A stretch of 64,000 nt of DNA from Hyaloraphidium curvatum (taxonomy: Eukaryota > Monoblepharomycota > Hyaloraphidiomycetes > Hyaloraphidiales > Hyaloraphidiaceae), in assembly GCA_025558095.1 (NCBI GenBank), contig JAIVFI010000003.1, forward strand, positions 1,090,632-1,154,631. The letters are read 5' to 3'. The notes under the pieces are model-generated. The model saw only the letters and a program-made list of their open reading frames with translations, was not told the origin of the DNA and did not search any database. The translations under genes were made by a program, and so were the position numbers. Shown here one piece after another: positions 1 to 64,000 of the stretch (its first letter is position 1; each line of letters opens with the position of its first letter).

Positions 1-315
1 GAGGACGATCCGGCATTGCAAGCGCGGCTGGAAGCCGTTTCTGGGCTGATCACGGGTGCGTTCTCTCCATTTGCCCTGTCGAACTCGCGACTGACGTCCT
101 TCCGAAGGCAAACCGTACGGCCCCTCCACCCTCTCCGCCGCATTCTCCGCCCTCGCATCCCATCTTTCCTCCTCCGCCCGCGATCCGCTCTCCGACCTCG
201 CCCGGGCGGTCGTGGAAGCCGCGTGACGTTTCGGGGACCCATTTGCCATCGGGGGACTCGTGCTGCGCCCGGGTCGGCGTCACACCGGGGAGCTTCCCGG
301 ACGCGATTCCCGCCG
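1..315. other. Upstream flank of the GH9 gene
   Basis: The reading frame of the GH9 gene stays open through this stretch, but there is no in-frame ATG before 316 and the upstream translation is low-complexity Arg/Pro-rich. It is most simply 5' flank or 5' UTR. No other gene is supported here. Confidence 0.5.
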
Positions 316-2304
316 ATGCCGGCGCGATCGCGGCTGCAAACCGCACGGAATGGACGGACAAAGCGATGTCGTGGCGGCGGGGCGGGATTCGCGCGGGCAT
401 CGCTCTTGGCGGTCCTCGCGGCCTGCCTGCCGCACTTCCGCGCGGCATCGGCGCAGGCTGCCTCGCCGTGGGCCCCGCTGCTCTCCGCCTCGCTTTATTA
501 CTACGAGGCGCAGCGTGCGGGCAGGCTGCCGCCCGGAAATCGGGTCCCGTGGCGCGGGGACTCGGCACTGACGGACGGGCAGGACATCGGCGTGGACCTC
601 TCGGGGGGTTACTTTGACGCCGGGGACCACATGAAGTTTTCTTTCCCGCTGGGCAACGTGATTACCTCGCTGGCGTGGGGCGGCGTCGAGTTTGCGGACG
701 GGTTCGAGCGGGCAGGGGAGACGACCAACCTGAGGGCGGCGGTCAAGTGGGGCACGGACTGGCTCGCCGCCGCGCACTTCGAACCGCGCAAGCTGGCCGT
801 GCAGGTCGGCAACATGTCCGTGGACCACTCCCGGTGGACCTCGCACGAGGACCTGCCGCTCCCCCGGCCGACGCTCGTCATCGACGACCGGCGGCCGGGC
901 ACCGACGCCGCCGCGCAGGCCGCCGCCGCCCTCGCCGCCGCCTCGATGCTCTTCCTCCCCGACTCGCGCGGCGAGATCCCACCGGGATGGGGCCCGCGGT
1001 ACCCGAAATACCGGACGAGGCTGCTCCGCCACGCGCGCGAGCTGTTCGACTTCGCGCTCACCGCCCCGCGCGCGCGGTACCAGGATTCGGTCCCCGCCGC
1101 GGGCGAGGCGTACGCGTCGTCGGGGTACGACGACGAGCTGCTCTACGCCGCGCTGTGGCTGGCCCGGGCGACGGGGAGGAATGACTACGCGGAAGTGGCG
1201 GGGGAGATGTACGACCGGCTGGCGGTGGCAGGGATGGCCGAGGGCGGCGGGGAGGCGCCGGTGCACGATTGGAACAGCAAGTGGGGCGGGTGCATCGTGC
1301 TGGCCGCCTTGGTGCTCCCCGGCCTGCAGTACCCGCGCGCCGCGGCCAGGTACTTGGACCGCCTCATGCCGGGGCGCCACCCGTTCACCCCGGGGGGCAT
1401 GTGGTGGAGCGACGCCATGAGCAACTGGCAGTCCTTGGGAGGGGCGGGCAACCACGCGTTCCTCGCCGCCGTCTTTGCCCGCGGGGTGGTGGACCCGGGG
1501 CGGACGGGGAACGGGACGGCGAGCCCGGCGCGGAGGCGGGCCTACACCGATTTCGCGCGCAGCCAGGCGCGGTACATGTTCGGAGAGAACCCGCGCAACG
1601 CGACCTACATGGTCGGCGTCGCCGGAAACTCCCCGAAGCGGATCCACCACGCCACCGCCGCCGGGCCCGACCAGTACTCCCCCGGCCCGAATTTGCACAC
1701 CCTCACGGGGGCGATCGTCAACGGCCCCGGCAAATCTGACGAGTGGGCGGACGACAGGGCGGACTATGTCAGGAACGAGGCGGCACTGAACACAGCGGGC
1801 ATGTGGACGGGGGTGCTGGCGTTCCTCTGCGCCGAGGGGGGAGCGGGGCCGGCATTCAGCAACTCGACCTTGCGGGGCGGGGGGAACGTGCTGGGAACTT
1901 ACGACTGGGGGCAGAAGGACGAGCAGGATCCGTTTGGCGACGACGGGACGCCGTCCTCTGCTCCCGAGGCGACCTCCTCACCGACCCCATCCCCCCAACC
2001 TCCGGCCGGCACCTCCTCAGTCCTTTCGGCCCCCCCGCCGGCCTCCTTCTCCGCCGGCGCGATCGCCGGCATCGTGCTCGGCACCCTCCTCGGCCTGGCC
2101 CTCCTGCTCGTTTGCTGCTACGCCTGCTATTCCCGGTACCGCCGCCGCCGGGAGTGGCGCCGGCTGGGGGAGGAGAACGTGGACGGGTACGACTGGTCGA
2201 TGTTTGCCGCCAAGGGGGGGATGGACAAGGAGCTGCCGAGGACGAGCGAGGAGACGCTGGTGCCGAGCTCGGCAGGGTCCCTGGGGCGCAGCGAGGCCGG
2301 ATGA
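316..2304 (+). CDS. Membrane-anchored GH9 endoglucanase-like protein
   Basis: Single-exon glycoside hydrolase family 9 protein of about 662 aa; GH9 enzymes hydrolyse beta-1,4-glucans by inversion. An N-terminal hydrophobic signal (about residues 28-45) precedes the catalytic domain. The GYFDAGDHMKF motif carries both base-side aspartates (about D101 and D104). The DDRADYVRNEAALNTAG motif supplies the acid, about E488. A Ser/Pro/Thr-rich linker leads to a C-terminal membrane helix (about 582-604), then YRRRREWRR and a short tail, so the enzyme should be a type I surface protein. Oddity: the conserved HxR of the first GH9 signature reads IHHAT (Ala at about 446 instead of Arg), which may alter substrate binding. 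The start was chosen as the first ATG before the signal peptide. Cell-wall remodelling or plant/algal polymer degradation is inferred. Confidence 0.9.
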   Translation: MPARSRLQTARNGRTKRCRGGGAGFARASLLAVLAACLPHFRAASAQAASPWAPLLSASLYYYEAQRAGRLPPGNRVPWRGDSALTDGQDIGVDLSGGYFDAGDHMKFSFPLGNVITSLAWGGVEFADGFERAGETTNLRAAVKWGTDWLAAAHFEPRKLAVQVGNMSVDHSRWTSHEDLPLPRPTLVIDDRRPGTDAAAQAAAALAAASMLFLPDSRGEIPPGWGPRYPKYRTRLLRHARELFDFALTAPRARYQDSVPAAGEAYASSGYDDELLYAALWLARATGRNDYAEVAGEMYDRLAVAGMAEGGGEAPVHDWNSKWGGCIVLAALVLPGLQYPRAAARYLDRLMPGRHPFTPGGMWWSDAMSNWQSLGGAGNHAFLAAVFARGVVDPGRTGNGTASPARRRAYTDFARSQARYMFGENPRNATYMVGVAGNSPKRIHHATAAGPDQYSPGPNLHTLTGAIVNGPGKSDEWADDRADYVRNEAALNTAGMWTGVLAFLCAEGGAGPAFSNSTLRGGGNVLGTYDWGQKDEQDPFGDDGTPSSAPEATSSPTPSPQPPAGTSSVLSAPPPASFSAGAIAGIVLGTLLGLALLLVCCYACYSRYRRRREWRRLGEENVDGYDWSMFAAKGGMDKELPRTSEETLVPSSAGSLGRSEAG

Positions 2305-2839
2305 CGCAAACTTTGTACCCGGAAGCTATCTACATGGCGTATTTGGCGACGATCGGGGCTTTCCAACCGCTCCTAGTGGGATGGGGGACGGGGCTGTCCG
2401 TGTTTGACGGCGGTTTGGGGCGTTTTGGCCGCCTGCCCGGCCGGGTGCGGCGCCTCCCTGTATCCCCCTGTAATTCCCCTATCTCCCAGCTATTTTCCCG
2501 TGCGATCGGGCGTCTTTTGGGCCTCCCCGGCGCGTGATTTTGTTGTTTGGGTTCATGGGTCACGTGCTCCCCGCCAGTGGCGCGCGGCCGCAGTGCGAGC
2601 CGAGCCGTACGCCCAGCGCAGACCGCTATTGAGCCCGCGCCGCACACCCGTCCGCCCCGTCTAATTCGGTGCGTGCCCGCCTTCCCCCGCGGCGCCCGGC
2701 CGACCCGCCGCGTCGCCCCGCGTGCGCCGCAGCCGCGCGGCGCCGCCGTATGCCGTTTCCGCGGGGCGGCCCGGGCGCCCGCCGGGACGCGCGCAACCGC
2801 TGACACCTCCCGCCCCCGCCAGACCTTAATCCCGCAAAT
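2305..2839. other. Intergenic region, GH9 3' flank and HMG promoter
   Basis: GC-rich spacer between two co-oriented genes. Open frames here are low-complexity Arg/Pro shadows. No gene is seen. Confidence 0.5.
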
Positions 2840-3588
2840 ATGCCCAAGGCGCCGAAGGAGCCCAAGGAGAAGAAGGTGCGAAACGCGCCGCCGGGGCTCC
2901 GGCACCCCCAGGCGGCCCGCTCACGCCCCATCCGCCGCCCCGCCCCGCCCCGCCGACCGCCCCCCGCAGGAGAAGGCCGGCGGCAAGAAGAAGGCCGACA
3001 AGGACCCCAACGCCCCCAAGAAGCCGGCTTCGGGTGGGTTTCTGGACGACTGGACCCCCCCGGACCCCCCTGACCGCCCAACCGTCGACCGTCCCAGCCT
3101 ACATGCTGTTCTCGTCCGCCAAGCGCGCGGAGGTCAAGGCCGAGAACCCTGACGCTGGCTTCGGTGCGCTGCCCTGCCGGTGGCCCCCCTGCGGACCGTT
3201 CTGACCCCTCCTTTTCATTTTGATCCGACCAACCGCGGCCTCCCTTGCCCCCTACCCCGCTTGTGACGGCAGGCGAAATCGGCAAGCTCCTCGGCGCGGC
3301 GTGGAAGGACGTCTCGGACGCGGAGAAGAAGAAGTACGAGGCGCTCGCCAAGGAGGCCAAGGAGCAGTACGAGAAGGACCTGGCCGAGTACAAGGTTCGG
3401 CGCTCGTTGCCCCATCCCGCACCTTGCTGATCCGTTGCTTTCCCCCCTCCTCCTGCCTTTCCTTCTTCCTCTCTCTTCCCTGCCCCTTCCCTCCTTCCCC
3501 TTCCTTTCCACTGTCGTGGCGTTGCCCCGTTCTGCAGAAGAGCGGCGGCGGCAAGGCCGAGAAAGCCGACGACGACGACGAGGAGTAG
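2840..3588 (+). CDS. NHP6: Nhp6/HMGB-type single HMG-box protein, five exons
   Basis: Exons 2840-2875, 2970-3033, 3098-3163, 3273-3394 and 3538-3588 join to 339 nt (112 aa). The order is a Lys/Pro-rich basic arm, then DPNAPKKPASAYMLF, an ENPDAGFGEIGKLLGAAWK core, KKKYEALAKEAKEQYEKDL, and an acidic DDDDEE tail. This is the classic single HMG box of yeast Nhp6 and animal HMGB proteins, which bend DNA non-specifically and act with the FACT chromatin chaperone. Each intron starts GT and ends AG, and the joined box is uninterrupted. The short acidic tail is more HMGB-like than yeast Nhp6. A nuclear location is expected. Confidence 0.92.
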
Positions 3589-4271
3589 CCCCCTCCTTCC
3601 GCCTTCAGTGCCGGGGTTCATCGTATGTAGCTTTTCCGTGGAATAATCGCGTTTGTTCGTAAGCTCTGGCGGTCCGACGCCGTCGGGCCGGGGAGGGGCG
3701 ACCTGCTGTGCAACAACGAGCGGCACGGCTAGGCCACGGTATGACGGGCGCCGGGAAGTACCGTCGCGCCGAACTATCCGTTAATTTGCTCCATGTCGCT
3801 CCGAGGCGAAGCGTTTCGTCCGGCGCCGGCCATCAACCGTCAGACCTGTTCCGTCGCGCTGCCGGTTGACGATTGACGACCGCACTGCCGGAGACAGGCG
3901 CCGAGCGGATCCGTCCAACGAAGACTGGGGCACATGGACCGCCATGTACATTGCGAATTAGCCCCCATTCGGCGTCGGTCGTCAGCGGCGGCTCATGCTC
4001 GCCTCCGCGGCCGCCCGAAGGACGCGGTCGGGGGCGCACACCGTGAACGGCGCCGAGAAGACTAAGGAGGGAGGTGAAGATTTCCTGCCAGCGGTTCTAT
4101 TGGAAGAATGCGCCCCGCGGCCGTTCCAAGGAGAGATGACGCTGAAACTCGAGGAGAGGGAAAGTTCCACCGCCGATTCTCGATCCATCGAACACTCCTT
4201 TCGCCACGCGTCTCCCACAAAGCATTGCCGCAATCGGCCCTCGTCGGACCGCTCCGCTGCACTCGTGAGCC
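3589..4271. other. Intergenic region
   Basis: HMG gene 3' flank plus non-coding sequence. No convincing ORF, RNA or repeat is seen. Confidence 0.4.
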
Positions 4272-5227
4272 ATGACGATCGAAGTCCTGGGCGGCGGCAT
4301 CCACCGCACCGGCACCGTCTCCCTCCGCGAGGCCCTGAACATCCTGGGCTACAAGTGCCTAGTAGGCACTTCGCATGGTGCGAGTGCAAGTCGTGCCGAT
4401 CCCCCCGCACGTGGGACGACGGGCAGCCGGCCTCGCCGTCGCCGCTGGATGCCATCAGGCAGAAGGGCGAGGTGCACGCTCGTACCAAGTGCTACCACTC
4501 CTTCGACTCGTTCCCCCACACGCCGGAAATTCTCCCCGTGACGTCCGGGTGGGCTCGCGCCCGGAACGCTGCCCCGCGAGCCGTCCTTGACGCCCTGCAG
4601 GGCCACCTTCCCCCTCGGGAACAAATTCATGTGGGACCTGGGGCTCGGCCGGTGGAACAACGATCTGCGGCCGGCGTGCGACGCGTTCTTCGGCCCCGGC
4701 GGGTACGACGCCGCCGTGGACCAGTGCTGGGCCTATCCCGAGCTCCGCCGCGCGTACCCGGATGCGAAGGTGATCCTGACCGTCCGCGATCCCGAGGAGT
4801 GGTATCGCAGCTACATGACCAACCTCGTGGCCTTTGATGCCTGCGCGATGATCGCCGACCTCGATGCGGGGGGCCATTTGGGGAACGGGGTGTCGCCCTT
4901 CCATCCCGGGGCAATGGGTGTGATGAGGATCCTCGGGAGCGATTACCGCAAGGTGGTATCGCCGTGCGATGGGAATCCCCTCGCCTGACACGTACCTGGG
5001 CCGCCTAGGAGCGGGCGATCCAGATCTTCAACGAGTGGAACGAGGCCATCAAGGCCGAGGTGCCCTCAGAGAAGCTCCTCGTCTTGGACGTCCGGCAGGG
5101 CTGGGAACCCCTCTGTCGGTTCCTAATTCGGATCGGCTCCCTTATGTTTGGTTGGAACGTGGGTTCGGCTGGGAGACGGTGTCAGCGCGGGAACCGCGCC
5201 TCGCGACGTATTCAGGATTCGGAGTAG
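4272..5227 (+). pseudogene. Decayed sulfotransferase-like P-loop gene
   Basis: Fragments resemble the fungal Sulfotransfer_4 family. An N-terminal P-loop-like segment, HRTGTVSLREALNILGYKC, begins at the ATG at 4272. The central part (about 4601-4952) carries GGYDAAVDQCWAYPEL and AYPDAKVILTVRDPEEWY, the family's core. A probable GTGGTA...CTAG intron (4953-5008) joins it to ERAIQIFNEW and VPSEKLLVLDVRQGWEPLC. The stretch 4362-4600 cannot be fitted cleanly with one reading frame. After CRFL the expected C-terminal segment is replaced by unrelated sequence to a stop at 5227. These breaks suggest a pseudogene; an intact gene with badly predicted introns is the alternative. Confidence 0.6.
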
Positions 5228-5331
5228 CGGCTACTGCTTTTTCGCAAATAGGCTCTACTGATTGTCCATAAAGATCACCCAAAAAAGAGTAGAGAGACAA
5301 GCTTCTCCCTTTCTTCATGAACCCTTCCCCT

Positions 5332-7827
5332 CTAAACCAACACCGCGAAAGCGGCCGCGGCGGCCCCGATCACGGCCCCCACCGCCCCCGTGCCGAGGCG
5401 TCCGGCGGACGCGGGCTTGCTGGTCGAAACGGTGGCCGTGGCGGTGGCGGTCGGCGCAACCGTGGACGTGGTCGGGCTGCCCAGGGACTTGCACGCTGCG
5501 GCCGCAGACGGTCACGATCGCGGACGGGGTCACGGATCGTGCGGCACCCACTGAACTGCACCGAGTCCTCGACGTGGTGGAGCGGGAAGCCGGTGCAGAA
5601 GCCCAGGGTCGAGATCGTGGTGACGTTGGAGACGGCGGCGGAGCACTTGGAATCCGTGTAGAAAGCGACAGTGCGGGCGGTGCAGTCTCCCTTGGCTGCA
5701 ATCGGGGATTAGGAGCTGAGCATCCGTGCGTTGTCGTCCGCGATACTGGAACCCACCGTAAAAGGTCCCGGGCAGATCGGGATCCTCCAGCGCGACACAG
5801 CCTCCCGAAGGCACGGCGAGGATGTGCTCCACGGTTCCCGGGTGGCAACCCACGTCGCCGTACACGGTGCCGACGGCCCACTGCCCCGACGCCGAGGGCG
5901 GAACCACGAGCTCGAGCCTTTCGGTGCACGTGGAGATGTACGAGTGGCCGTCGGCGTCGGTCTCGCAGACGGAGGGGTCCTCCTTCGCGTGCTCGGCGCA
6001 GGTGGTGGCGTTGCCGGCGTCGGTCATTTCCGAGACGAAGATGACTGCGGCGGGCGATGGGTCAGTGGATGGGACAGTGCGGGCGAGGAGCGCGCACATT
6101 CAACAGCTCCCTGGTGAAACAGAAGGCGGCGATCAGTGAGACACTTCAAAAAGACAGGTCGTGCGCACGCACCGTGCAGTTCTTCCCGGCAAAGTAGGCC
6201 GACGACTCGTGCAGGGTCGGCGCGAGCTCCCGGCACACTGCGCTGCGTTAGGTCCCCGAAGGACTCATCGACTTGCGACGGCACCCACCGAACCTGATCG
6301 CGTCGTCCGAGTGGAAGAGCGGGAAGCCCGTGCAGACGTCGGTGGTCGGGACCGCAGAGACGTTGCCGACGGGCACGGTGCAGGCGGAGTTGGTGAACAC
6401 GGCGACGGTCCCAGCGGCGCAGTCGGCCTTGGCTGCGGGATCTTAAGCTTTTGCCCGCAATGAGCCTGCGCCGCAGGATACCCACCGTAGAACCCGTTGG
6501 CCGCGATGCTGTTGTCCCCGAGCGCGGTGCACGCCCCGCTCGGCAGCGCCATCACCTGCTCCGCCCCGCCCTCGGGGCAGGAGCGTCCCTCGTACAGCGT
6601 GCCGACGGCGAACTGCCCAGAGGCCCCCGCGGGGACGACCAGCTCGAGGTCCTGGGTGCAGGTGGTGCGGGAGCTGTGGCCGTCGGCGTCGGGTTCGCAG
6701 GTCGAGGGGTGGACCGTGTCGTGCTCGGCGCAGGTGGTGGCGTTGCCCCCGTCGGTCATGGCGTTGACGTAGATCACTGCGGGTGGAGTATTGGATCAGA
6801 TCAACCCAGCTGCGTGCGTCAGGTGACAGCTGCAAAGCCCACGTTCGATATTGCCCTGATTAGTACAAGGGCGGAGCGGGGTCAGATCTTCCGGCCGAGC
6901 AATTGCAAAGAACGATCTATACCGTGCAGTTCTTGCCGTTGTAGAACACCGTGTTCTCGTAGAGCTTGGCCCCTAGGGTCCTGCACTCTTTTTGCGGTCG
7001 CGGGTCAGCTCAGTCCGCGCTCGCCACCGCTTCGTCGTCTCACCAAACTGGATCGAGTCGTTGGCGTGCACCAGGGGGAAGGGGGCGCAGGTCCCGTTGG
7101 CGGCCAGCGTGGTGATGTTGCCCGTGGGCTTGGTGCAAGCGGCGTCGGTGTAGAAGGCGATGGATTCGGAAGCGCAGTTGGCCCTCGCTGCCGCGGAGAA
7201 GGTGGGCTTGGTTGGAGACGGAAGCTTCAAAGCCGGTTTGGCCCACCATAGAAGTTGCCCTCGGCCGTGGCACCCTCGAGCGCGGTGCACGCTCCGGCGG
7301 GCAGCGCGTGGATTTCCTCCGCGGTCCCATCCCCGCAACCCGGCCCATCAAACAGCGTGCCGACCATGAACTCGGCCGCGTATCCCTTGGGGAGCACGGG
7401 CTGGAGGCTGTCAGTGCAGCTGACGAAGACCGAGTGGCCGTCAGCGTCGGCCGCGCACTTTGGGACGTGCACGGCTTCGTGTTCGGCGCAGGTGGTGGCG
7501 TTGCCGGCGTCGGTCATGGCGCCGACGACGAGGTCTGGCGAGGGGAGGAGTGGCGTGAGTCAGGGAGGACGAAGAACGGGTGGCCGTCCCACATTCGACG
7601 GGGCCCTGGCGACGGCGAGGTCACCGACATCGAGTTTTGACGGGCGTCGTGCGAGGACGACGGGAGGAAAGTCGGTCAGTGCAGTCCGCGGTCCCGCGAG
7701 GGACGCGCACCGAGCAGTCCTTGGACGCGAAAAACGCCGAGCTCTCGTAAAGCTCGGCATCGGCGCCGCGTGCGGCAGCAAGAAACGCGAGGGCGAACAG
7801 CGCAACGGCAGCGGGAAGGCGCGGCAT
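5332..7827 (-). CDS. Secreted, likely GPI-anchored protein with three Cys-rich repeats
   Basis: Thirteen exons: 7827-7711, 7605-7593, 7534-7247, 7187-7044, 6972-6923, 6855-6843, 6776-6486, 6432-6289, 6237-6173, 6110-6098, 6044-5757, 5695-5552 and 5495-5332. The sum is 1734 nt (577 aa). A signal peptide (MPRLPAAVALFALAFLAAA) is followed by three homologous units of about 165 aa, each spread over four exons in identical phases (0, 1, 1, 1). Each unit has about nine cysteines and shared blocks such as MTDAGNATTCAEH, DADGHS, FY and a final PLxHxxDSxxF-like block. The last exon encodes a Thr/Ser/Ala-rich spacer and a hydrophobic tail ending AAAAAFAVLV, typical of a GPI signal. A 13-nt microexon occurs in every unit. 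I recognise no named family; a cell-surface or wall protein is inferred. Confidence 0.85.
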
Positions 7828-8754
7828 CGCGATGGTGCGTTGGGGGTTTGCGAGGGACGGCGAGGGATCGGGGTGGCGTTGACGAATCGGCGGGACGGCG
7901 GTGCGGTCGCCCAACGAGTCAAACGGGGGACCAGCAAAATTTCGCATGGTACGCGTCGCGCACTGCAGGACATTCGAATGCGGTCCGGTATGAATCCTTG
8001 CGCGGCTGTAGCGAGGCCAGAGCCGCACGCACTCGTGAGCAGGGGTGCAACGGTCATGGCTGAACCGCTGTGGCAAGCCGCCTTGCCGATATCGGCGGGG
8101 GTTTCAAGCAGACCATCGATTACCTTGAGAACGAACAGTTTGCTTGGTAGATTCCAATCATGGGCCGCCCCTCCGATCTATCCAAAGGACGCCGGCTGTC
8201 GGGATCTGTGTCAGTGTGGCGGTCGGTACCCCGTGACTGGCGGTAAGCAGCCTCACCCCATACGAATGCGCGCATGTGACAGGCGCTGAGAAGCTCCCAT
8301 GGTCAGAAGGTGCTATCATCGTGCCGCCCTTCCGTCGTCCATGAGGCTCGTCTTCCGGCGCCCTTCATGTCCGCGGCTAACTCCAAGCAGAGGAAGGCGG
8401 TCACAGCGCTCGATCTCAGCGACGCTTCCCAGCATCCCCAGCTGCCGCCTGGAGATTCTGGCCACCACGCGTATTTTATTGGGTGCTCCCCGACTCGGCC
8501 ACGAAGGGCCAGGCCGCACGGATGGGGATTGAGAAGTGCCGGCGCGAGGAAGCTTCCGCCGGGGGACGCAGCTCCATGACAGGTGCCGGGAAAATCCGTT
8601 CAGCGGAAAAGTTGCTGCTTTGATGCTTGTCCCTTCGAGACAGAGCTTGGTTTCCGGCGCCTGTCAAACCGCCTCGATAGCAGTGCGATCGAAAAGCGAG
8701 ACGACGCGACGAGCCTGCGGCATAAACATCGAGGTCGTATTCACGCGTGCCTCG
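7828..8754. other. Intergenic region with a dispersed repeat fragment
   Basis: No gene is seen. At about 8640-8690 there is a segment containing CCGGCGCCTGTCAAACCGCC. In inverted orientation it matches the repeat units at 35490-35930 (nearby AAGCTT, GAGCTTG and CCGGCG blocks also match). The rest is the 5' flank of the repeat-protein gene and of PPR copy 1. Confidence 0.5.
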
Positions 8755-10875
8755 ATGCGGGCCTTTTGGGCCCTCCGAACGCCTCTCATCGGCTCACCGG
8801 CATCTCATCTGCGCGGGCTTTCCGCCCGATGGGCTGCAGCGGAGCCGCGGTCGCCGTTCTGGCCCGGAATCGCGTCGGGGACCTGCGAACGCGGCGCGTC
8901 GCCTCTCTTGCGGTATTCCTCCCCCGCGACGCTCCTGCCGACGCGGTGCTTTTCGTCGGACGTTTTGCGAGGCGAGGATCCCCTAGGGCGGCTGCGGAAG
9001 GTCCTGCAGAGCGCAAGGAGCGGCCGCATCCCGCCCCGCGACGCCGCCGACAGGGTCTGGGAGGCCTATACCGCGCTCGGAAGCGCCCGCGGACTCGACA
9101 GCTACCTTGCCGCGGGTGTGGCACATCATTTGGCCGCCCATGCGGTCCAGGTGCAGGCCAGCCTCCGCGGGAAGGGCAAGGCCGGAAACCGGGACCGCGC
9201 CGAGGCATCGCTGGACCAGGCGGCGGAACGGATGGCTCGTCTTTTCACGGATGTCACCGAAGCTGGCATTGCCATTTCGCCGTTCGCCGTGACCAGATTC
9301 GTCCAGCTGAATGATCGCCACCTGGGGTGACTCGCGAGCGGCTGGGCACCTTGGAGCGAGGAGCTCTGACGTTCCGTGACCGCAGGTCGTACGCGGAATG
9401 CCGGAATGTGGTCGACTTTCTGCGGTTGAGATGCCGCGTCACGCTGACCCAGCGCACGTTGAGCGCGTCGCTGCGCAACGTTGCGCACCGCGGCAACTAC
9501 ACCGCGTTCCTCCGGCTCCTGTACGAGGAGCTGACGGCCAGCCCCGGCATCTCCATCGACGCGTTCATAATCAACCTTTTTCTCAAGGCTGTCGTCGAGG
9601 CGTCGCCATTGACTTAAGAAGACCTGGCAGGGTATCCACGCCGACAGACCTGTGTGGCGGACCTCGCAATCCCGCTGTGGGCTCTGACCAAGGACCAGCC
9701 CATCGTCCGGACTAGGAGCCTTGATCCTCGCGATCTGTATGCTTCGGAGCTGGCTCCAGACCCGGCTTCGTCTCTTCGGGAAGCAATCATGAGCGACCCG
9801 ATCCACGACACCGGTGCGGAAAATCGTGCAGCTTCTGTCGCTCGCGGCCGCTGGCTTTCGGCAGGGTCGGGAGGACGTGCTGAACGACCGCGTCGTCACG
9901 GTGGCTGTCGAAGCCTTCTGCGCTTGGAAGCATCCCAGGTGCGTCCTGGCCACCTCGGAACTGTTGGCAACGCCGCCGTTTCCGATTGCACCCCGTCCCG
10001 CGACATTCAACGTCTTGCTTGCCGATGCGTGCGATCGCCGGGACGCTGTTTCGGGCGAGGCGATCCTCGAGTGCATTCGGCAGGTGGGCTTGAAGCCGGA
10101 TCTGGAGTTGTTCAATACCATGATCCTTTTCTACGGGCGCACGGGGAGGCTCAAGCTTGCAAAGGAGACCCTGAAGGAGATGGTCACCGCAGGCTATAAG
10201 CCCAGCCCGCTGACCGGGATGGCGGTGCTGGAGGGCATCCTCGGGCCGAAGGCGGAGGACGTGGAGCGCGCAATGGACGTGCTCCTATCGGTGGGTATCG
10301 AGGTGTACGTGCAGCACTGGACGAAAGCTCTGCGCTGTTTTGCACAGCAACAGGATTTGTCGGGACTCATGCGGGTTTACGGGGCGATGACGGTGCCGCC
10401 GGATCGCGTAACAGTGTCGTTGATGGCAAAAGCGCTCGCCGATCTTGGGGGTGCGAGACAGATGACCGACTTCCTGAAGAGCGTTCCGCCGCATTTGATT
10501 GGGACATCGGAAACGTGGAGCGCCGCCATCACATCATTTACCAGGGAGTGGGCGTCTTCCGGGGACTTCGTTTTTCGGGACACCGCCTTCGCCCTGTCAT
10601 GTGCGGTGCTGGACCACACACAACTCACCACGGAATCCCTGCCGGCAGCGTTCCGCGAGCTACCTTTCGTGGACATGCACCCGCCCGTCCCCGCACCGGG
10701 GCTCATCCTGGTCATTTTTGTGCTTGCCACGCGGCTTCGCGGGGAGCAGCTGGGAATCATCACGGACAAGGGGAGGGCGTACCTGCGACGGAATGGACAC
10801 GCGGTGCCGGACGATGCGGAAGCACGAACGATGCTCGCGAGGCTTCAGCGGTTAGCAGGGATGCGCGCGGGATGA
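8755..10875 (+). pseudogene. PPR family copy 1, disrupted
   Basis: Two-exon member of the window's PPR family. Exon 1 (8755-9326) has a presequence ending PTRCFSS and the conserved helical domain up to DRHLG. A 59-nt intron (9327-9385) leads to exon 2. Compared with intact copy 4 there is an in-frame TAA at 9615 (after EASPLT). There is also a deletion of about 44 nt near 9798, which shifts the frame, and an in-frame loss of 6 nt near 10254. The distal half remains open from 9814 to 10875 and still encodes several PPR motifs, so a truncated product cannot be excluded. A full-length protein cannot be made. Confidence 0.85.
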
Positions 10876-11000
10876 GACGCCGAGCGACCCTGAACGAACG
10901 GCCTCTAGATCTTCGGCCGCCACAAAATGATCATGCCCTTGCACTGCAATGTAGCCACCCGAATTCATCGAGGAATAAGCACATCGATCCGCTCGGTGCC
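10876..11000 (+). repeat. Conserved 3' flank of the PPR family (copy 1)
   Basis: About 110 nt after the stop codon match the sequences after copies 6 and 7, including GTAGCCACCCGAATTCATCG at 10951. The duplication unit therefore extends past the coding region. Confidence 0.75.
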
Positions 11001-12009
11001 CTCATCACGGGCAAGGGCGGAGACTTCCTCGTCCGCATGGGCACATCGTTCCGGACTGTGCGGAAGACATGGTAACGATGCTTAGGCAGTCGGGCAGGCC
11101 GGGCACGAGGATCCTGGGCGTCTCAGACGGAGGCGGGAGCACGGCCGAACCTGATTCCTATAGTACGGACCGGGCGGACCTCGGGCCGTCAATTGAGGCA
11201 TGCAACAGGGCCTGGCGCCGGGAGGGAAGGCCACGAGTAGAGGGCTGGAGGGCAGAGAAGCTGTTCGACATTCCGTAGAAGGGCTGAGCGGTGGAAAACG
11301 GGCCGATCGGTCGCCTCTTTGCCACTTGTGGCATTAGATCATGTTTGGATGCGATGTCCTCGATGACCTGCATAGTCGTCCTATTGGTGGCCCACTAAGA
11401 CCCCCGGCCTTATCGTCTGCTTTCCGTCAGCGGCTTAGCGCTTTGCCACGGGCCCCCAAGGTCCCCTGCGCGGGGGATCTGGCGCGGGGGTCCGTTTGCG
11501 AGTGGGACCCCTGCGCTTGGCGGGCACGCTAAACCGCCAAACACTGTCCCCGCGCACGCACACTCCGCCGGCCGGACCGGGCCACGGGACGACCGGGGTT
11601 TGCTTGCGTGTGCTGTGAAAACCCGGTGCACGGAGTTCCTCGACACCGGTGTGGCCGTCGGTCGTCCGGGGAGGCCGGGGAGGTGACTCGGGCCGCGCAC
11701 GGCGGAGTTGGCCTGCGAGCCCAGACGCCGGCCGGACCGACGCCGGACGGCGCAGATACCTTTTTGAGTGCATGTTAGCCCGTTGCGGGCCACGGCGGTG
11801 CGGCTGGACGGCAGCGGACCGCGGGTGACTGGGTGTCCCACAACAACGGACAACAAGGACAACGCGCCTGGTCAGGCACGGCTACGAGGACTTGGGAGCT
11901 CTCTCTAGCGACTTGGACTGGCCTCTGTTTTTTTTTTGGAGGAGCCTGAGAAGCCGGCCTGCGGCTCGCAGCCACTCCTGGCATAGCCCCATCCTCAGCA
12001 ACTTCCGAC
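11001..12009. other. Intergenic region upstream of the phosphatase gene
   Basis: No gene, RNA or element is recognised. A T-run near 11929-11938 lies 70-80 nt upstream of the phosphatase start. Confidence 0.4.
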
Positions 12010-13894
12010 ATGGACGGCAACCCCGGCCCGGGCGTGCCGGGGCGTACACCCTCCCCACTACCCATGCCACTCTCTCTCTCCGCCCCCACGCCTTTGCTGC
12101 CCGGCGGCCGGCTCTTCAATGAGCCCGGCCCGGCCGAGCAGCGGGTGCCCTCCCCGGAGCGGCGCCTGCTCCTGGAGAAGGACCGCGGCTCGCCTTCCCC
12201 CGAGCGGGTCCCCGTGCACCGCGACTCCGCGGCCTCGGATGGCTCGTTGCTGGACGACGCTGACGAGCTGATGGCCGAGGCCGCGGCGGCGGTGCAGCCG
12301 GCCAGCGCAGACCAGGTCGCCGCCTTCCTCGCCCGCGCGGAGGGCCTCGTAATCGGCATGGCCGGCCTGAAGCTGGAATCGGAACCTCCTTTGCCGTCGC
12401 CGCTGGACGGTGCCACGGCGGACTCGCTGCTCGTCCTGGACGTGCGCCCGCGGGACGCCTTTGCCCGCCAAAGGTTGGCCGGGAGCGTCTCGGTGGCCCT
12501 GCCGCCCCTGTTTTCGCGGCGCATCCGGCGCAATCCCCGCGCGACCAAGTTTGCACTCGACAGCTTCGTCTCGCCCGAGGACAGGGACGTGCTTGACGCC
12601 TGGCGCGAGCGAGTCCGGGAGGGCTGCCTTGGCCAGCCGACCGTGCTGCTCGTCGACGAGGACATGTCGTCGCCCAGCCTCGAATGCGACGGCTGGACGC
12701 TGGCGCTGCTCCTGCAGCGCAACATGCGCGGCTCGACGCCGCTGCCGAGGCTGCCTATCTCGAGGGTGTCGTCGCTGAGCCCCGAGAGGAGCTCTACGGG
12801 AGGCAGCGTCGACGGGCCTCCCCGGGTTGAAATCACCCGCGCAGACACCACCACTTCCCCTCTCCGCTTTGTCTTCCTGAATCCCGGCTTCGAGGCAATC
12901 CTCGCGCACCCTCTGGCCTCGGCCATCCTCTCGCCAACCGACGAAGACTACGTCGAGGAGGAACCCCCGACGCCCCTCTCCTCCACCACCCTCCCAGCCA
13001 CTCCGGGCCCCGCAGGCGATGGCCTGGAGCGCTCCAGCTCCTTCTCCGGCCGCCGCGGCGGCTCCTCGCTCACCATCAACACCGACGGCCCCCGCGCGCG
13101 GCGCTCCCGCTCCCTCCGCAGCCGCCCTCGCGACTCCCCCGCCACCCTCCGCGGCTCGGGCGAGCTCACCACCCTCGGCTCGCGGGACCTCACCCCCGCC
13201 GGCCACGCCTCCTCCTCCCGCGGGAACACGCCCCTCAAGCCCCCGCCGTCGGACTCGCTCCCCAACTCCCCCGGCTCCGCCGCCCGCTCCGCATCCGGCT
13301 CCCCCTCCCCCGGCTCCCCTCCCCCGCCCTACACCCGCATCCGCGAGCGGCTGTACCTCGGCACCGACGAGCCGTGCGCGCCCGCGGGCTGGGGCATGCT
13401 GGCCGAGATGCGCGCGACGCACGTGCTCAACGTCGCCGTGGAGGTGGACGACGTCTTGCCGCCCGGGACGGTGGGGAGGAAGGTGGGGGTGCCGGATTCG
13501 GCGGGGGTGGATTGCGGGAGGGAGCTGCGCGACGGGGTCGCGTGGATCGGTACGTTCGCCGGGGTGCTGCTTCCGGTACCTGTCTGACCCCACAATGGCA
13601 GAGCGAGTGCTCCGAGACCCGGACGCCGTGGTCTACCTGCACTGCGCCCGCGGCATCTCCCGCTCCGCGGCCTTCGCCATCGGCGCGCTGATGCTTCTCT
13701 CCCGCGTCCCGCTGTCGGAAGCCTACGCCGAGGTGCGCGCGCGCAGGAGGGTTATGCCCAATCTCGGCTTGGTGCTGGCGCTGGGCGAGTGGGAGCGCGA
13801 GCTGGGGCTCGGGGACGGGATCGGGGGGAAGGCGGGGCTGGGTGGGCTGCTGCGCGAGGGCGGCGAGCGGGGGCAGGGATGGACGGACGCGTGA
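12010..13894 (+). CDS. Rhodanese-like plus dual-specificity phosphatase (MAPK phosphatase-like)
   Basis: Exons 12010-13549 and 13602-13894 give 610 aa. After a Pro/Ser-rich N-terminus, residues about 135-290 resemble a rhodanese/CH2-type domain (LLVLDVRPRDAFARQRLAG). A long Ser/Pro/Arg-rich linker leads to a dual-specificity phosphatase domain from about 440. The signature HCARGISRS places the catalytic Cys at about 528 and the phosphate-binding Arg at 534. The general acid is probably one of the aspartates in the loop around the intron. A rhodanese-like domain before a DSP is the MAP-kinase phosphatase architecture, so dephosphorylation of MAP kinases is the likely role. The linker has many SP/TP sites, so phospho-regulation is plausible. 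Confidence 0.85.
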
Positions 13895-14069
13895 TGCTGT
13901 ACATTCGACGTGTGGCGCGGGGAAGTGAAGAGAAGTTGTGGAGAGTCGACGTTGGTTCGGGCCGATTGCGAAAAGCCTTCCAACCTTGTCCATTACCCCG
14001 TGCATCCCGTGCATCCTTGTAAGCTACACCCGCGTTCCACCATCCATGACGATCCATTTGTAGTATCCC

Positions 14070-16640
14070 TCAACTGCCTTCGCCCGCCAACCTGGGCCCG
14101 ATGATCGCCGCCAGCGTAACCGGAGGCCCAGGCGGAGGCACGGCGTCCAGCTCCGGGTCGTAGGGCGCCAGCATCGACCTTGCCCTGTACTCGTCCTTTG
14201 TCCACGTGTCGTGCACGGACACGCGGTCCGCGAACCGCACGCGGCGGGGCCCCTCGTGGCCCAGCGCCCCGGGGTTGGATCCCGCGGTGGTCGAACGCAC
14301 GAGCCTGGGCGCCGGCATGCCCAGCGCCTCGTCCTCGTCCTCGTCCGCCTCGTCGTCGCCCGACATGCCGCCGGCGCCCTCGGCGGCGCAGATCCAGCAC
14401 CGCCCCTCGCGCGGGCCCGCGAACCCGGCCGCCGTGTGCGGGCACCGCGCCGCGACCTCCCTCGCCAGCCGCAGGATGCCCATCTCGCGGCCCGTCAGCG
14501 CGCGCACCTCGCCGTCCAGCATGCCCTGCAGCAGCAGCCTGGCGCCTTGCTGCGCCGGCCGCCCCGCCGCGGCCAGCAGCTCCAGGCACGCCTCGACGTC
14601 GCGCACCACCGACCCGTGCAGGTCCGCGGCCCGCGCCTGCTGCGCGTGCGTCGACGCCGCCGCCAGCCGCGCGAACCGCCGCAGCGTGAGCAGGTGCAGC
14701 CACGCGGCCTGCGTGGCGGCGTAGCACGCGATCGGCGCGAAGATGTTGCCGCCGATGCCGGCGGCGCCGAACCGCGCGACGGATGCGCGGCTGGACCGGG
14801 AGATGATCATGGCGTTGCGCGTGGCGGCCGCGAAGGAGGGTGAGAGGAACCACAGCTCGAGCAGCGGGTCCTCGCCGTCGCGGTCCTCGGCGTGGTCGAG
14901 CTCCAAGATCGACGAGTCGGCCGAGCTCGCCGACAGGTCCGAGGCGTCGTCGGACCCGTCCGCACCGGATTCGCCCACGTTCTCGTCCGACGGCGCGCGC
15001 GTCGCGGGCACCGCCATCCCGGTCAGGCCCAGCGGGAAGGTGCGCACGCCCCCCGGCGTGGGATGCGCCACGGCCGCCGCTGTGCCCCGCCGGCCCCCGC
15101 CGCCGCCCTTCCTGGCCCGTCGGCGCCCCGAGGCGTCCAGCTCCTCGAACGGCTCGGGGCTCACGAGCACCATCAGCATCTGCCGCAGGTGCGCCAGGTA
15201 CCCGACGAGGAGGAACGCCCGGCGCTGGGGCATGTACGAGACCTCGGCCAGCAGCGCGTCAAAGTCGGCCTCGCCGTAGGCCGTGGCGATGCGGTCCGGC
15301 AGCGCGGCCAGGATCGCGTCCACGGCGTCCTGCAGAAACTGCCGGCGGCGGATGGCCTCGTGTATGACCTGGTTGCGCAGCAGCCGCTCGGCGTAGCGCG
15401 CCGCGGCGCCGCCCAACGGCCTGTCCTCGGGCGCGCGGCCGAGCAGCTCGCCGGCGATGAGCACGTCCAGCACGCTCAGGTTGGCCGCCTCGCGGAGCCA
15501 CGAATTGTACTCGGCGATCTTGGCCGCGGCGAAGCTGAGGATGGCGCCGAGGTAGATGATGCCCACGCGGTGCAGGTCCGTGACCACGGCGGCGAGCACC
15601 TCGCCGCGTGCCGCCACGGCATCGGGGGCGGCCATGGGGTCCAACCAGCCGAGATACTGCCTGCACTGGAAAGCGGGGTAGGCTAGTAACTCGGGCGGGA
15701 TGGGGCCATTGGGGGGCCGCTCCGAGGCCGCGGGCAGTGCGGCCAGGGCGTGGGCGGGGATGCGGATGACGACGGAGCCAAAGTCCTGCAGGACGTCCAC
15801 GGCCGGGGGCTGGCGCGTGGCGGCTGCGGTCCAGAACTCCTGGATGAGGGGGATGAAGAAGCTGGCCGCCCAGTGCTGGCCAAAGAGTAGGTCGTCCAGG
15901 CCCCAGGTGGCGCCCGGGGGCGGGCGCGTCGGGGGGATGCCGGCGCGCTTCCAGATGGCCACCAGCTGGCGGCTGAGCGATTTTGCGGTGGCCATGCGGG
16001 CCAGCTGCAGGTCGGCGATGGTGATGGCCAGCACGATCGAGTAGGACAGGGCGAGGAAGTCGAGCGAGTGCAGCGCGGCGGGGTCGGCGCCGGCGTCGAC
16101 CGCGTCGGCGGCGAGCCAGAAGCGGCCGACGAGCCCCCGCAGCTGCGTCTCGTACTCGACCTGCATGCTGTCGGCCAGCTCCCGCAGCGGGCGGCCGGCG
16201 GCGCAGAACGAGGCGTCCTCGGGGTCGGCGCCGCGGTCCAGCAGGATGCACGCGCCGCCCCAGAAGAACACCGACACCATGACGTCGGAGCCGTAGAAAG
16301 TCAGCCAGCGTGGGTCGCCGGGAAAATTGCCCCGGGCGTCCTCCATATAGTTGGTGGCCGTGGCGTTGGAGTCCGTCGAGCCGAGCGAGGACAGCGGCGT
16401 GGGGCCGCCCGGGGGCGGCCATCCCCCGGTGGCCGCCGCCCTCCTCGCTCTCAGCACGTCCAAGAAGGTGCCGCGCTGGAACGGCGACCAGCCGGTGGGG
16501 ATGGCGTCGTAGACGGCGCGCACGAGCGCGTCTTCGGCGGCGGGCGTCGGGCGGCAGCCGGGCTGTTCCGGGCCGGGCTCCCCCGCGCCGCCGCCCTTCC
16601 GGTCCGCGGTCGCCATGAGGCGGGCGGGCCGTGCGGGCAT
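14070..16640 (-). CDS. Large protein of unknown function with RVxF-like motif
   Basis: Single-exon ORF of 856 aa from the ATG at 16640 (the frame is open further upstream, and other ATGs exist). The first ~560 residues are a helical, Ala/Leu-rich region whose composition and length resemble the middle-homology region of fungal transcription factors, but no zinc cluster precedes it. Then come a basic Gly-rich stretch, an acidic Ser/Asp linker, another helical block and a DDEADEDEDEA segment. Near the C-terminus is RRVRFADRVSVHDTWTKDEY. RVRF fits the RVxF protein phosphatase 1 docking consensus, and the following VxVHDTW block resembles PP1-regulator sequences. A role as a PP1-binding or regulatory protein is inference. 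Confidence 0.7.
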   Translation of the reverse strand: MPARPARLMATADRKGGGAGEPGPEQPGCRPTPAAEDALVRAVYDAIPTGWSPFQRGTFLDVLRARRAAATGGWPPPGGPTPLSSLGSTDSNATATNYMEDARGNFPGDPRWLTFYGSDVMVSVFFWGGACILLDRGADPEDASFCAAGRPLRELADSMQVEYETQLRGLVGRFWLAADAVDAGADPAALHSLDFLALSYSIVLAITIADLQLARMATAKSLSRQLVAIWKRAGIPPTRPPPGATWGLDDLLFGQHWAASFFIPLIQEFWTAAATRQPPAVDVLQDFGSVVIRIPAHALAALPAASERPPNGPIPPELLAYPAFQCRQYLGWLDPMAAPDAVAARGEVLAAVVTDLHRVGIIYLGAILSFAAAKIAEYNSWLREAANLSVLDVLIAGELLGRAPEDRPLGGAAARYAERLLRNQVIHEAIRRRQFLQDAVDAILAALPDRIATAYGEADFDALLAEVSYMPQRRAFLLVGYLAHLRQMLMVLVSPEPFEELDASGRRRARKGGGGGRRGTAAAVAHPTPGGVRTFPLGLTGMAVPATRAPSDENVGESGADGSDDASDLSASSADSSILELDHAEDRDGEDPLLELWFLSPSFAAATRNAMIISRSSRASVARFGAAGIGGNIFAPIACYAATQAAWLHLLTLRRFARLAAASTHAQQARAADLHGSVVRDVEACLELLAAAGRPAQQGARLLLQGMLDGEVRALTGREMGILRLAREVAARCPHTAAGFAGPREGRCWICAAEGAGGMSGDDEADEDEDEALGMPAPRLVRSTTAGSNPGALGHEGPRRVRFADRVSVHDTWTKDEYRARSMLAPYDPELDAVPPPGPPVTLAAIIGPRLAGEGS

Positions 16641-17445
16641 GTGGGACGCTGCGGAAATTTGCTTGCAAGCTGGCCGGCGGGGGGGCGGACCTGACGTGTC
16701 TTTGATTCTGGAACCCCGCCGCCGACCCGCCGCCGCCCCAAACAGCGGGATGCAACGCGCATCCTGGTCACGGGAAACCACGCCGGCCTCAGCCGATAGC
16801 ATTTTGGTGTCAAGGAGCTTCCTATGCTGAATTCTGGTGGTCCGCCGTGCATCTTCCGCGACCCCATTGGCCACCCACCGGCTTTGGCTCAACGACTTGG
16901 GACGCCTCGAAATCCGCCGTAGGGTTTCGCCAGAGCTCCGGGTTCTGGAGCGAAAACCCGAACAGCCGCTCCTCCCCACCGGCGCATCCCTCGGGACGCG
17001 GCGGCCCGACCTGCCGCCTCGAAAACGGCCGCGCGGAACAAGGCGGCCGGGCCGGTTTCGGCGTCATGGCTGGGCGTCAGCGGGATGCCCCGGAACCGAT
17101 TTCCCCCTCGGACCCCCGACCGCCGCTCCGCCGGCGGCATGTGACGCCGCCAAGGGCCCGCTCTCCTTCCCCGGACGGCAATCGGACGGGCCGGCGCGGG
17201 GACGGGCGGTGTGTCCGCGGGAATCGGGAGCGGCCGGGTCCGCGGCCTGGGCGGGCGGGGTTGCGACGGCCGCCGTGCGGCACTGCGGCATTTCGGAATC
17301 CGGGCAGGCCCGGGCCCCGCACTTGAGGCAAGGATGGCATCGCCGCGGCACGATGTCCCTTATTCTAGCTCGCGGCGCAACCGCGCGCCCCATCCGCCTC
17401 CCCGACAAATCAAGCACGCGACGCCGGCGCCACCCATCCTCCACG
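16641..17445. other. Intergenic region between two minus-strand genes
   Basis: Contains the 5' flank of the RVxF gene and the 3' flank of the P450 gene. Only low-complexity shadow frames are seen. Confidence 0.4.
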
Positions 17446-19357
17446 CTAGACCTTGACCACCTCGCACTCGAGCCCCTCCCGCAGGCCCAGCGTCAGCCCG
17501 AGGATGTACCTGCCCTCCTTGGTCTCGGGCAGCGAGTACTTTCCCGGGCGGTCCTCGTGCACCACGCGCAGGGAGAAGCGCCGCAGGACGGCGGCGAGGA
17601 AGACGACGGCCTCCTGGGTGGCCACTGCGGGCGGCGGGGAGCGGGTCAGGCGAACGAGGGGAGCGCGGCGGGCGGGGGAGCGCACTGTTCATGCCCAGGC
17701 AGATCCGCGGCCCCGCGTTGAAGACCGGCCACTTGAACTGGTTCTCCTTGACCAGCTGTCCCTTGTCGTCGAACCACCTCTCGGGCCTGAACACCTTGGC
17801 GTCGGGGCCCCAGATCCGCTCCAGGTACCCCATCGCGAACGACGAGACCTGCATGAAGTCGCCCTTGTACACCCGCGTGCCGGTGCCGGGGAGCACGCAG
17901 TCCTCGGTGACCACGCGGTTCTGCACGGGGACGTTGGCGTGCAGGCGGAGGGTCTCTGCATGGCGACACCGGGCAAGGTCAGCACGTTCCCGCGAACCCA
18001 CAGCCGCAGATAGAGACGAACCGTTGAACACCGCGGTGGCGTACTTCATGTCGCGCGTGTGCTCGTACGTGATCTCGCCGTCGCGCCCGCACACGGCCAG
18101 GATCTCCTCGCGGAGCTTGCGCTCCACCTCGGGGTTGCGCGAGAGCTCCCAGAAGGTCCAGGTGAGGGTCTGCGCGGTGGTGTCGCGGCCGGCGAGGACT
18201 TGGGAGGAAGAAAGTCAGGGTCGGCTCGGTGGAAGGGGTGGGGGGCGCGGCGGCGGTCCGGCATCGGCAACCCACCCATGTTGACGACGACGTCGCGCAG
18301 GAAGTCGTCCGAGAACTCGTTTCCGTTGTCGTCACGAAGGTTCATGAAGAGGTCCACCTTCGTTTGTTCCGTTAGAGCCTCGGGCACGAACGGCAGCGGC
18401 TTCGACCCACCATGTCGCTCTCCTTCCCGCTCTTGTTCCCCTCCTTGCGCTTCTTGGCGATCACCTCCCTCGCGAACCTGTCCAGCCCCCCCACGGCGGC
18501 CTTGTACCTTTCCCTCGTCCCGTCGCGCGCCTCGGTCGTCTGCCAGAACGGGTTCTGCCCGCGCGAGGCAGTTATGTGCGTCGCCTCGTCCAGCGCGTCC
18601 GCGAACGGGACCGAGGGCAGGTGGTACCGCCTGTACTTGTTACCGCGGGCGTCGACGGCTTCCTCGACCGTGTGGGGCACCTCGAGCGCGCCGATGTCCT
18701 TGCCCAGGGCGACCTGCGCGAACGTGTCGGCGGTCGAGAGGAGCAGGATCTCCTGCATGTCCACGACCAGGCCCAGATCGGCGGCGCGCGCGAGGTGCGT
18801 GACGATGTGGTCCGCGTCGCGGGTGAAGACGGGGGAAAAGACCTCGCGGAAGTTGCGGGCGTTGAAGATGTTGCTGGCCGTCTTCCTCTGCCCCTTCCAC
18901 TGGTCGCCGTCCGAGGCGAAGATGCCGTGGCCGAGGAACTCGCGCGTGGTGGCCTGCACGCCAGGGCCCTTGATGAAGCGCCACGGGTCGCGGTACACGA
19001 ACTCTGAACGGGGGGATGTCGATCAGAGTTCCTCGTGGTTGCGGCCTCCACAGGCAACCCACCGACGTCCTGCACGTTGGTCAAAAAGTAAATCTCCATG
19101 ACCCCGTTGATGGGCGAGTAGAAGGTCGACCTGACGACCTCCCCGAACCGCTCTGCGACCTCCACGGCGCGCTCCAGCCTGCGGCCGACGAACCTGCGCA
19201 GCGCCAGCTGGTGCCCGATCAGCGGCCACGCGCCGTCGGCCACGGGCACGTCCCTGCGCACGCGCGAGCCGAGCACGGTGTTGGGGTACAGGTAGAGCAG
19301 CACGGCCAGCGCGGCCAGGGGGACGAGGAGCCAGGGGGAGAGCAGCAGGCCCAGCAT
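17446..19357 (-). CDS. Cytochrome P450, fatty-acid-hydroxylase-like
   Basis: Six exons: 19357-19063, 19003-18411, 18357-18276, 18198-18022, 17955-17686 and 17624-17446, 531 aa. An N-terminal membrane anchor (LLLSPWLLVPLAALAVLLYL) is followed by a Pro-containing hinge. The I-helix reads LAGRDTTAQTLTW, the ExxR is ETLRLH, the PERW block is KVFRPERWFD, and the heme ligand lies in FNAGPRICLGMN. The K-helix to heme region (MGYLERIWGPDAK) resembles the CYP86/CYP52-type clan of fatty-acid omega-hydroxylases. ER membrane location and NADPH-P450 reductase dependence follow from the family. The substrate is not deducible, and no neighbouring gene suggests a biosynthetic cluster. Confidence 0.92.
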
Positions 19358-20082
19358 GGCTGCGGGGGGCGGACTCGCTGAATTGACGATCGGAGTTGCT
19401 TCGGCGAGCTCCGTAGGCTGACCGAGGGCGGTTTAAGGGCGGAAACGGCGATCGGAGGTGAGGCCGCGGTCGGCGGATCCGGTTGCCCCGCGGTGCCCAC
19501 CTCGCGTTTGCGCGGCCGCCGCGGGCGGAACAAGCGCGCGGTGCTGAGAGGTCTGCGGCGCGACGGCCGCCGGGGAGGTCGCGGGGGAAGCGCGGCCGTC
19601 GGGGAGCGGGGCGCGGGAGCGGAGGGCGGGAGAAGGCCGACGCACTCACTCGCCCTCGGCAGCTGCCGAGCGCAAGGGCCCTCGGCACTGCACTGCGTCC
19701 CGCGGCCCGCACGGGGGAAAAAACAGGTCGGCGGATGAACCGAGTTGCGGAAGAAGTGCCGCGAATATGGCCGTTTGTTCCGGTAGCTGCCGCCGAGTCT
19801 GTTGGATGGGACGCAGCTAGCGGGCAGGGATTGGGGGACCCCGCCCGCCTCACTCCCATCCCCAGGGACCTCCGACGCGGGGACTCGAACGAACCCGACG
19901 TCCCTGACCAATGTATCATTCCCAGGGCACTGCCAGTACATCTGGCGGCGCTTGGCGGCAACTCCCGCGTACCAGAGACGACCGACCAGTCCCGCCACTT
20001 AGCGACGCTCCGCTCCCCGATGTCCACCTCATCCATGGCACACCTCCGGGCATCAGACTCCATGAATAGCCCCCCCAGTCCA
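19358..20082. other. Intergenic region, P450 promoter and USP 3' flank
   Basis: GC-rich spacer between co-oriented minus-strand genes. No gene is seen. Confidence 0.4.
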
Positions 20083-21036
20083 TCACGCCCTCCCGAACAA
20101 GCTCCCGATGAAGCTCGACCGCCGCGGCCGCGCCTGGCGCGGTGCTTCGGCCCCTCCCTCGACGGCCAAGGGCACCAGGAGCTGGCCGGGTGGCGTGGGT
20201 TGGCCCGCCGGCGTTGCCGGGCTCGCCGTGCGCGCGGTTGCCGGGCTCGCCGTTGCCCCGCTCCCGTCCCGCGACCCGTCCAAGGCCATCTCCCAGTCCC
20301 CGCCCACGGCCAACTTGTCGGCCGCCTCGCCGGCCCCGGCCAGCACCTCCGCCGCGTGTTCGTACCCCACGACCCTGCACCGCTCCTCCTCCCGCCTCAG
20401 GCTCTCCCGCGTGCTCGTCCGGCACACCACCGTCTCGGCCGGGCAGCGGTGGAGCAGGTAGCCGCTGCACGACCCCAGGAAGGCGCCGCCCACGGAGCCC
20501 GTGAGCCCCCGCGTGCCCAGCACGAGCAGGTCCGGCCGCAGCGCCCGCGCGATCTCGTCGATCGCCGACCGCGGCTCGTCCGCCCACGCGAGCTTGATGG
20601 TCATCCGCGCCCGCTGCCGCTTGCCGTCCCTCAGCGAGGTCAGCAGCCTCTTGAGGCCCGCCACGAACCGCTTCTCCACGGCCCGCTGCAGGTCCCGCAG
20701 CGTCTTGCCCGCGGCGATGTCGTCCAGCGACAGCAGCGGCTCGCGCAGCACGCAGAGGCACGTCAGGTGGTCGGGCCGCGCGCCGGGCGGCGGCGGGCGC
20801 ACGATGTGCTCAAACACAAACTCGAGCGCGTCGATCGACGCCGGCGACGAGTCGATCCCCACGAGGATGTGCCGCTCGGGGCCGTCGCCGCCGGGGCGCT
20901 CGTCGTCGTCGTGGGAGCGCGACCGCGGGAGGGGGGACGGCGGGCGGGGGGAGGGCGTGCGCGGCGGCGGCGGCGTGCGGCGCGGCACGGGGAGGGAGGC
21001 CGGCGAGGGCTCGACGACGAGCTTTTTGAAGTACAT
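20083..21036 (-). CDS. Universal stress protein (UspA-fold) domain protein
   Basis: Single exon, 317 aa. A Pro/Ser/Arg-rich N-terminus and an Asp/Glu-rich patch precede a UspA domain starting HILVGIDSSPASIDALEF. It ends with PDLLVLGTRGLTG, then LGSCSGYLLHRCPAETVVC. This fits the nucleotide-binding GxxG(x9)GS motif and the terminal beta-strand of the family. The C-terminal ~100 residues are low-complexity and end in a basic RRSSFIGSLFG segment. USP domains bind ATP or AMP in some members and respond to stress; the partner here is unknown. Confidence 0.87.
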   Translation of the reverse strand: MYFKKLVVEPSPASLPVPRRTPPPPRTPSPRPPSPLPRSRSHDDDERPGGDGPERHILVGIDSSPASIDALEFVFEHIVRPPPPGARPDHLTCLCVLREPLLSLDDIAAGKTLRDLQRAVEKRFVAGLKRLLTSLRDGKRQRARMTIKLAWADEPRSAIDEIARALRPDLLVLGTRGLTGSVGGAFLGSCSGYLLHRCPAETVVCRTSTRESLRREEERCRVVGYEHAAEVLAGAGEAADKLAVGGDWEMALDGSRDGSGATASPATARTASPATPAGQPTPPGQLLVPLAVEGGAEAPRQARPRRSSFIGSLFGRA

Positions 21037-21409
21037 CCCGAGGCAGCAGAGGCCGGAAACGAGGTCGTTTTGCCGACAACTCCGCGAAGGATCTCAGAAC
21101 CGGGCCGGCCGGCCGCGCGGTACGTCTTGAGATGGACATCAACGAAGCTGTCCTTTCGCAGCCCGGCCTAGCCCCGCCCGTGTGCCGACCGCCTGAGCAT
21201 CGCCAGCATCTCCCGCGCGCCCGCGCGCCCGCGCCCTCCGGCACGGGGTGCCGCCGTGGATGACATCACGCCCGACCGCTCGACACTCCAAGAGCAGGAC
21301 GCGGCGGAGACCCCGTCTTTGCCTTCCGGTCTCTGACGAAGCTCGATGAAACACGACGTGCTTCTCGCATCGAGCACAAAAAGAGAGGCGAAAGCAAAGC
21401 CCGCTTGCG

Positions 21410-22767
21410 TCACAGGACGGCCGACGCCTCCCCGCCCCACAGCCGCTTGCTGGCCACCTTTGCCCCCTCCGCCAGCGCCTTCAGCTTGGCCCACACGATC
21501 CCCTCCACCACCGGCCCGAAGCCCGCGGACGTCTCGAACCCGCAGTCGGTCCCAGCCATCACCTTGTCCCTCCCGACCTTGCTCGCCGCGCGCTCCAGCG
21601 AATCCGCCACCACCTCGGGGTGCTCCACGTAGCTCGTCGTGGTGTCGATGGCGCCGACCACGATCGTGCCCTTGTACGAGCCGGGGAGGACGCGCCACTC
21701 GTGCGAGTGCCGAGGGTTGGCGAGCGAGAGCAGGATGGCGCCGGCGGTGCACTTGGCAATCGTGGGCCAGATGTCGGCGAGGGCGACGTCGAGGTCGTGC
21801 GGGCCGTTCTACAACGGGAACGAGCGCGTGAGCTTCGCGGGGGCCGGACAGACGAAGGACCACCCACGTAGTTCCCGTAGCAGACGTGCAGCCGCACGCG
21901 GTCCTTGGGCAGCGGCTCGATGGCGGCGTTGATGGCGTCCACGACGGTCGCGGCAAAGGCGACGAACTCCTCCAGCGGCTTGTCGCGGAAGAGGGTGTGG
22001 CGCTCCATGGCCAGGTCGGGCGCATCGATCTGCAGGACGAGGCCGGCGTCGGTGATGGCCTTGTACCTGTGGGCGCCTGCCGTCAGCCATGCTTATCCGG
22101 CAGACCCGAACCAGTTTCATGGCAGACACCCACTCGACCGCCAGCGCCTTCCCCAGCGCCTGAATGTAGCTCTTCATGTCGGGGTAGAACTTGTTCTCCA
22201 TCCCAGCCGCCACGATCCCCGGAGACGCGGAGCTCATGAACGCGTCCTGGAACACCTTTTCCCCGCGCTCCCTGCGCCGCGCCAGGACATCCTGCAGCCG
22301 GGCGATCTCGGCGTCCACCGCCGCGGTGCTCGGGTACGTGACCTCGCCGGTGCAGGCGGGCGGGGCGACGAGGCTGACGGCGTCGCTGGCAAAGTGCGTC
22401 TGCAGGAGCTTCTCCATGAATCCTTCGTACCTGAAATGTCGCGAATGAGATTCAAGTGACGAGGTGGAAATGGAGGCGCGACTAACTCGAACATGTCCGC
22501 GAACCCGCGCGGGGAGCCCTGACCGCCGAAGCCCGTCATGCGCAGCCTGACGTAGGTGAAGAAGCTCTCCCTGCCCATCTCGCCGTCGTTCCCGATGTCG
22601 ATGCCCGCCGCGACCTGCTTCGCGACGACGGCCTCGACCGCCGCGTCGATATCGCGCGCCATCTCGCCGGCGTCCACGGGCTCCCCGCGCGACAGCCTGG
22701 CGTGCAGCGAGACGAGCGACTTGGGCTTGGGCAGGCTGCCCGAGTGCGTGGTGACGATGCGCGACAT
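21410..22767 (-). CDS. MetE-like (cobalamin-independent methionine synthase family) protein
   Basis: Exons 22767-22487, 22430-22134, 22066-21868 and 21808-21410 give 391 aa. The protein matches the C-terminal (UROD/MetE-like) half of cobalamin-independent methionine synthase. It starts MSRIVTTHSGSLPKP and has LVLQIDAPDLAMER, the zinc ligands of HVCYGN (His and Cys), and a second Cys in AGTDCGF. At ~390 aa it lacks the N-terminal folate-binding barrel of full MetE (~760 aa), as do many standalone fungal and bacterial homologues. The methyl donor and acceptor are therefore uncertain. A cytosolic location is expected. Confidence 0.88.
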
Positions 22768-22992
22768 GGCGGGCGGCGTCGGTGGGAGACGGCGGTGGTT
22801 TCGGGTTTGGGAGACGGGACGGCGAAACCGAAAGTGGCGAAGGCGGGATGGATCACTCAACGACGATGCGATGCGATTCGGAGGATCGTCCGTTCGTCGG
22901 TCTCTATCTGATTCACTCTAAGTCAAACCACCGCTCAGGATGCCAGCGATAGCGCGGTATTCCGTGGAGTCGCCGCGGGATCCCGCATCGAG

Positions 22993-24230
22993 CTATCTCC
23001 GGCGCTGGCGGGGTCTCGAGCCTGGCAAGGATAGCTTAACGGTTGCCAGCATCGCTCGCGCATCGGCGCCGTCCGGCACGCGGTGCCCGTTCCGAACAAG
23101 GTAGCCCCTCCCCTTCTCCGTGATGATCTGCCCTCGCTCGCCTCGCAATCTTGTGGCAAGGTCGAAAATGACCAGCATGAGACCGGCCTCCGGGATGGGT
23201 GGACGCAGCCCCACGAAAGGGAACTCCTCGCGCAAAGCAGCTGGCAGGGCCTCCGCCTTGACAGGTACCTGATCCAGCACAGCGCACGAGAGCCCGAAAG
23301 CAGCGTCCCGAGAATCGAGGTCCCCATCGGAACCCCAACCCCACTGCCTTGAAAAAGCCGAGATAACCGCGCTCCAAGTCGACGACTGCCCCAGGAGGTC
23401 CTGCGGAATGTCCTTCAGAAACTCCAGTAGCTGGCTGGCGTTCCCGAAATCGGCGTAGGCCTTCACCATGAGGGTCACTGCGATGTCGTCCGGCGGTACG
23501 GACATCGCTTTCCAGACCCGAACCAGGCCCGCAAAGTCCCCATGTTGACGGAAGTGACGGAGCGCAGTCGTCCAATGAGCAACGTCCACTACGACACCTG
23601 AAGATGCAAGCACCGCCATTGTCTCCTCCAACTTTTCCACGGTTGTCTGCGTTGACAAAATCTCCCCCAGGAGCAGCAATGTGGTCACCCTATCGGGCTT
23701 AAAACCGGCGGCGTCCATCTCCTGCAACGTCTCCTTAACACGATCAAGCCTTCCCGCCATTCCGTGGAACCCAATCATGCTGGTGAACAAAAATTTGTCC
23801 GGTTTCACACACCATAGTCGCATCTTCTCCAGAACAGCGTCTCCTGCCTCCGGGTCCTGGCTGCGGCACGCATCCGCAAGGAGCGGGGTAAAACTCTGTG
23901 CAACGGGCTCCAGAGCAAATGGTTCCGAAGTGAAGAGCTCTAGCGAGGCGCGGGCGCATCGGCGGTGCTTCCAGGCAGCGAACGCTTCGATGGCCGCCGC
24001 GACTACATGGCTGTCGAGCACGTCCTGCCGACCGCGACAAAAGCCCGCGGCGGTGTACGATAGAAGTTGCACGATCTTCCGTGCCGGCGACAGCGAACCG
24101 ACCGGCATCCCCGGCCGGCACAGGTCCAGAATGCTCGGCGCCACCCCGTCCATGACTGCGTGGCGGAGAGCCGACGTCGGGTTTGGCGCCGCTTCCAGAG
24201 AATCCAGATCACGGGGATCAAGAGCAATGG
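22993..24230 (-). pseudogene. PPR family copy 2, 5'-truncated
   Basis: From about 24225 down to the stop at 22993 the sequence is homologous to the distal part of the PPR family, starting at DPRDLDSLEAAP and running through the PPR array to the LATRLRGE and GRGYLVRNGHRVPDG C-terminal block. Exon 1, the presequence and the proximal part of exon 2 are missing. It is the most divergent copy (for example SFTPLLADACRSQD where others read TFNVLLADACDRRD), so it is probably old. The frame is open for over 400 codons, so selection or recent truncation is possible. Confidence 0.8.
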
Positions 24231-24758
24231 AAGCTGACCGTGCAGGGGAGCTGGCTGCTCGTCCTCCCGAAAGGGGACGGCGACCCCAGCGGCACACTGC
24301 CCTCCCTCCGCGAGCTGTCGCTCGGCCTGCAGAGCCCGATCCCGGTCGTGACCGAGGACCAGACCTCCCACATCCTGATGCAGCGGTTTTTTGCCGCTCG
24401 TTCCCGGCCCGGTGCGCGCCCCCTGCTCGGCCGCGTCGTCGTGGACGCCTGCATCGAGTGGGACGTGCACGGTGCCGAGGCGCGCGCCGCGACCGACAAC
24501 TTTGCAGCGCGAAGGACGGGGAACGGCTGCCCGCCTCCCGAGCTGGCGCTTCGGGTCGCGAGGAGGGGCAAGGCCGACCGGGCGCCGGACGGAAGCTGGG
24601 AGATCGACGTCCGGCCGCGCGGTCCGTTGGACACGGACCCCGAGCCCGTGGCTGTGCCGGAAGGTGAAGAGCAGGACGACATGGGCTGGGTGGACACGGT
24701 GGTGGCGGATGACGATGAACACTTTGCGGCGGAGACGTGGGTTGCGGCAGGCAACTGA
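24225..24758 (+). pseudogene. Truncated gene fragment of unknown function
   Basis: An open frame with strongly GC-biased third positions (coding-like) runs from the breakpoint near 24225 to a stop at 24758. It begins WKLTVQGSWLLVLPKGDGD and ends in an acidic tail (GEEQDDMGWVDTV). Its 5' end abuts the truncated 5' end of PPR copy 2, so it appears to be the 3' remnant of a gene cut by the same rearrangement. No family is recognised. Confidence 0.45.
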
Positions 24759-24803
24759 TACTTCATTCGTATTCGACCAACGTGACTATCCTCCGTGTCC
24801 CCA

Positions 24804-25765
24804 TCACGCATCCTCGTCGTCCTCCTCCGCCGCCTCCTTGTCCTTCCGCACGATCAGCCTCCGCCCCGCGACGAACTCGACCCTCTTCCCCGCCAGCGTG
24901 CACCCCTCGAGCACCAGCGGCGCCCCGCACGCCGCGTCCGCGCACACGTTCAGCAGCAGCCGCACGCAGTCCTCCGTCTCCCCGACGACCTCGTTGTACG
25001 GGCGGATCCGCGCGCGGCCGCAGTTTCCGCACACGACGCGCGGCTCGATGCGCAGGCCGGGGGTGCGGCGCACGGCGAGGCGGGGGGCGGTGTTGGGGAG
25101 GCGGAAGGGGAGGCGCCCTTCGTATCGCACCGAGACGAGGGTGTTTTCGTCGGGGGGCACGATGATGGAGGCGGGCGGGGAACGTGCGGCCCTCCTCTTC
25201 TTCTTCTGGGGCGTCGCAGAGGTCGGGTCGTCGTCGGAGGACGACGACGACGAGTCCGAGGAGTCCCGCTTGCGCTTTGCGGCGCGGAGGAGCGCGGCGA
25301 ATCCGAGCGACGACGGCGGGCCCAGCGCCTGGCGGGCAGGTGGCTTCAGCGCGTGCGATGATCTGGCGGTGCGTCCCCGACGAACCTTGTCGTTGGCGGC
25401 CCGCTTCTCGTCCGCGGCTTCCAGACAGGCTTCGACGGCGGCCTCGGCGTCGTAGTCCCTGCTGCGGAGCACGTAGGCGACGAAGACCGGGCCGAGCGGT
25501 CCGCCAACGATCAGGAGGGGCAGCTCCTGCGGATCGCGGAGCTTCAGCGCAATGCAGCGGCGGCACAGTACGTCGACCAACCCTTAGTGCGCTCTTGAGA
25601 CGCCTCGTCTTCCTCCTGGTGACCTCATTCTCGCCGGCGTCCCTCTGCGGCGGGCGAGGTGCCAGTCGGGGGGCGTCGCGGGAGGAGTCGGACCGCACTG
25701 ACCAGGAACCGCTTCAGCTCCGAAGAAGACGGGAGCTCGTAGAACGTTCGGGAATGCTTCGCCAT
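24804..25765 (-). CDS. Putative nuclear Cys-rich protein, unknown function
   Basis: Exons 25765-25699 and 25582-24804 give 281 aa. The N-terminus MAKHSRTFYELPSSSELKRF leads into LVDVLCRRCIALKLRD. A central segment is highly charged (KRKRDSSDSSSSSSDDD, then PQKKKRRAARS) and looks like a nuclear localisation signal with a phospho-serine patch. The C-terminal part has VCGNCGRARI and CADAACGAPLVLEGC, which could bind zinc, and ends acidic (EEDDEDA). The first exon uses a GTGCGG donor and a TAAG acceptor. No family is recognised; a nucleic-acid or chromatin role is only inferred. Confidence 0.65.
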
Positions 25766-25915
25766 GGTTGGTGTCGCGTTGGCCACCCCGGCTGCGCGAT
25801 GCGATGTGGTGTTGGTGTTTGATGACGCGACGGTAAACACGGGACGCGTCTGGCATGCACCGCCGTTTCAGCCCTCGCCGGCCCTCTTTGGGCATTGCGG
25901 CGGGTCTAGGGCACC

Positions 25916-26895
25916 ATGAGAGCGCGTTTAGCTCTACAAGGCGTGGCTTGGCGGAACTGCTCGCCCGCTGTTCGGACGGACAGGCGGGACGAGCGCTCCC
26001 AGTCCACGCAGGACATCGTTGCGCCTGTCCTGCCGACGCGATTCTTCGCTTCGAATGTGCCGCGAGGCGAAGATTCCAGGGGCCGGCTCCTGAAGGTCCT
26101 GGAGAGCGCGACGGACGGCCGAATCGCGCCCCGGGACGTTGCAGATCGGGTCTGGGAGGCCTACTCCGCGCTCGGATCTGTCCAGGGACTCGACGAACGG
26201 GCTGTTTGGAGCATCGTGGACCACGTGACTGCCCGTGCGGTCAAGGAACAGGCAAGGCTACGGCACAAAGGAAACCAGTCGCCGCCCGGGCACCGTAAAG
26301 CCACAGACGTCCTGCTCGACACGGCATCGGAACGGGTGGAACGCGTTCTAGCCTATGCTACCGATGCCGGTGTTCTCATTTTCAGTGCTCCTGCCACCCG
26401 GTACATTCAAGTGAAGGATCACCGCCTGGGGTGGGTTGCGAAGGCGGTTCCATTCAGCTGCTTCAGCTCACGCGGAGTGTCACCAGCTCTTACGCAGAGT
26501 GTCGGAAGGTGGCCGATTTCCTGCGGGCGAAGTGCCGCATGACTCTGAATGAGAAGAACCTGTGCGCGTTGGTGCGCAGCCTGGCACAGCGTTTCTTGCG
26601 GCTACTACACGAGGAACTGATCGCGAACCCCACGCTCGTGGTGAGCGCCCTCATCTGGAACCTCTGTCTGAAGGTCATCGCGGAGGCGACGCCGTTGTCT
26701 TCGGAGGATCTCGCAGGGTATCCCTGCCGACAGAGCTGCGTCGGCGACCTCGCAGTGCCGCTTTGGGCCTTGAACAAGGAAGAGAAGCTCATCTCTCGCA
26801 CCGCACGTGTGGACTCGCGCGACCTGCATGCTTTGGAATTGGACCCGCTAACCGCTGCCGATCGCAAATCCAACGAGATCGACGGCGGCCCGTGA
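25916..26895 (+). pseudogene. PPR family copy 3, 3'-truncated before the PPR array
   Basis: Exon 1 (25916-26430) encodes the presequence (ending LPTRFFASNV) and the conserved helical domain ending DHRLG. After a GTGGGT...CCAG intron, exon 2 (26487-26895) runs SYAECRKVADFLRAKC to a stop at 26895. It lacks five residues (GNYTA) present in other copies. Homology to copy 4 fades after HALELDP, so all PPR motifs are absent. The remaining 307 codons are open. The break lies next to the 3' side of the non-LTR retrotransposon, which may have caused it. Confidence 0.75.
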
Positions 26896-27047
26896 TGATG
26901 TGCCAGTCCATCAATTCGAAGCTGCAGTCTGCTTGGAATAAGGTAACTCAAATCCATGTGCAATCAAACGGTCACGTCGTGGTGCACGCGCGCCCAGAGA
27001 GTGTGTAATGAGGAGCTAGCAATCCCACCGTACACTTAGAAATCCCC

Positions 27048-30000
27048 CTACGCCCCAAGAATCAGCTCCTCATCGACATTCAAACCAAAAGCGACCGGCG
27101 CGGGGGCCGGAGCGTTGACAGCGGCGGCTTCGGTGCACAGCTGAAGCCAGTGTTGGAGTTGGGCCGCGACGCCAAGAGCCCAGGCCACCGCGATCCGTTC
27201 GCGGAAGCGCCGCACAAAACGAGAGTAAAGGCCATCGAGGTCCACGGGCTGCCCATCGCGGCCGACGATCCCGGGATACTGGATGCGCCCCATCTCCGAG
27301 GAGAAGCGCGAGAAAGTGTCAGAGACAGCGCTGTACGAATCAAAAGCAATCACGATCAGAGGGTAGAAGTTGGCGTTGAAGACGAAATGGGAGTAGTCCT
27401 TCCTGGCGGCCTCGACCCGCCGTTCGACTGCGTGGCCCGGGACCGAGAAGACCAGGCCCGTGTGCAAATGGGCCATAGAGGTGAGGGTCTTGATCTCGAG
27501 CAACCACCGTTTCCGGGTTTCGCGGTGCGTGATGAGAACGTCTCCAAGGCGGCCAGCATCCGCAGGCGTGGGCGGGGTGACAGTCTCGTAGCCATGTGCA
27601 AGGAGGTTTGGCGGCATGGGGTGCACGCGGAGGAGCGGGATGGAGCGAAGCGCCGCGCGGATGGCCGCGCAAATGTCGTCGTGACCAGGTCTGAAGAGAT
27701 CCCGGCCATAGCAGCCCGAGAACGCGTGCTCCCCCGTCAGCGACATGGCCGATCGCTTGCATCCCCGCCGGCAGGGCAAGGAAAGACCAGGGTAGTCGGC
27801 CTCGTGCAGGAGCGGGAGGCAAAGCCGGAAGCGTACAAGTAAGCGGAAAAAGTAGTTGCGAATGTGGTTGGCAAGCAGCGCGGGAGAGGCAGTCAGGAAA
27901 GCCGACAGGCCGTCCTGCGCCTGGACGAGCCGCTTGCGGCGCTCCAGACCAGCGGAAGTGTCGGGTTGCAAGGCAATCAGAGCCGCGAGGCGGCGCTGGT
28001 CCTCGAGACGCGTAAGGTCGCTCTGCAGGCCGTGCCAGACCGGCTGAGCGAAGAAACTGGCGTCCGCAGGGAGCGTACGGCGGACGGGCGCGGCGCCCAC
28101 CGGTTGCCCAGCACGCGCAGCCTCGGCGTACGCTGCGGCCGTGTCATCCTCGACACGCTCAAAGGCAGGGCGGAGGGCCTCGATGATGGGAACCAGTTCC
28201 CGCACGTGCTCCACGCCCACACCCCGGGCCGAGGTTCGAAGACCAAGCATGGCGTCCAAGGGGCCCGCCGTGAGGTTGAATGAAGACAGGTAAGCCGCCG
28301 AGGCCACCTTCTCCGATGACAGAAGCCCCATCCCCGAGTAGTGCAGACCCAAGAATACCTGCTCCCGCACAGTCCGACCCTCCACCGACAGCGGATCCAG
28401 ATCCTCGGCCCGATCTCCCAGCAAGCGCAAGAAGGTGGTGAAAAGCGCGTTGTCAAGACGTCGAGCAAAGGGTTGGGTAACCGAGGGGGGGAGAATGCGG
28501 AGCCAAAACGAGAAGAGCTGGGTCACACAGAGACGGAGGAGGGAGTACAGGCCCTGGAGGGAGGGGATGTCGGCCGGCATGGCGTAGCCGAGCGCAGCGC
28601 GCTCGATTTCATCGAGAAGAGCGGCAATGGAGTCGATCTTGGCCGCGAGGAACGACTCCACATAGGCAGGGGTGCCGACCGGGGCACCGACCACCTTGAG
28701 GCCGCACGAGCGAGCGAAGTCAGGCGAGCCCGGGGCCGACGCCGTGGCATGCACCTCGGGGTCGGCCTCGTGAGGCGGGAAGCCAGCGACGCGGATGTTG
28801 TGGGCCGCACCGGCCGCGCGCACCCGCTCCAGCACGGCCGGGTCCGTCGAGAGCGAAAGCAGGTAGCTCTTGTCCGGGCGGTGGGTCATGCCGAGGGAAG
28901 CAAGGCCGTCACGCACCTCTCCCAGGACGGCCATGACCGAGTTGAGCGGCCCGACCACGGTGAGGTCGTCGAGGTACCCAAGGATGAGGCAGTCGGGGTG
29001 CCCAGAGCGGATGGGCCGCAGCATGCGGCTCATGGCGCAGGAGAAGATGGCAGACGACAGCGGGTCGCCCTGGATGTTGCCCTCGTACATGGTGATCCGG
29101 AAAAGGAGCTCCGCCGAGCGCCGGTCGCGGAAGTAGGCGTGGGAAGGGCGCGAGTAAACGAGGTTGTAGTACGGGATAAGCTGAGGCACCTGGCGGACCA
29201 CCTCGCGCGCGAAGAGGCGGCGCAGCGTATTGAAGGCGTTCCTAGAGTCGACCTTCATGACGACGTGGTCGGGGAAGGCCGCCAGCCACGCATTCACCGC
29301 GTGGGCGGTCGCCTCCGCGCCCCCGTCCACCCCGTGACCCAGGTCCTCCTGCTGTTGGAGCTTCCTCAGAAGAGCCTTGTGCCGCACGGCCAGGTACGAG
29401 CCCGCGAGCCGCGTGATGCCCTCCATAATGCCAATCGGCCGGAGCCCCCCCTCCGGCTTGAGCAGAGGGACGAGGATTTGATCCGTGAGGAGCGGCCGGA
29501 GCATGGGGGTGTCGAGTCGGCCAGTGCACACGCCGTGCACCATGGCCGCCAGCGGGCGGAGCTTCCGCCGCGTCGCGTCGTTCTCGCAGTTGTGCACGAT
29601 GAAAAGTTTGGCCATGCTGAAACCCGACATGCCGGCCCCCACGCCGTCCTTCTTCCGGCGCAACCTGGCCCAGATGTCCTCCAGGAAAGCCGCGTCCGTG
29701 TAGGCAGGGCAGGGCGCGGGCGCGTTGGGGGGCAGAGACAGCCGACACAGCGGCTCTCCCTCCCGCGGCCCCGGGTACAGCTCCTCCAGTTCCGCCTGCA
29801 GCGTGGGCGTGAAGCCAGCCGGCACGGCCTCCCCCGAGAGGGCCGCGGACGCAGCACCAGGAGCGCCCTTCAAGGCGGCAAGCACGATGGCCTTGAAGAG
29901 CTGGTAGTTGAGCGGCCGCAGCCCGTCCCGCCGCGCGCCCCGGTTGACCTGACGGGCGGCGAAGTAGTTCTGCTCGTACATGTAGTCCCCCGACATGACG

Positions 30001-30959
30001 TAGCCGCCAAAAGCAAGGTAGGCGGTGAGAGTGCGGTGCAGGTCAGTTTCCGGTGCCGCCGGGTCCTCGTAGGCCCGTTGGAAAGACTCGCTGGCCCGGA
30101 AGGCGAGCGTGCTCCAGGTGGTGGTCCGGTAGCGGTGCTTCAGCGGCTCCGGCGGCGGCGCCCCCGCGCCCCCGCCCGGCGGCGGATCAGGCCCGGGACC
30201 CCCGGGTGGACCACCGTCGCCCGGGTCGCCCGGATCACCGCCGTTGCCGTGCCCGCCAGCCGCGGCGTTGCCGCCCGGCGCGCCGTCGCCGCCTGGGGGA
30301 TCACCGCCGTCCGGGGCGGCACGCGCCGCCGCCGCCGCCGCCGCCAGCGCCGCCCGTTGCGCCTGGCCGTCCTGCGGGGCGTCGGCCGCAACCCGGGCGG
30401 CCGCAAGGGCCGCCAGCAGCGCGGGCGCGGGTGGCGAAGCACGGGGAGATGCCGACGATGCCGCCGGTGACGCCGGTCCCTCCGCGCGTCCCGTAGCAGC
30501 CGCCCGCGCGGCACGCACGCGGTCGAGGAACTCGACGAGATCGGGTGGAAGCGAAGCTAAAGAGACGCCGAGTGGCGGGTTAGCTGCGTCCGGGTTGCAC
30601 GAGGTGTGCTGTCCAGAAACACCGGCACCAGAGGCGTTTGCGGCGTAGGGACGCCGGCAACCCCCGCACCGCGCTAGCCCCATGGCGCGCAACGCATCGG
30701 CAGACAGGCGCTGCATCGCCAACCAGTGCTCCGGGCTCCGTGTGACCCGAAGATGACCGTCCCGTTTGTTTTTGTTTGGAGTTGGCTGGAAGCGGCAACC
30801 ATCAACCGGGCACGCATGGAGGCCGGGTTCAGCAGGCGCCTCCGCCATCGGCACATCGCCGTCGATGCAAGATTGGTGATGATGAGATAGAGCTCCGATG
30901 TTGGCGAAAGCTGCCGCGCAGCCGTGGCAGCTGTAAGGCAGGAGCGGCGTGCGGCTCAT
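27048..30959 (-). CDS. Non-LTR retrotransposon ORF2: zinc finger, reverse transcriptase, RLE
   Basis: 1303 aa, single exon. Residues 1-110 contain C2H2-like clusters (YSCHGCAAAFANIGALSHHH, HACPVDGCRF). A long Ala/Gly/Pro spacer follows. The reverse transcriptase domain has motif A VMKVDSRNAFNTL, motif B EGNIQGDPLSSAIFS and motif C LGYLDDLTVVG. The C-terminal part has a CCHC-type CRRGC...GEHAFSGC cluster, then the endonuclease GRLGDVLITHRETRKRWLLE with IKTL after it, supplying the D and ExK residues of the restriction-like fold. Length and order match R2-type elements. The start ATG overlaps the stop codon of the upstream ORF (ATGA). Confidence 0.9.
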   Translation of the reverse strand: MSRTPLLPYSCHGCAAAFANIGALSHHHQSCIDGDVPMAEAPAEPGLHACPVDGCRFQPTPNKNKRDGHLRVTRSPEHWLAMQRLSADALRAMGLARCGGCRRPYAANASGAGVSGQHTSCNPDAANPPLGVSLASLPPDLVEFLDRVRAARAAATGRAEGPASPAASSASPRASPPAPALLAALAAARVAADAPQDGQAQRAALAAAAAAARAAPDGGDPPGGDGAPGGNAAAGGHGNGGDPGDPGDGGPPGGPGPDPPPGGGAGAPPPEPLKHRYRTTTWSTLAFRASESFQRAYEDPAAPETDLHRTLTAYLAFGGYVMSGDYMYEQNYFAARQVNRGARRDGLRPLNYQLFKAIVLAALKGAPGAASAALSGEAVPAGFTPTLQAELEELYPGPREGEPLCRLSLPPNAPAPCPAYTDAAFLEDIWARLRRKKDGVGAGMSGFSMAKLFIVHNCENDATRRKLRPLAAMVHGVCTGRLDTPMLRPLLTDQILVPLLKPEGGLRPIGIMEGITRLAGSYLAVRHKALLRKLQQQEDLGHGVDGGAEATAHAVNAWLAAFPDHVVMKVDSRNAFNTLRRLFAREVVRQVPQLIPYYNLVYSRPSHAYFRDRRSAELLFRITMYEGNIQGDPLSSAIFSCAMSRMLRPIRSGHPDCLILGYLDDLTVVGPLNSVMAVLGEVRDGLASLGMTHRPDKSYLLSLSTDPAVLERVRAAGAAHNIRVAGFPPHEADPEVHATASAPGSPDFARSCGLKVVGAPVGTPAYVESFLAAKIDSIAALLDEIERAALGYAMPADIPSLQGLYSLLRLCVTQLFSFWLRILPPSVTQPFARRLDNALFTTFLRLLGDRAEDLDPLSVEGRTVREQVFLGLHYSGMGLLSSEKVASAAYLSSFNLTAGPLDAMLGLRTSARGVGVEHVRELVPIIEALRPAFERVEDDTAAAYAEAARAGQPVGAAPVRRTLPADASFFAQPVWHGLQSDLTRLEDQRRLAALIALQPDTSAGLERRKRLVQAQDGLSAFLTASPALLANHIRNYFFRLLVRFRLCLPLLHEADYPGLSLPCRRGCKRSAMSLTGEHAFSGCYGRDLFRPGHDDICAAIRAALRSIPLLRVHPMPPNLLAHGYETVTPPTPADAGRLGDVLITHRETRKRWLLEIKTLTSMAHLHTGLVFSVPGHAVERRVEAARKDYSHFVFNANFYPLIVIAFDSYSAVSDTFSRFSSEMGRIQYPGIVGRDGQPVDLDGLYSRFVRRFRERIAVAWALGVAAQLQHWLQLCTEAAAVNAPAPAPVAFGLNVDEELILGA

Positions 30960-31405
30960 GGCGAATACGGTGGCGGCGGCGATGCCGGTGTCCCGCCGCC
31001 AGGATCAGCTACCGCGGACGGTGCCTTGTCCGACGAGATCTCCCAATCGTCGAGCGCATGTGTCCGCATCCAAACCTCCTGTGACTCGGTCAGGTCGCCC
31101 CCCGCCCTGTGCCAGGCCGCAAGCGCCGACCACGCGTCACCGATAGCGTCACGGCCGCCGTCATCGAGGAGCTCGGAACCTGGCCATTCGAGGTGCGCCG
31201 GCGAACCGGGCTCCGTGTGAGCATACCAAGGAGGCAAGGTGCGCGTCGGAGTGGATACTTCCGAGGAGCTCTGCCCCCCCCCGGCCGTTGGTGCCGGCGG
31301 CGTGCCGGGGGTTGTGCGGGGCGGCGCAGGCGGCAGCTGCAAGCTCGGCACGGCGGTTGCAGCTGGGATTTCCCACGGAGGATGGCCTGGGTGCGCCGAG
31401 AGCAT
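30956..31405 (-). CDS. Retrotransposon ORF1-like small protein
   Basis: About 149 codons from the first ATG (31405; the frame opens slightly upstream without an ATG). The product is Pro/Ser/Ala-rich with SELLDDGGRDAIGDAW and TESQEVWMRTHALDD segments and no recognised domain. Its TGA stop overlaps the ORF2 ATG by four bases (ATGA), suggesting ORF2 is made by termination-reinitiation. It may be a true ORF1 or only a leader ORF. Confidence 0.5.
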   Translation of the reverse strand: MLSAHPGHPPWEIPAATAVPSLQLPPAPPRTTPGTPPAPTAGGGQSSSEVSTPTRTLPPWYAHTEPGSPAHLEWPGSELLDDGGRDAIGDAWSALAAWHRAGGDLTESQEVWMRTHALDDWEISSDKAPSAVADPGGGTPASPPPPYSP

Positions 31406-31518
31406 GGAAGCGGCCGAAGCCAGGGCATCAGCGATCAAGATCTGCGATGACGAGGAGGGAGATACGCGCGCCCACTGACACCTCTCAGCAAGGGGGCGTC
31501 ACTCTCAACTTCATCGCG

Positions 31519-32627
31519 ATGCCCTCCGTGGGGCCGTCCGCCGCCGTCCTGGCGGCGCGGCAGCGCGCGGACGCTGCGCGGCGCATGTTGGCCGAGGCGG
31601 AGAAGGAGCTCGCGCGGCTCGACGAGGCGGAGGAGGCCGGAGTGCCCGGGCCGCCGCTGGACCGGGCGACGCTGGAGAGGGCGCTGAGGATGGAGAATGA
31701 TATCAGGATGGGGGAGGAGGGCCAGAGGCGGTTTGCGGAGGCGGAGAGGAGGGAGGACACGGACTGGTGCGTGCACTGCTCGGACTCGACTTGCCCCCCT
31801 TTCTGACTCCCGGTTCCCCTTCGCCTTGCCCCGATTTCCTGCTTGATCTTTGCAATGTTGTTTTATTGGAACTCGCTCGCAATCGCCGCAACCCCATTTT
31901 CCGTCCTTCCAGGATGACGGAGGCCGACCTCATCCAGCGCGAGGTGCTCCGCTCGCTCGGCGTGCGCCCCGCCAACGAGGCCCGCGCCCTCGCCCAGTTC
32001 CGCGCCGCCGTCGCCGGCCCCGACGCCGATCCCGAGCTCGCCAAGATCCCCGTCTACGTGCGCTTCCAACGCGCCCGCCGCGGCACCCTCCACCCCCCGT
32101 GCTCGGCCCCCGACGTCGCCCTGTACACCCTCGAAGGCACCGCCACCACCCTCCTGGCCCAGCAGCGCCCCGGCATCCCCCTCGTCGTCGTCGCCGGCAG
32201 CCACTCCTGACCTCCGTTCCGCGGGCTCGTCCCCGCCCTGCACTCGCTGCGGGACGAGCTCGCGGGAAGGGCAGACCTGCTCGCCGTGTACATCCGCGAG
32301 GCGCACGCGAGCGACGAGTGGCCCATCCGCAGCGCGCGGTTCGCGCGGGACGGGAAGCCCGTCGAGGTGCGAGCGCACGTGAGCTTGAACGACAGGGCGA
32401 GGGCGGCGGCGGGGTTCAGGGACGCGTTCGGGTTCCGCGTGCCGATCCTGCTCGATGGGATGGACGACGCGTTCGACGCCGCCTACGCGCCCTGGCCCAT
32501 CAGGTTCTTCGTGCTGCAGGACGGGCGCGCCGAGTTCGTGTCGGAGCCCGTGGGGGCGGAGATCGACGTGGCCACGCTGGGGTGCTGGCTGCGCGAGAGG
32601 CTCGGGGAGAGCGGACAGGTGGCGTGA
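31519..32627 (+). CDS. Iodothyronine deiodinase-like selenoprotein
   Basis: Exons 31519-31766 and 31913-32627, 320 residues if the TGA at 32208-32210 is read as selenocysteine. Exon 1 encodes a charged helical, coiled-coil-like region. Exon 2 encodes a thioredoxin-fold domain: SAPDVALYTLEG, PLVVVAGSHS-Sec-PPFRGLVP, AVYIREAHASDEW, PILLDGMDDAFDAAYAPW and FFVLQDGRAEFV. These are deiodinase-family landmarks (GSxT-Sec-PPF, YIEEAHxSDGW, MDN/DxxxxAY), and the TGA is exactly at the catalytic Sec position. The frame stays open for 138 codons afterwards, and a SECIS-like hairpin follows at 32686. Homologues in microbes are probably thiol/selenol redox enzymes rather than thyroid enzymes; the substrate is unknown. 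If TGA stops translation, the product would lack its active site. Confidence 0.88.
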
Positions 32628-32675
32628 TTTCGAGTGCTGGGTGAGGACTTGACACAAGCCCCGCGGACGACGACG

Positions 32676-32745
32676 TTCGAGCGCCATGACGGGGCGGCCG
32701 GCAAACCTCATCCGAGGATGGCCGCCCCTGAGGTTTGCGCGCGGA
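32676..32745 (+). promoter_or_regulatory. SECIS element, type II
   Basis: In the 3' UTR, ATGA (32686-32689) is followed by 13 nt and then AAA (32703-32705). G32691-C32699 pairs perfectly with G32720-C32728. A CCTC/GAGG mini-stem caps the apical loop. TGAG (32729-32732) provides the GA side of the non-Watson-Crick quartet. This matches the eukaryotic consensus ATGA-N10-13-AA-...-NGAN. It begins about 60 nt after the stop, at a usable distance from the Sec codon. Helix I below the quartet is weak. Confidence 0.88.
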
Positions 32746-33012
32746 CGGATGGTGCCACGGATGCTATCTTTGACAGGGTTGGTGGACGGTGGATTCGAAC
32801 CGTAGCATTCGCATCAGTATCAGTAGATTCTTTAGCAGGCCCTGCGTTGCGCTCAAGGCGTGTCCGATTTTTGAGAAGAGCTGGTGCCGAGGGCGTGCTT
32901 GTTGAAGGAACGACAGAGATGGTACAGCTTGATGTCGTCGGCGGAAGGACGGATAGCCGGAGAGCACACACGGACAGCGACGCCTTATAAACAACCCACG
33001 AACCGTCCGGCG

Positions 33013-35173
33013 ATGCACGTTCGCCGGCGACTATTCTGCCTCTTTCGCGATGCCGCGGTCTTTCCAGGGCAAGTGCCTCGTGCGCCCGGGCCCGGGTCTC
33101 ATTCCTGGTTGCCGTGTGCACGCGCCGCCGGGTCACGGACGGAGGAACGCGCCTGCGGCGGCCGCGTGCCGCCTCTTCCGGGTGTTGCCTCTCTCGTACC
33201 GAAACGGTGCTTTTCTTCCAATATGCCGCATGGGAGCGACCCGAAGGAACGGCTGCTGAACGTCCTCGAGAGCGCATCGAGCGGCCGGATCGCGCCTAGG
33301 CAGGCTGCGGACAGGGTCTGGGAGGCCTATACCGCGCTCGGAACCGCCCGCGGACTCGAGAGCTACCTCGTTGCGGGCGTGGCACATCATTTGGCCGCCC
33401 ATGCGGTCCAGGTGCAGGCCAGCCTCCGCGGGAAGGGCAGGGCCGGAAACCGGGACCACGCCGATGCCTCGCTGGACCAGGCGGCGGAACGGATGGTTCG
33501 GCTTCTCGCGGACGCCACCGAAGCAGGCATTGCCATCTCGTCGTCTGCCGTGACGAGATTCGTCCAGCTTAAGGATCGCCACCTGGGGTAGGTCGCGGAA
33601 GGGCAGGCTACTCTCGGGCTTTCTGAAGATCCTTGTGCCCAGGTCGTACGCGGAGTGCCGGAAGGTCGTCGACTTTCTGCGGTTGAAGTGCCGTGTCACG
33701 CTGAACCATCTCATGTTAAGCGCGTTGCTGCGCAACGTCGCCCACCGCGGCAACTACACCGCGTTCCTCCGGCTCCTGTACGAGGAGCTGACGGCCAGCC
33801 CCGGCATCTCCATCGACGGGTTCATAATCAATCTTTTTCTCAAGGCGGTCGTCGAGGCGTCACCCCTGACGTCGGAGGATTTGGCAGAGTATGCGCGCCG
33901 ACAGACCTGCGTGGCGGACCTCGCAATCCCGCTGTGGGCTCTGACGAAGAACGAGCCCTTCGCTCGGACTAGAAGCCTTGATCCTCGCGATCTGGATGCT
34001 TTGGAGCTGGCTCCAGACCCTGCTTCGGCTCTTCGGGAAGCAATCGTGAGCGGCCCGGCGCCCAGCATCCTCGACCTCTGCCGCCCGACGATACCGGCTG
34101 GATCCACGACACCGGTGCGGAAGATTGTGCAGCTTCTGTCGCTCGCGGCCGCTGGCTTTCGGCAGGGTCGGGAGGACGTGCTGGACGGCCACGTCGTCGT
34201 GGCGGCTGTCGAAGCCTTCTGCGCTTGGAAGCACCCCAGGTGCGCACTGGCCACCTCGGAATTCTTCACAATGGCGCCATTTCCTATTGCGCCCCGTCCC
34301 CAGACGTTCAACATCTTGCTTGCCGATGCCTGCGATCGCCGGGACGCCGTTTCGGGCGACGCGATCCTCGAGCGCATTCGGCAGGTGGGCTTGAAGCCGG
34401 ATCTGGAGTTGTTCAATACCATGATCCTTTTCTACGGGCGCACGGGGAGGCTCAAGCTTGCAAAGGAGACCCTGAAGGAGATGGTCACCGCAGGCTATAA
34501 GCCCAGCCCGCTGACCGGGATGGCGGTGCTGGAGGGCATTCTCGGGCCAAAGGCGACGGTCGAGGACGTGGAGCGCGCAATGGACGCGCTCACATCGGTG
34601 GGTATCGACGTGGATGCGCCCAACTGGAACAAGGCTCTCCGGCACTTCGCGCAGCAGCGGGATCTGCAAGGGCTCATGCGGGTTTACGGGTTGATGACGG
34701 TGCAGCCAAGTCCCGTAACGGTGTCCTTGGTGGCAAAGGCGCTCGCGGATCTTGGGGATACGGGCCAGATGATCGACTTCCTGATCAGCGTTCCACCGCA
34801 TCTGGTCGGAAGATCCGCAACTTGGAGCGCCGCCATAACAGCCTTCGCAAGGCGGTGGACATCTTCCGGGGACTCGATTTGTCGGGACGCTGCCTTTGCT
34901 CTCTCGTGTGCCGCGGTGGACCACACACCACCGAGCAAGGAATCACTGCCGGCATCAGTCCGCGAGCTACCTTTCGTTGGCATGCGCCCGCCCGTCCCAG
35001 AATTCGGCCTCATGCTGGTCATTTTTGAGCTTGCCACGCGGCTTCGTGGGGAGCAGCTGCGAATCATCACAGACAAGGGGAGGGCGTACCTGCAACGGAA
35101 TGGGCATGCGCTGCCGGACGGTGCGGATGCACGGACAATGCTCGCGAGGCTTAGGCGGTCTCTATTGCGCTGA
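33013..35173 (+). CDS. PPR family copy 4, intact mitochondrial-type PPR protein
   Basis: Exons 33013-33587 and 33643-35173, 701 aa. An Arg-rich presequence lacking acidic runs ends VPKRCFSS, resembling mitochondrial processing sites. A conserved helical domain (GRIAPRQAADRVWEAYTALG to DRHLG) fills the rest of exon 1. Exon 2 begins SYAECRKVVDFL, with a middle region up to about residue 400. From about 410 to 600 lie five or six PPR-like 31-36-residue repeats, including TFNILLADACDRRDA, then LELFNTMILFYGRTGRLK with a GYKP end. The C-terminal block carries LATRLRGEQLRIITDKGRAY. PPR proteins bind organellar RNA, so a role in mitochondrial RNA processing or translation is likely. This copy and copy 5 are the only full-length, uninterrupted members here. 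Confidence 0.85.
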
Positions 35174-36186
35174 GCTCCGACGGCGGACGGCCCCGTTCGT
35201 GGCCGCAAAAAGCGCCTTGATATCTACGTCTCCACCGTTGGAAACGGCCTCGAAGACACGAATATATCAATTATTAGCACGTCGATCCGGGTCGCCTGCC
35301 CTCCTTTACGCCTTTGCATTTGTCCTTGTGTATCAGTACCCAGGATGGGTCTTCACGCCCCCGGGGAGGGTTGATAAGCGCCGGAAAGGGCGTTCCTGGC
35401 TCGGTCCATGCGACTTTCGAGAGCGGCATTTCTCGCCCGCGGGAGCTTTCCCCCGCGTCCTTGAACAGTTTGGTCGTCAGCGCGAGGGCAAAGCAGGCCA
35501 GGGCGGCTTGACAGGCGCCTGTCGACACGCTCATTCTCGCAGGATAGAGAGGCATGGAAAGGTGCTGTTCCTCGCGAGGAAGCTTACAGGCACTTTCCAG
35601 GACGAGGCCGGACAGAATGCACGCTGCATCCGGAAAGAAGAAGCAGCGTGGACTCATGCTGTTCTTCGAAACGAAGGTGGAGCGCTCGAGCGCTTGGGCG
35701 AAGCTGGCCAGGGCGGCTTGACAGGGCCGGAATGCAAGCTCCATTCGGAATGAAAAGGAAGCGTGGAATCATGCTGTTCCGCGCGACGAAGCTTCCCGGC
35801 GTCTGTCAAGGGCGTGCGTCCCCGGCGGAGCGTTCTAGAGCTCGGGCGAAGCTACCCAGGGCGGCTTGACAGGCGCCGGAATGCAAGCTCCATTCCGAAT
35901 GAAAAAGAAGCGGGGCAACATGATGTTCCGCGCAGGTACCCGAGCGATGTGGCACTTATGGGGCGGTCCTTCAGGTGACAAGCAGGATGATTGGAGGTCG
36001 GCCTCCGCAGACGGGGCGACTCGTGGCGGGAATTATCGGTTTGCTCCGATGGCTGTTCTTAGAAAGTGCAGGCGAATACGGAGATGATTGCTTCAGCATC
36101 TGGTCCTTCCCTCAGGAGGAATGGGAGGCGCTGCGTCAGGCCAACCACGCACCTCGAACCCCGCGCCGCCATCCGCCCCGCGCGCC
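35174..36186. repeat. Dispersed subtelomeric repeat, about three degenerate tandem units
   Basis: Units of roughly 150-210 nt recur at about 35490, 35700 and 35855, each starting near CCAGGGCGGCTTGACAGG. They share AATGCAAGCTCCATTC, GAAGC(G)TGG...CATGCTGTTC, and GAAGCTT with a following CCGGCG block. One more diverged copy in inverted orientation lies near 8640-8690. Open frames across it are not conserved between units, so it looks non-coding. The rest of the interval holds nothing recognisable. Confidence 0.7.
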
Positions 36187-36480
36187 ATGTCCGCCAACGG
36201 CGCGCCCGCCGACGCGCTCCCCGACTCGGCGCTCGACATCCCGCCGTTCCCCACCGGCGCCTCGCCCGACGCCGCGGACCCCGCGGCCGAACCCCCGCTC
36301 GACCGCGAAGGGGAGGACGCCGCGGGTTCCGAGGACTCGCTGGAGGTGCTCGCCGAGATGGACGCGCGGTCTGCAAATACCGAGAAGGGGGAGAGGGGGC
36401 GGGGCGCGCAGCTGATGGACGATATACGGCGGGCGGACGAGCGGGCGGCGGCGGAGGGGCGGGAGGGGCCGGGGAGCTGA
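36187..36480 (+). CDS. Small acidic hypothetical protein
   Basis: 97 aa from MSANGAPADALPDSALDIPP. It continues Asp/Glu/Ala/Pro-rich (EGEDAAGSEDSLEVLAEMDA) and ends in a charged helix (QLMDDIRRADERAAAEGRE). In-frame upstream ATGs (for example 36121) would extend it. No family is recognised. Composition is coding-like but the evidence is only the ORF, so it may be spurious. Confidence 0.4.
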   Translation: MSANGAPADALPDSALDIPPFPTGASPDAADPAAEPPLDREGEDAAGSEDSLEVLAEMDARSANTEKGERGRGAQLMDDIRRADERAAAEGREGPGS

Positions 36481-37341
36481 GCCGCGGCCCGCACCCTTCG
36501 GCGATCGGAAGGATTCATTGGACGCGTCTTGGGGTTGTTGGGCGGGTGGGGGGACATGGACGCGGGAGGGAGCACAACGGGCGAGGTGGAACAAGTGGGA
36601 CGCGCTTCCCGGGCGGAGGGACCACTCTAATCCCGCGAGAGAGGACTGCTTCGTTCTTTATTCAAGTTTATTTCATTGTTGGACGCGTGCGACGGTGTCT
36701 GGCGTCCCGAGGAGGCCCGAGTTCGTTGCCCGCCGCATCCCCGTGGACCGCGGCGCAACGCAGACCCCTTCCCGGCCCAGTTGGATGTGCATCTAGCCTT
36801 GAAGTCGGATCGCTTCCCCTCCCGTCCCCGTGCTCACTCCCGTTCATGTGGACTCCGCCCGATGAGGGTGGCGAGCCTTGGGCTTGAGAGTCCGCTGCTG
36901 TGCTCCAACCCGTCTCTCTCCACGCCAAATGCAATCGCTTTGTTCGGACCCCGCGGATTGCAGCCATATGAAGTGTTTAGCTGACGACCGGTTCTTCGAG
37001 GATCCGCGGGCGGTGCGGGTGCATGGCGGCGGGTGGACGCCGTGCTGGAGGGGCGGCTGCGCGTGCTGAACGTCGCCCTGGGCACGCACGGCCGCAGAAA
37101 CGGCACGCTGCAGTTCTGGATCAACAGGAAAAACACATGTCGTTCACGAGCCGGCTCTGTGGCTCGCCGAGCAACTCAGCGCGTAAGAATTACGCTTACC
37201 AAGGCCACTAGGCTACCTCGGAAGCATAGTTCGCCCCCGGGCGAATTCGGGAGGCGCCTGTGATATATTATATATTTGGGTTGCTTCGTCATGATTGCCA
37301 TGTGCGAGACCGATTGGCGCCCTCCGGAAAAGCAGCGCAGT
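36481..37341. other. Intergenic region, locally AT-rich
   Basis: No gene is supported. Short open pieces near 37020-37130 (for example RVDAVLEGRLRVLNVALG) look coding-like but have no context. An AT-rich patch (ATATATTATATATTT-like) at about 37262-37276 lies downstream of PPR copy 5. Confidence 0.35.
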
Positions 37342-39551
37342 TCAGTAACGACCGACCCCGCCCGCCTTTTTCCCCACCCTTGGTCCACTCCTCCTTCCCG
37401 CCTCGGCCTGGAGTATTGCATGCATCGCCCTCGCGTCCGCGCCACCCCAAACCGCGTATCCGTTCCGAACCAGATAGGCCCGCCCTTTGTCCGTCAGCAT
37501 CTGCAGCTGCTCCCCCTGTAGCCGCGTGGCCAGATCGAATATCACCAGCGTGAGCCCCGCTTCAGGGACGGGCGGGCGCATGTCCACGAAAGGTAGCTCG
37601 CGGAGGGCTGTCGGCAGGGATTCCTTGGTGAGTTGTGCGTGGTCCAGCGCCGCACATGACAGGGCGAAGGCGGCGTCCCGAAAAACAAAGTCCCCGGACG
37701 ACGCCCACTCCCTGGCGAATGATGCGATGGCAGTGCTCCAGGTTGCGGATATCCCGATCAAATGCGGCGGAACGCTCTTCAGGAAGTCGATCATCTGGCT
37801 CGTGCCCCCAAGATCGGCGAGCGCCTTTGCCATCAACGACACGGTCACCTCGTTTGGTGGCACGGTCATCGACCCGTAAACCCGCATGAGCCCTTGCAGA
37901 TCCTGTTGCTGTGCAAAACAGCGCAGCGCTTTCGTCCAGTGGTGCACGTCCACGTCGATGCCTACCGAGGCAAGCACCTTCATGGCGTGCCCCACGTCCT
38001 CGACCGTCGCGTTCGGCCCGAGGATGCCCTCCAGCACCGCCATCCCGGTCACCGCGTTGGGCTTGTAGCCTGCGGCGACCATCTCCTTCAGGGTCTCCTT
38101 TCCCAGCTCGAGCCCCCCCGTGCGCCCGTAGAAAAGGATCATGGTAGTGAACAACTCCAGATTCGGCTTCACGCCCAGCTGCCGCATGCGCTTGAGGATC
38201 GCCTCGCCCGAAACAGCGTCCCGGCGATCGCAGGCGTCGGTAAGCAAGACGTTGAATGTGTCGGGACGGGGCGGAATCGGAAACGGCGCGGTTGAGAAGA
38301 GTTCCGAGGTGGCCAGGGCGCACCTGGGGTGCTTCCAAGCGCAGAAGGCTTCGACAGCCCCAGTGACGACGTGGCCGTCCAGCACGTCCTCCCGACCCTG
38401 CCGAAAGCCAGCGGCAGCGAGCGACAGAAGCTGCACAATCTTCCGCACCGGTGTCGTGGATCCAGCTGGCATCGCCGGGCGGCAGAGTTCGCGAATGTCC
38501 GGCGCCGGGCCACTCATGATTGCTTCCCGAAGAGCCGAAGCCGGGTCTGGAGCCGATTCCGAAGCATCCAGATCGCGAGGATCAAGGATCGCAGTCCGGA
38601 CGACGCGCTGGTCCTTCGTCACAGCCCAGAGCGGGATCGCGAGGTCGGCCACGCTGCCCTGTCGGCGCGGATACTCCGCCAGATCCTCCGACGTCAGGGG
38701 CGAAGCTTTAGCGACGGCAGCCAGATAGAGGTTGAGGATGTACGAGTGCACAACTAGGTCGGGATTGGCCGTCAGCTCTTCGTGGAGGAGCTTGAGGAAA
38801 GCCGTGTAGTTGCCGCGGTGCGCCACGTTGCGCAGCAACGCGCTCAACAGGTGCTTGTTCAGCGCGACGCGGCACCTCAACCGCAGAAAGTCGACCACCT
38901 TCCGGCATTCCGCGTACGACCTGCGGACACGGAACGTCAGAGGTCCTCGCTCCGAGGTGCGCGGGCGCTCGCGACTCACCCCAGGTGGCGATCCTTCAGC
39001 TGGACGAATCTGGTCACGGCGGGCGGCGAAATGTCGATGCCAGCTTCGGTAGCATCCGCGAAAAGCTGAACCATCCGCTCCGCCGCCTGGTCCAGCGAGG
39101 CCCAGGCGCGTTCCCGGTGCCCTGTCCTGCCCTTGCCCCGCAACCCGGCCTGCTGCTCAACCGCATGGGATGCCAAATGATGTGCCACACCCGCAACGAG
39201 GTAGCTGTCGAGTCCGCGGGCGGTTCCGAGCGCGGTATAGGCCTCCCAGACCCTGTCCGCGGCCTGGTGCGGAGGGATCCGCCCGTTCTTCGCGATCTGC
39301 AGGACCTCTCTCAACCGTCCTAGGGGATCGCTCCCTCGAGAAACACCGGAAGAGAAGCACCGCGTCGAGAGGAGGGCCGGGGACGAGGCCAGGGGCGGCA
39401 CGCGAGGGCGGACGCGTTCCGCCTTCCGTGACCAGGCGGCGCGTGCAGACGGCGCCCAGGCAGGAAGTCCGGGCTCGGTCGCCAGAGCCACATGCCCTCG
39501 AACCGTCAAGGGATAGTTCAAGAGGCGGAATAGACGCCGGTGGCCTTGCAT
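37342..39551 (-). CDS. PPR family copy 5, intact mitochondrial-type PPR protein
   Basis: Exons 39551-38980 and 38920-37342 give 716 aa, in the same two-exon arrangement and phase as copy 4. The presequence starts MQGHRRLFRLLNYPL and ends LSTRCFSSGV. The conserved domain ends DRHLG at the intron, and exon 2 resumes SYAECRKVVDFLRLRC. The PPR array includes TFNVLLTDACDRRDA and LELFTTMILFYGRTGGLELG. The C-terminus extends past the usual end with a basic tail (GPRVGKKAGGVGRY). The intron is GTGAGT...CGCAG. No stop or frameshift was found. Predicted mitochondrial RNA-binding protein. Confidence 0.85.
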
Positions 39552-40112
39552 CGCCGGGCAGTTCGTGTGGAGGGCTTGTTTACGTGGCGTCGGCGGGACA
39601 CAAGGAAAACGGAGGAACGCAAGTGGCGGAAGGCCAGGATCTGCATACGTCGAGCAAACGATTCTACTCTTCATCAACTATAACACACGGCCCGACATGC
39701 GAGAATGCGAGGCCGACAAGCAGCCCCCGTGCCCCCGAAGACGGCAGCCGCCATGCCCCGCCCTGCTCAGATCAATTCGCCGAGCATCGTGTTTGGAGCG
39801 CGGCCACGGCAGGAACTCCGATGAGCTTGCACGGCCTTGTGCCCCTGCGTCGGAGGAAACGCGTCAGCCCCCGCTCGCTCCCGCCCCGAAACAACGCCGC
39901 CGTGTCGTATCGGCTCAGAAACCGTGGTAATTATGTTTGTTCTCATCGGCCGGCCTTGCCGGGCTCGATATTTGATAGTATAGAGCATCACCGCCGCGAC
40001 CGTCCCGCCTGTGCGGGAACGTGGGGACTCACCGTTGATCTTGAGCCAAGGCCGTCCCAATGTCCACGACGCCGTGAATCGATGGTGTCCGATGGATGTC
40101 CGGGAAGGCCGC
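39552..40112. other. Intergenic region between minus-strand genes
   Basis: Upstream flank of PPR copy 5 and downstream flank of the methyltransferase gene. Nothing is recognised. Confidence 0.4.
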
Positions 40113-41084
40113 TCAGTCCGGCCCCGTCTCGCCGCGCCGGATCTCCCATATCTCGATCCCCGGCCTCTCCCACTCCCCGCCCGCTTCCATCCCCTCCCAT
40201 CGCACCAACTCCCTCGTCAACCCCCTCTCCTCCAAGCCCCGAAGAAAAAGGTCCGTCGTCCGCGCGCTGCGCTCCTGGTATCCCATCAGCATCCTCCCCT
40301 CCCGCCCGAGCAACCGGTCGACCACGTCCAGCAGCGGGGCGACGAGGTGCGGCAGCCAGACGACATCCGCGGCGAGCAGCACATCCGGCATGCGGTCCGG
40401 AAGGAGGAGGGGGTGCGTGGTGGGGAAGGAGGTCCAGTCCAGCGGTTCCAGGGCGACGCGGGGGGAGGAGGGGGGAATGGAGTTGAGCGCGAGGATGGGG
40501 GGGAGGAGAGAGACGAGGGGGGGGAGGTCGGTGAGAGTGACGTGGGCGGTGGGCAGGTGGAAGGCAGCGATGCCGAGGAGGCCGAGGCCCGAGCCCTGCA
40601 ATGCACACGTGGCAAGCCTGAGTGCGGTTCCAAAGCAACAAAAGGCGCGGCTACTGACCAGCTCGACGACGCGCTTCCCCTCGACGCTGAACCGCGCCCG
40701 GTAGGCCGGATCCGGGTGGTGCGTGGCGTGCTCGAGGAACTTTGCCAGCACCACGGCGCAATCCCACAGCGACGTCCCCGTGCGTGCCGCGTGGTCCTCT
40801 GGGGCCAGTCCCGCGTTGTCGGGGGAAACGTGTTCGGCGAGATCGGGGTCGGGAAACAGGAAGATCGGGCGGCCGGCGATGGTGAACCTGTACTTTGTTG
40901 AAGCTCCGGCGTGGAAGTCGAGGCGGTGGAAGTACGAGGCCGGCGGGAGCAGCAGAGGTGCCTTGGCGGATTGCACTGCATTTTCAGAGCCAGCGCGAGC
41001 CCCAGGATGCCCGGCCTGGGCCATCGCCAGCACGCAAAAGACGGCGACCAGAAGGAGAGAAAACAAAGGGCTGCGCCGCGTCAT
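40113..41084 (-). CDS. METTL21/EFM-type (Methyltransf_16) protein methyltransferase-like
   Basis: Exons 41084-40659 and 40595-40113, 302 aa. TGTSLWDCAVVLAKFLEHA matches the family's G(x)xxWDxAxxLxxxL block. The join VVEL-GSGLGLLGIAA makes SAM motif I, HVTLTDLPPLVSLL the acidic-loop region, and PDVLLAADVVWLPHL the D(x)xxxADVxY motif. The family methylates lysines on translation factors and chaperones; the target is unknown. The predicted N-terminus (MTRRSPLFSLLLVAVFCVLA) looks like a secretion or anchor signal, which is odd for this family, so the true start may differ. Divergent from the CorA-like gene across about 270 bp. Confidence 0.75.
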   Translation of the reverse strand: MTRRSPLFSLLLVAVFCVLAMAQAGHPGARAGSENAVQSAKAPLLLPPASYFHRLDFHAGASTKYRFTIAGRPIFLFPDPDLAEHVSPDNAGLAPEDHAARTGTSLWDCAVVLAKFLEHATHHPDPAYRARFSVEGKRVVELVSSRAFCCFGTALRLATCALQGSGLGLLGIAAFHLPTAHVTLTDLPPLVSLLPPILALNSIPPSSPRVALEPLDWTSFPTTHPLLLPDRMPDVLLAADVVWLPHLVAPLLDVVDRLLGREGRMLMGYQERSARTTDLFLRGLEERGLTRELVRWEGMEAGGEWERPGIEIWEIRRGETGPD

Positions 41085-41355
41085 CCGGGCCCGCGCCGGC
41101 GGCCCGACGCGTCACCGCGGCCGATGCATCGTCGGCGACCGCGGACGCGTGCCGGCGGGCTCCGCACGGTCCGCCGAGCGCGGTGATGGGCGCCCGCGGC
41201 CGAAGGCTACAGCGGCAACGAAAGGGTTTGGTCGCCGCCGCCGTTCGAACTGGATCCGTGTTTCCCTATCTGCCTCTAGCCGGCGCTTTAAGCACCCGTG
41301 TGCTGCCGGGGCTGCCACGGCCGACGCGTCTTCCGCTCCCCGAGCGCCGTCTGAA

Positions 41356-43719
41356 ATGCTGCACGCGGCGCGGACGCGTCGGACGTCCCGCAGCCCCGTG
41401 TCTTCTTCCAGCCAGATGGACTCGGGGGCGCAGGCCGCGGCGGAGCGGTACGACCCGCGAGCGGTGACGTTCGCCGACGACAGCGAGCTGGATGAACCCG
41501 AGCACGACAACCGACCTGCGGAAGGCACCCCGGGCCCCGAAATCTCCTTGACGGCATCGAATGGAGCCCTGTCTGCCGAGTCAGCTGCAGCCGCTGTGCC
41601 ACCCACCGACACAATCATCGACGTCGCGGCACCCCAATCGCCCCCGGCGCGGAGCCAATCCGAGCCCGTCGTCGAACACTCACCCCCCGCCCCCCGGCGC
41701 ACAAACACCCAGCACCTCGACGCCCTCTCCAAGACGATCCTGCTGGCGCCTGAGGACGCGGCCAAGCTCCGGGAGGCGCAGGAAGCCCGGCGCCAGCAGC
41801 TGTCGCGGTGGACCTCGCTGAGGACAAAGGTCAACGCCATCAGCACGCTCGTCCACCCGCCGGGGTCCGGTGGGGACGACCTTGGCTCGCTCCACGACTG
41901 GGATACAGAGCGTGACTTCGACACGGACGTCTCGGACGGCATCCCGTTCGACGTCGTCGAGCCCGTCCACGCCGTAGGCGCGGAGCCCGGTATCCTCCCC
42001 ACCCGGCGGCGCTCCTCCGCCGAAATCAAGCCCCCGCCCATCGTCGCCCAACCCCCCTCCGTCACCCTCCCCCCCACGCGCCGCTCCTCCTCCTCCTCCC
42101 GGCCCCCCGGCCCGCGCGGCCTCTCCGCCTTCGGCCTCAGCGCGCAACTCCGCTCGCAGCTCTCCCCCACCTCCGAGGTCCGCATCATCGACTACTCCCC
42201 GTCGCGTATCCGCTCGCTCCCCGTGTGCGACGGCGCCGCGGCGTTCGGGGAGGCGCTGGACCTCCATCCGAAGCCGGCGTGGGCGGCGGCGAGGTTTATT
42301 GCGGTGGACGGGATTTCGGCGGACGCGGTGCATGCGGTCGCGGAGAGGCTGCAGCTGCATCCGCTGGCGGTCGAGGACATTTTTCACCTGCCGCAGAGGG
42401 TCAAGGTCGATTACTGTGGGTTCCGCTGCGGTTGGTTGCTGGCCTCCGAGCAGGAAGCCCACGCCCGCTCCCCACCCTCCTGCAGACGAAAACTTCACGT
42501 TCGTGAGCGTGCACCTCATCGGCTTTGCCGACCAGATCTTTGGCGACTCCCCCGACGCCCCTCCCGCCCCACCAGCTCCCACCCCGTTCAAGCTCTACGA
42601 CCCCCGCACGTGGCACTCCCCCCCTCCCCTTTCCGACCTTTCCGACACCGCCTCCACCCAGATCTTCCTCATCCTCACCCCCCCGCCCTCCGACACCCTC
42701 GTCATGTTCTGCCAGCATTCCTCCCGCCCCCTCGCCGCCCCCATCGTCAGCCGGCTGCGCAACCCGTCCACCCTCCTCCGCACCTCGGGCGACCCGAGCT
42801 TCCTCCTGTACGCCCTCCTGGACTGCATCGTCGACCACGCCGTCGTCCTGGTGCGGAGCTACCAAGCCCGCATGGCGGAGCTCGAGGCCGCCGTGTTCCG
42901 GCGCGCGCTGAGCTTGTACACCAAGGACCTGCAGTTCCTGCGGGGGGAGATCCAGGGGATCCGGATCGCGGCGAGCCCGCTGAGGGGGGTGGTGGCGCAG
43001 CTGCGGACCGTCAGGAAGGGAGGGGGGAGGCGGAGGGGGAGGAAGGAGGCGAGGGAGGAGGATGCGGACGCGGCGGCGGGAGGGGTGGAAGAGCTCTACA
43101 GCCCCGCCGACGACCGCCCCGGGGTGGAAAAGGCGCCCACGGGCACGGGGCTCGGGTTCGCGTACGCGCTGACGGCAGGCGCGTTCGGGACCGAGGACGT
43201 GGCGAGCGGGGCCGGGGCGGCGCAGATGCTGGGGCCGGATCTGGTGAGCCCGCTGAGCAAGCTGTTTCTGGGGGACGTGCTGGATCACCTGAGCACGGTG
43301 CTGGACGTGGTGGACCTGCTCGAGAGGAGCGCGGGGGATCTGATCGACCTCATCTTCAACACCGTGGGTTCCTCCCGGCCACCGCCTCTCCATTCGCCCA
43401 CCGTTGCGCCCGCCCGCAGATTGCGACCAACACCAACGACAACATGCGCATTCTCGCCATCGTCTCGGTCGTCTTTGTCCCCTGCACCTTCCTCACGGGC
43501 TTCTTTGGCCAGAACCTCGTGTACTTCCCCGAGCTCGAGATCCCCGGCGGCTCGCAGACCATCTGGCTCGTGTGCGCGGGGATCATGCTGTTCACGCTGG
43601 TGCTGCTGGGGGTGATGGGGATGCTGGACTGCGAGTGCTGCTATGCCAAGTCGGTGCAGCTGAGGAGGAGGAGGCTGAAGAGGGGGCCGGAGAAGGTGCA
43701 GCCGCCGCCATACTATTGA
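41356..43719 (+). CDS. CorA-family divalent cation transporter-like protein
   Basis: Exons 41356-42415, 42486-43363 and 43420-43719 give 745 aa from the ATG at 41356 (41416 is an alternative start). A long Ser/Pro-rich acidic N-terminal region precedes the CorA cytoplasmic domain (FIAVDGISADAVHAVAERLQ, HPLAVEDIFHLPQRVKVDYY, then FTFVSVHLIGF). A charged insertion near 43020-43070 precedes the stalk helix. Two C-terminal membrane helices follow TNTNDNMRILAIVSVVF. The signature loop at the end of TM1 reads TGFFGQNL, i.e. GQN where CorA channels have GMN. Mg2+ transport is the family role; GQN may change selectivity. The C-terminus is basic and ends PPPYY. Confidence 0.83.
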   Translation: MLHAARTRRTSRSPVSSSSQMDSGAQAAAERYDPRAVTFADDSELDEPEHDNRPAEGTPGPEISLTASNGALSAESAAAAVPPTDTIIDVAAPQSPPARSQSEPVVEHSPPAPRRTNTQHLDALSKTILLAPEDAAKLREAQEARRQQLSRWTSLRTKVNAISTLVHPPGSGGDDLGSLHDWDTERDFDTDVSDGIPFDVVEPVHAVGAEPGILPTRRRSSAEIKPPPIVAQPPSVTLPPTRRSSSSSRPPGPRGLSAFGLSAQLRSQLSPTSEVRIIDYSPSRIRSLPVCDGAAAFGEALDLHPKPAWAAARFIAVDGISADAVHAVAERLQLHPLAVEDIFHLPQRVKVDYCGFRCGWLLASEQEAHARSPPSCRRKLHVRERAPHRLCRPDLWRLPRRPSRPTSSHPVQALRPPHVALPPSPFRPFRHRLHPDLPHPHPPALRHPRHVLPAFLPPPRRPHRQPAAQPVHPPPHLGRPELPPVRPPGLHRRPRRRPGAELPSPHGGARGRRVPARAELVHQGPAVPAGGDPGDPDRGEPAEGGGGAAADRQEGRGEAEGEEGGEGGGCGRGGGRGGRALQPRRRPPRGGKGAHGHGARVRVRADGRRVRDRGRGERGRGGADAGAGSGEPAEQAVSGGRAGSPEHGAGRGGPAREERGGSDRPHLQHRGFLPATASPFAHRCARPQIATNTNDNMRILAIVSVVFVPCTFLTGFFGQNLVYFPELEIPGGSQTIWLVCAGIMLFTLVLLGVMGMLDCECCYAKSVQLRRRRLKRGPEKVQPPPYY

Positions 43720-43858
43720 ACGTCGAATGTGTTATGGCGTTCGTCAATTCTATTCGCTGCTCATTGGCTTGGCGTGGTTGGGGCAGCCGAGGTGAATCAC
43801 TTGAATCGGCGGTCGACTCCCGCCGCCACGTGGCTTTCCGCCCCAACCTCCAACCGCC

Positions 43859-44739
43859 ATGAGCGCCTACTCCCCCCTCGGCGCCCCGCGCCACACCCGC
43901 ACCCTCCCCCTCCGCCCCTTCCTCGTCCTCCCCGCGACCGCCCTGCTCGCCCTCGCCTGCGCCGCCGCCCTGTTCTCCGCCCGCCCGCGGGCTCAGCAGC
44001 CCGCTTCGCTCCCCTCCCCCGCGGAACACGGCGCCACCGTCCTCCCGTCGTACATCACCGCGCTGCACTCGCTGCGTTCGCAGCTGGCCGGGGCGATGAA
44101 CGTTTCGGAGGGGGAGCTGGTGTTCGAGGGGCATTCGGGGCAGAGCGTGGAGCAGACGGTGTACTACGCGACGGTGATGGCGAGGGAGGGGTGGATAAGG
44201 AGGATATGCGAGACGGGGTTCAATGCCGGTGGGAATCGTCGGTGCTCACGGTCAGAGCGTCCGCGTTCTGACGTCCGTGCTTTGAATCCATTCCCACAGG
44301 GCACAGCGCCGTCACCTTCCTCTCGTCGAACCCGAACGCCGAGCTGTACTCGTTCGACTACCTCGGCCACGGCTACTCCCTCGCCGCGCGCGAGGCCGTC
44401 TCGGCCCTCTTCCCCGGGCGCCTCCGAGTCATCGGCGGCGACTCGGCCGCCACCGTCCCCGCATTCGCCGCGGAGCACCCCGACCACAGGTGCGACTTCA
44501 TCAGCGTCGACGGCGGGCACTCGTACGAGCTCGCGACCGCGGACCTGCGCAACTTTGCGCGGATGGCGGCCGAGAGGAACCTCGTGGTGATCGACGACGT
44601 CGAATGCGCGGAGCACTACTGCGAGGGCCCCAAGCGCGCGTGGGAGGATGTGAAGAGGGAGGGGCTGGTGAGGGAGATGGCGTGCTACCCGCTGGACTTT
44701 GGCAAGAGGGGGTTCTGCATCGGGAGATACGAGGTGTGA
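43859..44739 (+). CDS. Membrane-anchored class I SAM-dependent methyltransferase-like protein
   Basis: Exons 43859-44228 and 44300-44739, 269 aa. An N-terminal single membrane anchor (FLVLPATALLALACAAAL) suggests a type II Golgi/ER protein. The catalytic domain carries ICETGFNAGHSAVTFL (motif I, formed across the splice), AELYSFDYLGHGYS, CDFISVDGGHSYELATADL and NLVVIDDVECAEHYCEGP. This pattern fits the Methyltransf_24/FkbM-like group that modifies glycans or small molecules. The substrate is unknown. Confidence 0.75.
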
Positions 44740-44952
44740 TCGCGGATCGGCGGGGGCGGGTGGCAACTTGGAGGCGAAAACTGGGCTCTGGCGGATCTTG
44801 GACATTGCTGATGGATCTTGATTCACGATAGATTTGTCTCTCTGCCTTGGCGTCTGGCGATCGGGAGTGTTCAGCAGGAGCAACGGGCGGCACCCGCAGG
44901 GTCTCCCATCGCCACCTTTGAGGGTTCAGATAGAGCCATCCCCGCCGCCGCG

Positions 44953-46320
44953 ATGGCCGACAAGGCGCCCGCCCCGGCTTCCGACGCGCGGCTGTCAGCG
45001 CTCGAGGCGCGCGTCGACGCGCTGCACGCCGAGGGCGACCGCCGCCGCCGCTGGGGAACGCGCATCGCGGCCGTCGGCATTCTCGCGTGGATAATCGCGG
45101 CGGCAATCGCTGGTACTGTTTTCACCCATTGCAATAACTGCGATTCGGTGCTGATTGTGCCGGCAGACTTCGGCGCGCCGTCGGGCTCCGATGTGGCGGC
45201 GGCCGGCAGCAGCGAGGCGGCCGTCGTGTGGTTCCTCCCGGCCATCCTGGCCAAGGGCGGCAAAGGCGGCAAGAAGAAGCCCAAGGAGCCCAAGCAGCCC
45301 CCGCCCGGCGACGGTGGCGGCGGCAAGACGTGCAAGAAGGCGCCCGTCGAGGGCTCCGAGAACGGCGAACCCGACTTCCTGGTGCGTCGTCCTTGCAGCG
45401 CGTGATCGTGCGCATCCGACTCATTTGTGTGCCGTTAGAACACCGTTTCCGGCCTCAAGTACCCCGGCGAGCCCGGCAAGGGCTACCCCGGCTACCCCGG
45501 TGCACCCGGCGGCGGCTACCCGGGCGCTCCGGGCGGCGGCCAGCCCGGCAACCCGGGAGGCGGCTACCCTGGCTACCCTGGCAACCCCGGCGGCGGCTAT
45601 CCCGGTCAGCCCGGCCAGCCCGGTCAGCCCGGCCAGCCTGGCAACCCCTACCCAGGCCAACCTGGTCAGCCCGGGCAACCCGGGCAACCCGGGCAACCCG
45701 GCAACCCGTACCCCGGCCAACCCGGTCAACCCGGCCAGCCCGGCGGCGGGTACCCCGGCCCCCCCACCGACCCCTCGCCCCCTTACACCGTGATCGCCAA
45801 CGGCACCGGCCACGAGATCCGCCTCTACAGGAACCTCACCCTCGCCACAGTCTCGCTCCCCGGCGGCTCGGTCGTCTATCCGCCCGGCGACGCGGTGGGC
45901 AAGCTTACGGCTTACTGGTACGGCGCCAACAACGACACCGAGACGGGCGAGTGCTGGCTGCTCCCCGCCACCTCGCCCTTGTTCTCGTCCAAGAAGAAGG
46001 CCGGCGACGACGCGACGCAGGTCCGCCGCCCGCTCCCGCAGGGCCTGCCCCGCGTCCCCGTGCCCACCGACGCCGAGATATCCGTCGGGACGGTGGCCAA
46101 GTGGAAGGCCGCCGTGGCGCCCATCCCGGGGTACTGGGTGACCCCCGACGCGTTCGAGGAGGCCGAGGCCGAGCTGAGGGGCAGGATCGGGAAGGGGTTC
46201 GAGGCGGTGGGCAGCGCGTGGCTGGCGAGGTACGGGTACGGGACGAGGAGCGAGGTGTTCCTGCCCGTGAAGAAGGTCAAGAAGGGCAGGGGAGGCAAGG
46301 GGGAGGAGGACGACGAGTAA
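44953..46320 (+). CDS. Membrane-anchored protein with collagen-like repeats
   Basis: Exons 44953-45381 and 45439-46320, 436 aa. A short helical N-terminus ending RRRRWGTR precedes one membrane helix ([20 protein letters not shown]). A basic Gly/Lys/Pro segment follows, then about 100 residues of Gly-X-Pro/Gln-type triplets (units such as GYPGYPG, GQPGQPG and GNPYPG) interrupted by GGG. The C-terminal domain ([20 protein letters not shown], then [11 protein letters not shown]) has no recognised fold and ends KGEEDDE. The triplet tract may form a triple helix or a flexible stalk. Surface display is inferred. Confidence 0.75.
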
Positions 46321-46371
46321 CGGGGGCCCGGGGCCAAGATTTGGATGGGGAATAGACGGACCCTACACCGT

Positions 46372-47344
46372 TCATGCCGCGTCCGCCCAGTTCCGCACGT
46401 CGCGGATGCCGTCGACGCCGATGCCGCAGCAGCCGCCAATGGCCCGCGCACCCTTGCGCTTCCACTCCTCCAGCAGCGTCCGGCTGAAGCCCTCGACGCC
46501 GGCGCCGTGCCATTCGTAGGTCGTGCCGTCCCACACCCGTCCCCTGGGCGAAGCGGGTGCATGAGCGGGATGCGCCGGGAGCGGCAACGGCGGCGTCGAC
46601 CCACCAGTTGGCGTAGACGACCAGCGGCAGGTCCGTCGCCGACCTCGCCTCGTCCAGCAGCGACGACACGTGCTGCGGCGGCGTGCAGTTGATCCCCACC
46701 GCCACCAGGCACTTCGGCTTGCGCGCCGTGACCGCCCTAATGGCGTCGGCGAGCGGCGTCCCGTCCGAGATGTGCTTCCCGTCCTTGCAGGCAAAGGTGA
46801 CCCATGCCGGCACCTCCACGCCTTCGAGGATCTCGCCGAGGACGGCGGCCTCGCGCCCGTTGGGTATCGTCTCTATCGCGAGCAGGTCCGGCTTCGCCTC
46901 GCAGAGCGTGGCGATCCGCGCCGCCTGCTCCTTGCGTATCTCGCCGTCCGCGGTCGACTTGTAGTCCCCGGTGTACTCGGACCCGTCGGCCAGCACCACG
47001 GCGTACGGCCCGACCGAGGCGGCGACAAAGGTCTCCCTGTCCTTCGGCTGGGCCTCCCTCGCCAGCTCCACGCTCAGCTTCAGCAGCCTGGCCGTCTCCT
47101 CCCGCGAGAACCCCTTGCTGGCGAACCCGGCATAGCTCGCGTGGTACGACGCGGTGATCGCCACGTCGGCGCCGGCGGCGAAGAACTCCGCGTGCGCGCG
47201 GACGACGGCCGGCGGGTCGTCGCGCAGGAGCCGCGCGGACCACAGCGCGTCGCGGAGGTCGTGGCCGTGCGACTCGAGGAGCGTGGCAAAGCCGCCGTCC
47301 AGGACAACTTCGCGCGAGGCGAGGAAGGCCGGGAAGTCCGGCAT
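46372..47344 (-). CDS. Homocysteine S-methyltransferase
   Basis: Exons 47344-46605 and 46543-46372, 303 aa. It starts LDGGFATLLESHGHDL, followed by TASYHASYAGF and AIETIPNGREA. The zinc ligands lie in AVGINCTPPQH and IGGCCGIGVDGIR (three cysteines). Length and motif order match the MHT1/SAM4/MmuM group, which moves a methyl group from S-methylmethionine or S-adenosylmethionine to homocysteine. Divergent from the downstream transporter across about 170 bp. Confidence 0.92.
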
Positions 47345-47516
47345 GGCGGGGAGCGCTTTGTTGATGGTGCCAGAAGAGGGCGGCGATCGACGCTGATCGG
47401 CGATGCCGGGGAGGTTCGCGAGCGGATTCCGCGCTTCCACTATAGAGACGGGCGCGGCGAGGGAACTCCTCTAGCATTCGAACAGCAGAGGGGACGCGAA
47501 GGAGCGAGCCTGGGGA

Positions 47517-49028
47517 ATGCGGCCCTTCACCGTCCTCCTGAACGATGCCTTGGCCGCCCTTCGAATCGATGCCTACGCGCTCTCGTGCGCCTTCATCTTC
47601 CTCGTCGGCCAGCTGTTCGTGCTCGTCCCCGTGCTCGGCTCCTGGACCGCCATTCCGACGGGAGCGGACTGGGTCGTCATAACATGTGTCATGATCGCTG
47701 ACCGCGGAGTGTTCGGTTCCGTGGTCAAGTTTGGGCTGCTCCGGATCATGGGGACTCTGCTTGGGGTGGGGATCTCGGTGGCTCTGATCCTGGGCCTGTG
47801 GCACACGCCACCAGTCGGCTGCATCGGCTGCGAATGGAAGCCCTACGTCTACGCGGTCGTCTTTGCGTTCCTTTCCTACGGCTGCGTGTTCCTCAAGACG
47901 CGCCACGTCGACTACGACTACTGTTTCCTCTACGTGCTCCTGACGGTCTGCATCGTCGGCAACACGGCCTACCTCGAACTGGTCCACGACAGCGGGGAGC
48001 AGGTGAACCTGGTCATGTTCTACGCCGTCGGCCGGAGCATCGGCATCCTCATAGGCGTCGGTATCTGCGTCGTGTTTGGTCTTCTTCTCTCCCCCAAGGC
48101 GCGGCACAAGTTTTCGTCGGGGATGGCTGCGGTGCTCGAGAGCCTGGCGGGGACGGCCGAGCTGACGATCGGCGGCACGGTGCTCGAGGACTTCGCCGCT
48201 CGCAACCCTCCCCCCCGCCGCGCCGCGCTCTCCGCCCGCGGGAGGCCGCTGCTCGACAAGGCGCGCAACACCCTCGAGTCCTTGCGCACCCTCGTCGAGG
48301 GTTCCTTCGCGTTCGAGCTGACCCCCGCGCGGCCGCACAGGGTCGACAAGCGGCCGGCGCTCGAGGTGCTCAGGGGGGCGAGGCTGGCATACGGCTGCCT
48401 CGCGGGTATGTACTTTGGGAAGCTGTCGGCGCTGGCGTTTCTGGACCTCGAGGGGGCGGCATCGATACCAGTCGGGGCCGCCGAGGCCGCGGGTAAGGTG
48501 GGATCGGAGGACGCGGCAGCACCGCCCGCGGATCCGGATTCCAAGGAACAGTCGGACGCGGACGGCGACGCAACCCCCATGGATGCCCTCCCACCCGGCC
48601 CAACGGACCCGGACAAGGCGACCGCCCCCCCTCCTGACAATCCGCCCTCCGCTCCCTCCGCCGACGACGGCCACCTCCTCGCCCTCGGCATCCCCGCCTC
48701 CCTCTCCTCGCTCCCCACGCAGCGCGCCGCGATCGAACGCGCGATGCTCGCCTCCTGCTCCGAGCTGCGCCGCCTCTCGGGCAAGTTCGCCCTCCAAGCA
48801 CGCGGGGAACCGGCAGAGTCCGCGGCCCCGGATCCGGATCCCCTCGCGGGCGCGCTGGCCTCCCTGGCGGCCGGGATGGCGGGGATCAGGAGCGGGATGC
48901 GGGGTGCCGGGGACGGCGAGGCGCTGGGGATGTTCGCGGTGTGGGCCGAGATGGAGAGGACGAGGACGGTGGTGCTCGCGGTCGCCGAGCTGAGGGACAG
49001 GTGCGACCGGGTGCTGGCCGGGGCGTAG
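47517..49028 (+). CDS. FUSC/ALMT-like membrane transporter
   Basis: Single exon, 503 aa. Six predicted membrane helices lie in residues ~20-195, with the family hallmark LLRIMGTLLGVGISVAL (RxxGTxxG). A long cytoplasmic part follows, with a Pro/Asp-rich linker (about residues 330-375) and helical segments. This architecture matches FUSC/aluminium-activated malate transporter-like proteins, which export organic anions; the Brl1-like fungal FUSC proteins are related. The substrate cannot be read from sequence. Confidence 0.8.
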   Translation: MRPFTVLLNDALAALRIDAYALSCAFIFLVGQLFVLVPVLGSWTAIPTGADWVVITCVMIADRGVFGSVVKFGLLRIMGTLLGVGISVALILGLWHTPPVGCIGCEWKPYVYAVVFAFLSYGCVFLKTRHVDYDYCFLYVLLTVCIVGNTAYLELVHDSGEQVNLVMFYAVGRSIGILIGVGICVVFGLLLSPKARHKFSSGMAAVLESLAGTAELTIGGTVLEDFAARNPPPRRAALSARGRPLLDKARNTLESLRTLVEGSFAFELTPARPHRVDKRPALEVLRGARLAYGCLAGMYFGKLSALAFLDLEGAASIPVGAAEAAGKVGSEDAAAPPADPDSKEQSDADGDATPMDALPPGPTDPDKATAPPPDNPPSAPSADDGHLLALGIPASLSSLPTQRAAIERAMLASCSELRRLSGKFALQARGEPAESAAPDPDPLAGALASLAAGMAGIRSGMRGAGDGEALGMFAVWAEMERTRTVVLAVAELRDRCDRVLAGA

Positions 49029-49225
49029 TGCCGGGGCGGGTTGTCCAGGACGTGGGATGGCGACGGTTGGCGGAGACCGGGATGATCAACGCAGGCATGA
49101 ACCTCTCTCGTTTGAAGAATTGAAGTATATGGTACAGCTTGATCGGCGGAAGGATGGCGAGCGGGAGAGCACGGTGACAGTGTAGCGCCTCGACGCTGGA
49201 AAAACAACCGGCGAACCGCCCGGCG

Positions 49226-50913
49226 ATGCACGTCCGCCGGCGACTATTCTGCCTCTTTCGCGATGCCCCGGTATTTCCGGGCCACGTGGCTCGTGCGCCC
49301 GGGCCCGGATTTCCTGCCTGGGCGCCGTCTGCACGCGCCGTCGGGTCACGGACGGCAGAACGTGTCGCCCGGTGCCTACTGCCGGCTCTGCCCCGGAATG
49401 CCCCCTCTCGGGCCCCCTCGCCTACGCGATGCTTTTCTTCCGGTGTTCCTCGAGTGGAAGATCCCCTAGGACGGCTCCGGAAGGTTCTGCAGAGCGCAGG
49501 GAGCGGCCGGATCCCGCCCCGTCGCGCCGCCGACAGGGTCTGGGAGGCCTATTCCGCGCTCGGATCCGCCCGGGGACTGGACAGCTACACGATTGGAGGC
49601 GTGGCACGTCATTTGGCGGCCCATGCCGTGGAGCTTCAGGCCGGGTTGCGGGGCAACGCGGGGTCAGGACACCGGGACCGCGCCTGGGCCTCGCTGGACC
49701 AGGCTTCGGAGCGGATGGCCCGGCTCTTCGTGGATGCCACCGAAGCTGGCATTGCCATTACGCCGTCCGCCGTGACGAGATTCGTCCAGCTGAAGGATCG
49801 CCACCTGGGGTGAGTAGAGAGAGGCGGGGCACCTTGGAGCCAGGAGCTCTGACGTTCTGTGTCGGCAGGCCGTACGCGGAATGCCGGAGGGTGGTCGACG
49901 TTCTGCATTTGAGGTTCCGCGTCACGCCGAACCAGCGCACGTTGAGCGCGTTGCTGCGCAACGTTGCGCACCGCGGCAATTACACCGCGTTCCTCCGGCT
50001 CCTCTATGAGGAGCTGACCGGGAATCCCGATCTAGTTGTGCACTCGTACATCCTCAACCTCTATCTGGCTGCCGTCGCTAAAGCTTCGCCCCTGACGTCG
50101 GAGGATCTGGCGGAGTATCCGCGCCGACAGGGCAGCGTGGCCGACCTCGCGATCCCGCTGTGGGCTCTGACGAAGGACCAACCCGTGGTCCGGACTGCGA
50201 GCCTGTATTCTCGCGATCTGGATGCTTCAGAACTGTCTCCAGACCCGGCTTCGGCTCTTCGGGAAGCAATCGTGAGCGGCCCGGCGCCCAACATCCTCGA
50301 CCTCTGCCGCCCCGCTATGCCTTCTGGATCCACGACACCGGTGCGGAAGATCGTGCAGCTTCTGTCGCTCGCTGCCGCTGGCTTTCGGCAGGGTCGGGAG
50401 GACGTTTTGGACGGCCGTAGTGTCACCGAGGCTGTCGTAGCCTTCTGCGCTTGGAAGCACCCCAGGTGCGCCCTGGCCACCTCGGAACTCTTTGCTACCG
50501 CGCCGTTTTCGATCCCGCCCCTTCCCGCGACATTCAACGTCTTGCTTGCTGATGCCTGCGATCGTAGGGACGCCGTTTCGGGCGAGGCGATCCTCGAGCG
50601 CATGCGGCAACGGGGCGTTAAGCCTCATCTGGAGATGTTCAATACCATTATCCTCTTCTACGGGACCACGGAATCCCTGCCGACAGCCCTCCGCGAGCTA
50701 CCTTTCGTGGGCATGCGCCCGCCCGTCCCCGAACCGGGTCTCACGCTGGTCATTTTCGACCTCGCCACGCGGCTTCGCGGGGAGCAGCTGCGGATCATCT
50801 CGGACAAGGGCAGGGGCTACCTCATCAGGAGCGGGTACCGCGTTCCTGACTGCGCCAACGCCCGGGAGATGCTGGCGATGCTCCTGCGGTCTGCAGCACG
50901 CACGCGGGGTTAG
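49226..50913 (+). CDS. PPR family copy 6 with large in-frame internal deletion
   Basis: Exons 49226-49809 and 49869-50913 give 542 aa. Exon 1 is complete, with MHVRRRLFCLFRDAPV at the start and PTRCFSS. Exon 2 reads through the first PPR region, but at MFNTIILFYG it jumps directly to TESLPTALRELPFV. About 180-190 residues, including most PPR repeats, are thus missing without a frameshift. The intron is GTGAGT...GGCAG. The gene may still be translated as a shortened protein with reduced RNA-binding surface. The closest copy in the window is copy 7, sharing RSVTEAVVAFCAWK and the same C-terminus. Confidence 0.8.
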
Positions 50914-51045
50914 TTCGCGCCGCGGGGTGACGCGAGCGACCCTGAACGAATCGTCTCTCGATCCTCGGCCGTCGGAAAATGACCCTGCTTTTGAATTGCA
51001 ATGTAGCCACCCGAATACATCGAGGAATAAACACGTCAATCCGCT
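50914..51045 (+). repeat. Conserved 3' flank of the PPR family (copy 6)
   Basis: Matches the flanks of copies 1 and 7, including GTAGCCACCCGAATACATCG at 51003. Confidence 0.75.
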
Positions 51046-51057
51046 CGCTGCCCTCCT

Positions 51058-51507
51058 CTACGCCTTGGCCGCCTCCTGCCCGACGAAGGCGGGCGCTGCG
51101 GGCGCCGGCGCCGTAGCTGCCCCCGCGAACCACTCGTCAGAAGTCGGCAACGACCCAAAGCGCGTACGCAGACCCACCGAGCCCTCCCTGCTCCCTCGCA
51201 ATCTCCTGCGAGATCCTGAGACCCTCCTGCGCCGCCTTGCGCTGCTGCTCCAGCGGCATGTCCGGTCCGAGCGCCTGGCCTGCGGGGCGGCAGCGCGTCG
51301 GCACGGGTGTTTGCAGCGCGGCAATAACGTCGACGCACCCTCCTGGAACGAATTGTACCCCCTCGGCCCGGTCTTGTCTGCCGTCCGCGGGCGGCGAAGA
51401 AGAGGTCAGCCCCGCGTCCTGCCCGCGCATCGATCCGGAAAGAGCGCTCCCGCGAACGCACCGACTTCCGTGGTGTCGCCGCAGATGCGGCACATGGTCT
51501 GGCCCAT
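51058..51507 (-). CDS. Small CxxC protein A of a tandem pair
   Basis: Four exons: 51507-51462, 51377-51339, 51279-51178 and 51116-51058, 246 nt (81 aa). The N-terminus MGQTMCRICGDTTE is joined to KTGPRGYNSFQEG. A charged helix (LEQQRKAAQEGLRISQEIAR) and an Ala/Pro-rich tail follow. Exons 1-3 have the same lengths and phases as in the paralogue at 51977-52398, which validates both models. The MCxICG pair of cysteines could bind metal, and Met-Gly at the start leaves N-myristoylation possible but unproven. No family is recognised. Confidence 0.75.
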
Positions 51508-51976
51508 CGCTGCGGAGGCTCACTTGCTTGCGGGGGATCGGCGAAGGGATTGCGCTTCTGCGGCCGAGGCTTGGGCTGATCCCTGAAGGATTCCGAGAAC
51601 AATACCGTTCCGAGCGACCACGAGAGGATCCCATGCTTCCTACAGGCAATGGCCCGGGGTCCCGTGAGCGCTGCCCCCCGTGAGATCAGAGACTGATCCG
51701 GCCCGTGATCCTTCCTGCTCTGTTTCTCCGCACCTTTCCCGGCTTCCGAAACGGCCGCTAGCTGCTCTTCGTCGTGCGATCCAATTGAAGCTGCCGGCTG
51801 TGTTGTTAGCCTTCCAGCTCCCCTTCCCCGGCAGACAGATCAGGTGGCCGGAGACGACCGCTCCTGATCGGCCGCAACGCTGGACGCAAACAAAGACACC
51901 GAAATCCACAGCAAAGGCGGCCGAATATATCGAGGATTGAACATGCCGAAGTCCTGCTGCATGGCCCTAGTCCTCC
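51508..51976. other. Spacer between the tandem small-protein genes
   Basis: Promoter-side flank of gene A and 3' flank of gene B. No separate gene is seen. ATATATCGAGGATTGAACATG-like sequence near 51925 resembles the end of the PPR 3' flank (CATCGAGGAATAAACA). Confidence 0.35.
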
Positions 51977-52398
51977 CTACTTTGCCGCGGCGGGCGGCGC
52001 CGGCGCCGGGTGCCCCGCTGTCCGCGCCCGGTCAGCCGCGCTCTCGGCACCCCATCGAAAGCGGAGCACCCACCCAGCGACCCCTGCGTGTTTGCGATCT
52101 CCTGCTCGATCCGCAGCGCGTCCTGCGCCGCCTTGCGCTGCTGCTCGACGGACTGGTCGGGGCCGGTGGGCTGGCCTGCGGACGTAAGTGTGGGCGCCGT
52201 CAGCCGAAAGGGCGGCGCTGAAGCGGCCGTGACGCACCCTCCGCGAACGAGTTGTAGCCCCTCGGGCCGGTGTGGTCTGCAGATTGCGCCGGGGGCCGAG
52301 GGGCGGTCAGCGACCCCGCTCTGCGGCGCGGCGCCGGCCTGCGGAACCCCACTCGTCTCCGTGGTATCCCCGCAGATGGCGCACATCGTGTTGCCCAT
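51977..52398 (-). CDS. Small CxxC protein B of a tandem pair
   Basis: Four exons: 52398-52353, 52276-52238, 52175-52074 and 52017-51977, 228 nt (75 aa). The first three exons are 46, 39 and 102 nt, identical to gene A. The product starts MGNTMCAICGDTTE, joins to HTGPRGYNSFAEG, then has VEQQRKAAQDALRIEQEIAN and a short Pro/Ala tail. It is a tandem duplicate of gene A with conserved cysteines and TGPRGYNSF core. Function unknown. Confidence 0.75.
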
Positions 52399-52823
52399 GG
52401 CGGTGTGGCGGTCGGTTCTGTTTGCGGTCGGGGGACGGATGGCGACAGTGGGTCCTAGGGCAAGGGATTGTTTGGCCGACCGCGCCAAGACTGGCGCCCC
52501 CTACGGATCGAGGAACCGCGCGTCTTCGGTGGAGTATGTCACTTTGTTTTGCGACTGGTGGAGAAGGGGGGCTACGATCATCGCCTCCCACCGGGGATCG
52601 CCCCCCACCGGAGATCGCCCTCAAAGGGGCCAGCCCCGCGAATCGACGTATACCTTGATTCGACCAGCGGGTTGAAGAATCCTTCAGCATTCTCTGCCAT
52701 AGATGACCGCTCTAGAACGGAACCCGTAGCGGGGAAGTGCCTGGGGAACTGGGCGAGGTGGCGCATTCCCGCCCGCCCCAGGGCCCGCCACCCCGAACCC
52801 CCGTCCCCGCTCATCCCCACGAG
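52399..52823. other. Intergenic region, divergent promoters
   Basis: Lies between gene B (minus) and the plus-strand coiled protein. Nothing else is recognised. Confidence 0.4.
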
Positions 52824-53240
52824 ATGGACGCCGCCCGCCCCCCCGCCGCCGGCCCCCCGCCCGCATCGTCCGTCGACGCCGCCGAGGCCGACCTCGCGCG
52901 GGTCAAGGCGTCGCTGGGCGGACCGGGGGATCTCAAGGCCGACTGGGACCTCGAGAGGGAGATCAGGCAGGCCGAGAAGCAGGCGGCCGCCGCGGGGGTG
53001 CGTTGCGCGCGTGGCGGGGAAGCGATGGGATGGCTGACGTTGGGGCAGGCCGAGGTCAAGCAGTACGGCGTGGAGCTCGAGGCGGCCAAGCGGACGGGCC
53101 AGATTCCGGGGCTCAAGCACGGCCCGACCAACCCGCAGGAGCTCGACGCCGAGAGGAGGGAAGCCAACGCGGAGAGGACCGCGGTGCTCGAGGCGGCGTT
53201 CATGCCCGGCGGCGGGGTGAGCCCCGAGCCGGACCCGTAG
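52824..53240 (+). CDS. Small helical hypothetical protein
   Basis: Exons 52824-52997 and 53049-53240 (intron GTGCGT...GCAG, 51 nt), 121 aa. A Pro/Ala-rich start is followed by charged helices (DWDLEREIRQAEKQAAA, YGVELEAAKRTGQIPGLKHG, ERREANAERTAVLEAAF). The intron is a multiple of three with no stop, so retention would add 17 residues. No family is recognised. Confidence 0.55.
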   Translation: MDAARPPAAGPPPASSVDAAEADLARVKASLGGPGDLKADWDLEREIRQAEKQAAAAGVRCARGGEAMGWLTLGQAEVKQYGVELEAAKRTGQIPGLKHGPTNPQELDAERREANAERTAVLEAAFMPGGGVSPEPDP

Positions 53241-53428
53241 GGCGGACCTGGGGCTGGGCACCGAGGACACCAAGCTAGACAGCAATGATTTCGTCACACG
53301 CGGGGAATGATCAGCTATATCTACGGCTCCACTGCTTGGGCTCCGCGTCCCTGCGTGGTCCCGTGGCTGTTCCGAGCCCCACAGCCGGCGCCCGCGTGCC
53401 TTGATCCCCGCTCCCCGCCACACACACC

Positions 53429-54710
53429 TCACAACCTGAAGGCCCGGATCTCGCTGCTGGGCGCCGCCGGCAGCTCCCACCCCATCCCGTCGTCCCCCAG
53501 CACCCACGTCTCCCTCCCCAGCCCAAACCACCCCGCCCGCCTCGGCCTCTCCGCGTGCACCTCCCTGACAAACACCCGCTCCAGGAACGCGTTCGGCGGC
53601 GCAGGGATGAGGTGCGTGAACACAAGCAGTCGCGCGCCGCACGCGTTGGCCACCCTGGCGGCCTCGAGCGGGGTGGTGTGGTAGGAAACGATGTCGTTGA
53701 GGATGCGGGCGCCGTTGCGCTGCGCGGGCGCCAGCGCGCCGGGGTCGGCGGCGGCGATGCCCTCGAGCGCGCCGCGGGCGGCGGCGAGGATGTGGTTCGC
53801 CTGCGCCTCGTGCACCAGCACGTCGCAGTTTTCTGCGGCGCGGGCGAGCGACGGCGAGTCGGCGGAGCAGTCCCCCGAGATGACGATGGTGCGGCCGAGG
53901 TAGCGGAAGCGGTAGCCCACGGCGGGGTCGGCGGGGTGGTGCGAGACCGGGAAGGCGGTGATCTCGAGCCCCGTCTCGGCGTCCTTGAGCACGGTGACCT
54001 CGGCGTCGCCGTCGAGCGCAAACGGCCTCGCGACCATGGTCCCCCTTTCCGGATCCGCCACCGCGGCGCCGTGGTGCGCCGTCCTGTAGCCCCTGTCCAG
54101 CGCGTACGCCTCGTTGTACCCCGCGACGACCCGGTCGACCCCCGGCGGGCCGTGGACGTCCAGCGTGCCCGGCCGCCCGCCGACCCACGTCATCAGGTTC
54201 ACCTCGCCCAGGTCGGCGATGTGGTCCGAGTGGTAGTGCGTGAAGAGGACTCCGGCGACGTGGGCAAAGGGCGCGCGGAGCAGGGACAGCGAGTTGGAGA
54301 CCATGGGGCCGGTGTCGACGAGCCACAGCTTGCCCCCCGCTGGCGAGCACATACCCGGGGAGGGCGATCGATCAGGGGACGGATGATCGGCGCGGGCGTT
54401 TTGGCAACCCACCGACGACGCCGGTGCAGCTCTTTGCCCTGCGCGGATGCACCAGCGGGCTCGCCGTGCCCACGAGCACCACCGCAAACTGCCTCTTCCG
54501 CGCCTCCGCGTCGTCGATCCCCTCGCCTTCCGCCAGCCCGAACCACCGCCGGGCCCCCGCCGCCACGCGCAGCGCCCCCGCGCGCGCAAACGCCCGCAGC
54601 AGCGCGTCCTGCACGCGCCACAGCGACGCGGCGCCGCGGAGGGCGAGCACCGCAGACAGCGCGAAGAGCACGGCGCGGGCGGGGCGGGGGAGCCGCGCGA
54701 GGGCGTCCAT
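53429..54710 (-). CDS. Metallo-beta-lactamase-fold hydrolase, RNase Z-like
   Basis: Exons 54710-54413 and 54339-53429, 402 aa. An N-terminal hydrophobic segment (AVLFALSAVLALRGAA) may anchor the protein. The MBL motif THYHSDHIADLGE supplies HxHxDH. Further metal ligands are in PVSHHP, VISGDCSADS and YHTTPLEAARVANACGA. GYRFRYLGRTIVISGDCS and the HEAQ block resemble RNase Z/ElaC-like enzymes. The membrane anchor and lack of a clear exosite argue for another MBL hydrolase, so the substrate is open. Confidence 0.85.
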
Positions 54711-56207
54711 CGCAGGTCGGTTGGAGAGGGAGACAGTTGCGGGCGGGTCGGGAAATCGGGGGTTCGGTCGGTCGGGAGCTCGCGGCGCGTCAACCGGTTC
54801 TCGCTATCCGCAGCCGGGGCCAGGGGTTGGCCGAGGAGGCAAACGGACTGCAACGAAGGCGTCGGATGGACAGCCAGGACGATTTTGGATGGAAGGCACC
54901 CCGAGGGGGAGGGGCTGCGGGGGAGCGGCCGGAGATGGCGCCATCCCCGAGGATACCGGCCACTTCGCGGGGTCCCCAATAAAAATTGTCCAACCGCCCG
55001 AAACCGGTTTCGCTCAGGTCTCCCGATCTCATACTTGCCGCTTCCGAGCTTGGGGGCGGCTCCGGGTCGCGTCCGGGCCAGCACTGCGGGTCAAAGCGCT
55101 TGGCCACCGGGGACCCCCGTCGCATCAGCAAACGCGTGCCGTTCAGCTCCTATTCCCGTTCTGCGCTATCAATTCAAACAGGGCACCGCATCCCGCATGG
55201 GGATGCATCGTGCTACCGGCCGGGAAATGGAATTCCGCACGGCTGTGCCTGCGTCCGGGGTCCGCCAAGCCCCTGTCAGCACCCGTCGCGCCCCTAGATG
55301 GCCCACTCTGTTGTTCCATCCCAAGAGGAGCCGGGCCGACCCGTTGCGGAGCCCGGGAAGCAGTGCGCGGTCGGCGGTGGTTCGTTGGGTCCCCAGGTGC
55401 CTGGCGGCCGCCCGCCGCGAACAACCTCACGGGCCCAACGGGAACGCGCCGTCCCCACGGCAGCAGACACTCCGCATCGTTTACACTGTCTCAAGACCTT
55501 TGTTTCAGGCGTCATCCCGCCGCCGCGCTCGGCATCGGGATCGGAGTCGGGGCTGGGGCGCCGCGCCGCGCCGCGCCGCGTTTCCCGCATGCGGCTTGGT
55601 AAGCGCCGCGCCGGAGCCGGTCCCAAGGCTCTTTTGGCCGGAACGGCGGCCGCGATCGGGGGACCGGTTTCGGAACGGTCCCGCCGGACCGGATCGAGGG
55701 CGCACGGATGCGATCCAGGGGGCGTCCGACGGATCCCGGGGTTGGCCGTTTGGCGGGTCTCGGCCCCGTCGGCCGCCTTGATATGGGGAGCTTTCGGGGC
55801 GCCATCCGCCCCCGGTCGGGCAGGCGCCCGGACGCGAGGACGCGGTTGCGAACCGGTAGTTTGCCGCACGCATTTGCCCCGCAGCCTGCCCGCGGCGCCG
55901 CGGGTGATGGGGTCCGAATCGGGCCGGCGGCTGGGGCGGCGATTGAAGCCCCGGAGCCCCGGTGCTGGAACCCCGCCTGGGCGCGCCGCCGAACCCCCGC
56001 AGCCCCGGCGATAGGCATTGCGGGTGCAGGCAAATTGAGAGCGGAGGCGCCCGACCAGCTGTGTGCATCGGCAGGCCGGGTGCCGGGGTCCGCTGCCAGG
56101 GCCTCGCTGCGGCGAAAGTGCCTCGGGGCGGCGGGCGGTCGCCGACGCGGGTCGTTTCGCGGGGGGCGCGGCAGAGGACGCCTCCGCGGCACGGCGCACC
56201 GGCGGAG
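54711..56207. other. Long intergenic region, divergent promoters
   Basis: About 1.5 kb between the MBL gene (minus) and the Zn2Cys6 gene (plus). Very GC-rich, with only shadow frames. The length may reflect a long regulatory region or leader for the transcription factor. No gene is seen. Confidence 0.4.
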
Positions 56208-58903
56208 ATGTCCGGCGAAGTCCCGCCCGACGCGCCGCGGCCGGTGCGCGCCCACACCGCGGTGTCGTGCCAGGCGTGCCGGACGCGGAAGACGCGATGC
56301 GGCGGCGACGGGGCCTCTGCCTGCCCCTTCTGCATGTCGCGGGGGCTGCAGTGTGTTTACCCGCAGACGCGGCGGGCGCAGATACGGCACCCTGCGGTGC
56401 CCAGGGCGGCGGCGGCGGGCCAGGGGCCGCCGGCCCCCGGGTGGCCGTATGCCGGCTACGGCCAGCCCGCCCCCAGCTACGGCCAGCCCGCAGGTTATCC
56501 GGCCTACCCGCCCTACGACGCCGCGTGGAGGGACGGCGGGTGGCGAGCCGACGGGGCGTGGAACCCCGGGCAGCCGGCCAACGCCCCGCCCCACAGGCCG
56601 CCGTACCCCCCCTACGCCTCGCCGCAGCCGCCGGCCTACCCCGCCTTCCCCTCGCGCCCGATGGACTCGCTGCTGGCCGCCGTGCACATGGACCCCGCGG
56701 TGGCAAACACGCGCTGGCCGGCCCCCTACCCGCAGCAGCCGCAACCGCTGCCGCCGATCCAGCAGTCGCTGTCGCAGCAGCAACTGGCGCCCCAGCAGGC
56801 CGCCGGCTACGGGTACCCGCAGACGGGGGGCGACAGGCGGCCGTCGTGGGGCGACGCCGACGCCAACCTGGAGCGGAGGCCCTCGTGGACGGACAGGCTG
56901 TTCGAGCAGGCCAGGCCCGTTGTGGCGCCTGATGCGGAGCCCTCGCCTGCGGAAACGGCCCCGTCACCGGCCGCAGCTGGCATGCCTTCCCCGGCTCCGG
57001 CCCTGGGCACCCCGTCGCCCGCAAACGCCCCCTCGCCCGGGAACGCCTCCAACTCCCCCGCGCCCGACGCGCGGCGCCCGATCGCGGACCTGTACCCCGC
57101 CGTGGCCCCCGGCATCTTGCCCCCGCTGCGCACGGTGCTCGCCCTCGCGGACCTGCACCTCGAGTACCGCAACACCTTCTGGAACTTCCTCCACTTCCCG
57201 ACCCTGAAGCACCGCATCGGCCTGGGCACCGCCGACCCGGCGCTGCTGCTCGCGGTCATGTACAGCGGCGCGCACGTCGTCGAGCTGGACCGCCGCCCCG
57301 CGTCGTCGGGCGACATCGCCCCCTTTGCCGACGACGACCCGCTGGACGCGCTCGCGGCGACCCCGGACGAGATCGAGGCCGAGTGCCTCAGGCTGCTGCG
57401 CGCGCGTACCGAGGCGTTCGCCGTGGCCGCCGAGCGCGGCGAGCCCCCGGAGCCGGCCGCCGTCCTGGACGTCCTGCAGGCCCTGACGTTCGCCCGGCCC
57501 GTCATCTCGCTCAAGAACCACGTCGCCGCCCTCGTGGAAATCACCCTCTCGATCGACGAGCTGTTCCCCCTCGCGCGGCTGGGCTTGCTGCCGGAGGACC
57601 GCCCCGGCGCCCGGGACCCGCGCAACCTCGCCGCCTGGATCGCCGCCGAGGAGCGGTGCCGCGCCAACGCCGTCTTCCTCGTCGCCGACGTCGCCCGCGC
57701 CGCCTCGACGCGCACCGTCTCGCGGCTGCTGCCGGCGCGCCAGGGGGCCGACCAGCCCTGGCTCGACATGCCCGCCCCCGCCCCCGACCTGGTCTTCGAA
57801 TCCCTGCCCCCCTCGCCCAGCACCCCCGCGGAGTGGGACGAGTGGTCCCGGCGGGACCGCGCCTCGGGCGGCATCCTCGACCCCGTGCGCCCGCCCCCGC
57901 TCCGCGGCGCCGTCACCTGGCCCGACCTCCCCCGCGGCCACCCCGAGCGCGACGCCGTGCTGCGCGCCGCCGTCGGCGGGATGCTCCGCAACGGGATGAA
58001 CGCGGGGATGCCGGTGGTCAACGACCTGTGGGCGCGGGCGCTGGTGGTCTGCGAGGCGTTCCGCCGGGCGGGGCTGAGGGTGTACGCGCCGCCCGCCGGG
58101 GGGGAGGTGGCACAGGCGAGGGCGGGGCTGGTGGAGGCAGCGGACGAGTTCTTTGCCAATTTGCCGGCGGAGATGAGGGAGTTCGATGCCAGGCAGGGGG
58201 ACAAGGGGGACTGGCACGAGGTCGGGGCCAGGTGGTGGGGCAAGGCGAGGAGGTTCCGCATGTGGGTTCGACCGTCGCGGGACGTCGACCCAGCGCAGAT
58301 GCTGACCTTCCGCCCTTTGGCAGCGCGCCGATGCTCTTCTTCAGCCACCTCATCCTCGTCCTCCTGCACTCCCCCGACGACTGCGCCGCCCAGCTGGAGC
58401 ACCCCGACCCCGACTGGCCGCGCTCGCCCTCCTTCCCCCGCGCGCTGGCGGAAGCCGACGCGGTCTCGGACCTCGTCCTCGCCGTCCTGCGCCCGCGCGC
58501 CCCCGGCGGCGGCGCGGGCGAGCTCACGGCCAGGGAGCTCCGCGCCGAGCGGGCCAAGCTGCTCGTGCCGATCTGGTCCTACGCCGTCTCGCGGACCGCG
58601 TGGGTGCACTGCATGCGCGCGCGGCAGCTCCGCGATTCCCTGCTGGCAGGCGACCCCGAGGCCGCGGACGGCATGGCCGCGCTGAGGGCTCGGATGGCGG
58701 GCGTGCTGGCCGGCCTCGAGGGGATGGCGGAGCACGGCCCCGCGTGGGGCAGCATGCGCGCCGCGTACGGGGTGCTGTGCGACGCGGCGGGGAGGATCAT
58801 GGAGGGGGGGTACGTGCCCGGGCAGGGGGAGCTGTTTTCGGCGGAGGAGACGAGGAGGTTGGGCTGGTGGGCGAGCAGCTCGTCGGTGTTTGTCTACAGC
58901 TAG
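56208..58903 (+). CDS. Zn(II)2Cys6 fungal transcription factor
   Basis: Exons 56208-58261 and 58324-58903 give 877 aa. Near the N-terminus, CQACRTRKTRC followed by CPFCMSRGLQC forms the six-cysteine binuclear zinc cluster (CX2CX6CX7CX2CX6C). A Pro/Tyr/Gln-rich low-complexity region (about residues 60-300) could be an activation domain. From about 320 on, the protein resembles the fungal-specific middle homology region (YRNTFWNFLHFPTL, LLLAVMYSGAHVVE). The C-terminal exon begins APMLFFSHLILVLLHSP. Zn2Cys6 proteins are essentially a fungal family, and this is the best lineage marker in the window. Targets are unknown. Confidence 0.9.
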
Positions 58904-59228
58904 GGGGTTCGGGGGGGGAGGCAAGGGGACGCGGGGGACATGCACGGGATGGGCGGATGAACGATCGTAGGGAGAGAGCGTAGCTAGTCAGGGGTAAATC
59001 GACTTGGGTGAGATGCGGACGGTCGGAGCTGCGAACGTACCCGTCGAAATCGCCCCGGACTGAATCCAGGTAGACGCCCAGCTAGCCAGTTTTGCTTGCG
59101 CCGCCATACAGGCCCGCCTCGAAGTGACGTTGCGGACGGCGGGCGCGGGTCAGACAGACCCTGACGGACCCCACCCTGAATCCCCGCTCCCCGTCTCCCG
59201 CCCGCGAAACCGACAAGACAGCAACAGG
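58904..59228. other. Intergenic region
   Basis: Short spacer between two plus-strand genes. Nothing is recognised. Confidence 0.4.
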
Positions 59229-59600
59229 ATGGCCGAAGCCGCCGCCGTACGTGCCGCACCCGCTTGCTCTGCGCGGCCGCTGACGGATCGCAGGAAACCG
59301 CCGCGCCCGCCGCCGTCGACCCCGCCGCGCCCGCCGTTCCCGCCGTTCCCGACGCCGCGGGGTGCGAACGCCGCTGTCGATCGGGCGCGCACTGCCGGCT
59401 GACGCCATCCCGCCGACAGCGCCGCCAAGCCCGCCGGCTCGGACTCGGAGTCGAGCGGCAGCGGCAGCGACAGCGACAAGGACGACCCGGAGAAGGCGGC
59501 AAAGAAGGCCGCAAAGAAGGCGGAGAAGGAGGCCAAGAAGGCCGCCAAGAAGGAGGGCAAGGAGAAGAAGGACAAGGGGGAGAAGGACAAGAAGAAGTGA
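59229..59600 (+). CDS. Small Ala/Lys-rich protein
   Basis: Exons 59229-59246, 59294-59361 and 59420-59600 join to 267 nt (88 aa). MAEAAA is followed by an Ala/Pro/Val segment, a Ser/Asp patch (GSDSESSGSGSDSDKDD), then a repetitive basic tail (PEKAAKKAAKKAEKEAKK, ending KKDKGEKDKKK). It resembles histone-H1-like or disordered chromatin-binding tails in composition only. The 18-nt first coding exon is very short, and the model rests on splice consensus and phase. Confidence 0.6.
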
Positions 59601-59857
59601 GGAGGCGTCGGCGGAAGGGGTGGCACGGGCGGGGCGCGCGTCAGCGCGCATCGTGTAGGGCGTGCCGCCACGCCACTATAGCCCTCAGACGGCACATGCA
59701 CTGTGCACGAGCGATTCTGGTGTACAAAGCGGCCTGCCCGTTGGCGGCCCGCAAGGACGTTCGGTTCTCCCGCTTCTATTTCTCTACCCGCGCTCGCGCA
59801 ACAATCCAGGGCATCCGACTCTCCCGCACCGCACACCGTCTCCGTTTCCGGTGATGG

Positions 59858-61096
59858 TCAGCCGAGCGGCACCGGGTTGATCGGCGGTTCCCCCCTCGCG
59901 GCCGCCAACACCTCCCTCGCCACGCCCTCCGCTGTCCTGGGCAGCGTGCCCTCGCCCGACCACGCCACGTGCGGCGTCATCCATACCCGGTCGGGGTGGT
60001 ATTTCCACAGCGGGGAGTAGGTCGACGGGGGCTCGTCGGGGTCGTGCACGTCCAGGGCGGCGCCGGAGATGTTGGAAGAGTCGAGGGCGCGGAGGAGGGC
60101 GGGCGTGGAGATGAGCGCGCCGCGGCTAGAGGGAAAAAGGTCAGCGGGAGAGGAAGGACCCGGAAAACGGGTCGGACGTACCCAACGTTGATGACGTATG
60201 CCCCCTTTTTGAGCATCCCCAGCACGGCGTCGTCCACCACCTCCCGCGTGCCCTCGGTCAGTGGCGCAGCGCACACCAGAAAGTCCACCTCCCCGAGCAC
60301 CTCGGGCACCTTCCAATCTCGGTCCCCAAACACATTTTCGACGTGCGGCACCGCCCCGGGCGTCTGCTTCGAGCCCCACACCCGCATCCCGAATCCGGCG
60401 GCGCACCGCCGCGCGACCTCGGCGCCGATGCTCCCCAGCCCGATCACAAAGACGGTGCGGCCGAGGAGCTCGGACATTTCCATCTGGCGGGACTTGCCCT
60501 TCCAGAAGTCGGTGCGCTCGCGGACGTCGAGGGGTTCGGGAGAATAGGGGTCGGGGGCGGGGCCGGAGGGGTCGGGGGCGGGGAGGGAGAGGTAGTGCCG
60601 CGCGAGCTTGGCCTTGGCGAGCATGAACTTTGGGCGCAGAAGGTGTGCCGGTTAGCAGTTCGTCCAGGAGCGCGTGTCGTCCCCGCACCATTAGGACGAA
60701 CTCGGCGATGGGCGCCGCGTTGGCGCCCCTCGCATTCGTCAAAATGACGTCCCTCTGGTTCCCCTTTCGCAGATAATTGGCGGTCATGACGTGTTCGAGG
60801 CCGACCTGCGCGATGTGCACGCGGCGGACGTGCGGGAACGCGTCCAGAACCGCATCGACCGTCTCGGCGGGCCGCACGTTGGCCGACCCGGAAAAGGGCC
60901 CCACAAACAGCTGCGCCTTATCGGCGAGCTCGCGCTGCGAGTCGTCTTCCAGGGAGACGCGCGGCGGGCCGTGCGACGGATAGTCCACTTTGAGCACGAC
61001 GGGCAGCACGCCGCGGGGCGTGCCGGTCGCGCCGAACAGCACGCGGCCCACGATCGGCAGGCAGAGGAACGGGATGCGCGTCTCGGCGGCGGCCAT
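59858..61096 (-). CDS. D-isomer-specific 2-hydroxyacid dehydrogenase
   Basis: Exons 61096-60689, 60627-60182 and 60125-59858, 373 aa. The NAD-binding motif is VFVIGLGSIGAEVARR. The CAAPLTEGTREVVDD block is followed by the joined NVGRGALIST (catalytic Arg), then ALDVHDPDEPPSTYSPLW and MTPHVAWSG (catalytic His). The N-terminal catalytic subdomain has VHIAQVGLEHV and ILTNARGANAAPIAEF. The family oxidises or reduces D-2-hydroxyacids with NAD(P)H. The substrate (for example glyoxylate, hydroxypyruvate or phosphoglycerate) is unassigned. Confidence 0.9.
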   Translation of the reverse strand: MAAAETRIPFLCLPIVGRVLFGATGTPRGVLPVVLKVDYPSHGPPRVSLEDDSQRELADKAQLFVGPFSGSANVRPAETVDAVLDAFPHVRRVHIAQVGLEHVMTANYLRKGNQRDVILTNARGANAAPIAEFVLMVRGRHALLDELLTGTPSAPKVHARQGQARAALPLPPRPRPLRPRPRPLFSRTPRRPRAHRLLEGQVPPDGNVRAPRPHRLCDRAGEHRRRGRAAVRRRIRDAGVGLEADARGGAARRKCVWGPRLEGARGARGGGLSGVRCATDRGHAGGGGRRRAGDAQKGGIRHQRWVRPTRFPGPSSPADLFPSSRGALISTPALLRALDSSNISGAALDVHDPDEPPSTYSPLWKYHPDRVWMTPHVAWSGEGTLPRTAEGVAREVLAAARGEPPINPVPLG

Positions 61097-61488
61097 CGCG
61101 CGGGATGCGGGGAGGTTTCGGGCGAGCGGTTGGGAGTCGGGCCGATCGAAGATCGCGCCACGTACCGGCACGGGCAGGATCCTGCCTCAAGGTCGCTACC
61201 GGACTAGGACCCCGAATGCATTTCTATCGGATGGTTTGATGGTGAACAGGTTCAAGGAGGCCTGTACTCGGTAGCTCGGTGGACATCTAACCTCTCCCCT
61301 CTTTCCCCGAATATGGCGTGACGTGATGTATCAGGGTTGGGGGGCGCGCAACGCCTGTGATACAGATCTGATGAGCGCTCGATGTATTCGGGTGGCTACA
61401 GCGCAGTGCCGAAGCCGGGTCATTTTCCGACGGCCGAGGATCGAGAGGCGGTTCATTCAAGGTCGCGCGCGTCACCCCGCGGCGCGAA
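61097..61488. repeat. Spacer including the conserved PPR 3' flank (copy 7)
   Basis: About 61375-61488, read on the minus strand, matches the 3' flanks of copies 1 and 6 (core at 61380-61399). The remainder, 61097-61374, is the 5' flank of the dehydrogenase gene. Confidence 0.65.
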
Positions 61489-62724
61489 CTAACCCTGCGT
61501 GCGTGCTGCAGACCGCAGGAGCATCGCCAGCATCTCCCGGGCGTTGGCGCCGTCAGGAACGCGGTACCCGCTCCTGATGAGGTAGCCCCTGCCCTTGTCC
61601 GAGATGATCCGCAGCTGCTCCCCGCGAAGCCGCGTGGCGAGGTCGAAAATGACCAGCGTGAGCCCCGGTTCGGGGACGGGCGGGCGCAAGTCCACGAAAG
61701 GTAGCTCGCGGAGGGCTGTCGGCAGGGATTCCGTGGTCAGCTGTGCGTGGTCCAGCGCCGCACATGACAGGGCGAAGGCGGTGTCCCGGAAAACAAAGTC
61801 CCCGGAAGACGCCCACTCCCTAGCGAATGATGCGATGGCGGTGCTCCACGTTGGCGATGTCCCAATCAAATGCGGCGGAACGCTCTTCAGGAAGTCGATC
61901 ATCTGGCTCGTGCCCCAAAGATTGGCGACCGCCTTGGCCACCAGTGCCACGGTCACCTCGTTTGGAGGCACGGTCATAACACGATAAAGGCGCATGAGCC
62001 CTTGCAGATCCCGCTGCTTCGCGAAATGCCGGAGGGCCTTGTCCCAGTGCTGCACGTTCACCTCGATACCTGCCGAGGCAAGCACCTTCATTGCGTGCTC
62101 CACCACCTCGACCGTCACCTTCGGCCTGAGGATGCCCTCCAGCAGCGCCATCCCAGTCACCGCGGTTGGTTTGTGGCCCGCGCCAGCCATCTCCTTCAGG
62201 GTCTCCCTCGCCAGCTCGAGCCACCCCGTGCGCCCGTAGAAAAGGATAATGATATTGAACATCTCCAGATGCGGCTTCCCCCCCCGTTGCCGCATGCGCT
62301 TGAGGATCGCCTCGCCCGAAACGGCGTCCCTACGATCGCAGGCATCAGCAAGCAAGACGTTGAATGTCGCGGGAAGGGGCGGGATCGAAAACGGCGCGGT
62401 AGCAAAGAGTTCCGAGGTGGCCAGGGCGCACCTGGGGTGCTTCCAAGCGCAGAAGGCTACGACAGCCTCGGTGACACTACGGCCGTCCAAAACGTCCTCC
62501 CGACCCTGCCGAAAGCCAGCGGCAGCGAGCAACAGAAGCTGCACGATCTTCCGCACCGGTGTCGTGGATCCAGAAGGCATAGCGGGGCGGCAGAGGTCGA
62601 GGATGTTGGGCGCCGGGCCGCTCACGATTGCTTCCCGAAGAGCCGAAGCCGGGTCTGGAGCCAGCTCCAAAGCATCCAGATCGCAAGGATCAAGCCACAG
62701 CCCGATCGCGAGGTCCGCCACGCA
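61489..62724 (-). pseudogene. PPR family copy 7, truncated by an LTR element
   Basis: Homologous to copy 6/copy 4 from the VADLAI segment to the end, with the full PPR array and the same stop region (SAARTQG). Exon 1, the intron and proximal exon 2 are missing. Family homology stops at CCACGCA (plus strand, ending 62724), exactly where TGTCAGGGACTAC of the LTR-like element begins. An in-frame deletion of about 39 nt joins IGLW to LDPCDLDALE. The remaining 410 codons are open but lack the presequence, so a functional mitochondrial product is unlikely. Confidence 0.82.
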
Positions 62725-63108
62725 TGTCAGGGACTACGCCACCCTAGAACGTTCTGAGGCTTTCCCGGACTCTTCCTGGCTCCGCCACACGCACCTACGC
62801 CTCACGCTTGCGCGGACCGGACTATATAAACCGATAGATCTTTGCCTGTACAACCCGAACGTTCAGATAGAGTTACAAGCCCCCGTACCCCGTCTACCCG
62901 TCCTCCCGATCCCGCAGGCCAGGACCGGCCTCCCACGGCCTCTCCTGACATTATCCGAACGTTCACCCCGACACCCGACATCCCGACCCGACCATGGACC
63001 CCAACGAGATGCTCGCCCAGATGGCGACGCAGATCCAACAGCAGCACCAGTTCAACCAGCAGATGCTCGCTGTCGTTCGACAACTCCAAGCCCAGCAGCA
63101 ACCTAGTA
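62725..63108 (+). mobile_element. LTR retrotransposon relic (LTR, leader and start of gag-like ORF)
   Basis: It begins TGTCAGGGACTACGCC, like many Ty3/gypsy LTR 5' ends, at the point where PPR homology stops. A TATA box (CTATATAAACC, about 62820) is followed by a pyrimidine-rich leader. An ATG at 62994 opens a Gln-rich reading frame (MDPNEMLAQMATQIQQQ, then QFNQQMLAVVRQLQAQQQ), which resembles the N-terminus of retrotransposon Gag. The frame is lost near 63108, where another sequence starts, so only the 5' end survives. The LTR end and primer-binding site are not resolved. Confidence 0.6.
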
Positions 63109-63837
63109 CCCTGTTGGGCGTAGAAACGGCGTTTCTACGAGTCGCCACAAGTCACCAGCCGGGTGGCGACTCCCAGAAACGGCGTTTCTAGGCGTCACCT
63201 CCGTCCCCCACAGCTGCGGAACGCAACCCTGCCCACAATTCGGCGTAGAAACGGGTCTCCTGGGCACTGCCGACACCGCCAGCTCCGGCGCTATCCACCA
63301 GTAGGCTGCTAGCCCGGGAGAGGGTGTAGTGCGCGGACGCCGGCGAGAAAGGAGCCCGGAGGTCGTGGTCCGCCTGGTGGAGGTCCGTCGCTTCCACGTC
63401 CGCCGGCCGCTCGACCCAAGCGCTGAATACATGCCGCGTGGCGGACTAGCCCGTGGCCGGAGGAGCCGATTCGAGGTCATTTCCCGGAGGGGTGGGCCTG
63501 CCTCGCTTGGAGGGTACCCTCGTCCCGGGACCCCCTCGCGGCGCCGCCGCCCGTTCCCCTGCCCTTCCTCTCCCGACCTTGACCTTCCCGTCAACTCGAC
63601 GCAATAAGCGCCTTTCCAACCATGCGGCGTCGCGGGGTCCCAGGACCATTTGGGCACCGGCGCCGACCCCGTGAAGCGGACCGACATGGCCACGCCCGTG
63701 GCACTCTCCCTCGCCGTCCTGCCGCGCCCTGGCGCGCCCCCCGTGCTTTTTGGATACCAGCGCGTGGGCTCCGGCGGTGGCAGGCGCCCTGACCGGATTG
63801 TGCGCGTGGGACTTCTCCCCGGACCGGCTCCTCGCAC
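63109..63837. repeat. Subtelomeric sequence with GTAGAAACG motifs
   Basis: GTAGAAACG or AGAAACGGCG recurs near 63119, 63174 and 63246. Inverted partners (CGTTTCTA) form short palindromes such as AGAAACGGCGTTTCT (63121 and 63174). No gene is supported up to the telomere. Confidence 0.5.
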
Positions 63838-64000
63838 TTTAGGGTTAGGTTAGGTTAGGTTAGGTTAGGTTAGGTTAGGTTAGGTTAGGTTAGGTTAGGT
63901 TAGGTTAGGTTAGGTTAGGTTAGGTTAGGTTAGGTTAGGTTAGGTTAGGTTAGGTTAGGTTAGGTTAGGTTAGGTTAGGTTAGGTAGGTTAGGTTAGGTA
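63838..64000 (+). repeat. Telomere, TTAGG pentamer array
   Basis: After one TTTAGGG unit, about 32 copies of TTAGG run to the window end with one shortened TAGG variant near 63985. The G-rich strand runs 5' to 3' toward the end, as at a natural right-hand telomere. Confidence 0.95.

What the first reader, a model, noticed from the sequence alone, without database searches (positions are those of the whole stretch)
31519..32627. In-frame TGA at the catalytic selenocysteine position of a fungal deiodinase-like gene
Reading the TGA at 32208-32210 as Sec gives SHS-Sec-PPFRG. That is the deiodinase active-site signature, embedded in an otherwise uninterrupted thioredoxin fold, with family landmarks on both sides (PLVVVAG before; YIREAHASDEW and PILLDGMDD after). 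Selenocysteine was lost in Dikarya and is known only in some early-branching fungi, so this is a rare selenoprotein and a lineage clue. An annotation pipeline would truncate the gene at the TGA or split it.
Basis: partly seen in the sequence, partly recalled or inferred. Interest (0 to 1): 0.95.

Follow-up and report, generated by a model that had tools for sequence, protein, structure and literature searches.

The report
Fungal deiodinase-like selenoprotein gene
An early-branching fungus carries a gene related to the vertebrate thyroid-hormone deiodinases whose in-frame UGA very probably encodes selenocysteine, and the public annotation lost that catalytic codon by calling it part of an intron.

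The parts
31519..31766 (+). exon 1: N-terminal extension, residues 1-82 and two bases of codon 83; no membrane-anchor-like stretch
   Evidence: frame-keeping splices; same junction in the deposited protein P0004; hydropathy
31767..31912 (+). intron, 146 nt, GTGCGT...TTCCAG
31913..32627 (+). exon 2: T4_deiodinase (PF00837) domain, ending in TGA stop 32625-32627
   Evidence: 83.7 bits read through; fold
32208..32210 (+). TGA, codon 182, read as selenocysteine
   Evidence: Sec/Cys column 69 TGA, 9 TGC, 2 TGT of 80
32190..32258 (+). 69-nt stretch called an intron in the deposited protein DFJ74DRAFT_764160; it holds the TGA and the catalytic motif
32679..32742 (+). SECIS element, type II shape, AUGA at 32686-32689, 58 nt past the stop
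   Evidence: Rfam SECIS_1 32.8 bits, E 8.3e-4, just under the gathering score of 35; fold z -3.43; position

Best explanation
A nuclear gene of Hyaloraphidium curvatum for a soluble, selenocysteine-containing deiodinase-like protein (T4_deiodinase family). A eukaryotic SECIS hairpin in the 3' UTR recruits SBP2 and EFSec with Sec-tRNA(Sec), so that the UGA at codon 182 is read as Sec. The Sec selenolate sits at the start of the first helix of a thioredoxin/peroxiredoxin-like fold, beside residues that match the proton relay of mammalian deiodinases (Ser179, Ser181, Tyr209, Glu212, His214, His238). It attacks a soft electrophile: carbon-bound iodine or another halogen, or a peroxide. An external thiol regenerates the oxidised Sec, because the protein has neither the cysteine two residues before Sec nor the distal deiodinase cysteine (its only cysteines are 146 and 307). 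Shown by computation: gene, motif, fold, SECIS, machinery, Sec/Cys column. Inferred: Sec insertion itself (I put it at about 0.93), the reaction class and the reductant (about 0.5).
Against: The SECIS scores 32.8 bits, under Rfam's gathering score of 35; the only match over it in the genome has no recognisable gene. No transcript, proteome or selenium data. PSTK rests on one exon at 22.7 bits, far under the model's cut-off of 382. Substrate and reductant are unknown; helper cysteines of DIO1/DIO3 are absent.
Confidence: 0.85

Rival explanations
1. The deposited annotation is right: 32190-32258 is a true 69-nt intron and the protein has no Sec.
For: The stretch starts GT, ends AG and keeps the frame; a gene model with it is in the database.
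Against: It removes the catalytic motif that 80 of 80 prokaryotic relatives examined keep and lowers the family score by 31 bits; its donor GTCGCC differs from the GTGCGT of this gene's intron and of both SelH introns; it leaves the SECIS and the Sec machinery unexplained.
Confidence: 0.04
2. A Cys-type deiodinase-like gene that became a pseudogene, or a sequencing error, with a chance TGA.
For: No expression or population data were available.
Against: The stop falls exactly on the Sec/Cys column; no other stop or frameshift, third-position GC 0.96 after it; a SECIS follows; SPS2, SelH, SelK and SelW in the same genome show the same pairing of TGA and SECIS-like element.
Confidence: 0.02
3. 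Sec is inserted, but the protein works as a peroxiredoxin-like peroxidase and not as a dehalogenase.
For: After the two DIOs the fold comparison lists thiol peroxidases, peroxiredoxins and thiol-disulfide reductases; bacterial deiodinase-like proteins were suggested to have a redox function (PMC1088965, passages); thyroid hormone is not expected in a fungus (general knowledge).
Against: Z to DIO3 and DIO2 is 8 to 9 units above the best peroxidase; DIO proton-relay residues are kept, including His238, which is His in 5 of 49 rows and Pro in 39.
Confidence: 0.45
4. TGA is reassigned to an amino acid throughout this genome.
For: An in-frame TGA is read in several genes.
Against: This gene and SelH end in TGA with a SECIS-like element right after, so TGA is also a stop; the tRNA found is tRNA-Sec.
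Confidence: 0.01

Closest known systems
Vertebrate iodothyronine deiodinases DIO1-3 (PF00837; PDB 4tr3, 9h48)
   Same: Sec at the same place in xSxUPPF, YIxEAHxSDxW and AHxxxxDR motifs, thioredoxin fold with the DIO-type extension, proton-relay residues
   Different: No membrane-anchor-like stretch, no proximal or distal helper cysteine, different N-terminal region; falls outside the DIO branch in the tree of the shared part; thyroid-hormone activity unlikely and untested
Microbial-eukaryote deiodinase-like proteins (MMETSP, EukProt and a diatom; Dictyostelium in PMC2375036, passages)
   Same: Shares EAHAxDEWP and groups with them (97/96, 23 rows); like them most database copies are gene calls that start after the Sec site (biased query)
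   Different: First one I know of in a fungus; Dictyostelium sequence itself was not compared
Bacterial deiodinase-like selenoproteins (PMC1088965, PMC9312934, PMC13188914; passages)
   Same: Same domain, TGA or Cys at the same codon in 80 of 80 loci examined
   Different: Separate branch; here a 3' UTR eukaryotic SECIS and an intron
Sec-using early-branching fungi (Mariotti et al. 2019; seen only as quoted)
   Same: Sec machinery and SelH in a fungus outside Dikarya; Gonapodya prolifera is one of the species and, from memory, belongs to the same phylum
   Different: H. curvatum is not among the six of nine species that names. From memory, that paper says most fungal selenoproteins lack consensus SECIS elements; here they are recognisable. 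Whether it reports a deiodinase-like gene could not be checked

Membership tests
Eukaryotic selenoprotein | in-frame UGA with conserved coding sequence on both sides | tested here: met
Eukaryotic selenoprotein | Sec/Cys exchange at the UGA position among homologues | tested here: met
   69 TGA, 9 TGC, 2 TGT of 80; P0005 (Ala) and P0124 (Trp) in the protein set do not fit
Eukaryotic selenoprotein | SECIS element in the 3' UTR | tested here: met
   32679-32742, 32.8 bits against a gathering score of 35, E 8.3e-4, z -3.43, canonical AUGA/AAAC/UGA
Eukaryotic selenoprotein | Sec machinery in the genome | tested here: met
   tRNA-Sec, SepSecS, SPS2, EFSec, SBP2; PSTK probable only
Eukaryotic selenoprotein | selenium in the protein | not testable with these tools
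   needs 75Se labelling or mass spectrometry
T4_deiodinase family (PF00837) | family profile over the curated cut-off | tested here: met
   83.7 bits, cut-off 27
T4_deiodinase family (PF00837) | thioredoxin fold of the deiodinase type | tested here: met
Vertebrate-type DIO1/2/3 enzyme | N-terminal membrane anchor | tested here: not met
   highest 19-residue hydropathy in residues 1-150 is 0.47 and in the whole protein 1.11
Vertebrate-type DIO1/2/3 enzyme | distal cysteine after Sec (all DIOs) and proximal cysteine (DIO1, DIO3) | tested here: not met
   Cys/Sec only at 146, 182, 307; residue 180 is His; requirement from PMC9141512, passages
Vertebrate-type DIO1/2/3 enzyme | groups with vertebrate DIOs in a tree | tested here: inconclusive
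   separate (97/96); in the tree of longer sequences a joint clade is not rejected, p-AU 0.257
Vertebrate-type DIO1/2/3 enzyme | deiodinates iodothyronines | not testable with these tools
   needs purified protein

The most novel reading that the evidence does not exclude
Hyaloraphidium curvatum keeps an ancestral, canonical-SECIS selenoproteome (at least the deiodinase-like protein, SPS2, SelH, SelK and SelW), including the first Sec deiodinase-family enzyme of the fungal kingdom, which works without the usual helper cysteines. The altered SECIS signals that I recall for other Sec-using fungi would then be derived within fungi, and a deiodinase-type selenoenzyme would have a hormone-independent job (dehalogenation or peroxide removal) in a free-living opisthokont.
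Probability: 0.55. Interest if true: 0.72.

Novelty: new member of a known kind. Interest (0 to 1): 0.62.

Why it matters
Fungi were long held to lack selenocysteine, and a 2021 survey of 7.15 million annotated fungal proteins found none (PMC7988114, passages). This locus shows one way that happens: the gene model made an intron out of the Sec codon and lost the active site with it. The genome offers an early-branching fungus with a complete or nearly complete Sec pathway and several recognisable SECIS elements, so retention and loss of Sec in fungi become testable. It also places a deiodinase-family selenoenzyme in a lineage where thyroid hormone is not expected, which bears on what deiodinases did before hormones.

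Tried and rejected
Rejected as EFSec: all 17 TIGR00475 (selB) matches that I looked at. L016 (C3:473603) I read as IF-2 and C3:894652/895031 as eIF2-gamma, both by eye; L017 (C46) scores best as EF-Tu, L018 (C25) and L019 (C7) as EF-1-alpha, L021 (C1:414672) as IF-2, and L020 (C5) as EF-1-alpha-like; C17, C22, C11, C33 and C10 I read by eye as other translational GTPases. EFSec was then found with PF21208, an accession recalled from memory (over the cut-off in 0 of 14 control genomes). Rejected as SPS: C31 (343-aa frame, read by eye as ThiL) and C9 (purM). L005, the C6 match to SepSecS, is a decarboxylase-like protein. The SepSecS profile itself also rings over its cut-off in 3 of 14 control prokaryotes, one of them Bacillus subtilis, so the name rests on the strength of the C8 match.

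Led nowhere: the gene before the best SECIS_1 match, C30:527668-527729 minus. The C41 SelW-like gene has no Pfam match on the piece tested and its TGA context lacks a CxxU, so it is tentative. SelK and SelH fell under their Pfam cut-offs on the pieces tested (19.2 of 23.3 and 17.9 of 22.6 bits); their names rest on motifs from memory and on the SECIS hits after them. The descriptor missed the elements of SelK, the C43 SelW and the C30 orphan; an earlier looser one hit three of the six genes scanned (this gene, SPS2, SelH). Rfam at E 10 did not report those of SPS2 and the C43 SelW. The elements are not uniform: SelH shows no mini-stem, and the 3' UGA is CGA in SelK and the C30 element. The descriptors were written after the first elements had been seen. 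Genome-wide RF00031 gave 5 matches, 4 of them after frames that I read as selenoproteins; the one over the gathering score is the orphan.

The 116 of 120 (122 proteins examined, two without the motif, self P0004 left out) that start after the Sec site come from three searches, the largest with a query alignment in which three of four rows do not cover the site themselves, so the share is biased. The 80 loci are the best 80 of 358. The tree used 44 of these 80, that 26 of 80 and 22 of the 122 database proteins; of its 23-row group only eight rows (the fungus and seven with MMETSP, EukProt or UniRef labels) have a known eukaryotic source. In the tree the group nearest to the fungal set is bacterial (98/95), which differs.

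Not in print, as far as searched: Hyaloraphidium with selenocysteine, Hyaloraphidium with selenoprotein, and SECIS with 'fungal selenoproteins' gave 0 papers each in the open library. Mariotti et al. 2019 is not held; what I say of it comes from quotations or, where marked, memory.

Full report
WHAT IS THERE. The + strand of the window holds a two-exon gene: exon 1 31519-31766, intron 31767-31912 (GTGCGT...TTCCAG), exon 2 31913-32627. It encodes 320 residues with one in-frame TGA before the stop, codon 182 (32208-32210), and ends at TGA 32625-32627. Exon 2 read through is a T4_deiodinase domain (PF00837, 83.7 bits, cut-off 27). It is the one match to that family that the search of the 31.9-Mb genome returned, with one TGA inside the match; none of 14 control prokaryote genomes rings.

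WHOSE GENOME. The best database protein, P0004, is 'hypothetical protein DFJ74DRAFT_764160 [Hyaloraphidium curvatum]' on a contig of 1,154,631 bases, the length of the contig C3 that holds the window. NCBI places the species in Monoblepharomycota, Fungi.

HOW THE ANNOTATION LOST IT. P0004 has 297 aa. Its residues map to 31519-31767, 31914-32189 and 32259-32624 (codon 83 is split by the intron), so 32190-32258 was treated as an intron. That 69-nt stretch starts GT, ends AG, keeps the frame and contains the TGA with its motif. The deposited protein scores 52.4 bits against the family, the read-through exon 83.7.

THE CODON IS A SEC/CYS COLUMN. A scan of one genome per prokaryotic species with a pattern that lies downstream of the site (EAH[AP][SVT]D[EG]W) gave 358 confirmed relatives; the best 80 were kept. 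At the codon aligned with the fungal TGA 69 of 80 have TGA, 9 TGC, 2 TGT and none anything else. In the protein databases 116 of 120 relatives that show the motif (122 examined) are gene calls that begin after the site, as expected if callers stop at the TGA; the largest of the searches behind this was biased towards such calls. The four that reach over the site have Cys (P0007, P0035), Trp (P0124) and, in P0005, Ala within letters that look unrelated.

THE SECIS. Rfam finds SECIS_1 at 32679-32742 (32.8 bits, E 8.3e-4 in a 4.3-kb search; gathering score 35). Its AUGA begins at 32686, 58 nt past the stop. The fold has helix I, an internal loop with AUGA and UGA, a ten-pair helix II, an AAAC bulge and a four-pair mini-stem, the type II shape: -43.3 kcal/mol, z -3.43, 0 of 200 shuffles as stable. 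Over the whole genome RF00031 gave 5 matches at E up to 10; this one ranks second, and no control genome of 14 has one over the cut-off. A strict descriptor hits the two strands of the window once, here. In 282,042 bases (both strands summed) of other own-genome loci, chosen mostly around Sec genes and GTPase candidates, it hits three times, each after a selenoprotein stop: SelW-like C41 (21 nt), SelH (59 nt), SPS2 (54 nt). It was written after the first elements had been seen and misses others (see Tried and rejected).

THE MACHINERY. tRNA-Sec: 78.2 bits, gathering score 47, UCA in the anticodon loop. SepSecS: three pieces on C8, best 7.2e-58. SPS at C2:991472-991744 minus: selD profile 73.1 bits on a fragment, nearest solved relatives selenide water dikinase 1; its frame reads LKG-U-GCKV, so SPS2 itself has the TGA. 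EFSec: domain III in two exons on C1, 54.5 and 28.8 bits, cut-off 27; the first matches only solved EFSec chains at E up to 1. SBP2: an L7Ae exon on C31, 27.5 bits, whose best solved match is SBP2 at 3.6e-6, the next 0.089. PSTK: one exon, 22.7 bits, with DDNMYYSSMR and LETCLERN, which I recognise from memory; probable only.

OTHER SELENOPROTEINS. Frames upstream of SECIS hits read as SelH (C-N-S-U across an intron), SelK (C-terminal GGGSUGR) and a tentative SelW-like protein. A second SelW (YCGAU) is on C43 (Rdx 50.6 bits). The seven elements folded share AUGA, a long helix II and an A-rich apical part, with the exceptions listed under Tried and rejected. The names SelH and SelK rest mainly on motifs from memory.

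DESCENT. On 51 rows cut to the shared part, the fungal protein groups with P0005 and P0013 (100/98), inside a 23-row group (97/96) that holds the seven rows labelled MMETSP, EukProt or UniRef diatom and 15 unlabelled database rows, apart from 26 bacterial rows and the mouse DIOs. In a tree of longer sequences with fewer such rows the next neighbours are bacterial (98/95), and a joint clade with the DIOs is not rejected (p-AU 0.257). Descent within eukaryotes is the simplest reading; it is not proved.

WHAT IS KNOWN. Sec use in nine early-branching fungi was reported in 2019 (quoted in passages; the paper itself is not held). Deiodinase-like selenoproteins are known in Dictyostelium (PMC2375036, passages) and bacteria (PMC1088965, passages; PMC9312934 and PMC13188914, passages). 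Searches for Hyaloraphidium with selenocysteine or selenoprotein gave 0 papers in the open library. From memory, the 2019 abstract says that most fungal selenoproteins lack consensus SECIS elements; if so, H. curvatum is the contrast case.

VERDICT. A deiodinase-like selenoprotein gene, a new member of a known kind in an unexpected host, with a public record that lost its active site. Selenium incorporation, substrate and reductant remain to be shown at the bench.

Noticed in passing
G000 C30:527668-527729 minus (L007, L022): The best SECIS_1 match of the genome (36.2 bits, over the gathering score) has no recognisable selenoprotein frame in the 4 kb upstream: an unidentified selenoprotein or a GC-rich chance hairpin.
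   Followed up: partly
L057-L136 (80 prokaryotic loci): 69 of the best 80 prokaryotic deiodinase-like genes, largely from Acidobacteria, Planctomycetota and Verrucomicrobia genomes, have TGA at the catalytic codon, so the family looks more common as a selenoprotein than a handful of reported cases suggests.
   Followed up: partly
window 27051-30959 minus: A 1303-aa open frame with a reverse transcriptase domain (39.7 bits, cut-off 29.6) lies 560 bases upstream of the gene on the other strand, a retroelement neighbour.
   Followed up: no
window 33635-35170 plus and 37345-38979 minus: Two open frames with pentatricopeptide (PPR) repeats downstream of the gene, on opposite strands.
   Followed up: no
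G000 C31:77557-77886 and C31:90110-90439 plus (L012, L013): Two AIRS matches with the same score (105.7 bits) and frame length (343 aa) 12.5 kb apart; the frame read in L027 looks like ThiL by eye: a recent duplication or an assembly repeat.
   Followed up: no
P0124 (database protein): A deiodinase-like relative with Trp at the Sec site (AGSYSWPPL); perhaps a gene caller read TGA as Trp. Its DNA was not seen.
   Followed up: no
G000 C20:442984-443287 plus (L033, L035, L037): A third Rdx-family gene that has Cys, not Sec, in its motif (YCPKC), beside the TGA-bearing SelW of C43.
   Followed up: no
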